From NCBI RefSeq assembly GCF_016865425.1, contig NZ_AP023355.1, positions 2,974,198-3,038,197 on the forward strand: 64,000 nt of DNA, written 5' to 3'. A model generated the notes under the pieces. The model was not told where the DNA came from, searched no databases, and worked only from the letters and a program-made list of their open reading frames with translations. The stretch comes from Actinocatenispora thailandica. GTDB lineage: Bacteria > Actinomycetota > Actinomycetes > Mycobacteriales > Micromonosporaceae. Below, piece by piece: positions 1 to 64,000 of this stretch (positions within the stretch are counted from its first letter, which is position 1; each line of letters begins with the position of its first letter). Both the position numbers and the translations under genes were made by a program.

Positions 1-378
1 CCAGGCGCGTGGTGCCACGGTCGGCCGGGCCGATACCGGCGTTCGCGTACGTCCGGCGGGTCGCTGCTGCGTTCGCGAAGGTACGCGCTGACCGTGCGCG
101 GCATGGTGCGCGCCGGCCTGGGGCTCGGCGCCGCGCTGCGCATCGCGCTCGCCGCCGACACCGTGTCGATCGTGGTGATGGAGATCATCGACAACCTCAC
201 CGTGCTGGCGATCCCCGGCGCGATGGTCGCCGGGCTCGGCTCGGTGCTGTTCTGGTCGTCGCTGCTGATCGCGCTGGCGCTCGCGCTCGTGGCGGCGACG
301 CCGGTCAACCGGTGGCTGATCTCGCGGGGACGTGGCCACGCCGTCGCTCACCGGTACCACCACGGGCACGGTCACTGA
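1..378 (+). CDS. DUF4396 domain protein, C-terminal part (5' end outside window)
   Basis: The reading frame is open from base 1 to a TGA at 376-378, so the start lies upstream of the window. From about base 130 it encodes an A-A-D-T motif, two hydrophobic segments, the segment YPVNRWLI-like 'TPVNRWLISRGRGHA' and a His-rich tail. This matches the end of DUF4396 membrane proteins, whose function is unknown. The first 30 codons are Arg-rich and do not look like the usual membrane segment, so an upstream frameshift or divergence is possible. The family call rests only on the C-terminal half. Confidence 0.6.
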   Translation, partial: PGAWCHGRPGRYRRSRTSGGSLLRSRRYALTVRGMVRAGLGLGAALRIALAADTVSIVVMEIIDNLTVLAIPGAMVAGLGSVLFWSSLLIALALALVAATPVNRWLISRGRGHAVAHRYHHGHGH

Positions 379-397
379 TTCTTGAAATATGAGATTG

Positions 398-435
398 TCG
401 TTCCGAATAACGAGACACCTGGTTACGGTCGAGGC
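398..435 (+). promoter_or_regulatory. Inverted repeat and probable leaderless -10 box of the methyltransferase gene
   Basis: TCGTT-N6-AACGA is a perfect inverted repeat at 398-413 in an unusually A+T-rich 55-bp gap. A TACGGT hexamer at 424-429 ends six bases before the ATG at 436. That spacing suits a -10 box with transcription starting at the A of the start codon. The repeat overlaps the expected -35 region, so it could be an operator. No regulator is identified. Confidence 0.4.
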
Positions 436-1239
436 ATGACGAGCAACGTGTACACCCATGGGCACCACGAGTCGGTGCTGCGGTCACACCGGTGGCGGAC
501 GGCGGCGAACTCGGCCGGCTACCTGCTGCCGGACCTGTCCGCGGGCATGTCGGTGCTGGACGTCGGGTGCGGGCCCGGCACGATCACCGCCGACCTCGCC
601 GAGCTGGTCGCGCCGGGCCGGGTCACCGCGCTGGAGCGGACCGGCCCGGCGCTCGACCTGGCCCGGGCCGAGGTCGGCCGGCGCGGCCTGGACAACGTCG
701 ACTTCGTCGTGGACGACGTGCACCACCTGCGCTTCGGCGACGACAGTTTCGACGTGGTCCACGCGCACCAGGTGCTGCAACACGTCGCCGATCCGGTGCT
801 GGCGCTGTGCGAGATGCGTCGGGTGTGCCGGCCCGGCGGCACCGTGGCCGCTCGCGACGGCGACTACGCCGCCTTCACCTGGTACCCGCAGCTGCCCGAG
901 CTGGACGAATGGCTTGCACTGTACCGATCGGCGGCCCGGGCCAACGGCGGTGAGCCGGATGCCGGGCGGCGGCTGCTGGCCTGGGCCCGGCAGGCCGGAT
1001 TCACCGACATCACTCCGAGCGCCAGCGTCTGGTGCCACGCCACCCGGGCGGACCGGGAGTACTGGGGCGGCATGTGGGCCGAGCGCATCGTCGCCTCCGA
1101 CCTGGCCCGGCAGTTGGTCGAGTCGGGCGCCGCGACCCGTGCCGACCTGGACCGGGTTGCCGCCGCGTGGCGTGCCTGGGCCGACGACGAGGACGGCTGG
1201 CTGAGCCTGCTGCACGGCGAGATCCGCTGCCGCGCCTGA
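436..1239 (+). CDS. Class I SAM-dependent methyltransferase (UbiE/MenG-like)
   Basis: This 267-residue protein has SAM-binding motif I near residues 38-50 (VLDVGCGPGTITADLAEL), an acidic motif II region (VTALERT) and a post-motif 'FDVVHAHQVLQHVADP'. These define a class I methyltransferase of the UbiE/COQ5 type. The substrate cannot be told; proteins of this length and N-terminus (TSNVYTHGHHESVL) are common in actinomycetes as stand-alone small-molecule methyltransferases. An in-frame ATG at 382 exists, but the A+T-rich inverted-repeat region lies between, and no ribosome site precedes either ATG. I favour leaderless translation from 436. It converges on galU. Confidence 0.8.
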   Translation: MTSNVYTHGHHESVLRSHRWRTAANSAGYLLPDLSAGMSVLDVGCGPGTITADLAELVAPGRVTALERTGPALDLARAEVGRRGLDNVDFVVDDVHHLRFGDDSFDVVHAHQVLQHVADPVLALCEMRRVCRPGGTVAARDGDYAAFTWYPQLPELDEWLALYRSAARANGGEPDAGRRLLAWARQAGFTDITPSASVWCHATRADREYWGGMWAERIVASDLARQLVESGAATRADLDRVAAAWRAWADDEDGWLSLLHGEIRCRA

Positions 1240-1439
1240 GTTTCGGTCGCTCCGGGCTGCCCGGGCCGGCCGCCCGGGACCGGCCCGTCCGGCTCAGGTC
1301 CGCCCACCCGGTGGGACGGCCGGGGCCGACCGGCCAGGCCCACGTTCGCGCCCGGTCCACATCCCGCCCGTGCCCGGATCCGGCCGGCCGCCCCGGTCTC
1401 GGCCGGCTGGGGAAGGTCGGGGCCGGTCGGCCGGGAGGG

Positions 1440-1488
1440 TCAGGACCGGTCGGCCGGGCCGGCCGGGGAAGCTCAGGACCGGTCGGCC
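1440..1488. repeat. 33-bp spaced direct repeat at the 3' end of galU
   Basis: TCAGGACCGGTCGGCC occurs at 1440-1455 and again at 1473-1488. The TCA of the second copy is the galU stop codon on the minus strand. Related G+C-rich copies (GGTCGGGGCCGGTCGGCC) lie just upstream. The 233-bp gap 1240-1472 between the convergent genes is otherwise low-complexity GGCCGG sequence with several weak hairpins that could act as terminators. Confidence 0.6.
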
Positions 1489-2381
1489 CGGCCGGCCTGG
1501 TCGGCGGCGAGGCGGCGCAGGTGCGGACCGTACTCGGGATCGGCCAGCGCGGCGGCGAACTGCGCGGTCAGGTAGGCCAGCGGGTTGCCGGTGTCGTACC
1601 ACTGGCCCTGGATGACCTTGCCGTAGACCGCGTGGTGCGCGGCGTACGCGTTGATCGCGTCGGTCAGGTAGATCTCGCCGGTGCGGTGCTCGTACCAGCG
1701 CCTGGTCTGCTCGGCGAGCTCGTCCACGATGCCCGGGGTGATCACGTAGCCGCCGATCGCGGCGTAGTTCGACGGGGCGTCGGCCGGGTTCGGCTTCTCC
1801 ACCAGGCCGCCGATGCGCAGCAGCCCGGCGCCCAGATCCTCGTTGACCGTGGGCACCCCGTACCGGACCGAGTCGGCCGGTTCCATCGGCATCAGGGCGA
1901 GCACCGGGCAGCCGGTCTTCTCGTACCCGGCGATCAGCTGCTGGGCCCGCGGCACGCTGGCGACGAACACGTCGTCGGGCCACAGCACCAGCACCGGCTC
2001 GTCGCCGAAGTTGCGGGCCGCGTTCAGCACCGGGGTCCCGTTGCCGTACGGGCCGTGCTGGTCCAGGTAGGTGATGTGGCCCTGCCAGGACAGCTCGCCG
2101 ACCTCCTCCACCGCGTCGGCGTAGGCGGTCTTGCCGTCCGCGCGCAGCCGCGCCACCAGGGCCGGGTTGGGCCGGAAGTGGTCCAGGATCAGCGACTTGC
2201 CCTCGGACACCACGATGGTGATGTCGGTGATGCCTGACGCGATCAGTTCCCGGACGGTGTGCTCGATCACCGGCTTGTCGCCGACCGGCAGCATCTCCTT
2301 CGGCGTCGCCTTGGTCAGCGGCAGCAGCCGCGACCCCAGGCCCGCGGCCGGAATGACGGCCCGGCGAATCGTGGTTGCCAT
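1473..2381 (-). CDS. galU: UTP--glucose-1-phosphate uridylyltransferase
   Basis: GalU makes UDP-glucose from UTP and glucose 1-phosphate, supplying cell-wall and exopolysaccharide synthesis and trehalose metabolism. The 302-residue length is normal. The N-terminus carries the nucleotide-binding signature A-A-G-L-G-S-R-L-L-P with K-A-T-P-K-E-M-L-P-V behind it. Later motifs typical of the family are 'VLWPDDVF', 'VEKPNPADAPSNYAAIGGY' and 'GEIYLTDAIN'. A strong GAGGAGG ribosome site precedes the ATG at 2381. The gene stands alone. The last codons overlap a direct repeat, so the C-terminus may be clade-specific. Confidence 0.93.
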   Translation of the reverse strand: MATTIRRAVIPAAGLGSRLLPLTKATPKEMLPVGDKPVIEHTVRELIASGITDITIVVSEGKSLILDHFRPNPALVARLRADGKTAYADAVEEVGELSWQGHITYLDQHGPYGNGTPVLNAARNFGDEPVLVLWPDDVFVASVPRAQQLIAGYEKTGCPVLALMPMEPADSVRYGVPTVNEDLGAGLLRIGGLVEKPNPADAPSNYAAIGGYVITPGIVDELAEQTRRWYEHRTGEIYLTDAINAYAAHHAVYGKVIQGQWYDTGNPLAYLTAQFAAALADPEYGPHLRRLAADQAGRADRS

Positions 2382-2491
2382 GGTCCTCCTCGTCGACGGT
2401 GACGGCTTCGCGCGCGAGTGCCGCAGACGCTACCAACCGCCGGTTCCGACCACGCCAGCCAGGCCCGCCGCGTCGCCCCGGCTACCAGCCG

Positions 2492-3388
2492 TCAGCCCCG
2501 CATCGAGGCCAGCACCGTGTCCAGCGGGGTGGCGGTCAGGCCGAGTGCGGCCTCGGTGGCGCCGGCATCCATCGTGAACGGCCGTGCCCACTGGTAGTAG
2601 GTGGTGCGCATCTCCCGCAGGAACGCGTTGCCCAGCCCGGCGCCCCACAGCACCGGGTACGGCAGCGCGGTGAGGCGGGGCGCCGACGCCCCGATGACCG
2701 TCGCGTACCGCCCGGCGAGTTCCCGGACGGTCAGCGGCGCGGTGCTCGGCACCAGCCAGGCCCGACCCCAGGCGGCCTCGGTGGTGGCGGCGGTGACCAG
2801 GGTGCGCGCCATGTCCGCGATGGCGGTGAAGGTGTGCGGCACGTCGACCGGCAGCACCGAGTAGCACCGCTTCCCGGCTCGGATCGGGGTCTCCAGCATG
2901 GCGCTGAACACCGAGTTCGCCTCGAGGTAGTCGCTGGCCCGGACCTCGGTGGCACGGATCCGGCCTGCCTCGTGGTCGGCGAGCGCCGCGCGCCACATGT
3001 CCGCCCGGATCCGCAGCTTCGGGTGGGTGGCGGCGAGCGGGGTGGCCGGCGTGATCGGCGCGTCGACCGGGCCGTACCCGTACAGGCAGCTCGCCGTGGC
3101 GAGCACCGCGCCGGTGTTGGCCGCGGCGAGCCGGAGCGCGCGGGCGAGCGGTGGCCAGTCGGTCAGCCACCGGTGGTACTGCGGGTTCGCGCAGTTGTAG
3201 ATCACCTCGGCGTCGGTGGCCAGTTCGGTGAGCCGGTCGGCGTCGGTCGCGTCGGCGGCGACCCGCTCGACGTCGATCGGGCCGCTGCCGCTGCGGGTCA
3301 CGACCCGGACCTTCTCGCCGCGCTCGACCAGGACCCGGGCGGTGGCGGTGCCGACCGGGCCACCCCCGACGATCACGTGCAGGCCCAT
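2492..3388 (-). CDS. NAD(P)-binding epimerase/reductase (extended SDR, NmrA-like)
   Basis: This 298-residue protein begins with a Rossmann motif (VIVGGGPVGTATARVLVERG) and has 'ATASCLYGYGP', an SDR-like Ser/Tyr region. It resembles extended short-chain dehydrogenase/NAD-epimerase proteins common next to TetR genes in actinomycetes. The substrate is unknown. I chose the ATG at 3388 because GGAGGA lies just upstream; an earlier in-frame ATG at 3406 has none. It is divergent from the TetR regulator at 3500, which probably represses it. Confidence 0.75.
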   Translation of the reverse strand: MGLHVIVGGGPVGTATARVLVERGEKVRVVTRSGSGPIDVERVAADATDADRLTELATDAEVIYNCANPQYHRWLTDWPPLARALRLAAANTGAVLATASCLYGYGPVDAPITPATPLAATHPKLRIRADMWRAALADHEAGRIRATEVRASDYLEANSVFSAMLETPIRAGKRCYSVLPVDVPHTFTAIADMARTLVTAATTEAAWGRAWLVPSTAPLTVRELAGRYATVIGASAPRLTALPYPVLWGAGLGNAFLREMRTTYYQWARPFTMDAGATEAALGLTATPLDTVLASMRG

Positions 3389-3417
3389 GATGGTTCCTCC
3401 GTTCACAATGGAGATCA

Positions 3418-3499
3418 GTGCTCTCGTTTGAGACCACTATTCGCGCTGGCCTGCTCGTTGTCAAGAGCACTGCTCTCGATTGTGTGCGATACTCGCGAC
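3418..3499. promoter_or_regulatory. Divergent promoter and two operator-like palindromes (TetR/SDR)
   Basis: AGAGCA-C-TGCTCT at 3464-3476 is a perfect 13-bp palindrome. A second, imperfect one (GTGcTCTC-N4-GAGAcCAC) covers 3418-3437. They lie between the divergent SDR and TetR genes and share the GTGCTCTCG half-site. GATACT at 3488-3493 is a good -10 box, ending six bases before the TetR ATG, so the regulator is probably leaderless and self-controlled. Binding by the adjacent TetR protein is inferred. Confidence 0.6.
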
Positions 3500-4198
3500 A
3501 TGGTGGAGCGTGGCACGTCGATTCGGGCCCGGGTCCGGGCCGAGCTGACCGAGGAGATCAAGAAGGCGGCGCGCGGGCAGCTCGCCGCCGAAGGCGCGAA
3601 CCTGTCGTTGCGCGCGGTCGCCCGCGAGCTGGGCATGGCCTCGTCCGCGGTGTACCGGTACTTCGCCAGCCGCGACGAGTTGCTGACCGCGCTGATCATC
3701 GACGCGTACAACGCGCTCGGCGCGGCGGCCGAAGCCGCCGACGCGCAGCACCGGCGGCGCACCGACTTCGCCGGCCGGTGGGTCGCGGTGGCCCGCGCGC
3801 TGCGGGAGTGGGCACTGGCCGCGCCGAGCGAGTACGCGCTGGTGCTCGGTAGCCCGGTGCCCGGCTACCGGGCGCCGCTGGACACCACCGGCCCGGCCAG
3901 CCGCACCCCGTTCGTGCTGGTGGGCATCGTCCGCGAGGCACATGCCGCCGGGCAGCTGGCGCCGGCGACCGCGGCGCCGCTACCGGCCCGGCTGCGCGCC
4001 GAGCTGGCCGCACTGGCGCGCACCGTCGAGGTCGATCTCGACGAGCCGATCCTGGCCAGCACCCTGCTGGCCTGGTCGCAGCTCTACGGGGCGATCAGCT
4101 TCGAACTGTTCGGTCAGCTCAACAACATGATCGACCGCCGCACCGAGTGGTTCGACTACCAGGCCCGCACCATGGCCGCCCAGATCGGCCTGCGCTGA
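3500..4198 (+). CDS. TetR/AcrR family transcriptional repressor
   Basis: The protein has 232 residues. The N-terminal third is a TetR helix-turn-helix: 'LSLRAVARELGMASSAVYRYF' is the recognition region, followed by 'SRDELLTALI'. The C-terminal part fits the TetR_C WHG domain (F...LFGQLNN near the end), typical of repressors that sense small hydrophobic ligands. It sits head-to-head with the SDR gene across a 111-bp gap that holds two palindromes, so it very likely controls both genes. The inducer is unknown. Confidence 0.85.
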   Translation: MVERGTSIRARVRAELTEEIKKAARGQLAAEGANLSLRAVARELGMASSAVYRYFASRDELLTALIIDAYNALGAAAEAADAQHRRRTDFAGRWVAVARALREWALAAPSEYALVLGSPVPGYRAPLDTTGPASRTPFVLVGIVREAHAAGQLAPATAAPLPARLRAELAALARTVEVDLDEPILASTLLAWSQLYGAISFELFGQLNNMIDRRTEWFDYQARTMAAQIGLR

Positions 4199-4251
4199 GG
4201 CGGCCGGCGGCCCCGCTCCGACCGGACGCGCCAGCCGGCTCTCGGCCGGCG

Positions 4252-5253
4252 TCAGCGCTCGACCGGGCAGCCGTCGCGGTCCGGATCGAAGCGGAGCGCG
4301 GCGCGCAGGTTGTACTCGGCGATCGCGGCGAACCCCGCCCGGTCCGGGACGTCGCCGTCGAGCAACCGCAGCGGCCCGGCGACCAGCGAGAGGTGCTCTG
4401 CCAGCGTGTAGAACCGCAGCCGGTCCGGGTCGAGTGCGCCGCGAACCAGCAACGGATGGTCCGCACCGAAGCGGATCCGGGCGAAGGCGTGCTCCCATTC
4501 GGGGTCGAAGTACATCGCGCCCTCGATGTCGATGAGCACCGGGGCGCCGTCCGGCCGTACCAGCACGTGGTCACCGCCCAGCTCGCCGTGGATCAGCCCG
4601 ACCGGCCGGCGCGGCGACACCCGGTCACACAGCGCGCGCAGCATCGTGGCCAGCCGGTCCTCGGCGGCGGCGAGCCGCGGCTCGCGACGCGCGGCCTCGG
4701 CCAGGTCGGCCAGTGCGCGGTCGGACACGATCCGCTCGCACCGGGTTTCGCCGATCCGGGCGCCCGACTCGACCGGGCCGACCTTACCGATGGCGGGGGC
4801 GGGGCAGCGGTGCATCCGCTCCAGCGCGGCCGCCAGGGCGTCCATCGTGGACGGTTGCGGCCCCTGCCGCAACCGCGCCTCCAGCGACGGCCCGGCGACA
4901 TCCTCGACGACCATCACGTCGGCATCGAGCCAGCGCCGCTGCGCGTCACCGAGCAGAATCTCCGGAACGCCCACGCCGAGCTCGGCCAGCCGCCGGTGCG
5001 CCGACACGAACAGCTGGTACCCGCTGGCGTGCGCGAAGGGCTCGGCCGAACCCTCGACCGGCCGCGTCGCCGCCGGCCAGAGGTCCTCGTCGGGCCGCCA
5101 CAGGTAGACCACGACCGTGGAACCGTCGTCGAGCCGGACCCGGTAGACGCCCTTCTTCGAACCGCCGGTCAGGCGGTCGACGGTCACCGGGCGGCGACCG
5201 GTCGCGGCCCGCACCACCGGGGCGAGTGCGGTCGGGTCCACCGTGCGCCGCAT
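4252..5253 (-). CDS. Aminoglycoside-phosphotransferase-like kinase (APH fold)
   Basis: This 333-residue protein has the APH/choline-kinase fold. A Gly/Lys-rich loop (GGSKKGVYRVRL) lies at residues 30-41, the catalytic-loop motif H-G-E-L-G-G-D-H at 222-229 and the metal-binding 'LIDIEGAMYF' around 240-249. In the usual Brenner motif HxDxxxxN the catalytic residue is Asp; here it is Glu and the Asn is His. That variant recurs in a subfamily of uncharacterised phosphotransferases, so antibiotic resistance should not be assumed. A GAGGAGAGG ribosome site supports the ATG at 5253. Confidence 0.8.
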   Translation of the reverse strand: MRRTVDPTALAPVVRAATGRRPVTVDRLTGGSKKGVYRVRLDDGSTVVVYLWRPDEDLWPAATRPVEGSAEPFAHASGYQLFVSAHRRLAELGVGVPEILLGDAQRRWLDADVMVVEDVAGPSLEARLRQGPQPSTMDALAAALERMHRCPAPAIGKVGPVESGARIGETRCERIVSDRALADLAEAARREPRLAAAEDRLATMLRALCDRVSPRRPVGLIHGELGGDHVLVRPDGAPVLIDIEGAMYFDPEWEHAFARIRFGADHPLLVRGALDPDRLRFYTLAEHLSLVAGPLRLLDGDVPDRAGFAAIAEYNLRAALRFDPDRDGCPVER

Positions 5254-5345
5254 GCCGCCACCTCTCCTCGTGGACGGCGATCATGACACCGGCCGAGCCG
5301 CGACGCCAACCGGGTTCGGCGCCGAGCGAGCACCCCGGTCGCCGG

Positions 5346-5954
5346 CTACAGGTGCCCCTGGGCTGCCGGGTGCGGCGGGGCGGGTGCACTGCCGGCGTGC
5401 GCGGTCTGCAGGAAACGGGCCAGCTCGCCGGGGTCGATGCCGAGCTGACCGGCCCGCTGCGCTGCCATCAGCAGCAACTGGGCGACGAGGTCGGTGCCGT
5501 GCTCGGGGTCCGCGGACCACTCCCACGGCTTCTCGAAGCCGAGATCGCTCGCCTCGGCGGCGAGTCCGTAGCCGGCCTGCAGCGCCGCGACGGTGTCCGC
5601 GATCGCCGCGAGCCGGGTCGGCCCCGGCCGCACGCAGCGCAGCCCGGGCAGCTCGGCGCCGAACCAGCGACAGCCGGCCGGCGGTGCCGAGCGCACCGCG
5701 CCGTAGTCGGCCGGCGGTCCCAGCGGCACGAACAGCAGCACGAAACCGTGCACCGGCCGCCCGGACCGGTCCGCCAGCTCGACCCGGATCTCCTGCTGCG
5801 CGGCCGATCTGGACAGCCCGAGGCGGGCGCCGAGCTGCTCGCGCAGCTCCCAGGTGATCGACCGCGGGTCGTGCGCCAGCACCTGCTCGCCGTCCGGCAC
5901 GGTCGCCGCCCACCCGTCGTCCCGCTGCTCGACGGTCGCCACGAATCGCTTCAT
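5346..5954 (-). CDS. Unknown protein with HicB-like N-terminus
   Basis: The 202-residue protein opens with MKRFVATVEQ and '..GWAATVPDGEQVLAHDPRSI', a beta-alpha pattern like the small HicB/DUF1902 domain that often accepts partner toxins. The rest is unfamiliar; a segment near residues 60-80 (EIRVELADRSGRPVHGFVLL) looks like another beta sheet. No HicA-like toxin (about 60 residues with a G-S-H-H motif) is adjacent, so a toxin-antitoxin role is not supported. An in-frame ATG at 6041 exists, but the start at 5954 has a GGGGGCAA ribosome-like site. Confidence 0.6.
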   Translation of the reverse strand: MKRFVATVEQRDDGWAATVPDGEQVLAHDPRSITWELREQLGARLGLSRSAAQQEIRVELADRSGRPVHGFVLLFVPLGPPADYGAVRSAPPAGCRWFGAELPGLRCVRPGPTRLAAIADTVAALQAGYGLAAEASDLGFEKPWEWSADPEHGTDLVAQLLLMAAQRAGQLGIDPGELARFLQTAHAGSAPAPPHPAAQGHL

Positions 5955-6128
5955 CGTTGCCCCCGATCTGGCACACCGGTGGATCGGCCAGCCGCCGACG
6001 GCGGTACCGATGGGGGAGAGGCTAGGTCGGGGGTACGACATGTTGTGCCGGCCGACTACGCGCCCACCTCGCCCCGGCCCGGCGGCGGCCCCCGGCCGCC
6101 CGGACCGGCTCGGCCGCCCGGCAGCCGG

Positions 6129-6788
6129 TCAGCGGGGCAGCCAGCTGTACAGGTGTTCCGGCCGGCCGGTGGTGCCGTAGCGCAGCGTCATGGTGGCGCG
6201 GCCGGATTCGGCCAGCGAGGCCAGGTAGCGCTGGGCGGTCGCCCGGGCGATGCCGAGCTCGGCGGCGACCGTGGCGGCCGACCGGGGCTCGGCCGCGGCC
6301 TGCAGCGCGTCGGCCACCAGCCGCGCGGTGACCGGGGAGTGGCCCTTCGGCGCGGCGGTACGGTCGCCCTCGTGCAGCAGCCGGATCGCCCGGTCGATGT
6401 CCGGCTGGGTCAGCGTGCCCGGAGCCGCCAGCGCGGCCCGGTACCGTGCGTAGCCGCGCAACCGGTCCGCCAGCTGCTCCGCGGTGAACGGTTTGACCAG
6501 GTAGTTGAGCGCGCCGTGGGCGTACGCGGCGCGTACCGTCTCGGTGTCGGCGGCCGCGGTGAGCAGGATCGCGTCCACCGACACCTCGCGCAGCAGGGTC
6601 AGCCCGGAGTCGTCCGGCAGGTACCGGTCGAGCAGCAGCAGGTCGGGCCGGGTCTCGGCGGCCAGCCGGCGCCCGTCCGCGACGGTGCGTGCGGTGCCGA
6701 CCACGGTGAACCCGTCGACCTGCTCGGTGAAGGCGACGTGCACCTCGGCGACCCGGAAGTCGTCCTCCACCACCAGTACCTTCAGCAC
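6129..6788 (-). CDS. Response regulator, CitB/DcuR type
   Basis: The 219-residue protein has an N-terminal receiver domain (acidic pair E9-D10, phosphoacceptor D54 in LLLDRYLPDD, K in NYLVKPF). A long helical linker and a C-terminal winged helix-turn-helix (SAATVAAELGIARATAQRYL) follow. This is the DpiA/CitB/DcuR architecture, not OmpR or NarL. It begins with GTG behind GGAGGG, 19 bases after the sensor kinase stop, so the two form an operon. The obvious target is the divergent ABC importer at 8.7-11.5 kb. Confidence 0.88.
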   Translation of the reverse strand: MLKVLVVEDDFRVAEVHVAFTEQVDGFTVVGTARTVADGRRLAAETRPDLLLLDRYLPDDSGLTLLREVSVDAILLTAAADTETVRAAYAHGALNYLVKPFTAEQLADRLRGYARYRAALAAPGTLTQPDIDRAIRLLHEGDRTAAPKGHSPVTARLVADALQAAAEPRSAATVAAELGIARATAQRYLASLAESGRATMTLRYGTTGRPEHLYSWLPR

Positions 6789-6807
6789 CCCGCCCCCTCC
6801 GCGCCGG

Positions 6808-8580
6808 CTACCGCTCGTCGACCAGTACACCAGCCCGGCCGGCCGGCGGCACGGCTGCGTCGAGGCTGGCCGGTAGCTGTGCGACGAAGACCGCGCCGTG
6901 CCCGGCACCCGCGCCGAGCTCGGCCGAGCCAGCCTCGTCCGTCCCGGCTGGCCCGTCTGCCCCGACTCCGGACGCCACGGTGCCGGCGTCGGCGAGCCGG
7001 ACGTCGCCGCCGAGGGTACGGGCGGCCTGCCGGGCGAGGCACAGCCCGAGCCCGTGCCCGGCGCTGATCCGGGTGGTGAACCCCTCGGCGAAGACCTGGG
7101 TCCGCAGCGTGGCCGGCACCCCGTCACCGGAGTCGGCCACCGACACGTGCAGCGCGTCCCCGTCGGCGAGCAGGGTGATCTCGACGTACGCCGGCTGCCG
7201 GGTGCCCAGCCGGGCGGCCCGGATGGCGTTGTCGACCAGGTTGCCGACCACCGTGGTCACGGCGACGGGCGCGGTGACCCGCCCCGGTACCCAGCTGACG
7301 TCGGCGACCCGCAGCCGCACGCCGGCCTCGGCGGCTTCGGCGGCCTTCGCGGACAGGAACGCGTGCAGGTACGGGTCGCGGACCCCGTCCGGTGCCGGTC
7401 CCAGCTCGGTGGGCGCGTCCTGCAGGGCGTGCAGGTACTCGACCGCCTCGGCGTGGTGGCCGGTCTGCAGCAGCCCGGCGAGGGTGTGCAGCCGGTTCGC
7501 GAACTCGTGCCGCTGCGCCCGGACCGCGCCGGACAGCGACCGGACCGTGTCCAGCTCCCGGGTCAGCGTCTCGATGTCGGTACGGTCCCGCAGGGTCAGC
7601 ACCGTGCCCAGGTCGTGACCGTCCCGGCGTACCTGCCGGCTGGTGGCGACGAGCACCCGGTCGCCGGCGATCGCCATCATCCGTTCCTGGTCGGTACGCC
7701 GGGACAGCGCGGCGCGGACCCGGATCGGCAGGTCCAGCCCGGCGGCGCGGGCACCGATCGGTGGCCTGCTGCCGAGCAGCCGGGCCGCCTCGTCGTTGCA
7801 CACGGTGATCCGGCCGGCGGCGTCGGCGGCGACCACGCCCTCGCCGACCCCGTGCAGCACCGCCTCGCGTTCCTGCACCAGCTCGGCCAGCTCGCGCGGT
7901 TCCAGGCCGAGCGTCTGGCTCTTCAGCCGCCGGGACAGCAGCGCGGAGCCGGCGACGCCGAGCAGCAGCGCGCCGCCGGCGAACAGCGCCGCGTCGGCGA
8001 GCACCCGCAGCCAGTTGGCCCGCACGTCGTCGGCCGCGAACCCGACGCTGACCTCGCCGACGACCCGGTGCTTCGCGTCGAACACCGGCACCTTGCCGCG
8101 GGCCGACCAGCCCAGCGTGCCGCGCTGCACGTCGACCACGTCGTGTCCGGCGAGCGCCTCGGACGGGTCGGTCGACACGTGCCGGCCGATCTCGGCGGGG
8201 TTGGGGTGCGCGAGCCGGATCCCGCGCGCGTCGGTGACCACGACGAACAGGGCGCCGGTGGCCCGCCGTACCCGCTCGGCGTCGGTACTGACGACCGGCA
8301 CGTCACCGGCCGCGACCGCCTCGGCGATGTCCGGGTCGGCGGCGACCGCGTGCGCGACGGCGAGCGCGCGCCGCTCGTACTGGTCGGTGAGCTGGCGGTC
8401 CATCAGCCAGCCGACGAGCGTGAACCCGACCCCGACGACCAGTAACACCACGCAAATCTGAAACAGCAGAATCTGGCGGGCAAAACGGATGTGCGCCAGC
8501 CGGCGCACCGCGGTGGCGTTCGTAATGCGCGAAACGGTGTTAACGCGGATTGAACGAACAATTTCGAGAAGGTTCCGCAC
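6808..8580 (-). CDS. Sensor histidine kinase, CitA/DcuS type
   Basis: The 590-residue membrane kinase has a transmembrane segment (ILLFQICVVLLVVGVGFTL), a periplasmic Cache-like sensor domain, a second membrane helix (AALFAGGALLLGVAGSALL), a PAS domain, the SpoB-type H-box (QRHEFANRLHTLAGLLQ) and a HATPase domain with N (NLVDNAIRAA) and G (GHGLGLCLARQ) boxes. Family members sense citrate or C4-dicarboxylates, but the ligand here is unknown. Codons for the first 25 residues are unusually A+T-rich, so a later GTG at 8508 (566 residues) is possible. An Ala/Gly-rich loop of about 30 residues interrupts the HATPase end. Confidence 0.85.
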   Translation of the reverse strand: MRNLLEIVRSIRVNTVSRITNATAVRRLAHIRFARQILLFQICVVLLVVGVGFTLVGWLMDRQLTDQYERRALAVAHAVAADPDIAEAVAAGDVPVVSTDAERVRRATGALFVVVTDARGIRLAHPNPAEIGRHVSTDPSEALAGHDVVDVQRGTLGWSARGKVPVFDAKHRVVGEVSVGFAADDVRANWLRVLADAALFAGGALLLGVAGSALLSRRLKSQTLGLEPRELAELVQEREAVLHGVGEGVVAADAAGRITVCNDEAARLLGSRPPIGARAAGLDLPIRVRAALSRRTDQERMMAIAGDRVLVATSRQVRRDGHDLGTVLTLRDRTDIETLTRELDTVRSLSGAVRAQRHEFANRLHTLAGLLQTGHHAEAVEYLHALQDAPTELGPAPDGVRDPYLHAFLSAKAAEAAEAGVRLRVADVSWVPGRVTAPVAVTTVVGNLVDNAIRAARLGTRQPAYVEITLLADGDALHVSVADSGDGVPATLRTQVFAEGFTTRISAGHGLGLCLARQAARTLGGDVRLADAGTVASGVGADGPAGTDEAGSAELGAGAGHGAVFVAQLPASLDAAVPPAGRAGVLVDER

Positions 8581-8703
8581 GTGAGCCAGTTCACCTAACG
8601 TTCCGCGCCGAGGCAAGAGGTCGCGCGCATCCGTCCGTCGGGTCGTGCGACGGCCGAAGCCGCCGAGGTCGGGCGGCGACCGAGCCTGCCAGGGAGGAAA
8701 TCC

Positions 8704-9507
8704 ATGAACGACCCCGTGATCGAACTTCGGGGTGCCACCAAGCGGTTCCCGAGCGGTTCCGGCCAGGCGCACACCGCGGTGCGCGATCTGACGATGCGGG
8801 TGGCTGCCGGTGAGTTCGTCGCCGTGGTCGGGCCGACCGGCTGCGGCAAGTCCACCACGTTGTCGCTGGTGTCCGGGCTGGAGCCGGCGAGCGAGGGCGA
8901 GGTACTCGTCCGCGGCGAGCGGGTGCGGTCCATCCCGCACGGCGTCGGGTACATGTTCCAGAACGACGCGATCCTGCCGTGGCGCTCGGTGCTGGACAAC
9001 GTCGCCGCCGGACCGCGCTACCGCGGCGCGAGCCGTGCGGCGGCCCGTGCCCAGGCGGCGGGATGGGTGGAACGGGTCGGCCTCGCCGGCTTCGCGAAGT
9101 ACTACCCGCACCAGCTGTCCGGCGGGATGCGCAAGCGGGTGGCGCTGGCGCAGACGCTCGTCAACGAGCCCGAGATCATGCTGATGGACGAGCCGTTCAG
9201 CGCGCTGGACGTGCAGACTCGGGCGCTGATGCAGGACGAGCTGCTGCGGCTGTGGGCCGGTACCGGCGCCGCCGTCGTGTTCGTCACGCACGACCTGGAG
9301 GAGGCCATCGCGCTCGCCGACCGGGTGGTCGTGATGACCGCGAGTCCGGCGACCGTCAAGGACGTGTTCGAGGTGCCGCTGTCGCGCCCGCGCAACGTCG
9401 AGGAGGTACGGCTGACCGCCGAGTTTCTGGAGATCTACCGCGAGGTGTGGGAGAGCCTGCGGGTCGAGGTGGCGCGGGCGCGCGGGGAGGCCAGCCGTGT
9501 CGGGTGA
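8704..9507 (+). CDS. ABC importer ATP-binding protein (SsuB/TauB/NrtD family)
   Basis: The 267-residue ATPase has Walker A GPTGCGKST, Q-loop 'YMFQNDAILPW', signature LSGGMRKRV, Walker B IMLMDEPFSALD and the switch His in FVTHD. The Q-loop with 'LPW' is typical of nitrate, sulfonate, taurine and aromatic-acid importers. It starts at an ATG behind AGGGAGG and overlaps the permease gene by 11 bases, so translation is coupled. It would energise uptake together with the next two products. Confidence 0.92.
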   Translation: MNDPVIELRGATKRFPSGSGQAHTAVRDLTMRVAAGEFVAVVGPTGCGKSTTLSLVSGLEPASEGEVLVRGERVRSIPHGVGYMFQNDAILPWRSVLDNVAAGPRYRGASRAAARAQAAGWVERVGLAGFAKYYPHQLSGGMRKRVALAQTLVNEPEIMLMDEPFSALDVQTRALMQDELLRLWAGTGAAVVFVTHDLEEAIALADRVVVMTASPATVKDVFEVPLSRPRNVEEVRLTAEFLEIYREVWESLRVEVARARGEASRVG

Positions 9508-10384
9508 CCATCTGTCCATAGTGGACAACGGTGCGGCGGCGATGGCCGCCGAACAGCGACCCACCGGAGTACCGGAGCTGGTCGCCCGCCGGCGGCGCCG
9601 GCGCGGCGCGGTCTGGGCGGTCCGGCTCGCCGCGGTCGTGGTGTGGCTGGTCGGCTGGCAGCTGACCGCCACCTACTGGATCGACCCGTTCTACTACTCC
9701 AAGCCCACCGCGATCCTGGACCGACTGGTCGGCTGGTTCAGCAGGGGCACCGCGTTCGGCTCGATCTGGACCCAGATCGCGGTGACGCTGGAGGAGGCGG
9801 TGCTCGGGTTCGCGATCGGCGCGCTGGCCGGCGTCGTGCTCGGCATCGTCCTGGGCCGGGCCCGGTTCCTCGCCGACGTGGCGGCACCGTTCATCAAGGC
9901 GGCCAACGCGGTACCGCGCATCGTGCTGGCGTCGCTGTTCATCATCTGGTTCGGCCTGGGCATGTCGTCGAAGGTCGCCACCGCGATGGTGCTGGTGTTC
10001 TTCGCGGTGTTCTTCAACGCCTTCCAGGGCGCCCGCGAGGTGGACCGCAACCTGGTCGACAACGCCCGGATCCTCGGTGCCAGCCGGATCGCGGTGCTGC
10101 GCAGCATCGTGGTCCCGTCCGCCACCTCGTGGATCTTCGCCTCGCTGCACTCGGCCTTCGGGTTCGCCCTGATCGGCGCGGTGGTCGGCGAGTTCACCGG
10201 CGCCGACAAGGGGCTCGGCCTGCTGATCAACAACGCCCAGGGCACGTTCGACTCGGCCGGCATCTACGCCGGAATGATCGTGGTGACCGTGCTCGCGCTG
10301 GTCGCCGAGTGGCTGATCTCGACCGCCGAGAAGCGGCTGCTGCGCTGGCGGCCACCCAGCGCGGGTACCGCGGCACAGACCTGA
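9497..10384 (+). CDS. ABC importer permease (SsuC/TauC family)
   Basis: The 295-residue protein begins with GTG inside the ATPase gene. About six membrane helices follow a basic N-terminus. The cytoplasmic EAA loop appears as 'NLVDNARILGASRIAVLRSIVVPSA', which contacts the ATPase. 'PIAWFG/IIWFGLGMSSK' before it is typical of SsuC/TauC permeases. It forms the channel for the substrate delivered by the lipoprotein encoded next. Confidence 0.92.
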   Translation: MSGDHLSIVDNGAAAMAAEQRPTGVPELVARRRRRRGAVWAVRLAAVVVWLVGWQLTATYWIDPFYYSKPTAILDRLVGWFSRGTAFGSIWTQIAVTLEEAVLGFAIGALAGVVLGIVLGRARFLADVAAPFIKAANAVPRIVLASLFIIWFGLGMSSKVATAMVLVFFAVFFNAFQGAREVDRNLVDNARILGASRIAVLRSIVVPSATSWIFASLHSAFGFALIGAVVGEFTGADKGLGLLINNAQGTFDSAGIYAGMIVVTVLALVAEWLISTAEKRLLRWRPPSAGTAAQT

Positions 10385-10431
10385 GCGGTTCCGCGCCCCG
10401 ACAGTCGTTTCCTTACCCCCAGGGAGTTTCC

Positions 10432-11478
10432 ATGAGAACCCGGTCCATCGTCTGCGCCGTGCTGGCGGCGGCGCTCACCCTCACCGCGGCGACCGGCTGC
10501 CGCGACTCGCGTACCGGCGACAAGGCGGGCGCCGCGGGTGCCGACAACCACGTCTCGATCATGGTCGGCGGCATCGACAAGGTGATCTACCTGCCCGCGA
10601 AGCTGACCGACCAGCTCGGCTACTTCAAGCAGGAGGGCCTGGACGTCAAGCTGCTCACCGAACCGGCCGGTGCGCAGGCGGAGAACGTGCTGATCTCCGG
10701 CGACGTGCAGGGTGTGGTCGGGTTCTACGACCACACCATCGACCTGCAGACCAAACACAAGTGCATCGAGTCGGTGGTGCAGATGGCCGACGTGCCGGGC
10801 GAGGTCGAGATGGTCGCGAGCGACAAGGCGGGCCAGATCCGGTCGCCGAAGGACTTCAAGGGCCGCAAGCTCGGCGTCACCAGCCCCGGATCGTCCACCG
10901 ACTTCCTCACCCAGTACCTGGCGAGCAAGCAGGGCCTGACCTCGGCCGACTACACGACCGTGAAGGCCGGTGCCGGGCAGACCTTCATCGCGGCGCTGGA
11001 GAACGGCGGCATCGACGCCGGGATGACCACCGACCCGACGGTGGCGCAGCTGGTCTCGTCCGGCAAGGGCAAGGTGCTGCTGGACATGCGTACCGAGGAG
11101 GGCACCAAGGCGGCGCTCGGCGGCCTGTACCCGTCCACCTCGCTGTACATGGACTGCGGGTACGTCAAGGCGCACCCGCAGACCGTGCAGAAGCTGGCCA
11201 ACGCACTGGTCCGGACGCTCAAGTGGATCCACGCGCACTCCGCCGAGCAGATCGCGGCGAAGATGCCGGCCGACTACGCCAACGGTGGCAAGCAGCTGTA
11301 CGTCAAGTCGATCAAGGACACGATCGGCATGTTCAACAGCGACGGCCGGATGGCCCCGAGCGCGCCGCACAACTCGCTGAAGGTGCTCGGCTCGTTCTCA
11401 CCGAACGTCAAGGGCAAGCAGGACACCGTCGACCTGTCGAAGACCTACACCACGCGGTTCGTCGACAAGGCCAAGTGA
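10432..11478 (+). CDS. ABC importer substrate-binding lipoprotein (NMT1/SsuA-like)
   Basis: The 348-residue protein has a lipoprotein signal peptide (lipobox L-T-A-A-T-G-C, Cys about residue 23) and an NMT1/THI5-like binding fold: 'KVIYLPAKLTDQLGYFKQEGL' near the start and 'FKGRKLGVTSPGSSTDFL' in the middle are hallmark strands. It is the extracellular receptor of the importer. The ligand is uncertain; the family covers nitrate, sulfonates, aromatic acids and thiamine precursors. A strong hairpin terminator follows. Confidence 0.9.
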   Translation: MRTRSIVCAVLAAALTLTAATGCRDSRTGDKAGAAGADNHVSIMVGGIDKVIYLPAKLTDQLGYFKQEGLDVKLLTEPAGAQAENVLISGDVQGVVGFYDHTIDLQTKHKCIESVVQMADVPGEVEMVASDKAGQIRSPKDFKGRKLGVTSPGSSTDFLTQYLASKQGLTSADYTTVKAGAGQTFIAALENGGIDAGMTTDPTVAQLVSSGKGKVLLDMRTEEGTKAALGGLYPSTSLYMDCGYVKAHPQTVQKLANALVRTLKWIHAHSAEQIAAKMPADYANGGKQLYVKSIKDTIGMFNSDGRMAPSAPHNSLKVLGSFSPNVKGKQDTVDLSKTYTTRFVDKAK

Positions 11479-11485
11479 TCGGATC

Positions 11486-11524
11486 GGCGGCGGCCGGCCC
11501 GGTACGTCCGGGCCGGCCGCCGCC
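11486..11524. terminator. Perfect 17-bp hairpin terminator between convergent genes
   Basis: The left arm 11486-11502 and right arm 11508-11524 are perfect complements (GGCGGCGGCCGGCCCGG and its reverse) around the loop TACGT. It lies just after the stop of the binding protein and before the end of the convergent LCP gene, so it can terminate both. No U-tract follows, as is usual in actinomycetes. Confidence 0.85.
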
Positions 11525-11545
11525 GTGCGTCCGCAACCGGCGGGG

Positions 11546-12616
11546 TCAGCCGGCGGACTTGCCGGTGCCTTCGCCCTTGCTGACCAGCTCCGGGTGGGAC
11601 AGCAGGAGGTCGTCCACCTTGTCGGTACGCAACGCCTTGAACAGCTGGTCGTCCACCGGCTGCACGACGCCTTCGTTGCCGTCCTGCAGCGTGGTGTGCG
11701 CGATCTGCAGGGTGGTGATGCTGTCCGGGCTGATCTTGCGCAGTGCCAGGACCAAATCGACGACCTGGTAGCCGTTGAGGTCCATGGTCAGTGCCTTGCC
11801 GGCGGCGCCGATCACCTTGTCGATCTTGCTGGGGTTGGTGAGGACGCCGGCGCTGGTGGCGCGCTTGAGGATCTGCTTGATGAACTGCTGCTGCATCCGC
11901 TGCCGACCGTAGTCGGAGTCGTTGTACGCGTAGCGTTCCCGGACCAGGGCGAGCGCCATGTCGGCGTCGTAGTGGTGGCAGCCCTTCTGGAACGTGTGGT
12001 GGCCGAGCGACGGCTGGGTCGAGGTGAACGTCTTGTCCACGCACAGGGTGACGCCGCCGAGTTCGGCGGTGATCGCCTTGAACCCGTCCCAGTTGACCAG
12101 CGCCGCCATGGTGAAGTCGGCACCGGTGAGCTGCTGCACGGTGGCGTGCAGGCTCTGCATGCCGCCCTTGATGTCGTTGACGTCCTTCATCCCGTCCGGG
12201 AACGAGGCGTTGATCTTGGTAGTCTCGCCACCCTTACCGGTGTGCTTGTCGACCGGGATCGTCACCTCCAGGTCCCGCGGGATCGACAGCAGGTAGGCGT
12301 GGTCGAGCGAGGCCGGGATGTGCAGCCACATGATCGAGTCGGTCCGCGGCAGCTCGCCGGAGGATTTCCAGCTCTTGCGCATGTCCGAGCCGGCCAGCAG
12401 CATGTCGATCGGCCCGGTGACCCGGCTGTCGTGCTCGGTGTTGCGGCCGTTGCCGTCGCCGAGCAGGTCGTCCTGGGCGACCGAGTTGTTGACCTTGTCG
12501 GCCACGGCGACGGTGCCCGCGTACACGCCGGTACTGGTGATCACCAGGACCAGTCCGGCGATCAGGCACAACTTCGTCCACCAGGGACTGCGCCTGCGGT
12601 TCCGGCGACGGCTCAT
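11546..12616 (-). CDS. LytR-CpsA-Psr (LCP) family cell-wall ligase
   Basis: LCP proteins transfer lipid-linked glycopolymers to peptidoglycan. This 356-residue protein has a basic N-terminus, one membrane helix (LCLIAGLVLVITSTGVYAG) and an extracellular LCP domain. Family residues are visible: 'RTDSIMWLHI' (Arg/Asp), 'LLSIPRDLEVTIP', 'LCVDKTF' and the conserved 'ALALVRERYAYNDSDYGR'. The ATG follows AAGGAG. It is monocistronic, close to other envelope genes (sigma factor, PBP). Confidence 0.88.
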   Translation of the reverse strand: MSRRRNRRRSPWWTKLCLIAGLVLVITSTGVYAGTVAVADKVNNSVAQDDLLGDGNGRNTEHDSRVTGPIDMLLAGSDMRKSWKSSGELPRTDSIMWLHIPASLDHAYLLSIPRDLEVTIPVDKHTGKGGETTKINASFPDGMKDVNDIKGGMQSLHATVQQLTGADFTMAALVNWDGFKAITAELGGVTLCVDKTFTSTQPSLGHHTFQKGCHHYDADMALALVRERYAYNDSDYGRQRMQQQFIKQILKRATSAGVLTNPSKIDKVIGAAGKALTMDLNGYQVVDLVLALRKISPDSITTLQIAHTTLQDGNEGVVQPVDDQLFKALRTDKVDDLLLSHPELVSKGEGTGKSAG

Positions 12617-12958
12617 CGGGTCACTCCTTGTTCATCGCGGTGGGGGGAGTCGTGGTCGGCGGTTTCGTGGCCGACCACGTTGTCACGCGACGCGGCATAG
12701 TCGACTTCTCCCGATCGACCTGCCGCTTTGTTCGTCTCCTACCTTGCCGTACGGATCGGGATTCGCGCGGGGCGGCCCGGCACACCACGCGCATGGCGCG
12801 TCAATGGTTGCGCAGCGTTCCGATGGCGCGGCACTGGGGTGACCGACGGTCATCGGTCGGGCCCCGGGGTGCGGTGCCGGTGCGGTGGTCCGGTAAGGGC
12901 GTCTCGGTCGGTCATCCTGGTCTCCTCACTCGGTACGGGCGTGCTGCGCCGCGGGCCG
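12617..12958. other. 342-bp gap upstream of the LCP gene, with a 9-bp inverted repeat
   Basis: I see no convincing gene. CGTGGTCGG at 12652-12660 and its complement at 12672-12680 form a perfect 9-bp stem with an 11-base loop, in the 5' region of the LCP gene. It could be an operator or a leader hairpin. The rest contains the LCP promoter region and the 3' flank of the anti-sigma-like gene. Confidence 0.45.
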
Positions 12959-13792
12959 TCAGTCGCCACCGGCGAAGCCCGGCCCGGTCACCAACCGGGC
13001 GAGGTCGGCGTCGGACAGCGCCGGGGCGGGCAGCGGCGCCCTGCCGGGGTAGGCACCCCGCTGGTCGGCGCTGAGCGTGACGGCGTGACCGCTGCCGAAC
13101 ACCGTTGCGTACCGCGCCGTGGTGCCGTCGGGCAGGCGTTGCTCGTCCAGCCGCACCTGGATCCCACCCACCGCCGTCACCGAGCACCGGGCCGGCGTCT
13201 CGTGGTGCCGCAGCGGGATCGACGCGGCACACGGCGAGCCGCCCGGCGGGTACCGCTGGCTGTTCGTCCAGACCACCCACAGCGACCCGGCCCGTCCGTC
13301 GCGGTAGACGTCGGTGTGCGCCTCGATGACCCAGTCGCCGGTCGCCGGCCCGGCCGGACCCGTGTACCCGCGGACCTGGTAGGTGAGGTTTCCGTGCCGC
13401 ACGAGGTCCGCCTTCGGCACGGCGTAGCCCGGCGGTACCGAACGGGTCAGCGCGTCGAGCAGTTCGGACGCGCGGGCGGACAGGTCCGGGCCCGCGGTCC
13501 GGGGGCGGCCGGACGGCAGGAAGTGCGTCACGTTCGGAGTCGGATGCGGGGTGTGTTCGTGGGCGATACCGCGTTGCGGCGGTACGGACCGCTCCCCGGA
13601 CAGCAGGCCGGCCGCGCCGGCGGTACCGGCACCGGCCAGCAGGACCATCGCGAGCGCGGTGGCGGAGACGCCCAGCGCCCGGCGCCGGCGGGCGGTCCGC
13701 CCGGCGGCCACCACCTCGCCCGCCTCCGGCAGCGGCGGCTCCGCCTCGTCGAGTACCCGTGCGAACAGGTCCTTGATCTCCTGGTCGGTCAT
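12959..13792 (-). CDS. Membrane protein partner of the SigE-family sigma factor (CU044_5270-like)
   Basis: This 277-residue protein has a short cytoplasmic region starting MTDQEIKDLFARVLDEAEPP, a basic stretch (RTARRRRALG), one membrane helix (ALAMVLLAGAGTAGAAGLL) and a long extracellular part. Its ATG overlaps the sigma factor stop (ATGA), so the pair is translationally coupled. Proteins of this type follow SigE-family sigma genes throughout Micromonosporaceae and Streptomyces and may act as regulators or sensors. No zinc anti-sigma motif (HxxxCxxC) is present, so an anti-sigma role is inferred from position only. Confidence 0.7.
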   Translation of the reverse strand: MTDQEIKDLFARVLDEAEPPLPEAGEVVAAGRTARRRRALGVSATALAMVLLAGAGTAGAAGLLSGERSVPPQRGIAHEHTPHPTPNVTHFLPSGRPRTAGPDLSARASELLDALTRSVPPGYAVPKADLVRHGNLTYQVRGYTGPAGPATGDWVIEAHTDVYRDGRAGSLWVVWTNSQRYPPGGSPCAASIPLRHHETPARCSVTAVGGIQVRLDEQRLPDGTTARYATVFGSGHAVTLSADQRGAYPGRAPLPAPALSDADLARLVTGPGFAGGD

Positions 13793-14295
13793 GCCGGGTC
13801 TCCCGCGGTGATCGAGTGCCGTTCGGGTAGCGCCCGGCGCAGCGTCTCCAGCCCGCGCGCGGTGTGGCTTTTCACCGTGCCCTCGGTGATGCCGAGGACC
13901 TCCGCCGTCTCCGCGACCGACAGGTCCTCCCAGAACCGCAGTACCAGCACGGCCCGCTGCCGGCTCGCGACCTGGGCGAGCGCCGCCAGCAGGACCATCC
14001 GTTCCTCCGGCGCGGACGCGTCGACAGCCACGTCGGGTACCGCGTCGGTCGGGTACTCCCGGCGCGAGGCGCGCCGCTGCTGGTCGAGAAAGGATCGCAG
14101 CACGATGCGCCGCACGTACTGGTCCAGCCGGTCGTGCCGGGACACCCGGTGCCACGCGAGGTAGAGCTTGGTGTACGCGGTCTGGACCAGGTCCTCGGCG
14201 GCATGCCAGTCGCCGCACAACAGGTACGCGGTGCGCCGCATCGATGCCGCGCGCGCCCGGTAGTACGCGGTGAACCCGTCCTCGCGTCGGCCCAT
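13789..14295 (-). CDS. ECF RNA polymerase sigma factor, SigE family
   Basis: The 168-residue protein has sigma region 2 (AAEDLVQTAYTKLYLAW) and region 4.2 with its helix-turn-helix (LSVAETAEVLGITEGTVKSH), joined by a short linker. There are no extra domains. It belongs to the abundant SigE-like group of actinomycete ECF factors. It starts at ATG behind GGAGGGAG. The upstream gap holds a run of 16-bp repeats. Targets are unknown. Confidence 0.9.
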   Translation of the reverse strand: MGRREDGFTAYYRARAASMRRTAYLLCGDWHAAEDLVQTAYTKLYLAWHRVSRHDRLDQYVRRIVLRSFLDQQRRASRREYPTDAVPDVAVDASAPEERMVLLAALAQVASRQRAVLVLRFWEDLSVAETAEVLGITEGTVKSHTARGLETLRRALPERHSITAGDPA

Positions 14296-14374
14296 CCGGC
14301 GGTGCTCCCTCCGTACCCGTGTGCGTTAGACACGGGCCGGGCCGTCGCGCGGGTTGTCATCGCCGGCGCCGAAC

Positions 14375-14483
14375 CTGCCGGCCCGGAACCCTGCCGGCCC
14401 GGAACCCTGCCGGCCCGGAGGCCTGCCGGCCTGGAAGCCTGCCGGCCCCGGATCTGCCGGCGCCGGACCTGCCGGCGCCGAAG
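14375..14483. repeat. Seven degenerate tandem copies of a 15-16 bp unit
   Basis: The unit CTGCCGGCCCGGAACC starts at 14375, 14391, 14407 (GGC ending), 14423, 14439, 14454 and 14469. The first four copies are 16 bp and the last three 15 bp. Copies 1 and 2 are identical and later ones drift. The run lies between the 3' end of the GHL10 hydrolase gene and the promoter side of the sigma operon, both on the minus strand. The copies can form alternate GCCGGC hairpins, so the run may serve as a terminator-like structure. Confidence 0.85.
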
Positions 14484-14566
14484 GCGCCGCGCGGACGTGC
14501 CGGCGCGGCCGGGCAGACGGGGCCGGGGCGGCTCGGTGGCCGCCCCGGCCCGTGGCGCGGACCGGG

Positions 14567-16186
14567 TCAGTGCACGGTACGGGCGGCCGACAGCGGGCTC
14601 GCCACCTCGGTCGGGCTGAGCGCCAGCACCGCGTAGCTGTACGTACCGGAGCCCGCGGTGGTGTCGGTGTAGCGCTGGGTGTGTCCGGTCGCGCGCACGG
14701 TCGCGATCAGGTTGGTCGCGTCGACGACCGGCTGCGCACCGTGGCCGTCGAAGCGGAAGATCGCATAGCTGCTCGGCCGCAGCGACCCGGTCGGGTGGAA
14801 CCGCAGGCTCACCCCGTCGTCGGTGCGGACGGCGTGGGTCAGCTGCGGGCGGTGCGGCGCCCGCGGATCCAGCCGCGGCATCGCCGGTGGCAGTGCCGGG
14901 TGCTGGTAGTGGTCGGCGACCAGCCGGCTGGTCGCGCCGAGTGTGTCGGCCCGCACCTCGGTCGCGGAGAAGTAGACGTTGCCGGCCACCTCCGGGTACT
15001 TCGCGTCCAGGTCCAGGTGGCGGGACAGCTCGGCCTGGTCCTGCCAGGCGGCGGGCTGCCCGGCGGCGCCGACCTTGTAGGTCGCCTCACCGATGTAGAG
15101 CTTGACCGGGGTGTCGCGCACCTGCTCGGCCCACCACGGTGTCAGCTTCGCGTAGTCGGCGACCGGCAGGCCGATGTTCCAGTAGATCTGCGGATTGATG
15201 TAGTCCAGCCAGCCCTCCTTCACCCACTTCCGGGTGTCGGCGTAGTTGGCGTTGTAGGACTCGGTGCCGCCGGTGTCCGAACCGGCCGGGTCGCTGGACG
15301 CGTTGCGCCAGATGCCGAACGGGCTGACGCCGAACTGCACGTGCGGCTTGCGCGCGTGGATGCGCTGGTACATCTCGCTGATCAGCAGGTCGATGTTGTG
15401 CCGCCGCCAGTCGCCGATGTCGTCGAACCCGTCGCCGTAGGTGGCGAACGTGTCGGTGTCCGGCAGGTCCTTACCGGACACCGGGTACGGGTAGAAGTAG
15501 TCGTCGAAGTGCACGCCGTCGATGTCGTAGCGCAGCGCGTCCAGGATGGCGTCCTCGACGAACCGGCGTACCTCGGGGATGCCGGGGTTGTAGTAGAGCT
15601 TCGGGCCGTACGGGAAGACCCAGTCCGGGTGCCGGCGCGCCGGGTGCCACTCCACCAGCTTGCTCGGGTCGGTCTGCATGCTCACCCGGTACGGGTTGAA
15701 CCAGGCGTGCAGCTGCAGGTTGCGCTTGTGCGCCTCCTCGACCGCGAACGCCAGCGGGTCGTAGCCGGGGTCGACCCCCTGGGTGCCGGTCAGGTACTGC
15801 GACCACGGCTCGTAGCGGGACGGCCAGAACGCGTCGGCGGTCGGCCGTACCTGCAGCATCACCGCGTTGAACCGCAGCGACACGGCGAGGTCGAACCAGG
15901 CGGTGAGTTGGGCGCGCTGCTCCTCGGCCGGCAGCCCGGTCGCGGACGGCCAGTCGATGTTGACGACGCTGGCGATCCACATCGCGCGCAGCTGCCGGAG
16001 CGGTGCGTTCGGGTCCGCGCCGGGCGCGGCCGGGCCCTCGGCGTGGGCGGCGGTGGGTAGCAGCATGCCGGGGATGGCGGCGACGCCGGCGGCGAGGGCG
16101 GTACCGGCGGCGAGCGTGCCGAGCCGGCGCCGGGTCAGCGGGGTGCCGAGCAACCGCTCGGGCAGGTCGGGACCTGACGGGGGCAT
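14567..16186 (-). CDS. Secreted GHL10-family glycoside hydrolase (DUF187)
   Basis: The 539-residue protein has a twin-arginine signal (LTRRRLGTLAAGTALAAGVA) and a GHL10 TIM-barrel: 'LRAMWIASVVNIDWPS' at the start, 'AVMLQVRPTADAFWPS', 'LHAWFNPYRVS', 'DIDGVHFDDYFYPYP' and 'QFGVSPFGIWRN'. A fibronectin-like C-terminal segment (SSYAIFRFDGHG...) follows. The family is linked to hydrolysis of uronic-acid- or amino-sugar-containing polymers, including peptidoglycan-related ones; the substrate is not known here. It is divergent from the penicillin-binding protein gene, which suits a cell-surface role. Confidence 0.88.
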   Translation of the reverse strand: MPPSGPDLPERLLGTPLTRRRLGTLAAGTALAAGVAAIPGMLLPTAAHAEGPAAPGADPNAPLRQLRAMWIASVVNIDWPSATGLPAEEQRAQLTAWFDLAVSLRFNAVMLQVRPTADAFWPSRYEPWSQYLTGTQGVDPGYDPLAFAVEEAHKRNLQLHAWFNPYRVSMQTDPSKLVEWHPARRHPDWVFPYGPKLYYNPGIPEVRRFVEDAILDALRYDIDGVHFDDYFYPYPVSGKDLPDTDTFATYGDGFDDIGDWRRHNIDLLISEMYQRIHARKPHVQFGVSPFGIWRNASSDPAGSDTGGTESYNANYADTRKWVKEGWLDYINPQIYWNIGLPVADYAKLTPWWAEQVRDTPVKLYIGEATYKVGAAGQPAAWQDQAELSRHLDLDAKYPEVAGNVYFSATEVRADTLGATSRLVADHYQHPALPPAMPRLDPRAPHRPQLTHAVRTDDGVSLRFHPTGSLRPSSYAIFRFDGHGAQPVVDATNLIATVRATGHTQRYTDTTAGSGTYSYAVLALSPTEVASPLSAARTVH

Positions 16187-16489
16187 CTGAAGTTCCCTTC
16201 AAGCCTGGAGGTGACGTTGGTAAGGAAGTTTCACGCGCCGGGGCGCGGAACGCAACGATCCGCACGGGCCAACCGCGAACGGATCCGGCGGCATAACGGT
16301 GCCAGGACCATCTTCCCGGGTGCATGGGGCGAAACAGGCAAGTCGGCTAAACCCGCCATGGTGGGTCGGTTGCTGGGGATCGGCCGGTACCGGGCAGTGA
16401 ATCAGCTCCCGATCCGGTGATGTGCTGGTCGCGGTCGGCGCCACCGGCAGAGGGTTGCGGGAAGTACCCGGGATGCGACGGAGGTGGCG
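16187..16489. other. 303-bp divergent promoter region (GHL10 hydrolase / PBP)
   Basis: No gene is visible. The 12-mer AGGAAGTTTCAC at about 16221-16232 also occurs upstream of lon (26283-26294), in the same orientation relative to a minus-strand gene. Both copies lie in comparatively A+T-rich intergenic sequence. The GHL10 ribosome site GAAGGGA lies at the left edge and the PBP site GGAGG at 16480-16484. Confidence 0.4.
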
Positions 16490-21754
<5,265 letters not shown>

Positions 21755-21997
21755 TCCTCCGGCAGTGCCGGCGTCGCGCCAGGGCCGTGTCGACGGCCCG
21801 ATCGCCGGGGTCCCGGACCAGGCCGAGCGGCTCCGGGCCGCCGGCCGCCCGGGACCTCGTGGCCGCGGGCGTCGGCCGACCCGGCACGGCCCTGGTACGG
21901 CGCCGTGCCGGGCGCTGCGGGCAGGATCACAGCGCGACCGGCCGCAATCGTTGGCAGGGTGGAGCGGGCACCCCCGCAGAACCCGGAGCAGCAGACC

Positions 21998-23233
21998 ATG
22001 AGCACCCCCGCGACCGCGCACGACACCCAGCACGCGTTGCGCGGCGAGCCGCGGATACCGATCCGGATGATCCTCATCCTCGGCGGGCTGTCGGCGTTCG
22101 CCCCGCTGTCGATCGACATGTACCTGCCGGCGCTGCCCCGGCTGACCAGCCAGCTGTCCACCAGCGCCGCCGCCGCCCAGCTGAGCCTGACGGCCTGCCT
22201 GGTCGGGCTCGCCGCCGGGCAGCTGCTCGCCGGGCCGCTGTCGGACGTGCTGGGCCGGCGCCGGCCGTTGCTGGTCGGTCTGGTCTGTTACACCGTCGCC
22301 TCGGTGCTGTGCGCGTTCGCCCCGAACGTCTGGGCGCTGGTGGCGCTGCGGCTGGTGCAGGGGCTGTCCGGCGCCGCCGGCGTGGTGCTGTCCCGTGCCG
22401 TGGTGCGCGACCTGCGCTCCGGTACCGGCGCGGCGAAGCTGTTCGCCACCCTGATGCTGGTGAACGGCATCGCACCGGTACTGGCACCCACCATCGGCGG
22501 CCAGCTGCTCCGCTTCACCTCGTGGCGCGGCGTGTTCGCGGTGCTGACCGTCATCGGCGCCGGGCTGCTGTGCGCGGTGCTCGCCGGCCTGCCCGAGACG
22601 CACCCCGCCGACCGGCGCCGAGCCGGTGGCCTCGCCGCCACCGGGCGGGCGTTTCGGGTGCTGCTCGCCGACCGCGGGTTCCTCGGCCTCGCGCTCGCCG
22701 CCGGCTGCGTGTCCGGGGCCATGTTCGCCTACATCTCCGGATCCTCGTTCGTCCTGCAGGACGTGTACGGGATGTCGGCGCAGCTGTTCGCCCTGGTGTT
22801 CGGCGCCAACGCGGTGGGCATCGTGGCTGCCGGCCAGCTGTCGGCGCGGCTGGTGGGCCGGCTCGGCCCCGCGGCGCTGCTGCGCACCGGTGCGTACCTC
22901 TGTGCCGGCGGCGGTCTGCTCCTCGTGGTCGCGGTGAGCAGCGGTGCCGGGCTGCCGCTCGTGTTGCCCGCGCTGTTCGCGGTGGTGGCGAGCGTCGGGC
23001 TGGTCAGCCCGAACGCCACCTCGCTGGCGCTGGCCGAGCACGGGCACATCGCCGGCAGCGCCTCGGCCGTGCTCGGCGTGCTGCAGTTCGTGGTCGGTGG
23101 GGCGGTGGCGCCGCTGGTGGGCCTCGCCGGCACCGGCACCCCGGTACCGATGGCGGTGGTGATCGTCGCTCTCGCGCTCGCCGCGGTCGCCCTGCTGCAC
23201 ACCCTTGCCCGCCGTCCGGCGACCGGTCCTTGA
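21998..23233 (+). CDS. MFS drug exporter, Bcr/CflA family
   Basis: The 411-residue protein has about twelve membrane helices. Family motifs are 'APLSIDMYLPALP' at the first helix, the loop 2-3 motif 'GPLSDVLGRRRPLL' and 'LVQGLSGAAGVVLSRAVVRDL' in helices 4-5. Bcr/CflA transporters export chloramphenicol, bicyclomycin or similar compounds by proton antiport. The ATG follows CGGAG. It shares no obvious operon with the beta-galactosidase upstream (243-bp gap). Confidence 0.88.
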   Translation: MSTPATAHDTQHALRGEPRIPIRMILILGGLSAFAPLSIDMYLPALPRLTSQLSTSAAAAQLSLTACLVGLAAGQLLAGPLSDVLGRRRPLLVGLVCYTVASVLCAFAPNVWALVALRLVQGLSGAAGVVLSRAVVRDLRSGTGAAKLFATLMLVNGIAPVLAPTIGGQLLRFTSWRGVFAVLTVIGAGLLCAVLAGLPETHPADRRRAGGLAATGRAFRVLLADRGFLGLALAAGCVSGAMFAYISGSSFVLQDVYGMSAQLFALVFGANAVGIVAAGQLSARLVGRLGPAALLRTGAYLCAGGGLLLVVAVSSGAGLPLVLPALFAVVASVGLVSPNATSLALAEHGHIAGSASAVLGVLQFVVGGAVAPLVGLAGTGTPVPMAVVIVALALAAVALLHTLARRPATGP

Positions 23234-23316
23234 TCGACGACACCGCACCCGATGGCGCGATGGGGTGATCTGGCGTTCGGCCGCCTCCGGCCGCGTCTCG
23301 GTGATACGAAAGGTGG

Positions 23317-23748
23317 ATGGGACTTCCGGTCAAGCTCGCGCACCTGCCGGCTCGGATGGCCGCCGGTGGCTTCCTGCTCAACTCCGGGCTGAGCAAGCGC
23401 GGCGCCGACGAGCAGGCCGCCGCGTCGCTGCACGGCATGGCGGCCGGCGCCTACCCGTTCCTGAAGCGGGTCGATCCGCAGCGGTTCGTCGGGCTGCTGT
23501 CGAAGGCGGAGATCGCCCTGGGCGTCGCGCTGCTCAACCCGGTGGTGCCGACCGCGGTGGCCGGGCTCGGGCTCGCCGGGTTCTCCACCGGCCTGGTCGG
23601 GATGTACCTGCGCACGCCCGGGGTGCACAAGCCGGGCAGCCCGCTGCCCACCGAGCAGGGCGTGCCGCTGGCGAAGGACTTCTGGCTGCTCGGCATGGCG
23701 CTCGGGTTCCTGATCGAAGCCGTCGCCGAGCGCCGCCGCAACCGCTGA
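23317..23748 (+). CDS. Small DoxX-like membrane protein
   Basis: The 143-residue protein has three or four hydrophobic segments (AEIALGVALLNPVVPTAVAGLGLAG; DFWLLGMALGFLIEAVAE) and 'FLLNSGLSKR' near the start, as in actinobacterial DoxX-related proteins. The function is unknown. AAAGGTGG lies directly before the ATG and a TACGAA-like -10 box is nearby, so the leader is very short. Confidence 0.65.
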   Translation: MGLPVKLAHLPARMAAGGFLLNSGLSKRGADEQAAASLHGMAAGAYPFLKRVDPQRFVGLLSKAEIALGVALLNPVVPTAVAGLGLAGFSTGLVGMYLRTPGVHKPGSPLPTEQGVPLAKDFWLLGMALGFLIEAVAERRRNR

Positions 23749-23859
23749 CGCCGCGCCGTACCACGGTGCCGTGGCGCGCGATGGTCGCCGCCCTGGACGT
23801 GCCGGCGGGCACCGACCCGACCAGGGTCGGCGCCCGCCGGGCAGGACGTGCGCCGAGGC

Positions 23860-26220
23860 TCAGGCCGCCGCCCGTGCCGCGGCCGGCTCGGACAGGGCGA
23901 GCCGCAGCACCTCGTCGACCGTGTCGACCAGGTGAATCTGCAGCGCGTCACGCACCGCCGCCGGTACCTCGTCCAGGTCGGGCTCGTTGCGCCGGGGCAG
24001 GATCACCTCGGTCAGCCCCGCCCGGTGCGCCGCCAGCAGCTTCTGCTTGGCCCCGCCGATCGGCAGCACCCGTCCGGTCAGCGACACCTCGCCGGTCATC
24101 CCGACCTCGGCCCGTACCGGCCGTCCGGACAGCAGCGATGCCAGCGCGGTGGTCATCGTGACGCCGGCGGACGGCCCGTCCTTCGGCACCGCACCGGCTG
24201 GTACGTGCACGTGGACCCGGTGGTCGGCCAGCGGCTCGGTCGGCACCCGCAGGGCGTCGGCGTTGGCCCGCAGGTACGACAGCGCGATCTGGGTCGACTC
24301 CTTCATCACGTCGCCGAGCTGACCGGTCAGGGTCAGGCCCGGCTCGCCGGCCAGCAGCGCCGCCTCGACGAACAGCACCTCGCCGCCGGCGCCGGTGACG
24401 GCGAGTCCGGTGGCCACGCCGGGCGTGGCGGTCCGGTCGGCGACCTCCGGGGTGAACCGCGGCCGGCCGAGGAACTCGCGCAGGTCGTCGACGTCGATGG
24501 TCAGCGGCGGCTCGGCGGCGCCGGTGGCGAGCCTGGTCGCCACCTTGCGCAGCGCGCGGGCGAGCAGCTGGTCGAGCTGGCGCACCCCGGGCTCCCGGGT
24601 GTACTCGCCGGCGATGCGGCGCAGCGCGTCGTCGGTCAGCGTGACCTCGTCGGTGTCCAGTGCGGCCCGCTCCAGCTGCCGGGGCAGCAGGTGGTCGCGC
24701 GCGATCGTGACCTTCTCGTCCTCGGTGTAGCCGTCCAGCCGGATCAGCTCCATCCGGTCCAGCAACGCCGGCGGGATCGTGTCGGCGACGTTGGCGGTGG
24801 CGAGGAACAGCACGTCCGACAGGTCCAGCTCGACCTCCAGGTAGTGGTCGGTGAACGTGTGGTTCTGCGCCGGGTCCAGCACCTCCAGCAGCGCCGCGGC
24901 CGGGTCGCCGCGGTAGTCCGCGCCGACCTTGTCCACCTCGTCCAGCAGCACCACCGGGTTCATCGAACCGGCCTCGGAGATCGCCCGGACGATGCGGCCC
25001 GGCAGCGCGCCGACGTAGGTACGCCGGTGGCCGCGGATCTCCGCCTCGTCCCGCACGCCGCCGAGCGCCACCCGGACGAACTTGCGCCCGAGCGCACGTG
25101 CCACCGACTCACCCAGCGACGTCTTGCCCACGCCGGGCGGCCCGACCAGTGCCAGTACCGCACCGGAGCCGCGGCCGCCGACCACCGACAGGCCGCGCTC
25201 GGCCCGCCGGGACCGGACCGCGAGGTACTCCACGATGCGGTCCTTGACGTCGTCCAGCCCGGCATGGTCGGTGTCCAGCACCTCCCGTGCCGCCGGTACG
25301 TCGGTCGAGTCGGTGGTGCGGGTGGTCCACGGCAACTCCAGCACCGTGTCCAGCCAGGTACGGATCCAGCCGGCCTCGGGGGACTGGTCGGAGGCGCGCT
25401 CCAGCTTGCCCACCTCGCGCAGCGCGGCGGTCTTCACCTTCTCCGGCAGCTCCGCCGCCTCGACCCGGGACCGGTAGTCGTCGGCGCCGTCCGGCTCGTT
25501 CTCGCCCAGCTCCTTGCGGATCGCGGCGAGCTGCTGGCGCAGCAGGAACTCCCGCTGCGACTTGTCCATGTTCTGCTGCACGTCGTCGCGGATCTTCTCC
25601 GCCACCTCGGACTCGGCCAGGTGGGTCTTCGCCCAGGCGAGCAGCTTCTCCAGCCGGTCGGCCGGGTCCTCGGTGGACAGCAGGTCGAGCTTCTGTTCGG
25701 TGTCCAGCCAACTGGTGTAGCCGGCGGTGTCGGCGAGCTCGCCGGCGTCGCTGATCGCGCCGATCCGGTCGATCACCTCCCACGCGTCACGCTGCTGCAG
25801 GATCGAGGTCAGGACCGACTTGTACTCGGTGGCGAGTTCGGCGGTCCGGGCGCTCGGCGCCGGATCGGTGATCTTGTCGGCCTGCACCCAGAGCGCGGCT
25901 CCGGGGCCGTTCACGCCGGTACCGATGCGGGCCCGGTTCGTCGCGCGCACGACCACGGCGGGCTCGCCGCCGGGCAGCCGGCCCACCTTGACGATCTCGG
26001 CCACGACGCCGATCGCGGCGTAGTGCCCGTCGATGCGCGGGACGAGCAGCAGTCCGGGGGTGTCGCGCGACGTGGTCGCGGTCCGGGCGGCGTCCACCGC
26101 GGCCTGCCGTTCCGAGTCCAGGGTGACCGGGACGACCATGCCGGGCAGGACCACGGTGTCGGACAGCGGCAGTACGGGCAGCTCGTAATCGGCCTTGTGG
26201 TCAGCCATCTGGTCAGCCAT
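23860..26220 (-). CDS. lon: ATP-dependent Lon protease
   Basis: The 786-residue protein has the N-terminal Lon substrate domain (LPVLPLSDTVVLPGMVVPV), AAA+ module with Walker A GPPGVGKTS and Walker B VLLDEVDKVG, and a C-terminal Ser-Lys protease: catalytic Ser in PKDGPSAGVTM and Lys in IGGAKQKLLAAHRAG. It degrades misfolded and regulatory proteins in the cytoplasm. Of three clustered ATGs I chose 26220 because GGAG lies nine bases upstream. A HAIR-type operator sits 39 bases before the start, implying HspR heat-shock control as known for Streptomyces lon. Confidence 0.93.
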   Translation of the reverse strand: MADQMADHKADYELPVLPLSDTVVLPGMVVPVTLDSERQAAVDAARTATTSRDTPGLLLVPRIDGHYAAIGVVAEIVKVGRLPGGEPAVVVRATNRARIGTGVNGPGAALWVQADKITDPAPSARTAELATEYKSVLTSILQQRDAWEVIDRIGAISDAGELADTAGYTSWLDTEQKLDLLSTEDPADRLEKLLAWAKTHLAESEVAEKIRDDVQQNMDKSQREFLLRQQLAAIRKELGENEPDGADDYRSRVEAAELPEKVKTAALREVGKLERASDQSPEAGWIRTWLDTVLELPWTTRTTDSTDVPAAREVLDTDHAGLDDVKDRIVEYLAVRSRRAERGLSVVGGRGSGAVLALVGPPGVGKTSLGESVARALGRKFVRVALGGVRDEAEIRGHRRTYVGALPGRIVRAISEAGSMNPVVLLDEVDKVGADYRGDPAAALLEVLDPAQNHTFTDHYLEVELDLSDVLFLATANVADTIPPALLDRMELIRLDGYTEDEKVTIARDHLLPRQLERAALDTDEVTLTDDALRRIAGEYTREPGVRQLDQLLARALRKVATRLATGAAEPPLTIDVDDLREFLGRPRFTPEVADRTATPGVATGLAVTGAGGEVLFVEAALLAGEPGLTLTGQLGDVMKESTQIALSYLRANADALRVPTEPLADHRVHVHVPAGAVPKDGPSAGVTMTTALASLLSGRPVRAEVGMTGEVSLTGRVLPIGGAKQKLLAAHRAGLTEVILPRRNEPDLDEVPAAVRDALQIHLVDTVDEVLRLALSEPAAARAAA

Positions 26221-26258
26221 GTGTTGGGGCTCCATTCCTCGTACTCGCCCCGGACAAC

Positions 26259-26279
26259 CTTGAGCCGACCCGACTCATT
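26259..26279 (-). promoter_or_regulatory. HAIR element (probable HspR operator) of lon
   Basis: The plus strand reads CTTGAGC-N7-ACTCATT. The HspR-associated inverted repeat has the consensus CTTGAGT-N7-ACTCAAG, so 11 of 14 positions match and the 7-base spacer is exact. It lies just upstream of the lon start, where HspR is known to repress lon in Streptomyces. Confidence 0.75.
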
Positions 26280-26416
26280 CCCCAGGAAGTTTCACCGTCA
26301 GCGAACAAGGACGGTGCAGAACATGTCGGGCGCGCCGTGATGGTGCCGAGTGGCCGGTTCGGGTCGGTCTCGGGGTGTTCGTTCGTGCCGCCGGACCGAA
26401 CGCGTGGGCAGACGAC

Positions 26417-26454
26417 GACGGCGCGGGTCCGACCGTGGTCGGGCCCGCGCCGTC
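26417..26454. terminator. Hairpin terminator downstream of thioredoxin gene
   Basis: Arms 26417-26434 and 26437-26454 pair at 17 of 18 positions (GACGGCGCGGG...CCCGCGCCGTC). It lies 44 bases beyond the stop of the minus-strand thioredoxin gene and separates it from the lon promoter. Confidence 0.7.
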
Positions 26455-26497
26455 GAGACGACCGCGGTGGTCGGGCCGGTGTGGGCCCGGTCGGGTG

Positions 26498-26875
26498 TCA
26501 GGCCTCGGTGCCGCCGGCCTGCTGGTCGGCGACGCTGGCCCGGACCTCGTCCATGTCGAGCTTGCGGGCCTGGTCGATGACGTCGGTCAGCGCCGACTCG
26601 GGCAGCGCGCCGGGCTGCGAGAACACCACGATCTTGTCCCGGACGATCATCAGGGTCGGGATCGACCGGATGTCGAACGCGGCCGCCAGCTCCTGCTGCG
26701 CCTCGGTGTCGACCTTGCCGAACACCAGGTCCGGATTGGTCTCCGCGGCCTTCTCGTACACCGGTGCGAACATCTTGCACGGGCCGCACCAGCTGGCCCA
26801 GAAGTCGATCAGCACGGTGTCGTTGCTCTCCAGCGTGCTGTTGAAGTTGTCCTTGGTCAACTCGACGGTCGGCAC
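26498..26875 (-). CDS. trxA: Thioredoxin
   Basis: The 125-residue protein carries the active site W-C-G-P-C at residues 29-33 within a thioredoxin fold (VLIDFWASWCGPCKMFAPVY; cis-Pro in SIPTLMIV). It starts with GTG behind GGAAGGGG. The C-terminus is about 15 residues longer than E. coli thioredoxin, which is common in actinomycetes. No thioredoxin reductase is adjacent. Confidence 0.92.
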   Translation of the reverse strand: MPTVELTKDNFNSTLESNDTVLIDFWASWCGPCKMFAPVYEKAAETNPDLVFGKVDTEAQQELAAAFDIRSIPTLMIVRDKIVVFSQPGALPESALTDVIDQARKLDMDEVRASVADQQAGGTEA

Positions 26876-26981
26876 GGTGTCCCCTTCCGGATCGATACCC
26901 CTCGGGGGTAACAACGGTGGCCGGCCCCCGCGCATTCCCGGCGCGGGCGCCCGTCGGTCCACCGTAGCGCGCAGGCCGAAC

Positions 26982-27893
26982 TCAGCCCTCCCGGACCACG
27001 TTGCGCAACGGCGCACCGGTGACGAACCGGTGCAGCTGGTCGCCGATGAGCCGGCGTGCCCGGGGATAGAAGGTCGCCGAGCCGCCCGCCACGTGCGGCG
27101 TGATCAGCACGCCCGGATGCGACCACAGCGGGTGGCCGGCCGGCAGCGGCTCCGGATCCGTCACGTCCAGCGCGGCCCGCAGCCGGCCCCGCCCGGTCTC
27201 CGCCGCGAGCGCCTCGGTGTCCAGGGTGCGGCCGCGACCGACGTTGACCACCAGCGCGCCGTCCGGCAGCGCCGCCATCGCGGTGGCGTCGAACAGCCGC
27301 TCGGTCGACTCGTTGTCGGGCAGGATCAGTACCACGATGTCGGCTTTCGGCAGCAGCGCGGGCAGCTCGGCCACCCCGTGCACCCGCGTCTCGGGCCGGG
27401 CCGACCGCGCCACCCGGACCACGCTCGCCTCGCAGGCCAGCAGCCGGCGCTCCAGCGCGGTACCGATCGAGCCGTACCCGACGATCAGCACCCGGCTGTC
27501 CGCCAACGACCGGGTGTAGTGCGGCTCCCAGCGGCGCTCGCGCTGGTCGTCCACCCAGGTCGGCAGGTCGCGCTGGGCGGCGAGGACCAGCCCCAGGGCG
27601 TGCTCGGCGGTACTGGCATCGTGCAGCCCCCGCCCGTTGCACAGCGTCAGGCCCGGACGGAGCAGCGGGAGGAGCTGTTCGTACCCGGCGGTCAGCGCCT
27701 GCAGCACCCGCAGCCGGGGCATCGCGGTGACCAGGCCCCGAGCGCTCGACACCCCGTACGGCAGGACGTAGAACGAGACGTCGGAGACGTCCGGCGGCGC
27801 GCCCTGCCCGTCCCACACGTCGACGCGCAGCGTGGCCGGCCAGCCATCGCCGCCGTCGGTGAGCTGCCACGGGACCAGTACGTGCTCAGCCAT
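26982..27893 (-). CDS. D-2-hydroxyacid dehydrogenase family protein
   Basis: The 303-residue protein has the NAD-binding motif VLIVGYGSIGTALERRL in the centre and the family segments 'LVNVGRGRTLDTEAL' (Arg) and 'LWSHPGVLITPHVAGG' (catalytic His). The expected Arg-Glu-His triad appears to be present. It reduces a 2-keto acid or a phosphoglycerate-like substrate; the specific substrate is unknown. A TAGGAT box eight bases before the ATG could be its -10. Confidence 0.85.
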   Translation of the reverse strand: MAEHVLVPWQLTDGGDGWPATLRVDVWDGQGAPPDVSDVSFYVLPYGVSSARGLVTAMPRLRVLQALTAGYEQLLPLLRPGLTLCNGRGLHDASTAEHALGLVLAAQRDLPTWVDDQRERRWEPHYTRSLADSRVLIVGYGSIGTALERRLLACEASVVRVARSARPETRVHGVAELPALLPKADIVVLILPDNESTERLFDATAMAALPDGALVVNVGRGRTLDTEALAAETGRGRLRAALDVTDPEPLPAGHPLWSHPGVLITPHVAGGSATFYPRARRLIGDQLHRFVTGAPLRNVVREG

Positions 27894-27916
27894 GCCTGCC
27901 GATCCTAGAAGGTCGC

Positions 27917-30220
27917 CTACGGGCGGCGCTTCGAGGACGCCCCCTGGTCGGGCGGCACCACGGTGCGGCCGGCGGCGAGCAGCTCGTCGAGGTGCGCCGC
28001 CGCGGCGGGCCGCCCGTACCGGAAGCCCTGACCCCACTCGCAACCCAGCTCGCGCAGCCGGGACTCCTGCCGGGCGGTCTCGACCCCGCCGGCGGTCACC
28101 GTCAGCCGCAGGGTGTGCGCGAGGGACACCAGGGCCCGCACGATCGCCACGTCGGCCCGGTCCGGGTGGCTGGGTGCGTTGAAGCTCTCGGTGAACGAGC
28201 GGGCGAGCTTGATGCCGTGCACCGGCGCCTGCCGCAGGTGCACCAGGTTGGAGTATCCGGTGCCGAAGTCGTCGATCACGATCCGAACTCCCGCGTCGTA
28301 CAGGGTGTTCAGCGCGGCGACCGGCTCGGCACCGATCAGCGCGCGTTCGGTCACCTCCAGCTGCAGCGCCTCGGCCGGCAGGTCGGCGGCGGCCAGCGCC
28401 TGCCGGACGTCGTCGACCAGGTCGGCGGCGCACACCTGGCGCACGGTGAGGTTCACCGAGACCACCGGCGCCCAGCCGTACCGGTCGAGCCAGCGGCGGG
28501 CCTGCGCGCAGGCCGCCCGCAGCACCCAGCGGCCCAGCGGCACGACCACCCCGGTCTCCTCGGCGATGCCCAGGAACGCCTCCGGACCGAGCTCGCCGAG
28601 CCGTGGGTGCCGCCAGCGCACCAGCGCCTCCAGCTCGGTCACCCGCCGGTCGGCGAGATCGACCACCGGCTGGTACGCCAGGGTGAACTGCTCGGTGCGC
28701 AGCGCTCCGGGCAGCGCCTCGGCGAGCAGCTGCCGGGCGGCCTGCTGCGCGTCGCGTTCCGGATCGAACGTGGCCCAGCAGCCCTTGCCGGCAGCCTTCG
28801 CCCAGTACAGCGTGATGTCGGCGGCGCGCATCAGTTCGGCGGCGTCGGTACCGAGGGTGGCGCGTTCGATCACCCCGATGCTCGCCGAGACCGACAGCTC
28901 GTGGCCGCCCACGGTGATCGGTTCGTCGAGCGCGGCGAGGATCCGGTCGGCCAGGGCCACCAGCTCCGCCTCGCCGGCCGAGTCGGCCCGCAGCACCATG
29001 AACTCGTCCCCGCCGAGCCGCGCGACCAGGCTGTCCGACCCGGCCGCCGCGGCGATCCGGTCGGCGACGTGTCGCAGCAGCTCGTCCCCGACGTGGTGGC
29101 CGAGGCTGTCGTTGATGATCTTGAAGCCGTCCAGGTCGAGGAAGCACAGCCCGATCCGACCGGCCCCCCGGCCGAACAGCCGGTGCAGCCGTTCGGTGAA
29201 CAGGGTGCGGTTCGCCAGGCCGGTCAGGGTGTCGTGGGTGGCCTGCCAGGACAGCGTGTCGGCCAGGTGGTGCCGGCGGGTGTTGTCCTCGCCCATCACC
29301 ACCAGGTACGAGGGCCGGCCGGCCGAGTCGCGCACCACCGACACCGCGAGCAGCGCCCACAGCAGCTCGCCGTCGTCGGCGACCAGCCGGCGCTCGGTGC
29401 GGATCCGGCCGACGGTACCGGTGGCCAACCGGTCCGAGACCATGTCGCGCAGGCTGTCCCGGTCGTCCGGATGGACCAGGCCGAACAGGTCGCGGTCGGT
29501 GAGCCCGCCGGGTGCGCTGCGCAGCATGGTGTTCAGCGCGTCGTTGGCCGCCACCACCCGGCCGCCCAGGTCGGTCAGCGCGATCCCCATGGCGGAGTCC
29601 GCGTACACCGCGTGGAACCGCGCCTCCGCCGCGGTCAGCGCGCGCTCCGCGCGGGCCTGTGCCTGCATCGCGGCCAGCCGGATCATCTCCTGCTCGGCCA
29701 GGGTCCGGCCACGCAGCGCCGCGGTGTAACCGGCGGCGAGGCCGGCGGTCAGCGTGCCGTGCTGCTCGGTGGGCAGCGCCGGGTCCAGCGCGATCAGCGT
29801 GCGGGCCAGCGCCTCGGTGTCGGTGAAGTGCTCGGCGACCAGCCGGCCACCGACCGCGACGGCGGTGTCGTACCCGCCGTCCGGGTCGGTGCCGGCCGCG
29901 AACAGCTCCTCGACCAGCGGCCGCAGCCGGCCCGCGAGCGCGCCCCGGGCCACCGGCACCACGCTGGTCTGCCAGATCGCGGCCGCCCAGTGCGCGGCGG
30001 CGCGGTCGACCCGACCGCGGGTGCCGTCCCGAGTTCCGGCCGCGGTGCGGCGGCCGGCGTGCCCGCTCAACGTGCGGGTCCGATCCGCCCGAACGGCTCG
30101 ACTGGTGCGCTCACGACGCACCCGACCGCCTGCCGGCCCGGTGCTGCGCCCGGCCCTGTCACGCCTCTGCCCCCCGGCTGCCGGCGTCCACCGGGTCGGC
30201 GGCGCCGCGTGTTGTCCCAA
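27917..30220 (-). CDS. PAS-GGDEF-EAL protein with degenerate EAL domain
   Basis: Residues about 195-315 form a PAS domain, 325-490 a GGDEF domain (intact G-G-D-E-F at 403-407) and 500-750 an EAL domain. The EAL signature (E531-A-L), N590, E622, the Asp pair in DDFGTG (650-651) and K671 are kept. The usual K-x-D Asp is Ala673 and the usual E of EGVE is Gly711, so phosphodiesterase activity is doubtful. The GGDEF part should make cyclic di-GMP. Residues 1-75 are Arg-rich and the true start may be a later GTG near 30121. It ends 24 bases before the dehydrogenase start. Confidence 0.85.
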   Translation of the reverse strand: MGQHAAPPTRWTPAAGGQRRDRAGRSTGPAGGRVRRERTSRAVRADRTRTLSGHAGRRTAAGTRDGTRGRVDRAAAHWAAAIWQTSVVPVARGALAGRLRPLVEELFAAGTDPDGGYDTAVAVGGRLVAEHFTDTEALARTLIALDPALPTEQHGTLTAGLAAGYTAALRGRTLAEQEMIRLAAMQAQARAERALTAAEARFHAVYADSAMGIALTDLGGRVVAANDALNTMLRSAPGGLTDRDLFGLVHPDDRDSLRDMVSDRLATGTVGRIRTERRLVADDGELLWALLAVSVVRDSAGRPSYLVVMGEDNTRRHHLADTLSWQATHDTLTGLANRTLFTERLHRLFGRGAGRIGLCFLDLDGFKIINDSLGHHVGDELLRHVADRIAAAAGSDSLVARLGGDEFMVLRADSAGEAELVALADRILAALDEPITVGGHELSVSASIGVIERATLGTDAAELMRAADITLYWAKAAGKGCWATFDPERDAQQAARQLLAEALPGALRTEQFTLAYQPVVDLADRRVTELEALVRWRHPRLGELGPEAFLGIAEETGVVVPLGRWVLRAACAQARRWLDRYGWAPVVSVNLTVRQVCAADLVDDVRQALAAADLPAEALQLEVTERALIGAEPVAALNTLYDAGVRIVIDDFGTGYSNLVHLRQAPVHGIKLARSFTESFNAPSHPDRADVAIVRALVSLAHTLRLTVTAGGVETARQESRLRELGCEWGQGFRYGRPAAAAHLDELLAAGRTVVPPDQGASSKRRP

Positions 30221-30311
30221 CTGCCTGATCGATCATAATGCGCCTCGGTTGTACCGTGCCCGCCGTGATGATCACGGTCGGACGACACCACCGGGCCGGC
30301 GCGACCGCCGC

Positions 30312-31127
30312 TCAGCGCGGGGCGCGTTGCCCGGCGGCGTGATACAGCACCAGGCTGCCGGCGACCGCCGCGTTCAGCGAGCTGGCCGAGCCGCCCATCG
30401 GGATCCGCACCATCGCGTCGCACGCCTCCCGCCAGGCGCTGGACAGGCCGGACGTCTCGTTGCCCACCACCAGGACGGTCGGCCCGGTCAGGTCGGCGGC
30501 GGGAAGTTCGACGGCGCCGGTCTCGTCGGTGCCGACCAACCGCACCGGCAGGCCGCCGGCACGCAGCCGCGCCACCCAGGCGAGTACGTCCCGGCGCTCC
30601 GCCCGGACCACCGGCAGCGCGAACAGCGAACCGGTCGACGCCCGCACCGCGCGCGGCTCGTACGGGTCGGCGGCGTGACCGGTGACGATCACGCCGGTGG
30701 CGCCGAACCCGTCGGCCGAGCGGGTCAGGGTGCCGATGTTGCCGGGGCTCGCGGCCCGGTCGAACACCACCGCGAGCAGGTCCGGTCCTGCGGGCAGCCG
30801 GTCCAGCCGGTCGGGTTGCTGGTGGGCGATCGCGACCAGTTCCGGTGGTTCGTCCTTGCCGCCCAGTTCGGCCAGCAGCTCGGGGGCGACCTCCACCAGC
30901 TCGGTGGCGGGGCAGCGGGCGACCAGATCGGCCGCCCACCCGGACAGCCGCCGACCGTACGGCCGCAGCAGCGCGGCGAACCGCCAGCCGTGCCGGACCG
31001 CGAGCGTGATCGGCCGGACCCCCTGCACCACGAACAGCCCGGACCGGGTGCGTTTGGTGCGGTTGCCGAGCAGTGCCTGCCACTGCTGGAAGCGGGCGTC
31101 GCGGCTGGTGACCGCGCGGTGGGCCAT
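30312..31127 (-). CDS. TrmH/SpoU family RNA 2'-O-methyltransferase
   Basis: The 271-residue SPOUT enzyme has the three family motifs: 'ASPGNIGTLTRSADGFGA', 'TVLVVGNETSGLS' and 'RIPMGGSASSLNAAVAGSL'. It methylates ribose of rRNA or tRNA using SAM. An N-terminal substrate-binding segment (RTRSGLFVVQGVRPI) precedes the catalytic knot. GAAGGAG precedes the ATG. Which nucleoside is modified cannot be told. Confidence 0.88.
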   Translation of the reverse strand: MAHRAVTSRDARFQQWQALLGNRTKRTRSGLFVVQGVRPITLAVRHGWRFAALLRPYGRRLSGWAADLVARCPATELVEVAPELLAELGGKDEPPELVAIAHQQPDRLDRLPAGPDLLAVVFDRAASPGNIGTLTRSADGFGATGVIVTGHAADPYEPRAVRASTGSLFALPVVRAERRDVLAWVARLRAGGLPVRLVGTDETGAVELPAADLTGPTVLVVGNETSGLSSAWREACDAMVRIPMGGSASSLNAAVAGSLVLYHAAGQRAPR

Positions 31128-31219
31128 ACCGCTCCTTCGCCGTACGAGTCTGGATCGCGTCCTGCAACCTACCGGCTCCGGCCGGGCCGCCCCGCCGGTG
31201 CCCGGCGGCGAGCGGTGAC

Positions 31220-31231
31220 GATACTGGCCGG
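31220..31231 (+). promoter_or_regulatory. -10 box of a leaderless gene
   Basis: GATACT at 31220-31225 is followed by six bases and the GTG start codon at 31232, the same layout as at the TetR gene (3488-3499). No ribosome site lies between. Confidence 0.5.
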
Positions 31232-32089
31232 GTGGCGGGCAGACGACGGGGCGGTGCGGTGGTGCGCGCCGAGGTGGACACCGGTACCGCGGAGCTGGTG
31301 GCGGACCCGGACAGGCCCGACGCGTACACGTTGTTGCTGGACGCCGCGCTGCAGTCGCACGTGGACCTGGCCGACCCGACCCGGCTGGAGTTCGAGTACG
31401 TGCGGTGGCTCGGCGACCTGCTCGACCTGATCGCCGCGCCGGCGGCGCCGATCGGCGTGCTGCATCTGGGTGGTGGCGGGCTGACGCTGCCGCGCTACGT
31501 CGCCGCGACCCGGCCCGGCTCGCCGCAGCGGGTGGTGGAGCGCGACGGCGCGCTGGTGGAGATGGTGCGCCGGGAGCTGCCGCTGCCTCGGGAGTGCCGG
31601 CCGCGGATCCGCGTCGGGGACGCCCGCGAGGTGGTGCAGGCGATGCGTCCGGCCAGCGTGGACGTGGTGATCGGCGACGTGTTCGCCGGTGCCGCCATCC
31701 CGGTCGAGCTGACCAGCGTGGAGTTCCTGACCGCGGTCGCCCGGCTGCTGCGACCCGGCGGCTGCTACCTGCAGAACGTGGCCGACGGTGCCGGCTGCGC
31801 GTTCACCCGCAGCCAGGTCGCGACGCAGCGCGCCGTGTTCGCCGAGACGCTGCTGGTCTCGGACGCCGCGGTGCTGCGCGGTCGCCGGTTCGGCAACCTG
31901 GTGCTGGCGGCGGCGGACCGGCCGTTGCCGGTCGCCGAGCTGACCCGCCGCGGCGCCGGCGCGGCGTTCCCCGCCCGGGTGATGGCCGGCGAGCAGCTCG
32001 ACCGCTTCGTGGCCGGCGCCCGGCCGGTCACCGACGCCACCACCACCGCCAGCCCGCGACCGCCGAGATCCCCGTTCCTTTCCGGCTGA
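31232..32089 (+). CDS. Spermidine synthase-like (class I methyltransferase fold) protein
   Basis: The 285-residue protein has the nucleotide-binding 'VLHLGGGGLTLPRYVA' motif, 'RVVERDGALVEMVR', 'RVGDAREVVQ' and 'DVVIGDVFAG', as in spermidine synthase-like proteins. It lacks the N-terminal membrane transporter part that some relatives have. Such stand-alone proteins are common in actinomycetes and are not shown to make polyamines. No polyamine genes are nearby. Confidence 0.75.
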   Translation: MAGRRRGGAVVRAEVDTGTAELVADPDRPDAYTLLLDAALQSHVDLADPTRLEFEYVRWLGDLLDLIAAPAAPIGVLHLGGGGLTLPRYVAATRPGSPQRVVERDGALVEMVRRELPLPRECRPRIRVGDAREVVQAMRPASVDVVIGDVFAGAAIPVELTSVEFLTAVARLLRPGGCYLQNVADGAGCAFTRSQVATQRAVFAETLLVSDAAVLRGRRFGNLVLAAADRPLPVAELTRRGAGAAFPARVMAGEQLDRFVAGARPVTDATTTASPRPPRSPFLSG

Positions 32090-32102
32090 CCGGGTCGACC
32101 GC

Positions 32103-32142
32103 TTCAGGCGGTGCCGGGCTGGTTCAGGCGGTGCCGGGCTGG
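32103..32142. repeat. Exact 20-bp tandem duplication over the add stop codon
   Basis: TTCAGGCGGTGCCGGGCTGG occurs at 32103-32122 and immediately again at 32123-32142. The TCA at 32124-32126 in the second copy is the stop codon of the minus-strand deaminase gene. The exact identity suggests a recent slippage or duplication. Confidence 0.9.
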
Positions 32143-33131
32143 GCGGCCGCCCAGGCGTCGATGTCGCGGCACAGCGCCGCGCGGACCGGCTCCGGCGCGA
32201 AGGAGGCCTCGACACCGGCGCGGGCCAGCTCGGCGAGCCGCGCCGGTCCGAAGTCGAACGCGTCGGCGATCCGCCGGTACTCGGTGCTCAGCGTGGTACC
32301 GACCACCGCCGGGATGTCGGTGTTGACGGTCACCGCGAGCCCGGCCGCGCACAACGCCGGGAGCGGGTGGGCGGCGAACGACTCGACCACTCCGAGCGCG
32401 ACGTTCGACGACGGGCAGACCTCCAGCGCGACGCCCCGCTCGCGTACCTCGGCGAGCAGGTCCGCGTGCTCGGGATCGTCGTCCAGGATCCGGATGCCGT
32501 GGCCGAGCCGGGCGGCGTGGCCGCGCCGGACCGCCTCGGCGACGCTCGCCACCCCGGCGGTCTCGCCGGCGTGATGCACCAGGGCCACGCCGGCGTCGGC
32601 CGCCTCGTCGAGCACCGTGGCGAACGGAGCCAGCGGGTACGCCTCGTCGCCGGCCAGCCCGATCGCGACGACCGCGGGCGCGTGGCTGCGGGCCAGCGCG
32701 ACGGTACGGCGCAGCCGTTCCACCCCGCGCCGCCGCGAGTGGTCCAGGATCACCCGGGTGACCAGGCCGTACCGGTCGTGGCCCTCGGCGAGCCCGTCGA
32801 GTACCGCGGCGAGCGGCATGCCCGGTGCGTCCAGTCGCTCCTCGTGTGCGGCGGCGGTGAACGTGATCTCGGCGTACCGCAGGCCCTGCCCGACGGCGTC
32901 GGCGCAGAACTCCACCGCGACGCGGCGGAAGTCGGTCGCGGTGACCAGGCAGGCCCGTACCGCGGCGCCGTGGTCGCCGAAGGCGCGAAACCCGTCGAAC
33001 CGCCGGCCGCTGGTGTCGTCGGGCAGCGGCCGCCCGTTGCGCGCGGCGAGTTCCCGCAGCGTGTCGCGGCGGATGGTGCTCTCCAGATGGACGTGCAGTT
33101 CGGCCTTGGGCAGCCGGGTCAGGGTGCTCAC
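32124..33131 (-). CDS. Adenosine deaminase family protein
   Basis: The 335-residue amidohydrolase has the metal motif HVHL near residue 13, HHAGET (catalytic Glu), RLGHG and the C-terminal 'VTVNTDIPAV'. The last motif is NTDDP in classical adenosine deaminase; here the second Asp is Ile, a variant seen in other actinobacterial members. The first motif HLEST differs from the usual HLDGS. It may deaminate adenosine or a related purine. The start is GTG; a TACCGT box ends seven bases upstream, so it is probably leaderless. Confidence 0.8.
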   Translation of the reverse strand: MSTLTRLPKAELHVHLESTIRRDTLRELAARNGRPLPDDTSGRRFDGFRAFGDHGAAVRACLVTATDFRRVAVEFCADAVGQGLRYAEITFTAAAHEERLDAPGMPLAAVLDGLAEGHDRYGLVTRVILDHSRRRGVERLRRTVALARSHAPAVVAIGLAGDEAYPLAPFATVLDEAADAGVALVHHAGETAGVASVAEAVRRGHAARLGHGIRILDDDPEHADLLAEVRERGVALEVCPSSNVALGVVESFAAHPLPALCAAGLAVTVNTDIPAVVGTTLSTEYRRIADAFDFGPARLAELARAGVEASFAPEPVRAALCRDIDAWAAAQPGTA

Positions 33132-33410
33132 CCGCCGGACGGTACGGCCGTGGTGGCCCGGACCGCGAGTGGATTGCGTGCCAGCAGGATCGATGGCGGC
33201 GTTTGCGGGACGGATGACCGGATTCGGATCCGGCGCGCCTCTTGCGGCCGGCTAACCATTCCCTTGCCTTCGGGCACCTAGCTTTGAAGGCACACGCGAA
33301 CGACGCCAGGGGGTGCTGGGCCGGTGACCGGACCGGTGGGGGGCGGCGAGGGGTCGCCGTCTGGTACGACCGCGACCAGCGAGGCGGGGCCGGCCGGTAG
33401 GGTGTCCAGC

Positions 33411-34112
33411 ATGGCGCGGTTGCTCGTGGTGGAGGACGACGCCACGATCGGCGGGTTGTTGGAGCCGGGGCTGCGGGCGCACGGCCACGACGTGCGCTGG
33501 GTGCGCTCCGGCCGGGACGCGCTGGGCGCCGCGGCGAGCACCGAGTTCGACCTGGTGCTGCTCGATCTCGGGCTGCCCGACCTGGACGGGGTCGAGGTGT
33601 GCCGTCGGCTGCGCGCCGCGCAACCCGGCTGCGTGCTGGTGATCCTCACCGCGCGGCGCGAGGAGATGGACGTGGTGGTCGGCCTGGAGGCCGGCGCCGA
33701 CGACTACCTGACGAAGCCGTTCCGGTTCGCCGAGCTGCTCGCCCGGATCCGGGCGCACCTGCGCCGGGGCGCGCCGGCGCCGCCGCACCAGCAGTCGCTG
33801 CGCATCGGCGAGCTGGTGGTCGACGGCTCGGCTCGGCGCTGCACCCTCGGCGGGGTGGAGGTGTCGCTGCGGGCCAAGGAGTTCGACCTGCTGGCCCGGC
33901 TGGCGGCCGAGCCCGGCGTCGCGATCAGCCGGGAGCGGCTGATGTCCGACGTCTGGGACGAGAACTGGTTCGGCTCGACGAAGACGCTCGACGTGCACAT
34001 GGCCGCGGTACGGCGGCGCCTCGCCGACGCGGAGAGCCAACTCGGCAACGGTGTGGTGGCACCGCGGATCACCACCCTGCGCGGCCGCGGCTACCGGATG
34101 GAGGCGGACTGA
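33411..34112 (+). CDS. OmpR-type response regulator
   Basis: The 233-residue protein has a receiver domain (E8-D9-D10, phosphoacceptor D52 in LVLLDLGLPDLDG, K in YLTKPF) and a winged-helix DNA-binding domain (LRAKEFDLLARLAAEPG... TLDVHMAAVRRRL ... TLRGRGYRME). It pairs with the kinase 51 bases downstream. TAGGGT at 33398-33403 ends seven bases before the ATG, suggesting leaderless translation. Confidence 0.9.
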   Translation: MARLLVVEDDATIGGLLEPGLRAHGHDVRWVRSGRDALGAAASTEFDLVLLDLGLPDLDGVEVCRRLRAAQPGCVLVILTARREEMDVVVGLEAGADDYLTKPFRFAELLARIRAHLRRGAPAPPHQQSLRIGELVVDGSARRCTLGGVEVSLRAKEFDLLARLAAEPGVAISRERLMSDVWDENWFGSTKTLDVHMAAVRRRLADAESQLGNGVVAPRITTLRGRGYRMEAD

Positions 34113-34163
34113 TCGGCGGGCGGCCGGCCGCCGGGCGGCCGGCCGGATCCGGGAGGTAGCGGC

Positions 34164-35471
34164 GTGCGCCAGCGCATCCTGTCGGTCGGCCTGCTCGCCG
34201 CGATCCTCGCCGCGGGCCTGTTCGGCATCCCGTTCGCGGTGGTGCTCGGCCAGTTGCAGGTCGCCGACGCGCGGGCGGAGATGGAACGGGTCGCCGACCG
34301 GACGGCGGTGGACATCACCGCGGACTACGCGACTCGCCGCGCCCCGGAGTCGATCCCGCACACGTCGCACGGCATCGTGCTCGGCCTGTACGACGGGAAC
34401 GGCCGGCTCACCGACGGCGCCGGGCCGGCCCGGGCCGACTCGGCGGTGCGCGCGGCGATGTCCGGGGGCCAGGTCACCACCGGCGAGGACACCGGTGAGC
34501 TGGTCGTGGCGGTGCCGGTGGAGAAGGGCGAGCGGGTGGCCGGTGCGGTGCGCGCGTCCACCTCGCGCAGCCAGGTGTACTGGCGGACCGTGCCGACCTG
34601 GTTGACCATGGCCGGTCTGGCCCTGGTCGGCATCGTGGCGGCCACCGTGTTCGCCCGGTGGCAGGCCGGCCGGCTGGCCGAGCCGTTGCAGCGGTTGGCC
34701 GGGGCGGCCCGCCGCCTCGGCGACGGCGACTTCAGCGTCCGGGCCCGCACCATCGGCATCACCGAGATCGACTCGGTGGCGAACTCGCTCAACTCCACCG
34801 CGGACCGGCTGGGCGGGCTGGTCGCCCGGGAGCGGGCGTTCTCCGCGCACGCCTCGCACCAGCTGCGCACCCCGCTGACCGGGCTGCGGCTCGGGCTGGA
34901 GATGGCGCTGGAGAAGCCGAACGGGGACCTGCGCCCGGACGTGCTCGCCGCGATCGAGCACGCCGATCGGCTGGAGCGCATCGTCGACGACCTGCTCGAC
35001 CTGGCCCGGGACGTCCCGCCACCGAACGAGCCGCTGGACGTCGCCGGCCTGCTCGCCGACCTGCGTGCGGACCGGCTGCCCACGCTGACCGCGGCGCGGC
35101 GGTCGCTGCTGGTGGCGGTGGAGGGTGACATCCCGCGCTGCGCCGCCTCGGTCAGCGCGGTGCGCCAGATCCTGTCCGTACTGCTGGACAACGCCACCGT
35201 GCACGGTGCCGGGCAGATCACCGTGACGGCCCGCAACGCCGGCGGCGCGCTCGCGATCGACGTCGCCGACGAGGGCGCGGGTACGGCCGCGTCCGAGCAG
35301 GCGCTGTTCGCCCGGCGCAGCGGTGCGGCGGCCGGGCACGGGATCGGGCTGCCGCTGGCGCGCAGCCTGGCCGAGGCGGAGGGCGGCCGGCTACGGCTGA
35401 CTCGGCCCGCGCCACCGGTGTTCACCCTGCTGCTGCCGGCCCGCCGGGCCGAGTGGGCGAACGACGAGTAG
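34164..35471 (+). CDS. Membrane sensor histidine kinase
   Basis: The 435-residue kinase has two membrane helices (ILSVGLLAAILAAGLFGIP; LTMAGLALVGIVAATVFA) around a sensor of about 130 residues, a HAMP linker, the H-box 'AHASHQLRTPLTGLRLGLE', the N-box 'LLDNATVHGAG' and a G-box GHGIGLPLA. The N-box is shortened compared with the usual NALKYSP form. It starts with GTG behind GGGAGG. It phosphorylates the regulator encoded just upstream; the signal is unknown. Confidence 0.88.
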   Translation: MRQRILSVGLLAAILAAGLFGIPFAVVLGQLQVADARAEMERVADRTAVDITADYATRRAPESIPHTSHGIVLGLYDGNGRLTDGAGPARADSAVRAAMSGGQVTTGEDTGELVVAVPVEKGERVAGAVRASTSRSQVYWRTVPTWLTMAGLALVGIVAATVFARWQAGRLAEPLQRLAGAARRLGDGDFSVRARTIGITEIDSVANSLNSTADRLGGLVARERAFSAHASHQLRTPLTGLRLGLEMALEKPNGDLRPDVLAAIEHADRLERIVDDLLDLARDVPPPNEPLDVAGLLADLRADRLPTLTAARRSLLVAVEGDIPRCAASVSAVRQILSVLLDNATVHGAGQITVTARNAGGALAIDVADEGAGTAASEQALFARRSGAAAGHGIGLPLARSLAEAEGGRLRLTRPAPPVFTLLLPARRAEWANDE

Positions 35472-35502
35472 GCCGCCCCGGTACGAGCCCGGGCAGGCGG
35501 CC
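35471..35502 (+). terminator. Hairpin terminator after the two-component operon
   Basis: GGCCGCC at 35471-35477 pairs with GGCGGCC at 35496-35502, with an inner CCGG/CCGG stem. The hairpin begins within the kinase stop codon. Confidence 0.55.
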
Positions 35503-35555
35503 CGCGGCGGGTGTGCGGTGCGGTGCGGAGGTTCGTCACGCCGGCCGCTGTCGCC

Positions 35556-35634
35556 TTGACCCTGCTCCTTTGCCGGCCCTAACGTCATCACGAACGATGA
35601 TCTGAATACTGGATGCCGTCCACATATGTGGACG
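35556..35634 (+). promoter_or_regulatory. Promoter and 18-bp palindromic operator of the glucarate operon
   Basis: CGTCCACATATGTGGACG at 35617-35634 is a perfect 18-bp palindrome, only 11 bases before the kdgD start codon. A -35 TTGACC (35556-35561) and -10 TAACGT (35580-35585) lie 18 bases apart upstream, so the palindrome falls just after the likely transcription start. That position fits a repressor road-block. No regulator gene is adjacent. Confidence 0.7.
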
Positions 35635-35645
35635 CAGGAGGTTCG

Positions 35646-36575
35646 ATGCGACTCGACGGGCTGCTCTCGTTCCCGCTGACCCCGTTCACCGCCGACCGTG
35701 CCGACGTGGCCTGGCCGGTCCTGTCGGACCACCTGGAACGACAGCTGGCCGCCGGTCCGACCGCGCTGTTCGTCGCCTGCGGTACCGGCGAGCTGACGGC
35801 GCTGTCGGCCGCCGAGTACGAGCGGGTGGTGGCCACCGCGGTCGCGGTGACGGCCGGCCGGGTGCCGGTGTTCGCCGGGGTGGGCGGTGGGCCGCAGGTG
35901 GCCCGGGAGAACCTCGCCGCCGCCCGCCGGGCCGGCGCCGACGGCGCGCTGCTGCTCCCGCCGTACCTGGTGGAGTCGACACCGGCCGGGCTGGTCGAGC
36001 ACGTGCGCTGGGTCGCCGGTGGCGGCGGGTTGCCGGTGGTGGTCTACCAGCGGGCCAACGCGGTGCTGGACCCGGCGGCAGCGGTCGCGCTGCTGGACAT
36101 CGACGAGGTGGCCGGCATCAAGGACGGCCGCGGCGACGTCGACGCGATGCTGCGCATCGTCACCGCGATTCGGCACAGCGGCCACCGCCGGGCCGGCGGC
36201 TTCCAGTTCCTCAACGGGCTGCCGACCGCCGAACTGTCCGCCGCCGCGTACGCCGCGATCGGGGTCGCCGCCTACTCCTCGGCGGTGTTGACGTTCGTGC
36301 CGGACATCGCGACCGCGTTCCATGCCGCGGTCACCGCTGGCGACGAGGCGACCGCCGGTGCCCTGCTCGCCGCCTTCTACCTGCCGTTCGCGGCGCTGCG
36401 CGCGCAGGCGCCGGGGTACGCGGTGGCGCTGGTCAAGGCGGGCGCCCGGCTGTCCGGCCAGGACGTCGGCGGGGTCCGGCCGCCGCTGACCGACCCGCCG
36501 CCGGAGCACGAGCGGCAGCTCGCCGCGATCGTCGAGGCCGGCCGCGCCGCGCTCGCGGAGGTGCGTCGTGGCTGA
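35646..36575 (+). CDS. kdgD: 5-dehydro-4-deoxyglucarate dehydratase
   Basis: KdgD dehydrates and decarboxylates 5-keto-4-deoxyglucarate to 2,5-dioxopentanoate. The 309-residue protein belongs to the DHDPS/aldolase family: 'SFPLTPFTAD' at the N-terminus, 'FVACGTGELTALSAAEYE', and the Schiff-base Lys in AGIKDGRGD. AGGAGG supports the ATG at 35646. The next gene (gudD) overlaps by 8 bases and supplies its substrate, which strengthens the assignment. Confidence 0.9.
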   Translation: MRLDGLLSFPLTPFTADRADVAWPVLSDHLERQLAAGPTALFVACGTGELTALSAAEYERVVATAVAVTAGRVPVFAGVGGGPQVARENLAAARRAGADGALLLPPYLVESTPAGLVEHVRWVAGGGGLPVVVYQRANAVLDPAAAVALLDIDEVAGIKDGRGDVDAMLRIVTAIRHSGHRRAGGFQFLNGLPTAELSAAAYAAIGVAAYSSAVLTFVPDIATAFHAAVTAGDEATAGALLAAFYLPFAALRAQAPGYAVALVKAGARLSGQDVGGVRPPLTDPPPEHERQLAAIVEAGRAALAEVRRG

Positions 36576-37869
36576 CCGTGGAGCCGCCGTCGGAGCCGGT
36601 CGCTTCGGCCGCGGCGATCCGATCGACGAGGTGGTCGTCACGCCGGTCGCGTTCGCCGACCCGCCGCTGCTCAACGCCGCCGGCGTGCACCAGCCGTACG
36701 CGCTGCGCTCGATCGTGCAGGTGCGCACGGTGTCCGGGCTGACCGGGCTGGGGGAGACCTACGGTGATGCGGCGCACCTGGAGCTGCTGCGCCGGGCCGC
36801 GCCGGCGCTGCGCGGACTGGACATCTTCGACACCAACGGGATGGCCGGCCGCGTCGCCGCCGAGTTGCACGGCGCCGAGGCGCCGGACGCGCACGGCCTG
36901 ACCGGCGCGTCCAGCCCGAGCAAGTCGCTCGCCCGGGTGGTGTCGCCGTTCGAGGTGGCGATGCTCGATCTCGCCGGCCAGCGCACCGACCGGCCGGTCC
37001 ACGCCCTGCTCGGCGGCCGGGTGCGGGACGCGATCCCGTTCGCCGCGTACCTGTTCTACAAGTGGGACCGGCACCCCGGCGGGGAGCCGGACGGCTGGGG
37101 CGCGGCGCTGGACGCGGACGGCATCGTGGCGCAGGCCCGCGCGATGGTCGACCGGTACGGCTTCCGCTCGCTCAAGCTCAAGGGCGGCGTGTTCGAGCCG
37201 GACGCCGAGATCGCCGCGGTGCGGGCGCTGCGGGCGGCGCTGCCGGAGCTGCCGGTACGGCTGGACCCGAACGCGGCGTGGACGCTCGCCACCTCGCACC
37301 GGGTGGCCCGCGAGCTCGCCGGTGACCTGCAGTACCTGGAGGACCCGACCCCCGGCCGGTACGGGATGGCCGCCGTCGCGGCGCGCGCGCCGATGCCGCT
37401 CGCGACGAACATGTGCGTGGTCGCCTTCGAGCATCTGCCCGAGGCGGTACGGCTGGGTTCGGTCCAGGTGGTGCTGGCCGACCACCACTACTGGGGCGGG
37501 TTGCGCGCCTCGATGCGGCTGGCGGCGATGTGTGACGTGTTCGGCATCGGCCTGTCCATGCACTCCAATTCGCATCTGGGCATTAGTCTGGCCGCCATGG
37601 TGCATCTGGCGGCCGCCGCCCCGGCGCTGTCGTACCCGTGCGACACGCACGCGCCGTGGGCGACAGACGACGTGGTGACCGCGCCACTGTCCATAGTGGA
37701 CGGTTCGGTCTCGGTGCCGGACGCGCCGGGGTTGGGGGTCACCCTCGACGAGACGGCGCTGGACCGGCTGCACCGGCAGTACCTCGACTGCGGCATCACC
37801 AGCCGCGACGACGCCGGCTACCTGCGCACCGTGCAACCGGAGTTTCGCAAACGGGTCGCCGCATGGTGA
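36568..37869 (+). CDS. gudD: Glucarate dehydratase (enolase superfamily)
   Basis: GudD converts D-glucarate to 5-keto-4-deoxyglucarate. The 433-residue protein shows the enolase-superfamily ligands: K-x-K in LKLKGGVF, Asp in RLDPNAAW, Glu in YLEDP, Asn in LATNMCV and the catalytic His in SMHSNSHLGIS, which is characteristic of glucarate dehydratase. It starts with GTG within the end of kdgD, behind GGAGG. Its last seven bases overlap the start of the next gene. Confidence 0.92.
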   Translation: MADRGAAVGAGRFGRGDPIDEVVVTPVAFADPPLLNAAGVHQPYALRSIVQVRTVSGLTGLGETYGDAAHLELLRRAAPALRGLDIFDTNGMAGRVAAELHGAEAPDAHGLTGASSPSKSLARVVSPFEVAMLDLAGQRTDRPVHALLGGRVRDAIPFAAYLFYKWDRHPGGEPDGWGAALDADGIVAQARAMVDRYGFRSLKLKGGVFEPDAEIAAVRALRAALPELPVRLDPNAAWTLATSHRVARELAGDLQYLEDPTPGRYGMAAVAARAPMPLATNMCVVAFEHLPEAVRLGSVQVVLADHHYWGGLRASMRLAAMCDVFGIGLSMHSNSHLGISLAAMVHLAAAAPALSYPCDTHAPWATDDVVTAPLSIVDGSVSVPDAPGLGVTLDETALDRLHRQYLDCGITSRDDAGYLRTVQPEFRKRVAAW

Positions 37870-39158
37870 CCGCGCGGGTGGTGGGGTACGCGTACCCGTG
37901 GGACGTGCTCGGCGATCCCGCCTTCGTCTCCCGGGTCCGCGCTCTCGGCGTCACCGAGGTCGCGCTCGCCGCGAGCTACCACGCCACCCGCGCCGCCACC
38001 CCGCTGCACCCCGACCACCTGGTCGTCGAGGCGCGCGAGGCCGCGCTGTACCGGCCGGTGCGGCAGCACGCCTGGTCCGGCCGCCGACTCGTGCCGCTCG
38101 CCGCCGACTGGGTGCCGGGCGACGACCCGTTCGGCGCCGCGACCGTCCGGCTGCGGGCCGCCGGCATCTCGGTCACCGCCTGGGTCGTGCTCGCGCACGC
38201 CACCCACCTCGGCACCGCGCATCCCGACGTCGCGGTCCGCAACTGCCGCGGCGACTCCTACCCGTACGCGCTGTGCCCGGCCAACCCGGAGGTACGCCAG
38301 TACGCGGCGACGCTCGCCGCCGAGGCGGTGCGTGGTGTGCCGGTCGACGGCGTCTCGCTGGAGGCCTGCGGCCAGCTCGGCATCGACCACAACGGCCGGC
38401 ACGAGAAGACCACCGGGGTGTTCCCGCCGGCCGCCCGGCGCGCGCTGTCGGTGTGCTGCTGCGGATACTGCACCGCCGACTGGATCCGGCGCGGCCAGGA
38501 TCCGGACCAGGTCGCGGAGCGGCTGTCCGCCGGGATCGGCGGCGTACTCGCCGGCAGCCACGGTGCCGATGCGCCGATGTCGGAGCTGGTCGGCGACCGG
38601 ATCGCGGAGATCGTGCTCGCCACCCGGCGCGATTTCGCCGCGGCGCTGCGCGCCGACGTGCTGGCCGCGGTGCACGGGCATGCGCCGTCCGCCCGGATCA
38701 CCCTGCACGGCCGGGCCGAGCCCTGGGCGACCAGCCCGGACGTCGCGGTCGACGCCGACACCGTGCGCCCCGTGGATCCGCCCGGCGCCGGCCAACCCGA
38801 CGACGGCGGACGGGTGGTGCCGGCGGTCGATGCGGTGCTCACCTCCTGCTGGCCGACCACCCCGGCCAGTGTCGAGACGCTGGCACACACCCGGTCGGTG
38901 CTGCCGGACGAGGTGAACCTCGGCGCGTACCTGACGGTGCTGCCACCGGCCGACGCGGACCGGATCGTCGACCACGCTGGCGCCCTGCTCGGGGCCGGCG
39001 CCACCGAGCTGCACCTGTACCACCTCGGGTTGGCGCCACCGAGCGGGCAGGAACAGCTGGCCGAGATCGTCCGCCGCTGCCACACCGACGAGTCGGTCGA
39101 CGAACCCGAACCCGATCCCACCGACGTCGACTCGCCCGAGCTGGGCCCGCCAGCCTGA
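37863..39158 (+). CDS. Unknown TIM-barrel-like protein coupled to the glucarate genes
   Basis: This 431-residue protein starts at an ATG overlapping the gudD stop (ATGGTGA), so the three genes form one translationally coupled operon. Motifs seen are 'YALCPANPEVRQYAATLA', 'VDGVSLEACGQLG', 'HEKTTGV' and a Cys cluster 'VCCCGYCTADWI'. The strand-helix alternation and the VDGVSLE segment look like a glycosidase-type barrel. I cannot name a family. The pathway still lacks alpha-ketoglutarate semialdehyde dehydrogenase, but this protein shows no such motifs. It might open a glucarate-containing conjugate; that is conjecture. Confidence 0.7.
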   Translation: MVTARVVGYAYPWDVLGDPAFVSRVRALGVTEVALAASYHATRAATPLHPDHLVVEAREAALYRPVRQHAWSGRRLVPLAADWVPGDDPFGAATVRLRAAGISVTAWVVLAHATHLGTAHPDVAVRNCRGDSYPYALCPANPEVRQYAATLAAEAVRGVPVDGVSLEACGQLGIDHNGRHEKTTGVFPPAARRALSVCCCGYCTADWIRRGQDPDQVAERLSAGIGGVLAGSHGADAPMSELVGDRIAEIVLATRRDFAAALRADVLAAVHGHAPSARITLHGRAEPWATSPDVAVDADTVRPVDPPGAGQPDDGGRVVPAVDAVLTSCWPTTPASVETLAHTRSVLPDEVNLGAYLTVLPPADADRIVDHAGALLGAGATELHLYHLGLAPPSGQEQLAEIVRRCHTDESVDEPEPDPTDVDSPELGPPA

Positions 39159-39280
39159 CCGATCCGGTTCCGACGCCGATGTGCGTGATGCGGCGGGGGT
39201 CGTGACCGCGCAGGCGGCGACGGTCGGGCTGGGCGTGTTCGACGGCTTCACCGTGGCCGGGTGATCGGCGGATGGCCGGG

Positions 39281-39353
39281 CCGTGAACATCACGGTCGTG
39301 GGGGTGCCGCGGCACGACCCTGGACCCTAGGCTGTGGCACCGACGGCGAACGG
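39281..39353 (+). promoter_or_regulatory. Two palindromes and candidate promoter upstream of efeO
   Basis: CCGTGA-N3-TCACGG (39281-39295) and GTGCCGCGGCAC (39304-39315) are perfect palindromes in the 213-bp gap before efeO. A TAGGCT box at about 39328-39333 could be the -10. Neither palindrome matches the IdeR/DtxR iron box (TTAGGTTAGGCTAACCTAA) by eye. Confidence 0.4.
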
Positions 39354-39371
39354 GGACGAAGGACGGTGGCG

Positions 39372-40517
39372 GTGCGGCGCGGGCGACGGACGGCGGTGGT
39401 CGCCGCGATGGCGCTGCTCGCCATGGCGGGGTGCACCCGGCACGACAGCGGCGAGGTGGCGCTGACGGTGTCCCGGTCCGGCTGCGGCACCGAATGGCAC
39501 GATCCGCACGGCGGTGAACGCACGTTCCAGGTGCACAACGTCGGCATCAACACCACCGAGGTGGAGCTGGTCGATCCGGCCAACGGCGCCGTCTACGCCG
39601 AACTGGAGAACCTCGGCCCCGGCTCGACCCGCCCGATGCAGGTCACCCTCGGTCGCGGCCGGTACGCGTTCCGCTGCCTGCCGGAGGACACTGACGCGAT
39701 CACCGGCCCGACCGTCACGGTCACCGACGGCCCGAAGCGCGGGGCGCCGGCCGTGGTCCCGGTCGACGAGCAGGTGCTGCGCGGTTCGGTGACCACCTAC
39801 CGGTCGTACGTGCAGCACGCGTTCCCGGCGCTGCGCCGCGACGTGGCCCGGCTGGACAGCGCGGTCCGCTCCGGCGACCGGGCCGCGGCGCGGCGGGCGT
39901 GGCTGCCGGCCCACCTGGACTACGAGCGGCTCGGCGCGGCGTACGGGACGTTCGGTGACCTGGCCGACGCGATCGACCGGCTGCCCGCGGGCCTGCCGAA
40001 GGGCGTGCACGATCCGGGCTTCACCGGCTTCCACCGCGTCGAGTACGGCCTGTGGCACGGCGAGTCGCTGCGCACCCTGCGTGCGCCGGCCGGCGCGCTG
40101 GACTCGGACGTGGCGAAGCTGGTCGAGAAGTTCGGTACCGAACGGGTCGATCCGAACGACCTGCCGCTGCGCGCGCACGAGATCCTGGAGATGACCTTGC
40201 AGTTCGAGCTGACCGGCGAAGCCGACCAGGGTTCGGGCACCACACTGGCCACCGCCCGGGCCAACGTCGACGGGACCGACGCGGTGCTCGACGCGCTGCG
40301 TCCGGTGCTGAAGTCGCGCTACCGCGGTCTTTCCGGCGCGGACGCCGCGCTGCGCCGGCTGCGGACGCTCTTGGACGCGCAGCAGCGGCACGGCGACTGG
40401 ACGCCGGTCGACGAGCTGTCCGCCGCGCAGCGCCGGGCGATCGACGGCGCCACCGGTGCGGCGCTGGAGCGGCTCGCCCCGATCGCCGCGCTGGCCCAGG
40501 TACGGCGGGCCGGATGA
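39372..40517 (+). CDS. efeO: EfeO-type iron-uptake lipoprotein (cupredoxin + M75 domains)
   Basis: The 381-residue protein has a lipobox (LLAMAGC), a cupredoxin-like domain of about 90 residues (TFQVHNVGINTTEVEL ... RYAFRCLP) and an imelysin/M75 domain (VTTYRSYVQHAFPALRRDV; FHRVEYGLWHGE with the HxxE metal motif; LPLRAHEILE). EfeO binds iron outside the membrane for the EfeUOB system. I prefer the GTG at 39372 over 39366 because AAGGA then has good spacing. efeB follows after 40 bases; no efeU permease is in the window. Confidence 0.88.
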   Translation: MRRGRRTAVVAAMALLAMAGCTRHDSGEVALTVSRSGCGTEWHDPHGGERTFQVHNVGINTTEVELVDPANGAVYAELENLGPGSTRPMQVTLGRGRYAFRCLPEDTDAITGPTVTVTDGPKRGAPAVVPVDEQVLRGSVTTYRSYVQHAFPALRRDVARLDSAVRSGDRAAARRAWLPAHLDYERLGAAYGTFGDLADAIDRLPAGLPKGVHDPGFTGFHRVEYGLWHGESLRTLRAPAGALDSDVAKLVEKFGTERVDPNDLPLRAHEILEMTLQFELTGEADQGSGTTLATARANVDGTDAVLDALRPVLKSRYRGLSGADAALRRLRTLLDAQQRHGDWTPVDELSAAQRRAIDGATGAALERLAPIAALAQVRRAG

Positions 40518-40557
40518 GCGGGCGTCCGGCCGGCGTCGTGCTGAAGGAGGAACATCG

Positions 40558-41790
40558 ATGAGCGAGCCGCGGTGGCCCCGCCGGCAGCTGCTGACCGGCG
40601 CGATCGGCGTCGGTGCCGGGGCGGTGGCCGGGGTCGGCGCCACTCTCGGCACCCAGCAGTACGCGCACGCCGACGAACCGGCGGCACCCGACCACATCGC
40701 CTTCCACGGGGCGCACCAGGCCGGCGTCGTGGACGCCGCCCCCGCGCACAGCACGTTCGTCTCGTTCGACGTGCTGGCGGCCGACCGCGCGCAGCTGGCT
40801 GAGCTGCTCGCCACGATGACCGAACGGGCGAGGTTCCTGACCGCCGGCGGTACCCCGGCCAACCCGGGCATCACGGCACCGCCGGACGACTCCGGCATCC
40901 TCGGCCCGCAGGTACCGCCGGACCGGCTCACCGTCACCGTCGGGGTCGGCGCCTCGCTGTTCGACCACCGGTACGGGCTGGCTGACCGGCGCCCCAGCCA
41001 GCTGCGGCCGATGCGCACGTTCCCGAACGACGATCTGGATCCGGCCTGGTGCCACGGTGACCTGAGCGTGCAGTTCTGTGCGCCCAACCGGGACACCGTG
41101 ATCCACGCGCTGCGCGACGTCACCCGCGCCACCCGCGGCGGGATGCAGATCCGGTGGAAGATGGACGGCTTCATCCCGCCGCCCCGCCCGTCCGGTGCGC
41201 CGCGCAACCTGATGGGCTTCAAGGACGGTACCGCGAACCCGGACACCTCCGACGCGCACCGGATGAACCGGGTCGTCTGGCTGGGTCGGGAGTCCGGCGA
41301 ACCGGGCTGGACGCGGGGTGGCAGCTACCAGGTGGTGCGGTTGATCCGGATGCGGCTGGAGTTCTGGGACCGGGTCTCCACCTCCGAGCAGGAGCTGCTG
41401 TTCGGCCGCCGCCGGGACAACGGCGCCCCGCTGGACGGCACCCACGAACGCGACGTCCCGCAGTACGCGAAGGATCCGATCGGTGCGGCGATCCCGCTGA
41501 CCTCGCACATCCGCCGGGCGAACCCGCGGACCGCGAAGACCGCGGGATCGGTGCTGCTGCGCCGGCCGTACAACTACGATCGTGGCGTCGACGCGGTCGG
41601 CGACCTGGACATGGGTCAGCTGTTCCTCTGCTACCAGCGTGACCTCGCGGCGCAGTTCGAAGCCGTGCAGACCCGGCTGATCGACGAACCGCTGGTCGAC
41701 TACATCACGCCGTTCGGCGGCGGGTACTTCTTCGTGCTGCCCGGCGTGCGCGACCGGCGCGACCGCTACGGCAGCGCGCTGCTCGCGTGA
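40558..41790 (+). CDS. efeB: EfeB deferrochelatase/peroxidase (DyP family, Tat-exported)
   Basis: The 410-residue protein has a twin-arginine-type signal (RWPRRQLLTGAIGVGAGA) and the DyP-peroxidase GFKDGT motif in 'NLMGFKDGTANP'. The proximal heme His is probably in TSHIRRANPR, and 'FLCYQRDLAAQFEAVQ' near the end is also family-typical. EfeB oxidises ferrous iron or releases iron from heme for EfeO-dependent uptake. A perfect AAGGAGG precedes the ATG. Confidence 0.9.
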   Translation: MSEPRWPRRQLLTGAIGVGAGAVAGVGATLGTQQYAHADEPAAPDHIAFHGAHQAGVVDAAPAHSTFVSFDVLAADRAQLAELLATMTERARFLTAGGTPANPGITAPPDDSGILGPQVPPDRLTVTVGVGASLFDHRYGLADRRPSQLRPMRTFPNDDLDPAWCHGDLSVQFCAPNRDTVIHALRDVTRATRGGMQIRWKMDGFIPPPRPSGAPRNLMGFKDGTANPDTSDAHRMNRVVWLGRESGEPGWTRGGSYQVVRLIRMRLEFWDRVSTSEQELLFGRRRDNGAPLDGTHERDVPQYAKDPIGAAIPLTSHIRRANPRTAKTAGSVLLRRPYNYDRGVDAVGDLDMGQLFLCYQRDLAAQFEAVQTRLIDEPLVDYITPFGGGYFFVLPGVRDRRDRYGSALLA

Positions 41791-41945
41791 CGTCCACTGT
41801 GGACTGACCGCGTCTTCACCCGCCGGCCAACCGGCGTTGGTGCGGCGGCCATCGGCGCCCGTCAGAGTGCGGGCGGTGCCCGGACCACCGGGTTCCGCCG
41901 GCCGACCCGGCCGGCCTTCCGCTCCGCGCAAGGAGGCGAGTGGGC

Positions 41946-43559
41946 GTGAAAGCCCGCATCCGAACCCGTACCGCCAAGCTGGCGGTCGTCACCGCGGCGG
42001 CCATCGCCGCGGTGACCGTGGTCGCCGGTACCTCGGTCAGCTGGGCCGGGCACGGCCACGGCCACGGCCACAAGCCGGTGCACACCGCGACGCCGATCAA
42101 GCACGTGGTGGTCATCTTCGGTGAGAACATCTCGTTCGATCACTACTTCGGCACCTACCCGCACGCGGCGAACACCGACGGCACCCCGTTCCACGCCGCC
42201 CGGCACACCCCGTCGGTCGACGGCCTGTCGCACGACCTGCTGACCGACAACCCCAACCAGTACGACCCGAAGCGGCTCACCCCGTCGCAGGCGATGACCT
42301 GCGACCAGAACCACGGTTACGGGGCCGAGCAGAAGGCCTACGACGGTGGCAAGGCCGACAAGTTCGTCGAGTACACCGAGACCGACACCTGCACCGGGCA
42401 GCCGATCCTGTTCGGTGAGCCGGGCCTGGTGATGGACTACTACGACGGCAACACGGTCACCGCGATGTGGAACTACGCCCAGCGGTACTCGATGAGCGAC
42501 AACTCGTTCAACACCACGTACGGGCCGTCCACGCCGGGCGCGCTGAACCTGGTCTCCGGCCAGACGCACGGCGGCTACGCGGTCGACCCGGTGACGCACG
42601 AGAAGACCTCCGACTCGTACGTGGTGGCCTCGCCGGACGCCGACGGAGTCGGGACGGTCATCAACGACCCGGACCCGGCGTTCGACGACTGCTCGGACAA
42701 GAACCACACCGCCGACGAGAACCTCGCGGTGATGACCGGGGACAACATCGGCGACAAGCTGAACGCCAAGGGAGTCACCTGGGGCTGGTTCCAGGGCGGC
42801 TTCCGGCCGACCGGCACCGCCAACGGGTACGCGGTCTGCGGCGCCACGCACGCCAACGTGGGCGGCAACCAGGTGGTGGACTACAGCCCACACCACGAGC
42901 CGTTCCAGTACTACGAGTCGACCTCGAACCCGAAGCACCTGCCGCCGTCGTCGGTGCGGGCCATCGGCCACACCGACCAGGCCAACCACCAGTACGACAT
43001 GAGCGACTTCGACGCCGCCGTGGCCGCGAACAACGTTCCCGCGGTCAGCTTCCTGAAGGCGCCGGCCTACCAGGACGGGCACGCCGGCTACTCCGACCCG
43101 CTGGACGAGCAGCAGTTCGTGGTGAAGACGCTGAACGAACTGCAGCGTTCCAAGGACTGGAAGTCCACCGCGGTGGTGCTGGCCTACGACGACTCGGACG
43201 GCTGGTACGACCACGTCGCGCCGACCGTGATCAACGGGTCGAGCGACTCGGCGCAGGACCAGGCGGCCTGCACGGCGAGGTCGTCGGCCGGCGGGTACGC
43301 CGACCGGTGCGGGTACGGGCCGCGGCTGCCGCTGCTGGTGCTCTCGCCGTACGCGAAGCGCAACCACGTCGACCACACCCGCACCGACCAGACCTCGGTA
43401 CTGCGGTTCATCGAGGACAACTGGCACACCGGGCGGATCGGTGACCACTCGTTCGACAGCCGGGCCGGCAGCCTGGCCGGGATGCTGGACTTCCGGCGCC
43501 GGCCGGACACCCGGCCGCTGATCCTCGACCCGAGGACCGGCGCGGTCACCCGGCACTGA
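41946..43559 (+). CDS. Secreted phosphoesterase (phospholipase C / AcpA family)
   Basis: The 537-residue protein has a signal peptide (VVTAAAIAAVTVVAGTSVSWA) followed by a His-Gly repeat and the PF04185 metal motif 'FGENISFDHYFGTYP'. Later motifs are 'YSMSDNSFNTTYGPSTPG', 'LAYDDSDGWYDHV' and 'RLPLLVLSPYAK'. Relatives hydrolyse phospholipids or phosphomonoesters outside the cell. GTG at 41946 is nine bases from AAGGAGG; an in-frame GTG at 41940 is too close. A strong hairpin follows the stop. Confidence 0.88.
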   Translation: MKARIRTRTAKLAVVTAAAIAAVTVVAGTSVSWAGHGHGHGHKPVHTATPIKHVVVIFGENISFDHYFGTYPHAANTDGTPFHAARHTPSVDGLSHDLLTDNPNQYDPKRLTPSQAMTCDQNHGYGAEQKAYDGGKADKFVEYTETDTCTGQPILFGEPGLVMDYYDGNTVTAMWNYAQRYSMSDNSFNTTYGPSTPGALNLVSGQTHGGYAVDPVTHEKTSDSYVVASPDADGVGTVINDPDPAFDDCSDKNHTADENLAVMTGDNIGDKLNAKGVTWGWFQGGFRPTGTANGYAVCGATHANVGGNQVVDYSPHHEPFQYYESTSNPKHLPPSSVRAIGHTDQANHQYDMSDFDAAVAANNVPAVSFLKAPAYQDGHAGYSDPLDEQQFVVKTLNELQRSKDWKSTAVVLAYDDSDGWYDHVAPTVINGSSDSAQDQAACTARSSAGGYADRCGYGPRLPLLVLSPYAKRNHVDHTRTDQTSVLRFIEDNWHTGRIGDHSFDSRAGSLAGMLDFRRRPDTRPLILDPRTGAVTRH

Positions 43560-43567
43560 GTACGGAG

Positions 43568-43612
43568 CGTCCGGCGCCGACCCGCGGCTCGTCGCGGGGC
43601 CGGCGCCGGACG
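43568..43612. terminator. Bidirectional hairpin terminator
   Basis: CGTCCGGCGCCG... at 43568 pairs with CGGCGCCGGACG ending at 43612, with a near-complete inner CCGCG/CGCGG stem. It sits between the convergent phosphoesterase and membrane-protein genes. Confidence 0.8.
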
Positions 43613-43614
43613 TG

Positions 43615-44175
43615 TCATCGCGGTGCCGACACCGCGGCGGGCGCGATGGCGTGGGCGGCCCGGCGCCGCTCGACCACCAGCCCGGCGGCCACCAGGACGG
43701 CGCCGGCGCCGGCCACCGCGACCAGACCCGCCAGGGTCCGCACACCCGCCGCGGCCACCGCCGCGACCAGCAGCAGGCCCAGGTGCAGCGACTGGTCGAC
43801 CAGGTAGGGCCCCTCCGACCAGTCGTCGGCGCGTTTCGCGGCGAGGAACCACTGCACCACCCAGCGCCGATCGATCACCGCGTGGCTGCTCGCCGAGACG
43901 GCCAGCGCGGCCAGCACCCCGAGCAGGCCGACCGGCGCGACCATCGCGACCAACGCGAGGCAGGCGGCCTGGACCGCGGTGTAGACCAGCACGTGCCGCA
44001 GGCACCAGCTCCAACCCCGCCACGGCGGCGCGCCGCGGGCCAGCTCGGGCAGGCTCGGCGCGCCCTTGCCGGCCGCGGCGGCGGGGCTCTGCAAGGGGTG
44101 GTCACCGAGATGGTGGCCGGCGAACAGCGCCACGTACGTGGCAGCCGCAACGGCTGCGGTCTCGACGGTCGGCAT
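43615..44175 (-). CDS. DUF3307-like membrane protein
   Basis: The 186-residue protein has about four membrane segments and the DUF3307-like start 'FAGHHLGDHPLQSPAAAAGKG', which puts conserved His/Asp and Gln at the first helix. A 'SSHAVIDRRW' motif follows in the middle. The function is unknown. GGAAGGAG lies ten bases before the ATG. An A+T-poor 268-bp region with a 20-bp palindrome precedes it. Confidence 0.65.
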   Translation of the reverse strand: MPTVETAAVAAATYVALFAGHHLGDHPLQSPAAAAGKGAPSLPELARGAPPWRGWSWCLRHVLVYTAVQAACLALVAMVAPVGLLGVLAALAVSASSHAVIDRRWVVQWFLAAKRADDWSEGPYLVDQSLHLGLLLVAAVAAAGVRTLAGLVAVAGAGAVLVAAGLVVERRRAAHAIAPAAVSAPR

Positions 44176-44275
44176 GGCGCGTGCGCTCCTTCCGCAGGTC
44201 CCCGGTGACCCGCTGGGATGTCGTCGGCGGCAACCGTGCCGCCTGGCGCAATCGTGCTTGCTCGTGCCGCGCTCC

Positions 44276-44295
44276 GGTGTCCTGCGCAGGACACC
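44276..44295. promoter_or_regulatory. Perfect 20-bp palindrome upstream of the DUF3307-like gene
   Basis: GGTGTCCTGCGCAGGACACC is fully self-complementary. It lies 101 bases before the minus-strand start at 44175 and 149 bases beyond the ppgK stop. It could be an operator or a terminator stem without a loop; the lack of a loop favours a protein-binding site. The regulator is unknown. Confidence 0.5.
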
Positions 44296-44443
44296 TTGAC
44301 CGTCGTCTCGATCACTCAGCGTCGTGGTGGATCCGGCGCCGCGCCACACCACGCTGGCGGCGGGGTGATCGTCGGATACGAAGTGTCATGAACGACCCGT
44401 TCGGGTGTCGTATGTCCGACGCGTCCCGGGTACCCCGGACGGG

Positions 44444-45184
44444 TCAGCGGGTGGTGGCGTCGACCGCCGCGCCGACGATGCCGGCCTCGTTGAGCAGTTC
44501 GGCCGGCCGCAACTCGGTGGGTACCTCGGCCAGCTCGGGGAGGAACTTGTCGGCCTTCTTGCTCACCCCGCCGCCGATGATCACCAGCTCCGGCGACAGC
44601 AGCGCCACGACATGAGTCAGGTACCGGCGGACGTGGTGGTGCGCCCAGTGCGACCAGCTCTGGTCGGCGCGTTCCCGGGCGGCCGCCGACGCGTGCTTCT
44701 CCGCGTCGTGGCCGTCGATCTCCAGGTGGCCGAACTCGGTGTTGGGCACGAGCAGGCCGTCGACGAACAGGGCGCTGCCGATACCGGTACCGAAGGTGAG
44801 CAGCAGCACCGTGCCGGGCCGGCCGCGCCCGGCGCCGAACCGCATCTCGGCCACGCCCGCCGCGTCCGCGTCGTTGAGTACCGTCGCCGGCCGGCCCGTC
44901 GCCTTGGTGAACAGCGCGTGCGCGTCGACCCCGACGAAGGAGGGCGCGAGGTTGGCCGCGGTACCGATGACGCCGTGGCTGACCACGCCGGGGAACGTGA
45001 CGCCCACCCGACCGTTCCAGTCGAAGTGCCGGACCAACTGCGCGACCACGTCGGCGACGTTGTCCGGGGTCGGCGGGTGCGGTGTCTCGATCCGGAACCG
45101 CTCACCGACCAGTTCGCCGCTGCCGACGTCGACCGGCGCCCCCTTGATGCCACTGCCGCCGATGTCGATGCCCAGTACGTGCAC
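44444..45184 (-). CDS. ppgK: Polyphosphate glucokinase
   Basis: PpgK phosphorylates glucose using polyphosphate or ATP and is typical of actinomycetes. The 246-residue protein has the phosphate-1 motif '[11 protein letters not shown]', the PpgK-type '[17 protein letters not shown]', '[11 protein letters not shown]' and adenosine motif '[15 protein letters not shown]'. It starts with GTG behind GGGAGG. The window has a second, ATP-type ROK glucokinase at 57.9 kb. Confidence 0.92.
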
Positions 45185-45323
45185 GCTCGCCTCCCGGGGT
45201 CGGTGCGCCCAGTACAGCATCCCGGCGGCGCTCGCGTCGGCGTGTCCGGCGGCAACGGGGTCGTCCCGTGGCCGGGCGGGCGCCGGGTGTCCGCGCCGTC
45301 GGGCCGCCGGCGTGGCGCCGGCG

Positions 45324-45374
45324 GCCCAGCGGGTCCGTGGCCCCAGCGGATCCGCGGCCCCAACGGATCCGGCG
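45324..45374. repeat. Three tandem 17-bp copies downstream of aceA
   Basis: GCCCAGCGGGTCCGTGG (45324), CCCCAGCGGATCCGCGG (45341) and CCCCAACGGATCCGGCG (45358) are adjacent 17-bp units. They lie 36 bases beyond the aceA stop. A shorter GGTTCAG repeat at about 45389-45412 reaches into the stop codon. Confidence 0.75.
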
Positions 45375-45409
45375 GGCCGGGCAGGTTCGGTTCAGACGGG
45401 CTCGGTGGT

Positions 45410-46783
<1,374 letters not shown>

Positions 46784-46941
46784 GTCGCTGCCTCCTGCCA
46801 CAGGTGCGCTGGTGATCGCCGACGCGTTGTTGCACATCGCTGGGCCCGCCGCGTGGCTGCCGGTCGCGGGCGAACCGAGGACGGTGCCTCGCGATACCGA
46901 CGAGTCTGTGGCCGCGGGGGTGGCGACCCCAGCCGAATGTG

Positions 46942-46978
46942 AGCTGAAGATCTGCAGAATTTCAGCTAGAGTGAAGTG
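46942..46978 (+). promoter_or_regulatory. Inverted repeat and leaderless promoter of the ramB-like gene
   Basis: AGCTGAA (46942-46948) and TTCAGCT (46961-46967) are perfect 7-bp arms around a 12-base A+T-rich core. The -10 box TAGAGT (46967-46972) touches the right arm and ends six bases before the ATG at 46979. A protein bound here would block the ramB-like promoter, so autoregulation is plausible. Confidence 0.6.
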
Positions 46979-48445
46979 ATGCCGAAGTTGCAGTCGAAAG
47001 AAGATCAGAGTTTCACCGCGGAGCTCGATCTGGCGACCTTCGGGCAGCGCTTGAGGCACCTGCGCGGCCGGGCCGGGCTGACCCTCGCCGAGCTCGGCCA
47101 GCGGGTCGGCCGGTCCCCGTCCGCGCTGTCGATGCTGGAGAACGGTCGGGTCGAGCCGAAGCTGTCACTGCTCACCGCGCTCGCCGGGGAACTCGGCTGC
47201 GCCCTGGACGACCTGCTGTCCAGCGAGCCGCCCACCCGGCGCGCCCAACTCGAACTCGCCCTCGACGCCGCCCAGCGCGACCCGCTGTACGCGGCGCTCG
47301 GGCTGCCCCGGCTGCAGGTCTCCCGCCGGGTGCCCACCGATGTCCTGGAGCACCTCGTCGGGCTGTACGGGGAGTTGAAGCGGCGGGACGCCCGCCCGAC
47401 CGGTACCCCGGAGGAGGCGCGGATCGCGAACGCCGCGCTGCGCACCGAGATGCGCGAGCGGGACAACTACTTCGCCGGCATCGAGCGGCTCGCCGCCCAG
47501 TCCCTGGAGGCTGCCGGGTACGGCGGCGGCGCGGTCTCCGAGGGCCTGCTGCTGGCGCTGGTGTCGCACGCCGGTTTCACCCTGCGTTACGTCGCGGACC
47601 TGCCGCACTCGGTGCGGTCGGTGACCGATCTGCGGCATCGGCGCATCTACCTGGCCAGGGCGAGCTTCGGGATGCACACCCCGCGCACCGTGCTGCTGCA
47701 GACCCTCGGTCACTTCCTGCTCGGTCACGACCAGCCGCGCGACTTCGCCGACTTCCTGCGACAGCGGGTGGAGGCGAACTACTTCGCCGCCGCGGTGCTG
47801 GTCCCGGAGTCGGCCGCGGTGCCCTACCTGCGGCAGGCGAAGAAGGCGCGCGACCTGTCGGTGGAGGACCTGCGGGACGTGTTCGCCACCTCGTACGAGA
47901 TGGCCGCGCACCGCTTCACCAACCTCGCCACCCGGCACCTGGACCTGCGCTGCCACTTCACCAAGAACGACGAGTCCGGGATCATCTACAAGGCGTACGC
48001 CAACGACGGGCTGGTGTTCCCGACCGACGCCACCGGCGCGATCGAGGGCCAGCGGATGTGCCGGTACTGGTCGGGCCGGCAGGTGTTCGCGGCGCCGGAC
48101 CGGTTCTCGATCCACTACCAGTACACCGACAAACCGAACGGCACGCACTGGTGCGCGGCGTACGTCGATCCGAGCCGGGACCGCAACTTCGCCATCACGC
48201 TCGGCGTCCGGTACGCCGACTCGCGCTGGTTCCGCGGGCGGGAGACGACGAACACGGCGAGGTCGGCCTGCCCGGACGGGGAGTGCTGCCGGCGGCCACC
48301 GGCGGAGCTGTCCCGGCGCTGGGACCAGCTCGCCTGGCCGTCGGCCCGGGCGCACTCGCACATCCTCGCCGCGCTGCCGCCCGGCACGTTCCCCGGCGTC
48401 GACGAGACCGACGTGTACACCTTCCTGGACCGGCACGCGGAGTAG
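46979..48445 (+). CDS. ramB: RamB/ScfR-type regulator (XRE HTH + IrrE-like + DUF2083)
   Basis: The 488-residue protein has an N-terminal XRE helix-turn-helix ([20 protein letters not shown]), a middle IrrE/ImmA-like domain and a C-terminal DUF2083/ScfR region ([20 protein letters not shown] ... [10 protein letters not shown]). The IrrE zinc motif is lost (TLGHFLLGH, no HExxH), so it is a sensor rather than a protease. RamB proteins control acetate and propionate metabolism, including aceA. Its position divergent from aceA supports that role. Leaderless start inferred at the ATG 46979. Confidence 0.85.
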
Positions 48446-48763
48446 ACGGCCCGCCGTACGGGGAAAAGGACGAAGTTCAACGATTCGGCCGAGCGTGGAT
48501 TATCACTACAATTGGTGTGACTCTTGTTACTGAGCAGACACATGCCCGTACTGCCTGGTAACCGACCCGGGCGGGTGTAAGTTCCGAACCGGATCTACGG
48601 GGCCGTAGGTTACGGGCCCGTAGGGGATGTCCGCAGCACCGATTCGGGTGGCGCGAGGGTTCCCGACCGCTCGGCTGTGTTCGAGTGCGGCACAAGTCGA
48701 TACGACCGCAGACACCGCGCCAACCTGCGACTTCCGCTTGCAGGCGGTTCGTTGGGAGGTCAC
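48446..48763 (+). other. 318-bp upstream region of the cyclohexanecarboxyl-CoA-type operon
   Basis: No gene is visible. The region is less G+C-rich than its flanks, notably around 48485-48545. It holds the two tandem palindromes at 48596-48622, an isolated CCGTACGG at 48454-48461 built from the same half-sites, and the ribosome site GGGAGG at about 48755-48760. I could not fix a promoter with confidence; GATACG at about 48699 is one candidate -10. Confidence 0.55.
48596..48622. promoter_or_regulatory. Two tandem TACGG-N2-CCGTA palindromes
   Basis: TACGGGGCCGTA (48596-48607) and TACGGGCCCGTA (48611-48622) are 12-bp palindromes with the same half-sites, 15 bp centre to centre. The first has imperfect central bases (GG), and C/G pairs flank it at 48595 and 48608. 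Tandem identical half-sites suggest cooperative binding by a regulator dimer. They lie about 140 bases upstream of the operon's first gene. No regulator gene is adjacent except the RamB-like protein. Confidence 0.65.
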
Positions 48764-51700
48764 GTGCATCTGTCAGTCGCCGGGACGAGCGAGCCACTGA
48801 CCGGTGAGGTCGTCGTTCCGAACTCCAAGTACCACGCGCACCGGGCGCTGATCCTGGCCTCGCTCGCACCCGGTACCAGCACCGTGCGCGGTCTGTCCGA
48901 CGCGCACCACGTGCACTACACCGTGGAGCTGCTGCGCGCGCTCGGGGTCCGCGTCGAGATCGGCGGGGACACCTTCGTGGTGCACGGCGGCGGATACCAC
49001 CCGGTGCGCGAGACGGTGACCGCCGGCAGCTCCGGTACCACGCTGTACTTCATGATCGGGCTCGCCTCGCTCGCCGACGCGCCGGTCACCGTCACCGGCC
49101 AGAAGTACTTCCAGCGCCGCCCCGTCGCGCCGCTGCTGCGGGCGCTGACCCAGATGGGAGTGAGCCTGTCGTCCGCCGACGGCTGCCCGCCGATCCAGGT
49201 ACAGCCGAAGCGGCCGACCGGTGGCCGGGTGCGGATCCCCGGCACGCTGTCCCAGTGGATCTCCGGGCTGGTGCTGCTCGCGCCGTTCGCCACCGGCCGG
49301 ACCGTCATCGAGGTGGAGGGCGAACTCAACGAACGCACCTACCTGAGGCTCACCGTCGACATGATGCGCCGGTTCGGGCTGGCCGTCGACGTCGCCGACG
49401 ACTGGCGCACCTTCACGATCGAGCCGAACCAGCAGGCGGTACCGGCCACCGTGACGTTGCCGCCGGACATCGGCTCGGCCGCGTTCGGCCTGGCCGCCGC
49501 CGCGATCCACCCCTCCGACGTGCTGTTCCACGGGATGACCAGCACCGCCGCGGCGGACACCGACCACCCCGAGGCCGACCTGCTGTCCATCGTGGACCGG
49601 ATGGGCCTGACGCTGGACTACGACGCCGCCGCCGGTGCGGTCCGGGTCCGGCACGACGGCGCACCGCTGAACGCCACCGAGGTCGACTGCCGGGACCTGC
49701 CCGACATGCTGCCGGTGCTGTCCACGATGGCCACCTTCGCCCGCGGGACCACCGTGCTGCGCAACGTCGGGCACGCGCGGCTCAAGGAGTCCGACCGGGC
49801 GTCGGCGATGCTGCAGCTCAACCGGATGGGCGGCCGGCTGGAACTGGCCGAGGCGACCCTGCGGGTGCACGGGGTACCGGGGCTGACCGGCGCGAGCATG
49901 TCGTCGTTCAACGACCATCGGGTACTGATGTCGCTCGCGGTCGCCGCCTCCCGCGCGGCGGGCCGGTCCAGCCTCACCTACCCCAACGCGTACCGGATCT
50001 CCTACCCGCAGTTCCTCACCGCGATGAACGGCATCGGGATCGAGATGTCGGTCGCCGACGGCAGCGGTACCGGCCGGCCCCGCCGCTCCCGCAGCCGCAA
50101 GGCGCCCGCCTCCGCGGAGGTACCGATCAGCGAATGGGTGCAGCGGTGGGCCACCGAACGGCCGCACGCCACGGCGGTGGTCGACGTGCGGCCCGGTGCG
50201 ATGCACACGCACAGCTGGCAGGAGCTGATGGAGCAGGCCGACCGCGTTGCCACGCTGCTGCTCGATCTCGGCGTCGAGCGCGGTGACCGGGTCGCCTTCC
50301 AACTGCCGAACTGGTTCGAGTTCGTGGTGATCGCGCTCGCGACGCTGCGCATCGGTGCGGTCTGCTGCCCGCTGATGCCGATCTTCCGGGAACGTGAGAT
50401 GGCCTTCGCGCTGCGCCGGTCGCGGGCCAAGGTGCTGTTCGTGCCGGACACCTTCCGCGGCCGGGACCACCGCCAGGAGGTGGCGGCGCTGCTCGGCGCC
50501 GGGATGTCCGGCAGCGTGGACGACGCCGCGCCGGGCGCCGGTACCGGTCTCGACGCGCTGACCGACGTGATCGTGGTACCGGCCAGCGACGCGAATGCGG
50601 ACCGGCTGCGGCTGCCCGAGGGCGGCAGCGCCGCCTGGCACAGCTACCCCGAGCTGTTGCGGGACGTGACGATCGACGTGACCCGGCTCGGTGCACAGCG
50701 GCCCGGCGCGGACGCGACGGCGCAGCTGCTGTTCACCTCCGGTACCTCCGGGGAGCCGAAGGCGGCGCTGATGCGGGGCCGTTCGCTGACCACCGCCGCG
50801 CTGATGGAGGTGCGGCACCTGGGGCTGGGCCCGGACGACTGCGTCTACATCCCGTCGCCGCTCGCGCACCAGACCGGCTTCCTGTACGGGATGTGGCTGG
50901 CGTTCGTGCTCGGCGCCCCGCAGGTGATCCAGGGCCAGTGGTCCTCGTCCCGGGCGCTGCGGGCGATGCGTGACCACCGGGTCAGCTTCGTCCAGGCGGC
51001 CACACCGTTCCTCGCCGATCTGGTGAAGGGCGTCGAGGACGGCGACCGGGCACCGGAGTCGCTGCGCGTCTTCGTGGCCACCGGCGCCGCGGTACCGCGC
51101 GGCCTGGCCGAGCGCGCCACCCGGATCCTCGGTACCACGGTGTGCGGCGCCTGGGGCACCACCGAGACGTGCCTGGGTACGCTCGCCGCGCCAGGCGACG
51201 AGCCGGCGAAGACCTGGGGTACCGACGGTCGGGCGCTCGACGGCATCACCATCCGCATCGTCGACGACGAGGGGCGGCAGCTGCCGGCCGGTGTCGAGGG
51301 CAACTTCGAGCTGAAGAGCCCGACGTTCTTCGAGGGATACCTGGACCATCCGGAGTGGACCGCGGACGCGTTCACCGGCGACGGTTTCTTCCGCACCGGG
51401 GATCTGGGCATCATCGACGAGTCCGGGTACATCCGCATCACCGGCCGGGTCAAGGACGTGATCAACCGGGGCGGGGAGAAGGTGCCGGTGTCGGAGATCG
51501 AGCAGTTGCTCTACCAGCATCCGTCCGTGGCGGAGGCCGCCATCGTCGCGATGCCCGACCCCCGGCTGGGCGAGCGGGCCTGCGCGTTCGTCGTCCTGGC
51601 GCCGCACGCCGACCTCGACTTCGGCGCGATGCAGAAGTACCTCAACACCCACCAGGTGGCGAAGACGTACTGGCCGGAGCGGCTGGAGCTGGTCGACGAG

Positions 51701-51790
51701 CTGCCCCGCAACCCGACCGGCAAGATCCAGAAGTTCCTGCTGCGCGAGCGGGCCCGCGCGCTGCGCCCGGACCGGGACGGTGCCCGGTGA
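48764..51790 (+). CDS. EPSP-synthase-fold domain fused to acyl-CoA ligase (AnsJ-AnsK / PlmJK-like)
   Basis: The 1008-residue protein has two domains. Residues 1-430 have the EPSP-synthase fold (PNSKYHAHRALILASL; QRRPVAPLL; LKESDR 340-345; NDHR 383-386). K22, R119, D314, E342, R345 and R386 match catalytic or PEP-binding sites of E. coli AroA, but S23 is Tyr, N94 is Ser, R100 is Tyr and K411 is Ile. Residues 455-1000 are an ANL ligase: LLFTSGTSGEPKAAL, GAWGTTETC, FFRTGDLG, GRVKDVINRGGEKV and Lys in NPTGKIQK. In ansatrienin and phoslactomycin pathways such proteins act early in conversion of shikimate to cyclohexanecarboxyl-CoA. GTG start behind GGGAGG. Confidence 0.88.
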   Translation: MHLSVAGTSEPLTGEVVVPNSKYHAHRALILASLAPGTSTVRGLSDAHHVHYTVELLRALGVRVEIGGDTFVVHGGGYHPVRETVTAGSSGTTLYFMIGLASLADAPVTVTGQKYFQRRPVAPLLRALTQMGVSLSSADGCPPIQVQPKRPTGGRVRIPGTLSQWISGLVLLAPFATGRTVIEVEGELNERTYLRLTVDMMRRFGLAVDVADDWRTFTIEPNQQAVPATVTLPPDIGSAAFGLAAAAIHPSDVLFHGMTSTAAADTDHPEADLLSIVDRMGLTLDYDAAAGAVRVRHDGAPLNATEVDCRDLPDMLPVLSTMATFARGTTVLRNVGHARLKESDRASAMLQLNRMGGRLELAEATLRVHGVPGLTGASMSSFNDHRVLMSLAVAASRAAGRSSLTYPNAYRISYPQFLTAMNGIGIEMSVADGSGTGRPRRSRSRKAPASAEVPISEWVQRWATERPHATAVVDVRPGAMHTHSWQELMEQADRVATLLLDLGVERGDRVAFQLPNWFEFVVIALATLRIGAVCCPLMPIFREREMAFALRRSRAKVLFVPDTFRGRDHRQEVAALLGAGMSGSVDDAAPGAGTGLDALTDVIVVPASDANADRLRLPEGGSAAWHSYPELLRDVTIDVTRLGAQRPGADATAQLLFTSGTSGEPKAALMRGRSLTTAALMEVRHLGLGPDDCVYIPSPLAHQTGFLYGMWLAFVLGAPQVIQGQWSSSRALRAMRDHRVSFVQAATPFLADLVKGVEDGDRAPESLRVFVATGAAVPRGLAERATRILGTTVCGAWGTTETCLGTLAAPGDEPAKTWGTDGRALDGITIRIVDDEGRQLPAGVEGNFELKSPTFFEGYLDHPEWTADAFTGDGFFRTGDLGIIDESGYIRITGRVKDVINRGGEKVPVSEIEQLLYQHPSVAEAAIVAMPDPRLGERACAFVVLAPHADLDFGAMQKYLNTHQVAKTYWPERLELVDELPRNPTGKIQKFLLRERARALRPDRDGAR

Positions 51791-51831
51791 CGCCGCCCAC
51801 CAGCCAGCCCCCTGCGACGAGGAGTACGACC

Positions 51832-53022
51832 GTGACCCAGAACGAACTCCCGACCACCACCGGTGTCGTGGACGAGACCGAGTTCGCCGCGCTCAAGGCC
51901 GAGGTGGCCGACTACGTGGCCGGGCCGGCCGAGCGGTGGGCGCAGCGCATCGAACGCGACGCCGAGGTGCCGGACGCGGTGTTCGCCGAACTGCGGGACC
52001 GCGGCTACCTGTCGCTTGCGGCGCCGGTCGAGTACGGCGGGCGCGGGGTGCCGTTCTCCCGGTACCTGGAGCTGATGGAGCTGTTCTCCATGTCGCACGC
52101 CTCGATCCGGATGATCGTGCACGTGGTGAACGGCATCTGGCGGGCGATCGACCAGTTCGCCACCGACGAGCAGCGCAAGCGGTTCGTGTTGCCGGTGATC
52201 GCCGGGGAGAAGCGGGCCGCGTTCACGCTGACCGAGCCGACCGCCGGTACCGGCGCCGACCTGCGGTGCAGCGTGACGCGGGAGGGCGACACGTACTTCC
52301 TGTCCGGGGAGAAGCACCTGATCACGTTCGGGGTGAACTGCGACTGGTGGCTGCTGTTCGCCCGACTGGCCGGGACCACCGGCAAGGACGGCACGGTCGC
52401 GCTGATGGTCGACCGCGACGCCGCGGGTGTCACGGTCGAGGAGATGGCCGAGACGATGGGGGTGCGGGGCACCGACCACGCGCACCTGACGTTCGACCGT
52501 ACCCCGGTGCCGGTGGGCAACCGGCTCGGCGAGGAGGGTCGCGGGCTGGAGGTCGCGCTCGGCGGGTTCCTGCAGCCGAGCCGGATCTCGGTGGCGATGA
52601 GCTGCGTGGGGCTGGCCCGGCGGGCGCACGAGCTGGCCATGGCGCACGCGCTGCGGCGGGAGACCTTCGGCAAGAAGCTCGCGCAACGGCAGGCGATCAG
52701 CTTCGCGATCGCCGAGAACGCCGCCGACATCGAGGCGGCCCGCGCGCTGACCCTGCACGCCGCGCGGGAGTGGGAGGCCGGCAGCCCGCAGTCGGCCGTA
52801 CTGTCCTCGGCGTCGAAGCTGACCGCGGTCGACATGCTCACCCGGGTCACCGACCGGGCGTTGCAGATCCACGGCGGCATCGGTTACTGGTCGACCAGCC
52901 CGATCGAACGCGTGTACCGGGATGCCCGGGCGCAGCGGTTCGAGGAGGGCACCAACGAGATCCAGAAGACCGTCATCGCGCGCGAGGTGCTGCGCGAGTT
53001 CGCGGAGGGGAGCGCGGAATGA
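51832..53022 (+). CDS. Acyl-CoA dehydrogenase (AnsL/PlmL-like)
   Basis: The 396-residue flavoprotein has the family motifs 'FTLTEPTAGTGADL', 'GEKHLITFGVNCDWWLLF', 'GLARRAHELAMAHALRRETFGKKL' with FAD-binding residues, and 'QIHGGIGYWSTSPIERVYRDAR'. The catalytic Glu is expected in FEEGTNEIQK. As second gene of the operon it should oxidise or dehydrogenate a ring-carboxyl-CoA intermediate. It starts with GTG behind GAGGAG, 41 bases after the ligase stop; an earlier GTG at 51787 overlaps that stop and is less likely. Confidence 0.88.
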   Translation: MTQNELPTTTGVVDETEFAALKAEVADYVAGPAERWAQRIERDAEVPDAVFAELRDRGYLSLAAPVEYGGRGVPFSRYLELMELFSMSHASIRMIVHVVNGIWRAIDQFATDEQRKRFVLPVIAGEKRAAFTLTEPTAGTGADLRCSVTREGDTYFLSGEKHLITFGVNCDWWLLFARLAGTTGKDGTVALMVDRDAAGVTVEEMAETMGVRGTDHAHLTFDRTPVPVGNRLGEEGRGLEVALGGFLQPSRISVAMSCVGLARRAHELAMAHALRRETFGKKLAQRQAISFAIAENAADIEAARALTLHAAREWEAGSPQSAVLSSASKLTAVDMLTRVTDRALQIHGGIGYWSTSPIERVYRDARAQRFEEGTNEIQKTVIAREVLREFAEGSAE

Positions 53023-53095
53023 GCGCGTCTGCGCGAGTGAACCGGGAAGGCCACGGGTGGTGTCTCGCCGGCCTCGTGGTGCGAGAGGAGCGCCG

Positions 53096-53968
53096 ATGAA
53101 CCAGCGTCCGGGGGCGTACTCGCGGCCCAGCGAGTTCGCCGACACCGTCACCGTCATCACCGGAGCCTCGCGGGGCATCGGCCGGTCGCTCGCGCTGTCG
53201 CTGGCCGCGGCCGGCGGTACCGTGGTGATCAACTACAAGCGCAACACCGAGGCGGCGGAGAAGACGCTCGCCGAGGTGGAGGGGTTGGGCGGCCGCGGGA
53301 TCACCGTCGCCGCCGACGTGGAGGAGCCGGACGACATCGACCGGCTGTTCGACGTGGTGCAGAGCACCTACGGCACGATCCACCACTTCGTGTCGAACGC
53401 GGCGGCCAGCTCGTTCAAGCCGATCATGGAGCTGAAGGCGCACCACCTGGACCGGTCGTACGCGATGAACGTCCGGGCACTGGTGCTCGGCGCGCAGCGG
53501 GCGGTGCCGCTGATGACCGGCGGCGGTCGGATCGTCACCCTCTCCAGCTACGGCTCGATCCGGGCCTACCCCAGCTACGCCAACCTCGGTTCGGCGAAGG
53601 CCGCCATCGAGGCGTGGGTGCGCTACATGGCGGTCGAGTTCGCGCCGTACGGGATCAACGTCAACGCGGTCAACGGCGGCATCATCGAGTCCGACTCCTC
53701 GGCGTACTTCTACGACGTACCCGGGATGCCGCCGCTCGACGACGTGCTGCGGCTGGTGCCCAAGCGGCGGATGGGTTCGGTCCGGGAGGTCTCCGACGTG
53801 GTGCTGTTCCTGCTGTCGGAGGCGTCCGGCTACATCACCGGCCAGTCGATCGTGGTGGACGGCGGGCTGTCCACCATCGCGCCGCCGTTTCACGCCGACA
53901 CCACGCCGCCGCTGCGGCTGCCGGAGGTGCCGCCGGCCGCGCCGTCCCGCCGGCAGCACGATGGTTGA
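53096..53968 (+). CDS. chcA: SDR enoyl reductase, 1-cyclohexenylcarbonyl-CoA reductase (ChcA-like)
   Basis: The 290-residue SDR has TGASRGIG, the NAA(A) motif in FVSNAAASSF and an active site 'SSYGSIRAYPSYANLGSAK'. Tyr and Lys are separated by six residues, the enoyl-reductase form, not the usual Y-x3-K of ketoreductases. Segments such as 'NAAASSFKPIMELKAHHLDRS' and 'GYITGQSIVVDGGLS' agree with what I remember of Streptomyces collinus ChcA. ChcA reduces cyclohexenylcarbonyl-CoA intermediates with NADPH. GAGAGGAG precedes the ATG. The symbol is by similarity and context. Confidence 0.82.
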   Translation: MNQRPGAYSRPSEFADTVTVITGASRGIGRSLALSLAAAGGTVVINYKRNTEAAEKTLAEVEGLGGRGITVAADVEEPDDIDRLFDVVQSTYGTIHHFVSNAAASSFKPIMELKAHHLDRSYAMNVRALVLGAQRAVPLMTGGGRIVTLSSYGSIRAYPSYANLGSAKAAIEAWVRYMAVEFAPYGINVNAVNGGIIESDSSAYFYDVPGMPPLDDVLRLVPKRRMGSVREVSDVVLFLLSEASGYITGQSIVVDGGLSTIAPPFHADTTPPLRLPEVPPAAPSRRQHDG

Positions 53969-56249
53969 CCGACCGGCCGGGCTGCGCCGGGTGCTCAGCC
54001 CGGTGGCGCTCGGCGGCCTGGCGCTGCCGCACCGGGTGGTGATGGGCTCGATGCACCTGGGCATCGAGGACCGCGACGACGGTGGTGCCGCGCTCGCCGC
54101 GTTCTACGCCGCGCGGGCGGCCGGCGGTGCCGGGCTGATCGTCACCGGCGGGTCGGCGGTCAGCCGGGTCGGCGCCGGCGGGGTGCACTACAGCTTCGTC
54201 AACGAGCCCGCCGACGCGCCCCGGCTGGCCCGGGTCGCGGCGGCGGTACACACGGCCGGTGGGTTGATCGCGCTGCAGCTGTTCCACGCCGGCCGCTACG
54301 CCTTCGCCGCCTCGTTCGGGCTGCAGCCGGTGGCGCCGTCGGCGGTACCGAGCCGGTTCTCGCCCGATGAGCCGCGGGCGCTGACCGGCGCCGAGGTGGC
54401 GGCGACGATCGACGACTTCGGCCGTGCGGCGGCGACCGCGCGGCGGCTCGGATTCGACGCGGTGGAGTTGATGGGTTCGGAAGGCTACCTGCTCAACGAG
54501 TTCACCTCGCCGGTGACCAACCACCGCGACGACGAGTGGGGCGGCGACCCGGCGCGGCGCCGCGCCTTCCCGCTGGCCGTACTGGCCGCCGTCCGGGCCG
54601 CCGCCGGTACCGACTTTCCGGTGATCTACCGGCTCTCCGGCGCCGACCTGATGGACGGCGCACCGGACGAGGACGAGGTGCTGGCGCTGGCGACGGCGCT
54701 CGCCGGGGCCGGCGCCGCGGCGCTCAACGTCGGCATCGGCTGGCACGAGTCCCGGGTACCGACCGTGCAGGCGCTCGTGCCGCCCGGCACCTGGGCGCCG
54801 TACGCGGCGCGGATCCGGGCCGCGGTCGACGGCGTGGTGCCGGTGATCGCCTCGAACCGGATCAACCGGCTCGCCCAGGCCGAACAGCTGCTCGCCGACG
54901 GCGCCGCGGACCTGGTCAGCCTGGCCCGGCCGTTCCTCGCCGACCCGGAACTGATCGCGCGCTCGCGCGCCGGCCGGCCGGTCAACGTCTGCATCGGCTG
55001 CAACCAGGCCTGCATCGACCGTTCGCTCACCGACGAGGCGGTCTCCTGCATGGTCAACCCGTCCGCCGGCCACGAACAAGACCTGTTCGTCGCCGGCTCG
55101 GGCGCCCCCGGCAGCGCCGGCGCGAGTGCCGGCGGCCCCGCCCCTGCCGCCCCCGGCTCCGCCCCTGGCGCCCCCGGGCCCTCCGGCGCTGCCGGCTCCG
55201 GAGGGCCCGGCGCCACGGGCCGCCGCCGGTACGCGGTGATCGGCGCCGGGCCGGCAGGGCTCGCCGCGGCACGCGCCCTGGCGAGCGCCGGTGCGCGCGT
55301 CGTGCTGTACGAGGCGGGGGCGGCGCCGGGCGGGCAGTTCCGGCTGGCCAGGCTGGTGCCCGGCAAGGCGGACTACGGCGCCACGATCGAGTACTACGCC
55401 GCCGAACTCGCCGCGCTCGGCGTCGAGCTGCGACTCGGCCACCCGGTCGGCCCGGGCGACCGAGCCGAGCTGGCCGGCTGCGCCGGCATCGTGCTGGCGA
55501 CCGGTGTCGTGCCCCGGCCGGTCGAGCTGCCCGGCGCCGACGGCCCGAACGTCCTGACCTATCCGGAGGCGTTCGCCGCCGCCGACCGGCTCGGCGACCG
55601 GGTCGTCGTGGTCGGCGGCGGCGGCATCGCGGTCGACCTGGCGCACCTGCTCAGCCACGGGGCGACCGACGGCGACGAGCGGGATCGGTTCCGCGCCGAG
55701 CACGGCCTGGCCGAGCGGCCGGTCCCGGTGACCGGCGGCCGCCAGGTGACGCTGCTTCGCCGCGGCCCCCGGATCGGTGCCGGGATCGGGCGAACGACCC
55801 GCTGGACGCTGCTGGCCGCGCTGCGTCGCCGCGGCGTGCTGCTGCGCACCGGTGTGCGCTACGAGCGGATCACGCCGGAGGGCGTCGTACTGGCCGGCGG
55901 CGACGGGCCGGAGCTGGTCGGCGCCGACACCGTGGTGCTCGCCGCCGGGCAGGTACCGGCCGATGCGCTGCGGCCGATGCTCGCCGGGCTGGCCGTGCCG
56001 TACCGGGTGATCGGCGGTGCGGCGGACGGCGCGGTCGACGCCGTCACCGCCTTCGCCGCCGGCGCGGCGGCCCGCGAGCTCCTGCGCGACGCCGATCCGT
56101 CGCCACGCCCTGAGCACCCGCCGGGCCGCCGCACGGCGGCACCGCGACCTCGGGGCCGCGGCGGGGGCCGACGATGGCGCTGCCCGGTTCTCAGCGGTCG
56201 AGGAGTGCCGCGAGGGTCTTCGGTGCGACCGTCCGGTACGCCTCGGTGA
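53961..56249 (+). CDS. 2,4-dienoyl-CoA reductase-like flavoprotein (AnsM/PlmM-like)
   Basis: The 762-residue protein has an old-yellow-enzyme barrel (1-335) with the FadH catalytic Tyr (MGSEGYLLNEF, Y176) and His (GIGWHESR, H262). A 4Fe-4S site (C344, C347, C351, C363) and FAD/NAD domains (VIGAGPAGLAAARAL; VVVGGGGIAVDLA) follow. FadH enzymes reduce conjugated dienoyl-CoAs, as needed for the ring dienes of the pathway. A 43-residue Ala/Gly/Pro linker (378-420) is unusual. The ATG overlaps the ChcA-like gene by 8 bases. The last 45 residues are Arg/Pro-rich and run into the convergent gene by 59 bases. Confidence 0.87.
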   Translation: MVDRPAGLRRVLSPVALGGLALPHRVVMGSMHLGIEDRDDGGAALAAFYAARAAGGAGLIVTGGSAVSRVGAGGVHYSFVNEPADAPRLARVAAAVHTAGGLIALQLFHAGRYAFAASFGLQPVAPSAVPSRFSPDEPRALTGAEVAATIDDFGRAAATARRLGFDAVELMGSEGYLLNEFTSPVTNHRDDEWGGDPARRRAFPLAVLAAVRAAAGTDFPVIYRLSGADLMDGAPDEDEVLALATALAGAGAAALNVGIGWHESRVPTVQALVPPGTWAPYAARIRAAVDGVVPVIASNRINRLAQAEQLLADGAADLVSLARPFLADPELIARSRAGRPVNVCIGCNQACIDRSLTDEAVSCMVNPSAGHEQDLFVAGSGAPGSAGASAGGPAPAAPGSAPGAPGPSGAAGSGGPGATGRRRYAVIGAGPAGLAAARALASAGARVVLYEAGAAPGGQFRLARLVPGKADYGATIEYYAAELAALGVELRLGHPVGPGDRAELAGCAGIVLATGVVPRPVELPGADGPNVLTYPEAFAAADRLGDRVVVVGGGGIAVDLAHLLSHGATDGDERDRFRAEHGLAERPVPVTGGRQVTLLRRGPRIGAGIGRTTRWTLLAALRRRGVLLRTGVRYERITPEGVVLAGGDGPELVGADTVVLAAGQVPADALRPMLAGLAVPYRVIGGAADGAVDAVTAFAAGAAARELLRDADPSPRPEHPPGRRTAAPRPRGRGGGRRWRCPVLSGRGVPRGSSVRPSGTPR

Positions 56250-56547
56250 CGAGTTCGCGAACCTGCTCCCAGTCGGTGTCGACGTCGAGGTACACGCCGA
56301 GCCAGCCGCGGTGGCCGACGTAGGGCGGCCGGTAGAACCGGTCCGGTTCGGCGCCGATCAGCGCCTGCTGCTCGCCCTGCGGTGCCGCGCACCAGAACCC
56401 GAGCCGGTCGTCGTGATGGTGGTCGGCGTACATGACGAACAGCCGGCGGTCGCGAACGAACCAGCACGGCTCACCGTGGCTGACCCGTTCGGTGACTTCC
56501 GGCAGGTCCAGGCACGCCTGGCGCAGCCGGAGCAGCGGATCGCTCAT
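56191..56547 (-). CDS. MmcQ/YjbR family protein
   Basis: The 118-residue protein has the family pattern: 'LDLPEVTERVSHGEPCWFVRDRRLFVMY' at the start and 'RPPYVGHRGWLGVYLD' later. YjbR proteins are small and double-wing-like and their role is not established. CACACT ends six bases before the ATG, so it may be leaderless. Its 3' end overlaps the convergent flavoprotein gene by 59 bases. Confidence 0.8.
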   Translation of the reverse strand: MSDPLLRLRQACLDLPEVTERVSHGEPCWFVRDRRLFVMYADHHHDDRLGFWCAAPQGEQQALIGAEPDRFYRPPYVGHRGWLGVYLDVDTDWEQVRELVTEAYRTVAPKTLAALLDR

Positions 56548-56695
56548 CCGCCCAGTGTGCCGGCACCGCGGCAGGACCCGCACGGGTTCGCCGCGGGGGA
56601 GCGAGGCCTGCACGTCGGCTCACCCGGCCCACGCCAGCTGGACGGGGCCGGCCGGACCCGGCGCCGCGGTCGGATCCGGTCCGGCGGTGCGGAGG

Positions 56696-57760
56696 TCACA
56701 GGAACCGGCGGGCTCCCACGTACTCGTCGGCGTACCGGTGCTCGGCCACCTTGACGATCTCGACGGTGCTGATCTCGGTACTGGTGTTGTTGGGTGCGTC
56801 GATCTCGTACCCGTCGCCGAGGTACATCCCGACGTGGTGCACGTACCCGTTGTCGTGCGCGTAGAACAGCAGGTCGCCGGGCTGCAGGTCGGAGTCGGCG
56901 ACGGGGGTACCGGCCGCGTACTGGGCGTCGGCGTCCCGGGGGATCGTGACGCCGTGCACGTCGTACACGGTGTGGGTGAAGCCGGAGCAGTCGAAGCCCC
57001 AGGACGAGGTGCCGGCCCACACGTACGGCAGGCCGACGTACCGCTTGGCGGTGGCGACCAGGTCGGCGCCGGTGGGTGCCGGGATGTCGGCCGCCGTGTC
57101 GTACACCGCGGCGGCGGACTCGTCGAGGTACGCCGGGCCCCGGTCGGGGGTGGCGACCTCGATCGAGGAGCCGTCGTGGCCCAGGACGGGCAGCCGGGTG
57201 TCGAGCGCGACGTCCATGCTGCGGTGGGTCCGGGCGGCGTCGTCGTACAGCCCGGTGGTGGTCGCGGTGACCAGGGCGAACGGCTGCCCGGTGTACTGCC
57301 CGAACGCCGGGTCGGTGCTGATCTGCACGTCCGGGACCCAGCCCGGGTACCCGAGCGGGTTGCGTGGCGTCGGCTGGCCGTCGACCGCCACGTACGACCA
57401 GCCGTTCTTGTGGTCGAGGATGGTCACCTTGGTGCCGTACAGCGCCTGCGTCTCCAGCTCGCCGACGAGCCACAGCCGCTGGTCGATGGTGAGCCCGTCG
57501 GTCCAGGCGCGCAGGTCGACCGGGTTGCCGGTGGCGTCCGCGTCGACCTTGCGGTCCTTGTTCGGGTCGACCCAGAGCGTGGCCGCGGCGACGTCGACGT
57601 ACCCGACCGTCGCGGTCGCGTGCGAGCCGGCGGTGGCGGCCCGTGGTGTGCGGTCGACCGGTGCCGGGGCGGCGGCGGACGGTCCGGCGAGGGCGAGCGC
57701 GGCGAGCGTCGGCGCGACGGCGAGCACGGACAGCAGGCGGCGAAGTGGCGGTGTGCGCAC
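56696..57760 (-). CDS. Secreted NlpC/P60 endopeptidase with SH3-like domains
   Basis: The 354-residue protein has a signal peptide (LLSVLAVAPTLAALALAGPSAAA), two SH3-like regions (YVDVAAATLWVDPN; ALVTATTTGLYDD) and a C-terminal NlpC/P60 domain with catalytic Cys in FDCSGFTH, His in VHHVGMYLG and the third residue in 'IDAPN'. Relatives (YkfC/DPP VI) cleave gamma-D-Glu-diamino acid bonds of murein peptides. It starts at GTG behind GGAGGAG. Confidence 0.88.
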   Translation of the reverse strand: MRTPPLRRLLSVLAVAPTLAALALAGPSAAAPAPVDRTPRAATAGSHATATVGYVDVAAATLWVDPNKDRKVDADATGNPVDLRAWTDGLTIDQRLWLVGELETQALYGTKVTILDHKNGWSYVAVDGQPTPRNPLGYPGWVPDVQISTDPAFGQYTGQPFALVTATTTGLYDDAARTHRSMDVALDTRLPVLGHDGSSIEVATPDRGPAYLDESAAAVYDTAADIPAPTGADLVATAKRYVGLPYVWAGTSSWGFDCSGFTHTVYDVHGVTIPRDADAQYAAGTPVADSDLQPGDLLFYAHDNGYVHHVGMYLGDGYEIDAPNNTSTEISTVEIVKVAEHRYADEYVGARRFL

Positions 57761-57985
57761 GGCGACTCCTCCAGGGCACGACCGGGTCCGGGACACGACC
57801 GGGGCGCGGCCCAGCGACACGGGGCAGGACGGATTCATCTTTCAACCGACTACGGACAGAAGCAAGATTCCTTCGTCATCTGTTTCATCTGGTGGTACTC
57901 GATGAGGGACATGACGGACATGGCCGGGCGGGCCGATCCGTGGCCCAGCGGCCGGGCGCGGCCGATCATGGGATTCAATGCAGGA

Positions 57986-59074
57986 ATGGCATCGCGTCAG
58001 CCGACGGCCCGCCGGTACCGCAACCGGCCGCCGTCGAGGTTCCTGCGCCGGCTCACCGTCGGCATCGACATCGGCGGTACCAAGGTGGCCGGCGGCGTGG
58101 TCGACTCCGCCGGCCGGGTGCTGGACCGTACCCGCCGGGACACCCCGGGGTTGTCCAAGAGCCCGCGCGAGGTCGAGGAGACCATCGCCGACGTGGTGGA
58201 CGAGCTGACCGGCCGGCACGACGTCGCCGCGGTCGGTATCGGCGCGGCCGGTTTCGTCGACGCGACCGGGTCGTCCGTGCTGTTCGCGCCGCACCTGTCC
58301 TGGCGGCACGAGCCGCTGCGGGAGGCGCTGTCGTCCCGGCTGCGGCTGCCGGTCGTGGTGGAGAACGACGCGAACGCCGCCGCCTGGGCGGAGTGGCGGT
58401 TCGGCGCCGGCCAGGGCGAGGACCACCTGATCTGCATCACCCTGGGTACCGGCATCGGCGGCGGCATCGTGGTCGACGGGCTGGTGCAGCGCGGTCGGTA
58501 CGGGGTGGCCGGCGAGTTCGGGCACATGCAGGTGGTGCCCGGTGGGCACCGCTGCGAGTGCGGCAACCGGGGCTGCTGGGAGCAGTACGCGTCGGGCAAC
58601 GCGCTGGTCCGGGAGGCGCGCGAGCTGGCCACCGCGGAGTCGCCGGTGGCGCAGGCGCTGCTGGACCGGGCCGGCCGGGACGTCGCGGCGATCACCGGCC
58701 CGCTCGTCACCGAGGCGGCGATGGCCGGCGACCCGACCGCGATCGAGCTGTTCGACGAGATCGGGCACTGGCTCGGTGTGGGCATGGCGGGCCTCGCCTG
58801 CGCGCTGGACCCGGGCTGCTTCGTGATCGGCGGTGGCGTCTCGGACGCCGGCGACCTGCTGCTCAACCCCGCCCGGGAGGCGTACCGGCGGACCCTGTCC
58901 GGGCGCGGTTTCCGCCCGGAGGCGCGGATCGTCCGGGCCACCCTGGGCAACGAGGCGGGCCTGATCGGTGCCGCGGACCTGGCCCGGGAGGAGATCCGGC
59001 TGTTCGCCCGGGATCCGCGCCGGGCCAGCTACCGGCGTCGGCTGTTCTTCGCCGACGAACGCGACCGCGGCTGA
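57986..59074 (+). CDS. glk: ROK-family glucokinase
   Basis: The protein has about 362 residues. It shows the ATP motif 'VGIDIGGTKVAGGVVD', catalytic Asp in VENDANAAAWAEW, 'TLGTGIGGGIVVDG' and the ROK zinc motif C-x-C-G-x-x-G-C-x-E (CECGNRGCWEQ). It is the ATP-type glucokinase of actinomycetes, which in Streptomyces also mediates glucose repression. The start is uncertain: ATGs at 57902, 57968 and 57986 are in frame and none has a good ribosome site. Confidence 0.88.
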   Translation: MASRQPTARRYRNRPPSRFLRRLTVGIDIGGTKVAGGVVDSAGRVLDRTRRDTPGLSKSPREVEETIADVVDELTGRHDVAAVGIGAAGFVDATGSSVLFAPHLSWRHEPLREALSSRLRLPVVVENDANAAAWAEWRFGAGQGEDHLICITLGTGIGGGIVVDGLVQRGRYGVAGEFGHMQVVPGGHRCECGNRGCWEQYASGNALVREARELATAESPVAQALLDRAGRDVAAITGPLVTEAAMAGDPTAIELFDEIGHWLGVGMAGLACALDPGCFVIGGGVSDAGDLLLNPAREAYRRTLSGRGFRPEARIVRATLGNEAGLIGAADLAREEIRLFARDPRRASYRRRLFFADERDRG

Positions 59075-59257
59075 CCCCGCGGCGGGCCGGGGCCGGCGAG
59101 CGTTCGGTCCGCGGCCGGCGATCGTGCGGTCCGCGAGGGCGCCCGCGGCCGGCGGCTGGCGCCCGCCCCGGCTGGTCGCGGCGCCGGGGCTGTCGCGGAC
59201 GCCGGTAATCTGCCATGATCGCCTGGATCGTGTCCGTTGCACCGAAGGGGGCAACCG

Positions 59258-60694
59258 GTGGGCGTTCGGCGAGGCATCGGGAGCATTGTCGGAATCATCG
59301 CGTTGCTGGCCGCCGTCGGGCTCCCGACGGCGGCGCAGGCGGTCGGCTGGGACGGCGTCAAGCCGTACGTCGACGGCGGTCAGTCCACCGCCGGCCTGCA
59401 GAAACTCGTCTTCACCCCGACCGACACCAGCGGCATCGACCCCGCCTACACGGCCGGGCAGCTGTCCGCCGACGGCGCGCCGGGCCTCGCCCAGGTGTAC
59501 GCGCACACCAACCACCAGCTGTACTACAAGAGCAACGCCAAGTGCGCCGGCGCCCGCTCGGCGATCGACGCCGCGGACGCCGAGTACACGCTGGCCGCCT
59601 GGTGCTTCGACGGGTCGGAGGAGACCTCGAACCGGTGGCTGCCGCAGGCGGTGACCACCTCGCAGGACGCCGAACGCTCCAGCGGGTACGACGCCGGCGG
59701 CGACGAGGTGGTCGCGGTGTGGCGGCAGGAGGCGCTGTCCGACGACCGGGCCCGCTGCCCCGGGCTGCCGAACGACACCGGGCGCTCGGCCGGGCTGCGG
59801 GCCAGCTTCGCCCAGCGGCCGTACACCAACGGGACGCACACCGCGTTCCGGCACGTGCTGCTGGTGGTGCCGGGTGCACCCAACGCCGCCGGGTTGACCT
59901 TCAGCCCGGTCTGCGACGTGCACGGCGGCGGCGCGACCTGGTTCGGCCCGTACCTGTTCGTGGCCCGGCACGGCGCGGGCGTGATGGTGTTCGACACCCG
60001 GCGCACCTACCTGATCCCGAACGACACGACCTGCGGCCCGGACGGCGCCAGGCCCACGCCGAACGACGTCGGGCAGGTCACCGATTCGTCGGGCGGCGCG
60101 CAGCTGTGTGCCGCCGGCTACCGGTACGTGATGTTCCAGATCGGCACCTTCCGCACCAGCCCGTCGGGCTGCAGCACCACGCCCGACGACCTCGACGCCG
60201 GCCTGTGCTTCTCGTCGATCGCGCTGCAGTGGTCGGGCAACCAGCTGGTCAGCACCGAGTACCGGGGCACCGCCGACATGACCGCCTCCGGCGTCCCGGT
60301 GCGCATCGTCAACTGGCGGATGAGCGACCTGGTCGACCGGGTCCAGCACGGCAGCTCGACCCCGGTGACCGCGGCGTCGCTGGCCACCACGAACTTCGAG
60401 GGCATCCAGGGGGTCGTGTCGCGGCCCAACACCAGCACCGGCCACCAGGAGTACTTCATCGCCCGGACGCTGCCCGGCAGCCACGGCAGCGAGCTGTGGT
60501 ACGAGCAGGACAGCGACGGCGTGTGCCCGACGCCGGGCACGTTCGTCGACGACACCGAGTCGATGGCGTACTGGCACGACTCGGCCGGCAACGCCCACCT
60601 GTGGACGCTCACCGAGTACGCGAACACCCGGATGCTGGTGCGGGTGTACACCAAGGAGTACAACGGCCGTCCGTCCGGCTGCCCCACTCAGTGA
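59258..60694 (+). CDS. Unknown secreted protein
   Basis: The 478-residue protein has a signal peptide (IGSIVGIIALLAAVGLPTAAQA) and no membrane anchor. It contains about ten Cys residues, suggesting disulfides, and repeated aromatic-Gly motifs (WFGPYLFVARHG; YVMFQIGTFR). I recognise no family. A seven-bladed or beta-rich fold is possible but unproven. GTG start behind GAAGGGG. It converges on the large membrane protein gene. Confidence 0.7.
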   Translation: MGVRRGIGSIVGIIALLAAVGLPTAAQAVGWDGVKPYVDGGQSTAGLQKLVFTPTDTSGIDPAYTAGQLSADGAPGLAQVYAHTNHQLYYKSNAKCAGARSAIDAADAEYTLAAWCFDGSEETSNRWLPQAVTTSQDAERSSGYDAGGDEVVAVWRQEALSDDRARCPGLPNDTGRSAGLRASFAQRPYTNGTHTAFRHVLLVVPGAPNAAGLTFSPVCDVHGGGATWFGPYLFVARHGAGVMVFDTRRTYLIPNDTTCGPDGARPTPNDVGQVTDSSGGAQLCAAGYRYVMFQIGTFRTSPSGCSTTPDDLDAGLCFSSIALQWSGNQLVSTEYRGTADMTASGVPVRIVNWRMSDLVDRVQHGSSTPVTAASLATTNFEGIQGVVSRPNTSTGHQEYFIARTLPGSHGSELWYEQDSDGVCPTPGTFVDDTESMAYWHDSAGNAHLWTLTEYANTRMLVRVYTKEYNGRPSGCPTQ

Positions 60695-60707
60695 CCGGCG
60701 CCCCGGC

Positions 60708-60767
60708 GTCGGGCGCTACAGGGTCGGGCGCCACGGGGTCGGGCGCCACGGGGTCAGGCGGCTGGGC
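60708..60767. repeat. 15-bp tandem repeat, three close copies plus one degenerate
   Basis: GTCGGGCGCTACAGG (60708), GTCGGGCGCCACGGG (60723, 60738) and GTCAGGCGGCTGGGC (60753) are consecutive. The TCA at 60754-60756 in the last copy is the stop codon of the minus-strand gene. Confidence 0.85.
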
Positions 60768-63700
60768 GGTGCCGGCGGCGCACCAGTAGCAGGCCGCCGG
60801 CGAGCCCCAGCGCCACGCCGGCGGCGCCCACCGCGCTCGGCAGCGCGGTGGGGATGCCCAGGTAGACGGTGAGGCCGAGGATCCTGGACAGTCCCCACGG
60901 CAGCAGGTTCAGCTGGTCGTTCCACCAGGTCAGCACCGTCTCCAGGCCGATGGCGGCGACCAGCGCGCCGAGCACCGCCAGAGGCGTGCCGGCGGCGACC
61001 AGCACCGCACCGGCCGCCCGCCGGCGGCGGAGCCGGTAGCCGGCCCGTAGCGCCCCGAAGCTCGCCACGAACAGCCAACCGAAGGCGGCGACCGCCAGGA
61101 CGACGTAGCCGGCGCGCCGGCCCGGCAGGTTCCAGAAGTCGAACCAGTACCGGCCGGGGCCGCGCACCGACAGCACCGCCAGCAGCAGGGCCGAGCGCAG
61201 CAGCGCCACCCCGCCCAGCGCCGCCCACAGCCGGAAGCCGGCGCGACGGCCGAGCAGTGCCCGCAAGACGACGGCGTACAGCAGCCAGGCGCCGAGGGTG
61301 CCGACCAGGTGCACCGGCGAGGCGAACCAGCCGTACGCGGCGCGGCTGAGGACCAGCACGCCGGCCGGCAGCGCCCAGACCAGGAGCCGATCGGTCCGCG
61401 ACCGCGGCGGGTCCAGCTCGGCGAGCCGCCACGGCCGGGTCGCCCCGAGCCACAGCCCCCGCACCGCGGTAGCACCGGGAGCCGAGCGCACCGCACCGGG
61501 GCGTCCGCGGTGCGCCCAGGCGCCGGCGGCGAGCGCGAGCAGCGTGATCGCCAGCAGCGCCCGGGACAGCCACGCCATCGCGACGTCCCGGTCGGCGCGG
61601 GCCAGGCCGAGCTCGGCGGCGGTGAAGTTGTAGGCCGGCAGCGCGAGCGAGTCACCGTACCGGGCCCGGTGCTGGGCGCGCCGGGCCACGAACTCACGCT
61701 GCGCCGCGTGCCAGGCGTCGTACGCGCGGTGCGAACCGGTGTCCAGCCACTCGGCGTGCCGCAGCACCAGGGTGCGGTAGGCGGCCAGGGTGCGAAACAG
61801 GCTCTGCTGGTAGTCCAGCGCGGCGAGGAAGCGCCCGCGCAGCGCGGGTTCGGTCCAGTCGCCGGGATCGGTACCGGCGATCAGCGCACGCATCCGCCGC
61901 ACCACTCGTACCGCGGTGCGGCCCTGTTCGATCGCCTCGTCGAGGTGGCCGCGGCAGATCTGGTAGATCGTGTCGAAGGTCGCGGAGTCGCCGGACACGA
62001 TGTCCCACTCGAAGATCCACATCATCGGCGGCGGGTGCAGGCCGAGCGCGGTGACGGAACGGTCGGCGTACGGGCCGATGTACAGGCCGTCGGTGATCGC
62101 GGTGCGCGACAGCGCGAACGCCGCGGAGATCGCCCGTACCGCGGCCGGGTCGGTGGCGAGCGTCTGCCGCACCCAGTCCGCCCGGGCCCGGGCGAGGTCG
62201 AGGTCGGGGTGCCACGCCAGCCGGGCGGCGAGGTAGACGTTGAGGTCCCACAGCTGCCAGAACCCGTGCCGCAGGTACATCGCCCGCGGGCCGGCGTAGA
62301 GCGGGCCGCCCTCCTGCGCCCAGTCCCAGACCCCCTCGATGTGCGGGTTGTCGGCGAGCAGCCGACGCAGCGCGGTCTGGTCGAGGGCGCCGAGATCGTC
62401 GGGCAGCGCGCCGAGTCCCTCGAACTCGCGCCGGGACTGGATCTCCACGATGCGCCGCTGGTCGCCGACCGCGAGCGTCGGGTTCAGTGCCAGGTGACTG
62501 TAGAAGTCGCCGGCGCTGTACTTCGTCGACACGATCAGGTGCCGGTCGTGGATGGACCCGAGTACCCGCCGGTACGAGTCGGGGTTGGTGTGCAGGTCGC
62601 CGACCGGCCCGACGCCGACCGTCCAGGACCGGAAGATGACGTCCTTGCCGGCCGCGGCGGCGGGCGCGAGGACCGCGCGCAGCATCCGGCGCACCGCGGC
62701 GGCCGTGGTGACCGCCAGCGCCGACGAGTAGTCCGAGCCGGGCACGTCGTAGTCGGCGCCGCCCTCGCCGACCCGGATCATCATCCCGGCAAGGTAGGGC
62801 AGCTCGTGGAACAGCTCGGCGACGCCGGCCCGGTAGACCGACCACAGCGCCGGCGAGTCGACGTCCAGCCCGCCGGCGTGCCGGTCCAGGTAGCGCACCA
62901 GCGGTGGGTCGGTGGCGAGCATGTCGGTGGACAGGTAGACCTTCATGCCCATGTCGTGCGCGTACTTCCAGACCGGCCCGAAGCTGCGCCGCATCGCCCG
63001 GGCCCGCGCCGGGTGCGGGTCGCCGGCGGGGTAGACACCCAGCTCGCCGAACGTCACGTACTCCAGGAAGCCGTCGACGACCACGGCGTTGTACCCCTGG
63101 GCGAGCGACCGGTCCACGAACGCCCGGAACTCGCGGGCGATGCGTGCCACGGCCTTCCGGTCCACCCACGGCGCGGCCGGCAGCATCGCCGCCGCGGCCC
63201 GCCCGGTACCGAGGGAGTAGTCGTCGCCGCGGGCGAACCGGGCCGGGTCGTCGTCCAGACCGACCGCGCCCGCGTCGGTCAACCGCAGCCCGAGCCGCGG
63301 ACGCTGCACGGCGCCCTGCTCGGCGGCGGGTACCAGCGTGCTGGCCGACCGGACCCGGTCGGCCAGGGTGTACAGCCCGGCCCGCGCGCCGGCCGCGGTT
63401 CCCGCGGTGACGCCGATCCTGGTGCCGGCCCGGCGGAGCCGGAACTGCTCGCCCGTGAGCCCGGACCCGGCGTCGATCCGGGCGACGACCGCGGCCGCCG
63501 CCGACGGGTGCGACCCGACCGCCGGCCGGGCCAGCCCACGACCCGCGTACGCGTCGGCCAGCGAGGTCGCCGCGAGTCGCACCGATCGGTCCGCGGGCAC
63601 CGCGATCGTCGAGACCGGCGGCGCCGGTACGTCCGGGCGCGCGGCCGCGGCGTGGGTGTGCTCGGCCGGTACCCGCACCGGTTGGTGGCGCTGGCCCAGG

Positions 63701-63813
63701 AAGGCGCTCAGCGATCCGGCCACCAGACCACCCAGCGCGACGAGAACGACGAGTACCGCGACGAGCGTCACGGACCGTGGTCGCGCCGGCGGGGGAGGGC
63801 TGGGCACGGGCAC
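60754..63813 (-). CDS. Large membrane protein with GH67-like (alpha-glucuronidase-related) domain
   Basis: The 1019-residue protein has an N-terminal membrane helix (VTLVAVLVVLVALGGLVAGS), an extracellular part of about 700 residues and seven or eight C-terminal helices. The soluble part resembles the GH67 barrel: 'GYNAVVVDGFLEYVTF', 'MGMKVYLSTDML', 'MIRVGEGGADY', 'VSTKYSAGDFYSHLAL' and 'EGVWDWAQEGGP'. A multi-pass anchor at both ends of such a barrel is unusual. GTG at 63813 is the longest credible start; GTG 63807 follows CAGAAT by six bases and may be a leaderless start. Substrate unknown. Confidence 0.7.
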   Translation of the reverse strand: MPVPSPPPPARPRSVTLVAVLVVLVALGGLVAGSLSAFLGQRHQPVRVPAEHTHAAAARPDVPAPPVSTIAVPADRSVRLAATSLADAYAGRGLARPAVGSHPSAAAAVVARIDAGSGLTGEQFRLRRAGTRIGVTAGTAAGARAGLYTLADRVRSASTLVPAAEQGAVQRPRLGLRLTDAGAVGLDDDPARFARGDDYSLGTGRAAAAMLPAAPWVDRKAVARIAREFRAFVDRSLAQGYNAVVVDGFLEYVTFGELGVYPAGDPHPARARAMRRSFGPVWKYAHDMGMKVYLSTDMLATDPPLVRYLDRHAGGLDVDSPALWSVYRAGVAELFHELPYLAGMMIRVGEGGADYDVPGSDYSSALAVTTAAAVRRMLRAVLAPAAAAGKDVIFRSWTVGVGPVGDLHTNPDSYRRVLGSIHDRHLIVSTKYSAGDFYSHLALNPTLAVGDQRRIVEIQSRREFEGLGALPDDLGALDQTALRRLLADNPHIEGVWDWAQEGGPLYAGPRAMYLRHGFWQLWDLNVYLAARLAWHPDLDLARARADWVRQTLATDPAAVRAISAAFALSRTAITDGLYIGPYADRSVTALGLHPPPMMWIFEWDIVSGDSATFDTIYQICRGHLDEAIEQGRTAVRVVRRMRALIAGTDPGDWTEPALRGRFLAALDYQQSLFRTLAAYRTLVLRHAEWLDTGSHRAYDAWHAAQREFVARRAQHRARYGDSLALPAYNFTAAELGLARADRDVAMAWLSRALLAITLLALAAGAWAHRGRPGAVRSAPGATAVRGLWLGATRPWRLAELDPPRSRTDRLLVWALPAGVLVLSRAAYGWFASPVHLVGTLGAWLLYAVVLRALLGRRAGFRLWAALGGVALLRSALLLAVLSVRGPGRYWFDFWNLPGRRAGYVVLAVAAFGWLFVASFGALRAGYRLRRRRAAGAVLVAAGTPLAVLGALVAAIGLETVLTWWNDQLNLLPWGLSRILGLTVYLGIPTALPSAVGAAGVALGLAGGLLLVRRRHRPAA

Positions 63814-63960
63814 ATTCTGGCATGAACGACGCAGGTTGCGGTTCCGGCGTGACGAGAAGATCTGACCCTGGCGCCACCGGCGGTGGGTGACATAGCGTGG
63901 CGCGCAATGCCCGATGACAACGATGACCGGGAACCTCTGAGAGCGTGGGGGATCTGAGCA

Positions 63961-64000
63961 GTGCATGACGATCGTGTCCTGGTCGAGGCGCGCCTCGACC
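63961..64000 (+). CDS. Possible first codons of an alpha-mannosidase (GH38), cut by window end
   Basis: From the GTG at 63961 the frame reads V-H-D-D-R-V-L-V-E-A-R-L-D, which resembles the conserved N-terminus of actinobacterial GH38 alpha-mannosidases (MHDDR.LVE.RL). A GGGGGA lies ten bases upstream. Only 13 codons are visible. An overlapping ATG at 63964 in another frame is the alternative. Confidence 0.4.
   Translation, partial: MHDDRVLVEARLD

Follow-up and report, generated by a model that had tools for sequence, protein, structure and literature searches.

A putative cyclohexanecarboxyl-CoA operon of Actinocatenispora thailandica and its likely ketosynthase–ligase partner at a distant locus

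What does an ordinary bacterium do with a fully reduced shikimate ring? Cyclohexanecarboxyl-CoA (CHC-CoA) is known mainly from a few Streptomyces antibiotics, from doramectin engineering and from Alicyclobacillus lipids. A sequence-only reading of a 64,000-nucleotide stretch of the Actinocatenispora thailandica genome (hereafter the window), which belongs to a single 7.43 Mb contig, had proposed that four co-directional genes at positions 48764–56249 form a stand-alone cassette for making CHC-CoA from shikimate. Open reading frames and Pfam domains agree with this layout: all four frames lie on the + strand without internal stops, and the overlap of the last two, re-measured, is 8 bases.

The first gene, JK (48764..51790, 1008 aa; the frame opens at 48677), encodes an EPSP-synthase-like domain (J; EPSP_synthase PF00275, 5e-80) fused to an AMP-forming acyl-CoA ligase (K; AMP-binding PF00501, 7e-70, and AMP-binding_C PF13193). 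It is followed by L (51832..53022, 396 aa), an acyl-CoA dehydrogenase with PF02771, PF02770 and PF00441, all of them domains of this family, and an RFEEGT motif; an alternative GTG start at 51787 would overlap the JK stop. Next comes chcA (53096..53968, 290 aa), an SDR-type enoyl-CoA reductase whose YxxxxxxK active site has the spacing of enoyl reductases and for which both the closest NCBIfam model and the closest PDB structure are FabL enoyl reductase. The last gene, M (53961..56249, 762 aa), encodes a FadH/2,4-dienoyl-CoA-reductase-like flavoenzyme of the OYE type (PF00724, OYE/FMN; PF07992, Pyr_redox_2) with a CxxCxxxC-x11-C iron-sulphur cluster motif and 2,4-dienoyl-CoA reductase 1ps9 as its top PDB match (6e-134). 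Within Actinocatenispora, M changes fastest (about 86% identity, against 92–95% for the other genes); a Pro/Gly/Ala-rich linker joins its two halves, and its C-terminal tail has diverged. For the ligase half of JK, the best NCBIfam model is TIGR03208, cyclohexanecarboxylate-CoA ligase, at 477 bits and thus below the 792-bit cut-off, and its nearest named relatives are AliA cyclohexanecarboxylate-CoA ligases from plasmid records (40–42% identity). These plasmid records contain AMP ligases only and no JK fusion covering more than 80% of the query.

The J domain shares the fold and most catalytic residues of EPSP synthase (AroA), yet it is altered at the residues that hold the 3-phosphate. In the alignment K22, R27, R124, D313, E341, R344 and R386 (E. 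coli numbering) are retained, whereas R100 is lost, one of S169/S170 is deleted and S197 is aligned with Glu, so that J does not carry the full set of residues that bind shikimate 3-phosphate and PEP in AroA. Several separate EPSPS-family genes are present in the genome, two of which outscore J against the EPSPS family. The altered 3-phosphate residues would fit shikimate, not shikimate 3-phosphate, as the substrate of J. Following the pathways proposed for related systems, J would dehydrate shikimate and K would activate the product to a CoA ester, after which L, ChcA and M would carry out the dehydration and the enoyl and dienoyl reductions that lead to CHC-CoA. A ChcB-type isomerase would have to be supplied from an unlinked gene elsewhere in the genome, among whose eight crotonase-family matches none can be assigned to ChcB.

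A J-domain profile scan of 84,980 species yielded 262 relatives, and the best 80 loci were read. All 80 start with J and K in one direction and keep the same gene order, which is complete (J-K-L-chcA-M) in 53; of the others, 10 are without M and 6 without chcA, and the remaining 11 are shorter, 6 of these at a contig end. Six Streptomyces loci among them carry AHBA-type genes directly upstream, a sign of ansatrienin-type clusters; among these genes Pfam confirms an A-PCP-TE protein and a class II DAHP synthase, the remainder being read by eye. The ChcA of the window is 64–66% identical to its orthologues in these six loci, and JK, L and ChcA are found there in the same order at 57–68% identity; for one of them (L097) the values are 68% for J, 57% for K, 63% for L, 64% for ChcA and 53% for M. 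Other copies stand next to modular polyketide synthase (PKS) genes; in Actinoplanes the neighbour is an AT-first PKS. The ansatrienin-type or CHC-PKS identity of such clusters is based on their adjacent genes, not on deposited Ans or Plm proteins.

Since the same genes recur in the same order in 53 of the best 80 loci, including AHBA and PKS clusters, a CHC-CoA operon is the best reading of the window's genes, which show the full set in sequence: EPSPS-like domain and AMP ligase fused, then acyl-CoA dehydrogenase, ChcA-type reductase and FadH-like M. CHC-CoA synthesis is supported by the cluster synteny together with the proximity of the ligase half to cyclohexanecarboxylate-CoA ligase and the residue changes in J. 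We thus consider it very probable, from these comparisons, that the four genes form an operon of the ansJ-K-L-chcA-M / plmJK-L-M kind. The best relatives belong to the same pathway and their genes stay together, so that neither of the two outcomes named beforehand as contrary, best matches in other pathways or genes scattered in relatives, has come about. An introduced CHC-CoA gene cassette works in Streptomyces avermitilis (PMC4581413).

The two model systems differ from the window in their setting. The ansatrienin genes ansJ-K-L, chcA and ansM share gene families and order with it, but ansatrienin-type operons sit inside an AHBA/NRPS cluster, and the two such genomes tested have no FabF-like ketosynthase of the kind described below, whereas the window operon is isolated and has one, with a ligase, elsewhere in the genome. 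A fused JK with the same downstream genes is likewise found in phoslactomycin (plmJK/plmL/plmM) and in further PKS clusters primed by CHC (L073/L156, L114, L157); the operons of these loci directly adjoin PKS genes, and the window has none in or near it. The PKS that makes ansatrienin starts from AHBA, and the cyclohexanecarbonyl group is attached to the D-alanine side chain as an acyl group; as a polyketide starter, CHC-CoA is known only from phoslactomycin and similar compounds. The earlier statement that both pathways use it as a starter is therefore inaccurate for ansatrienin and holds for phoslactomycin.

Several further settings were seen among the relatives. Ten loci from Micromonosporaceae, Streptosporangiaceae and a Pseudonocardiales MAG share a conserved cluster directly upstream of JK that comprises a PaaA/PaaC-like protein, a protein that lacks any Pfam match but looks like a radical SAM enzyme (CxxxCxxC-like motif), an ACP standing alone and an SDR; here JK is usually followed by L-chcA-M and then by ABC transporters or ketosynthases, with an AMP ligase nearby in most, and this cluster probably makes an unknown CHC-derived natural product. 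Four loci of one actinomycetotal family (f18) have a diverged operon with J and K separate, L and chcA present and M absent, and in three of the four a LarA-like protein precedes it and an MFS transporter follows. In six loci of Arthrobacter and relatives the operon lacks M and stands behind thiolase-like and FadB-type multifunctional-like genes, in some cases with an MFS transporter after it. Another six, two from Sinomonas (L101, L111) and four from Arthrobacter (L142, L146, L151, L160), hold the operon between ribosomal-protein genes and a tuf-like gene (read by eye); the Sinomonas operon keeps chcA and M, in a genome without a CHC-type ketosynthase.

In A. thailandica the operon lies in a variable slot. 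Its left border is a ramB-like regulator gene (46979..48445, + strand; HTH_31 and IrrE-like domains), beyond which aceA, encoding isocitrate lyase (45410..46783, − strand; PF00463), lies outside the system, and its right border is yjbR (56191..56547, − strand; PF04237). Pfam bears out these neighbours as first named, as well as a cell-wall peptidase of the NlpC/P60 type. JK occurs in 13 of 301 genomes of the Micromonosporaceae, the family to which Actinocatenispora belongs. Three of four Actinocatenispora genomes have the operon, each time between ramB and yjbR, with JK 94–95% identical in the two congeners, one of which is Actinocatenispora comari. In the fourth (G406), aceA, ramB (89% identical, same place) and yjbR are kept and the operon is absent. 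Because two unrelated genes, of the ketopantoate-reductase and 5'-nucleotidase types, there fill the slot between the same flanks, the site of the operon is a variable one, at which the operon is gained or lost as a whole.

Is the operon then self-sufficient? Locally it stands alone, as had been proposed, but genome-wide it does not: a co-inherited pair of genes lies 578 kb away, and the suggestion that the product might serve an unlinked pathway was correct in kind. The pair consists of a FabF-like ketosynthase (KS; contig positions 2441334–2442803) and, beside it, an acyl ligase (LIG; 2442994–2444625). Orthologues of this KS, 62–75% identical to it, stand beside the operon in 20 of the best 80 loci, downstream of M in Streptomyces, Microbacterium, Acidothermus and Streptosporangiaceae and divergently upstream in several MAGs; in seven Streptomyces loci LIG follows the linked KS. 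Unexpectedly, the unlinked KS of A. thailandica (at 2.441 Mb) falls within the clade of operon-linked KS proteins in a KS tree. Its catalytic cysteine is intact in the alignment (ALACAS), and it scores just under the FabF equivalog cut-off. LIG is adjacent to KS at every unlinked KS locus read, and its orthologues are 56–74% identical to the A. thailandica protein, against at most 31% for other ligases. Seven loci, mostly Eremiobacterota MAGs, have a different KS clade directly upstream of the operon, an apparent parallel KS–operon pairing in another phylum.

The distribution of KS follows that of the operon. All three operon-positive Actinocatenispora have an orthologue (85–100% identity), and G406 has none (best match 46%). 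Fifteen genomes have an operon that stands alone locally, with no KS linked to it; 13 of them (the three Actinocatenispora and ten others) carry KS, the exceptions being two Sinomonas, compared with none of eight operon-negative Micromonosporaceae (G406 and seven others; p = 9e-5, shared ancestry ignored). Nor was the orthologue found in any of the four tested genomes in which the operon is part of a PKS or ansatrienin-type cluster. A search of 120 genomes of an independent family, the Micrococcaceae, with one chimeric J+KS query, in which KS orthologues were set off by an identity gap of 69% versus 44%, gave 10 genomes with both, 2 with KS only, 1 with a diverged J only and 107 with neither (p = 6e-12, shared ancestry ignored). 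The positives span several separate lineages. The partnership thus has its counter-cases, namely the two Sinomonas with operon and no KS, the two Micrococcaceae with KS and no detected operon, and the one with a diverged J and no KS.

Strong evidence that the two loci serve one pathway comes from the movement of chcA between them. In Arthrobacter luteolus, Arthrobacter sp. Edens01 and two Cellulomonas the operon is a chcA-less JK-L-M, and an SDR 58–59% identical to the window ChcA stands in the KS-LIG locus instead; in these four genomes chcA has left the operon for the KS-LIG locus. The comparison covers these four of the six chcA-less loci, the other two being L146 and L160. Across the three Actinocatenispora species, dN/dS is 0.12–0.31 for each operon gene, for KS and for LIG, and the operon genes are under purifying selection. 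Since gene order is moreover kept in dozens of genomes, the operon is not a chance arrangement; it is real and functional-looking. Altogether, we hold with high confidence that KS-LIG is the partner of the operon, which is half of a two-locus system, and the joint reading, CHC-CoA operon plus KS-LIG partner, is likely.

We thus propose that CHC-CoA in Actinocatenispora would not be fed to a neighbouring PKS but handed to the FabF-type KS and LIG 578 kb away. KS would most likely join the cyclohexyl acyl group to malonyl-ACP in a condensation, after which extension by the housekeeping fatty acid cycle would give an omega-cyclohexyl acyl chain, the simplest product to expect; LIG may load the acid on ACP, recycle free acid or activate the finished chain. 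That an omega-cyclohexyl acyl chain is the end product is a tentative proposal to which we give somewhat less than even weight. Published profiles of Arthrobacter and Cellulomonas reportedly list anteiso and iso acids, not omega-cyclohexyl acids, which makes a role as bulk membrane lipid doubtful. Our literature search returned no lipid data for Actinocatenispora.

On a rival account, FabH alone would bring CHC-CoA into the ordinary fatty acid synthase, which would then make omega-cyclohexyl fatty acids, with KS-LIG incidental. The genome does have FabH beside FabF and ACP genes, Sinomonas carries the operon without KS, and fatty acids of this type count among the major lipids of Alicyclobacillus (PMC3035248) and are also known from Curtobacterium pusillum (PMC3426160). 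This account is nevertheless unlikely, as it leaves unexplained why one specific KS and one specific ligase lie beside the operon, or are inherited along with it, in Streptomyces, Arthrobacter, Cellulomonas, Nakamurella and Actinocatenispora. A shikimate-derived ring as fatty acid primer, as in Alicyclobacillus and C. pusillum, would be the most likely use here. The literature searched on omega-cyclohexyl synthesis yielded no description of a dedicated KS-LIG pair. The same holds for stand-alone CHC operons with a ketosynthase partner, none of which turned up in a literature search that reached few subscription papers.

CHC-CoA might also prime or acylate the product of a PKS/NRPS cluster elsewhere in the genome. 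The window itself contains no ketosynthase, in agreement with its first reading as PKS-free, and so does not have the makeup of a PKS-starter cluster. Three such remote loci exist: a KS-AT-aminotransferase locus at 685 kb, one with A-PCP, KS and KS-AT-KR-DH-ACP at 5.4 Mb, and an NRPS-PKS at 1.5 Mb. None of the three has a recognisable CHC loading module, in particular no counterpart of the AT-ACP module in the Actinoplanes CHC-type PKS (L073); moreover, the KS partner that Actinocatenispora possesses is absent from the four tested genomes in which a PKS or ansatrienin-type cluster houses the operon, and we regard this use as quite improbable. Least probable of all is a catabolic operon that breaks down cyclic or steroid-like acids by ligase, dehydrogenase, SDR and dienoyl reductase, as the likeness of K to AliA of cyclohexane carboxylate degradation and the adjoining isocitrate lyase and RamB-like regulator might suggest, because catabolism would have no use for an EPSPS-like domain, the operon contains no hydratase or ring-cleavage genes (badK/H/I type), identical operons lie inside antibiotic-type clusters and the slot beside aceA is variable.

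The KS-partnered CHC-CoA operon also bears on the origin of the antibiotic genes. When the J domains were placed in a quick tree, the copies from ansatrienin and PKS clusters grouped together, nested among the Streptomyces copies with linked KS, and this one fast tree hints that the KS-associated operon may be the older and that antibiotic clusters took it over. The kind of operon is known; new are its setting, its co-inherited KS-LIG partner and its breadth outside antibiotic clusters. It is conceivable, at rather less than an even chance, that operon and KS-LIG make up an undescribed cyclohexyl metabolite or lipid pathway, other than that of polyketide antibiotics, which is widespread in Actinomycetota and has a related counterpart in Eremiobacterota, and from which the uses in ansatrienin and PKS clusters were derived later.

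In summary, the operon often lies far from any PKS, as in Actinocatenispora, Arthrobacter, Cellulomonas, Sinomonas, Nakamurella and Eremiobacterota MAGs; a specific ketosynthase and ligase accompany it in most of the actinobacterial genomes tested. This makes two questions testable, namely to what use ordinary bacteria put a fully reduced shikimate ring and from which source antibiotic clusters obtained their operon, and it supplies many natural operon variants for engineering. The two-locus pairing may thus point to an uncharted cyclohexane-containing product of many bacteria.
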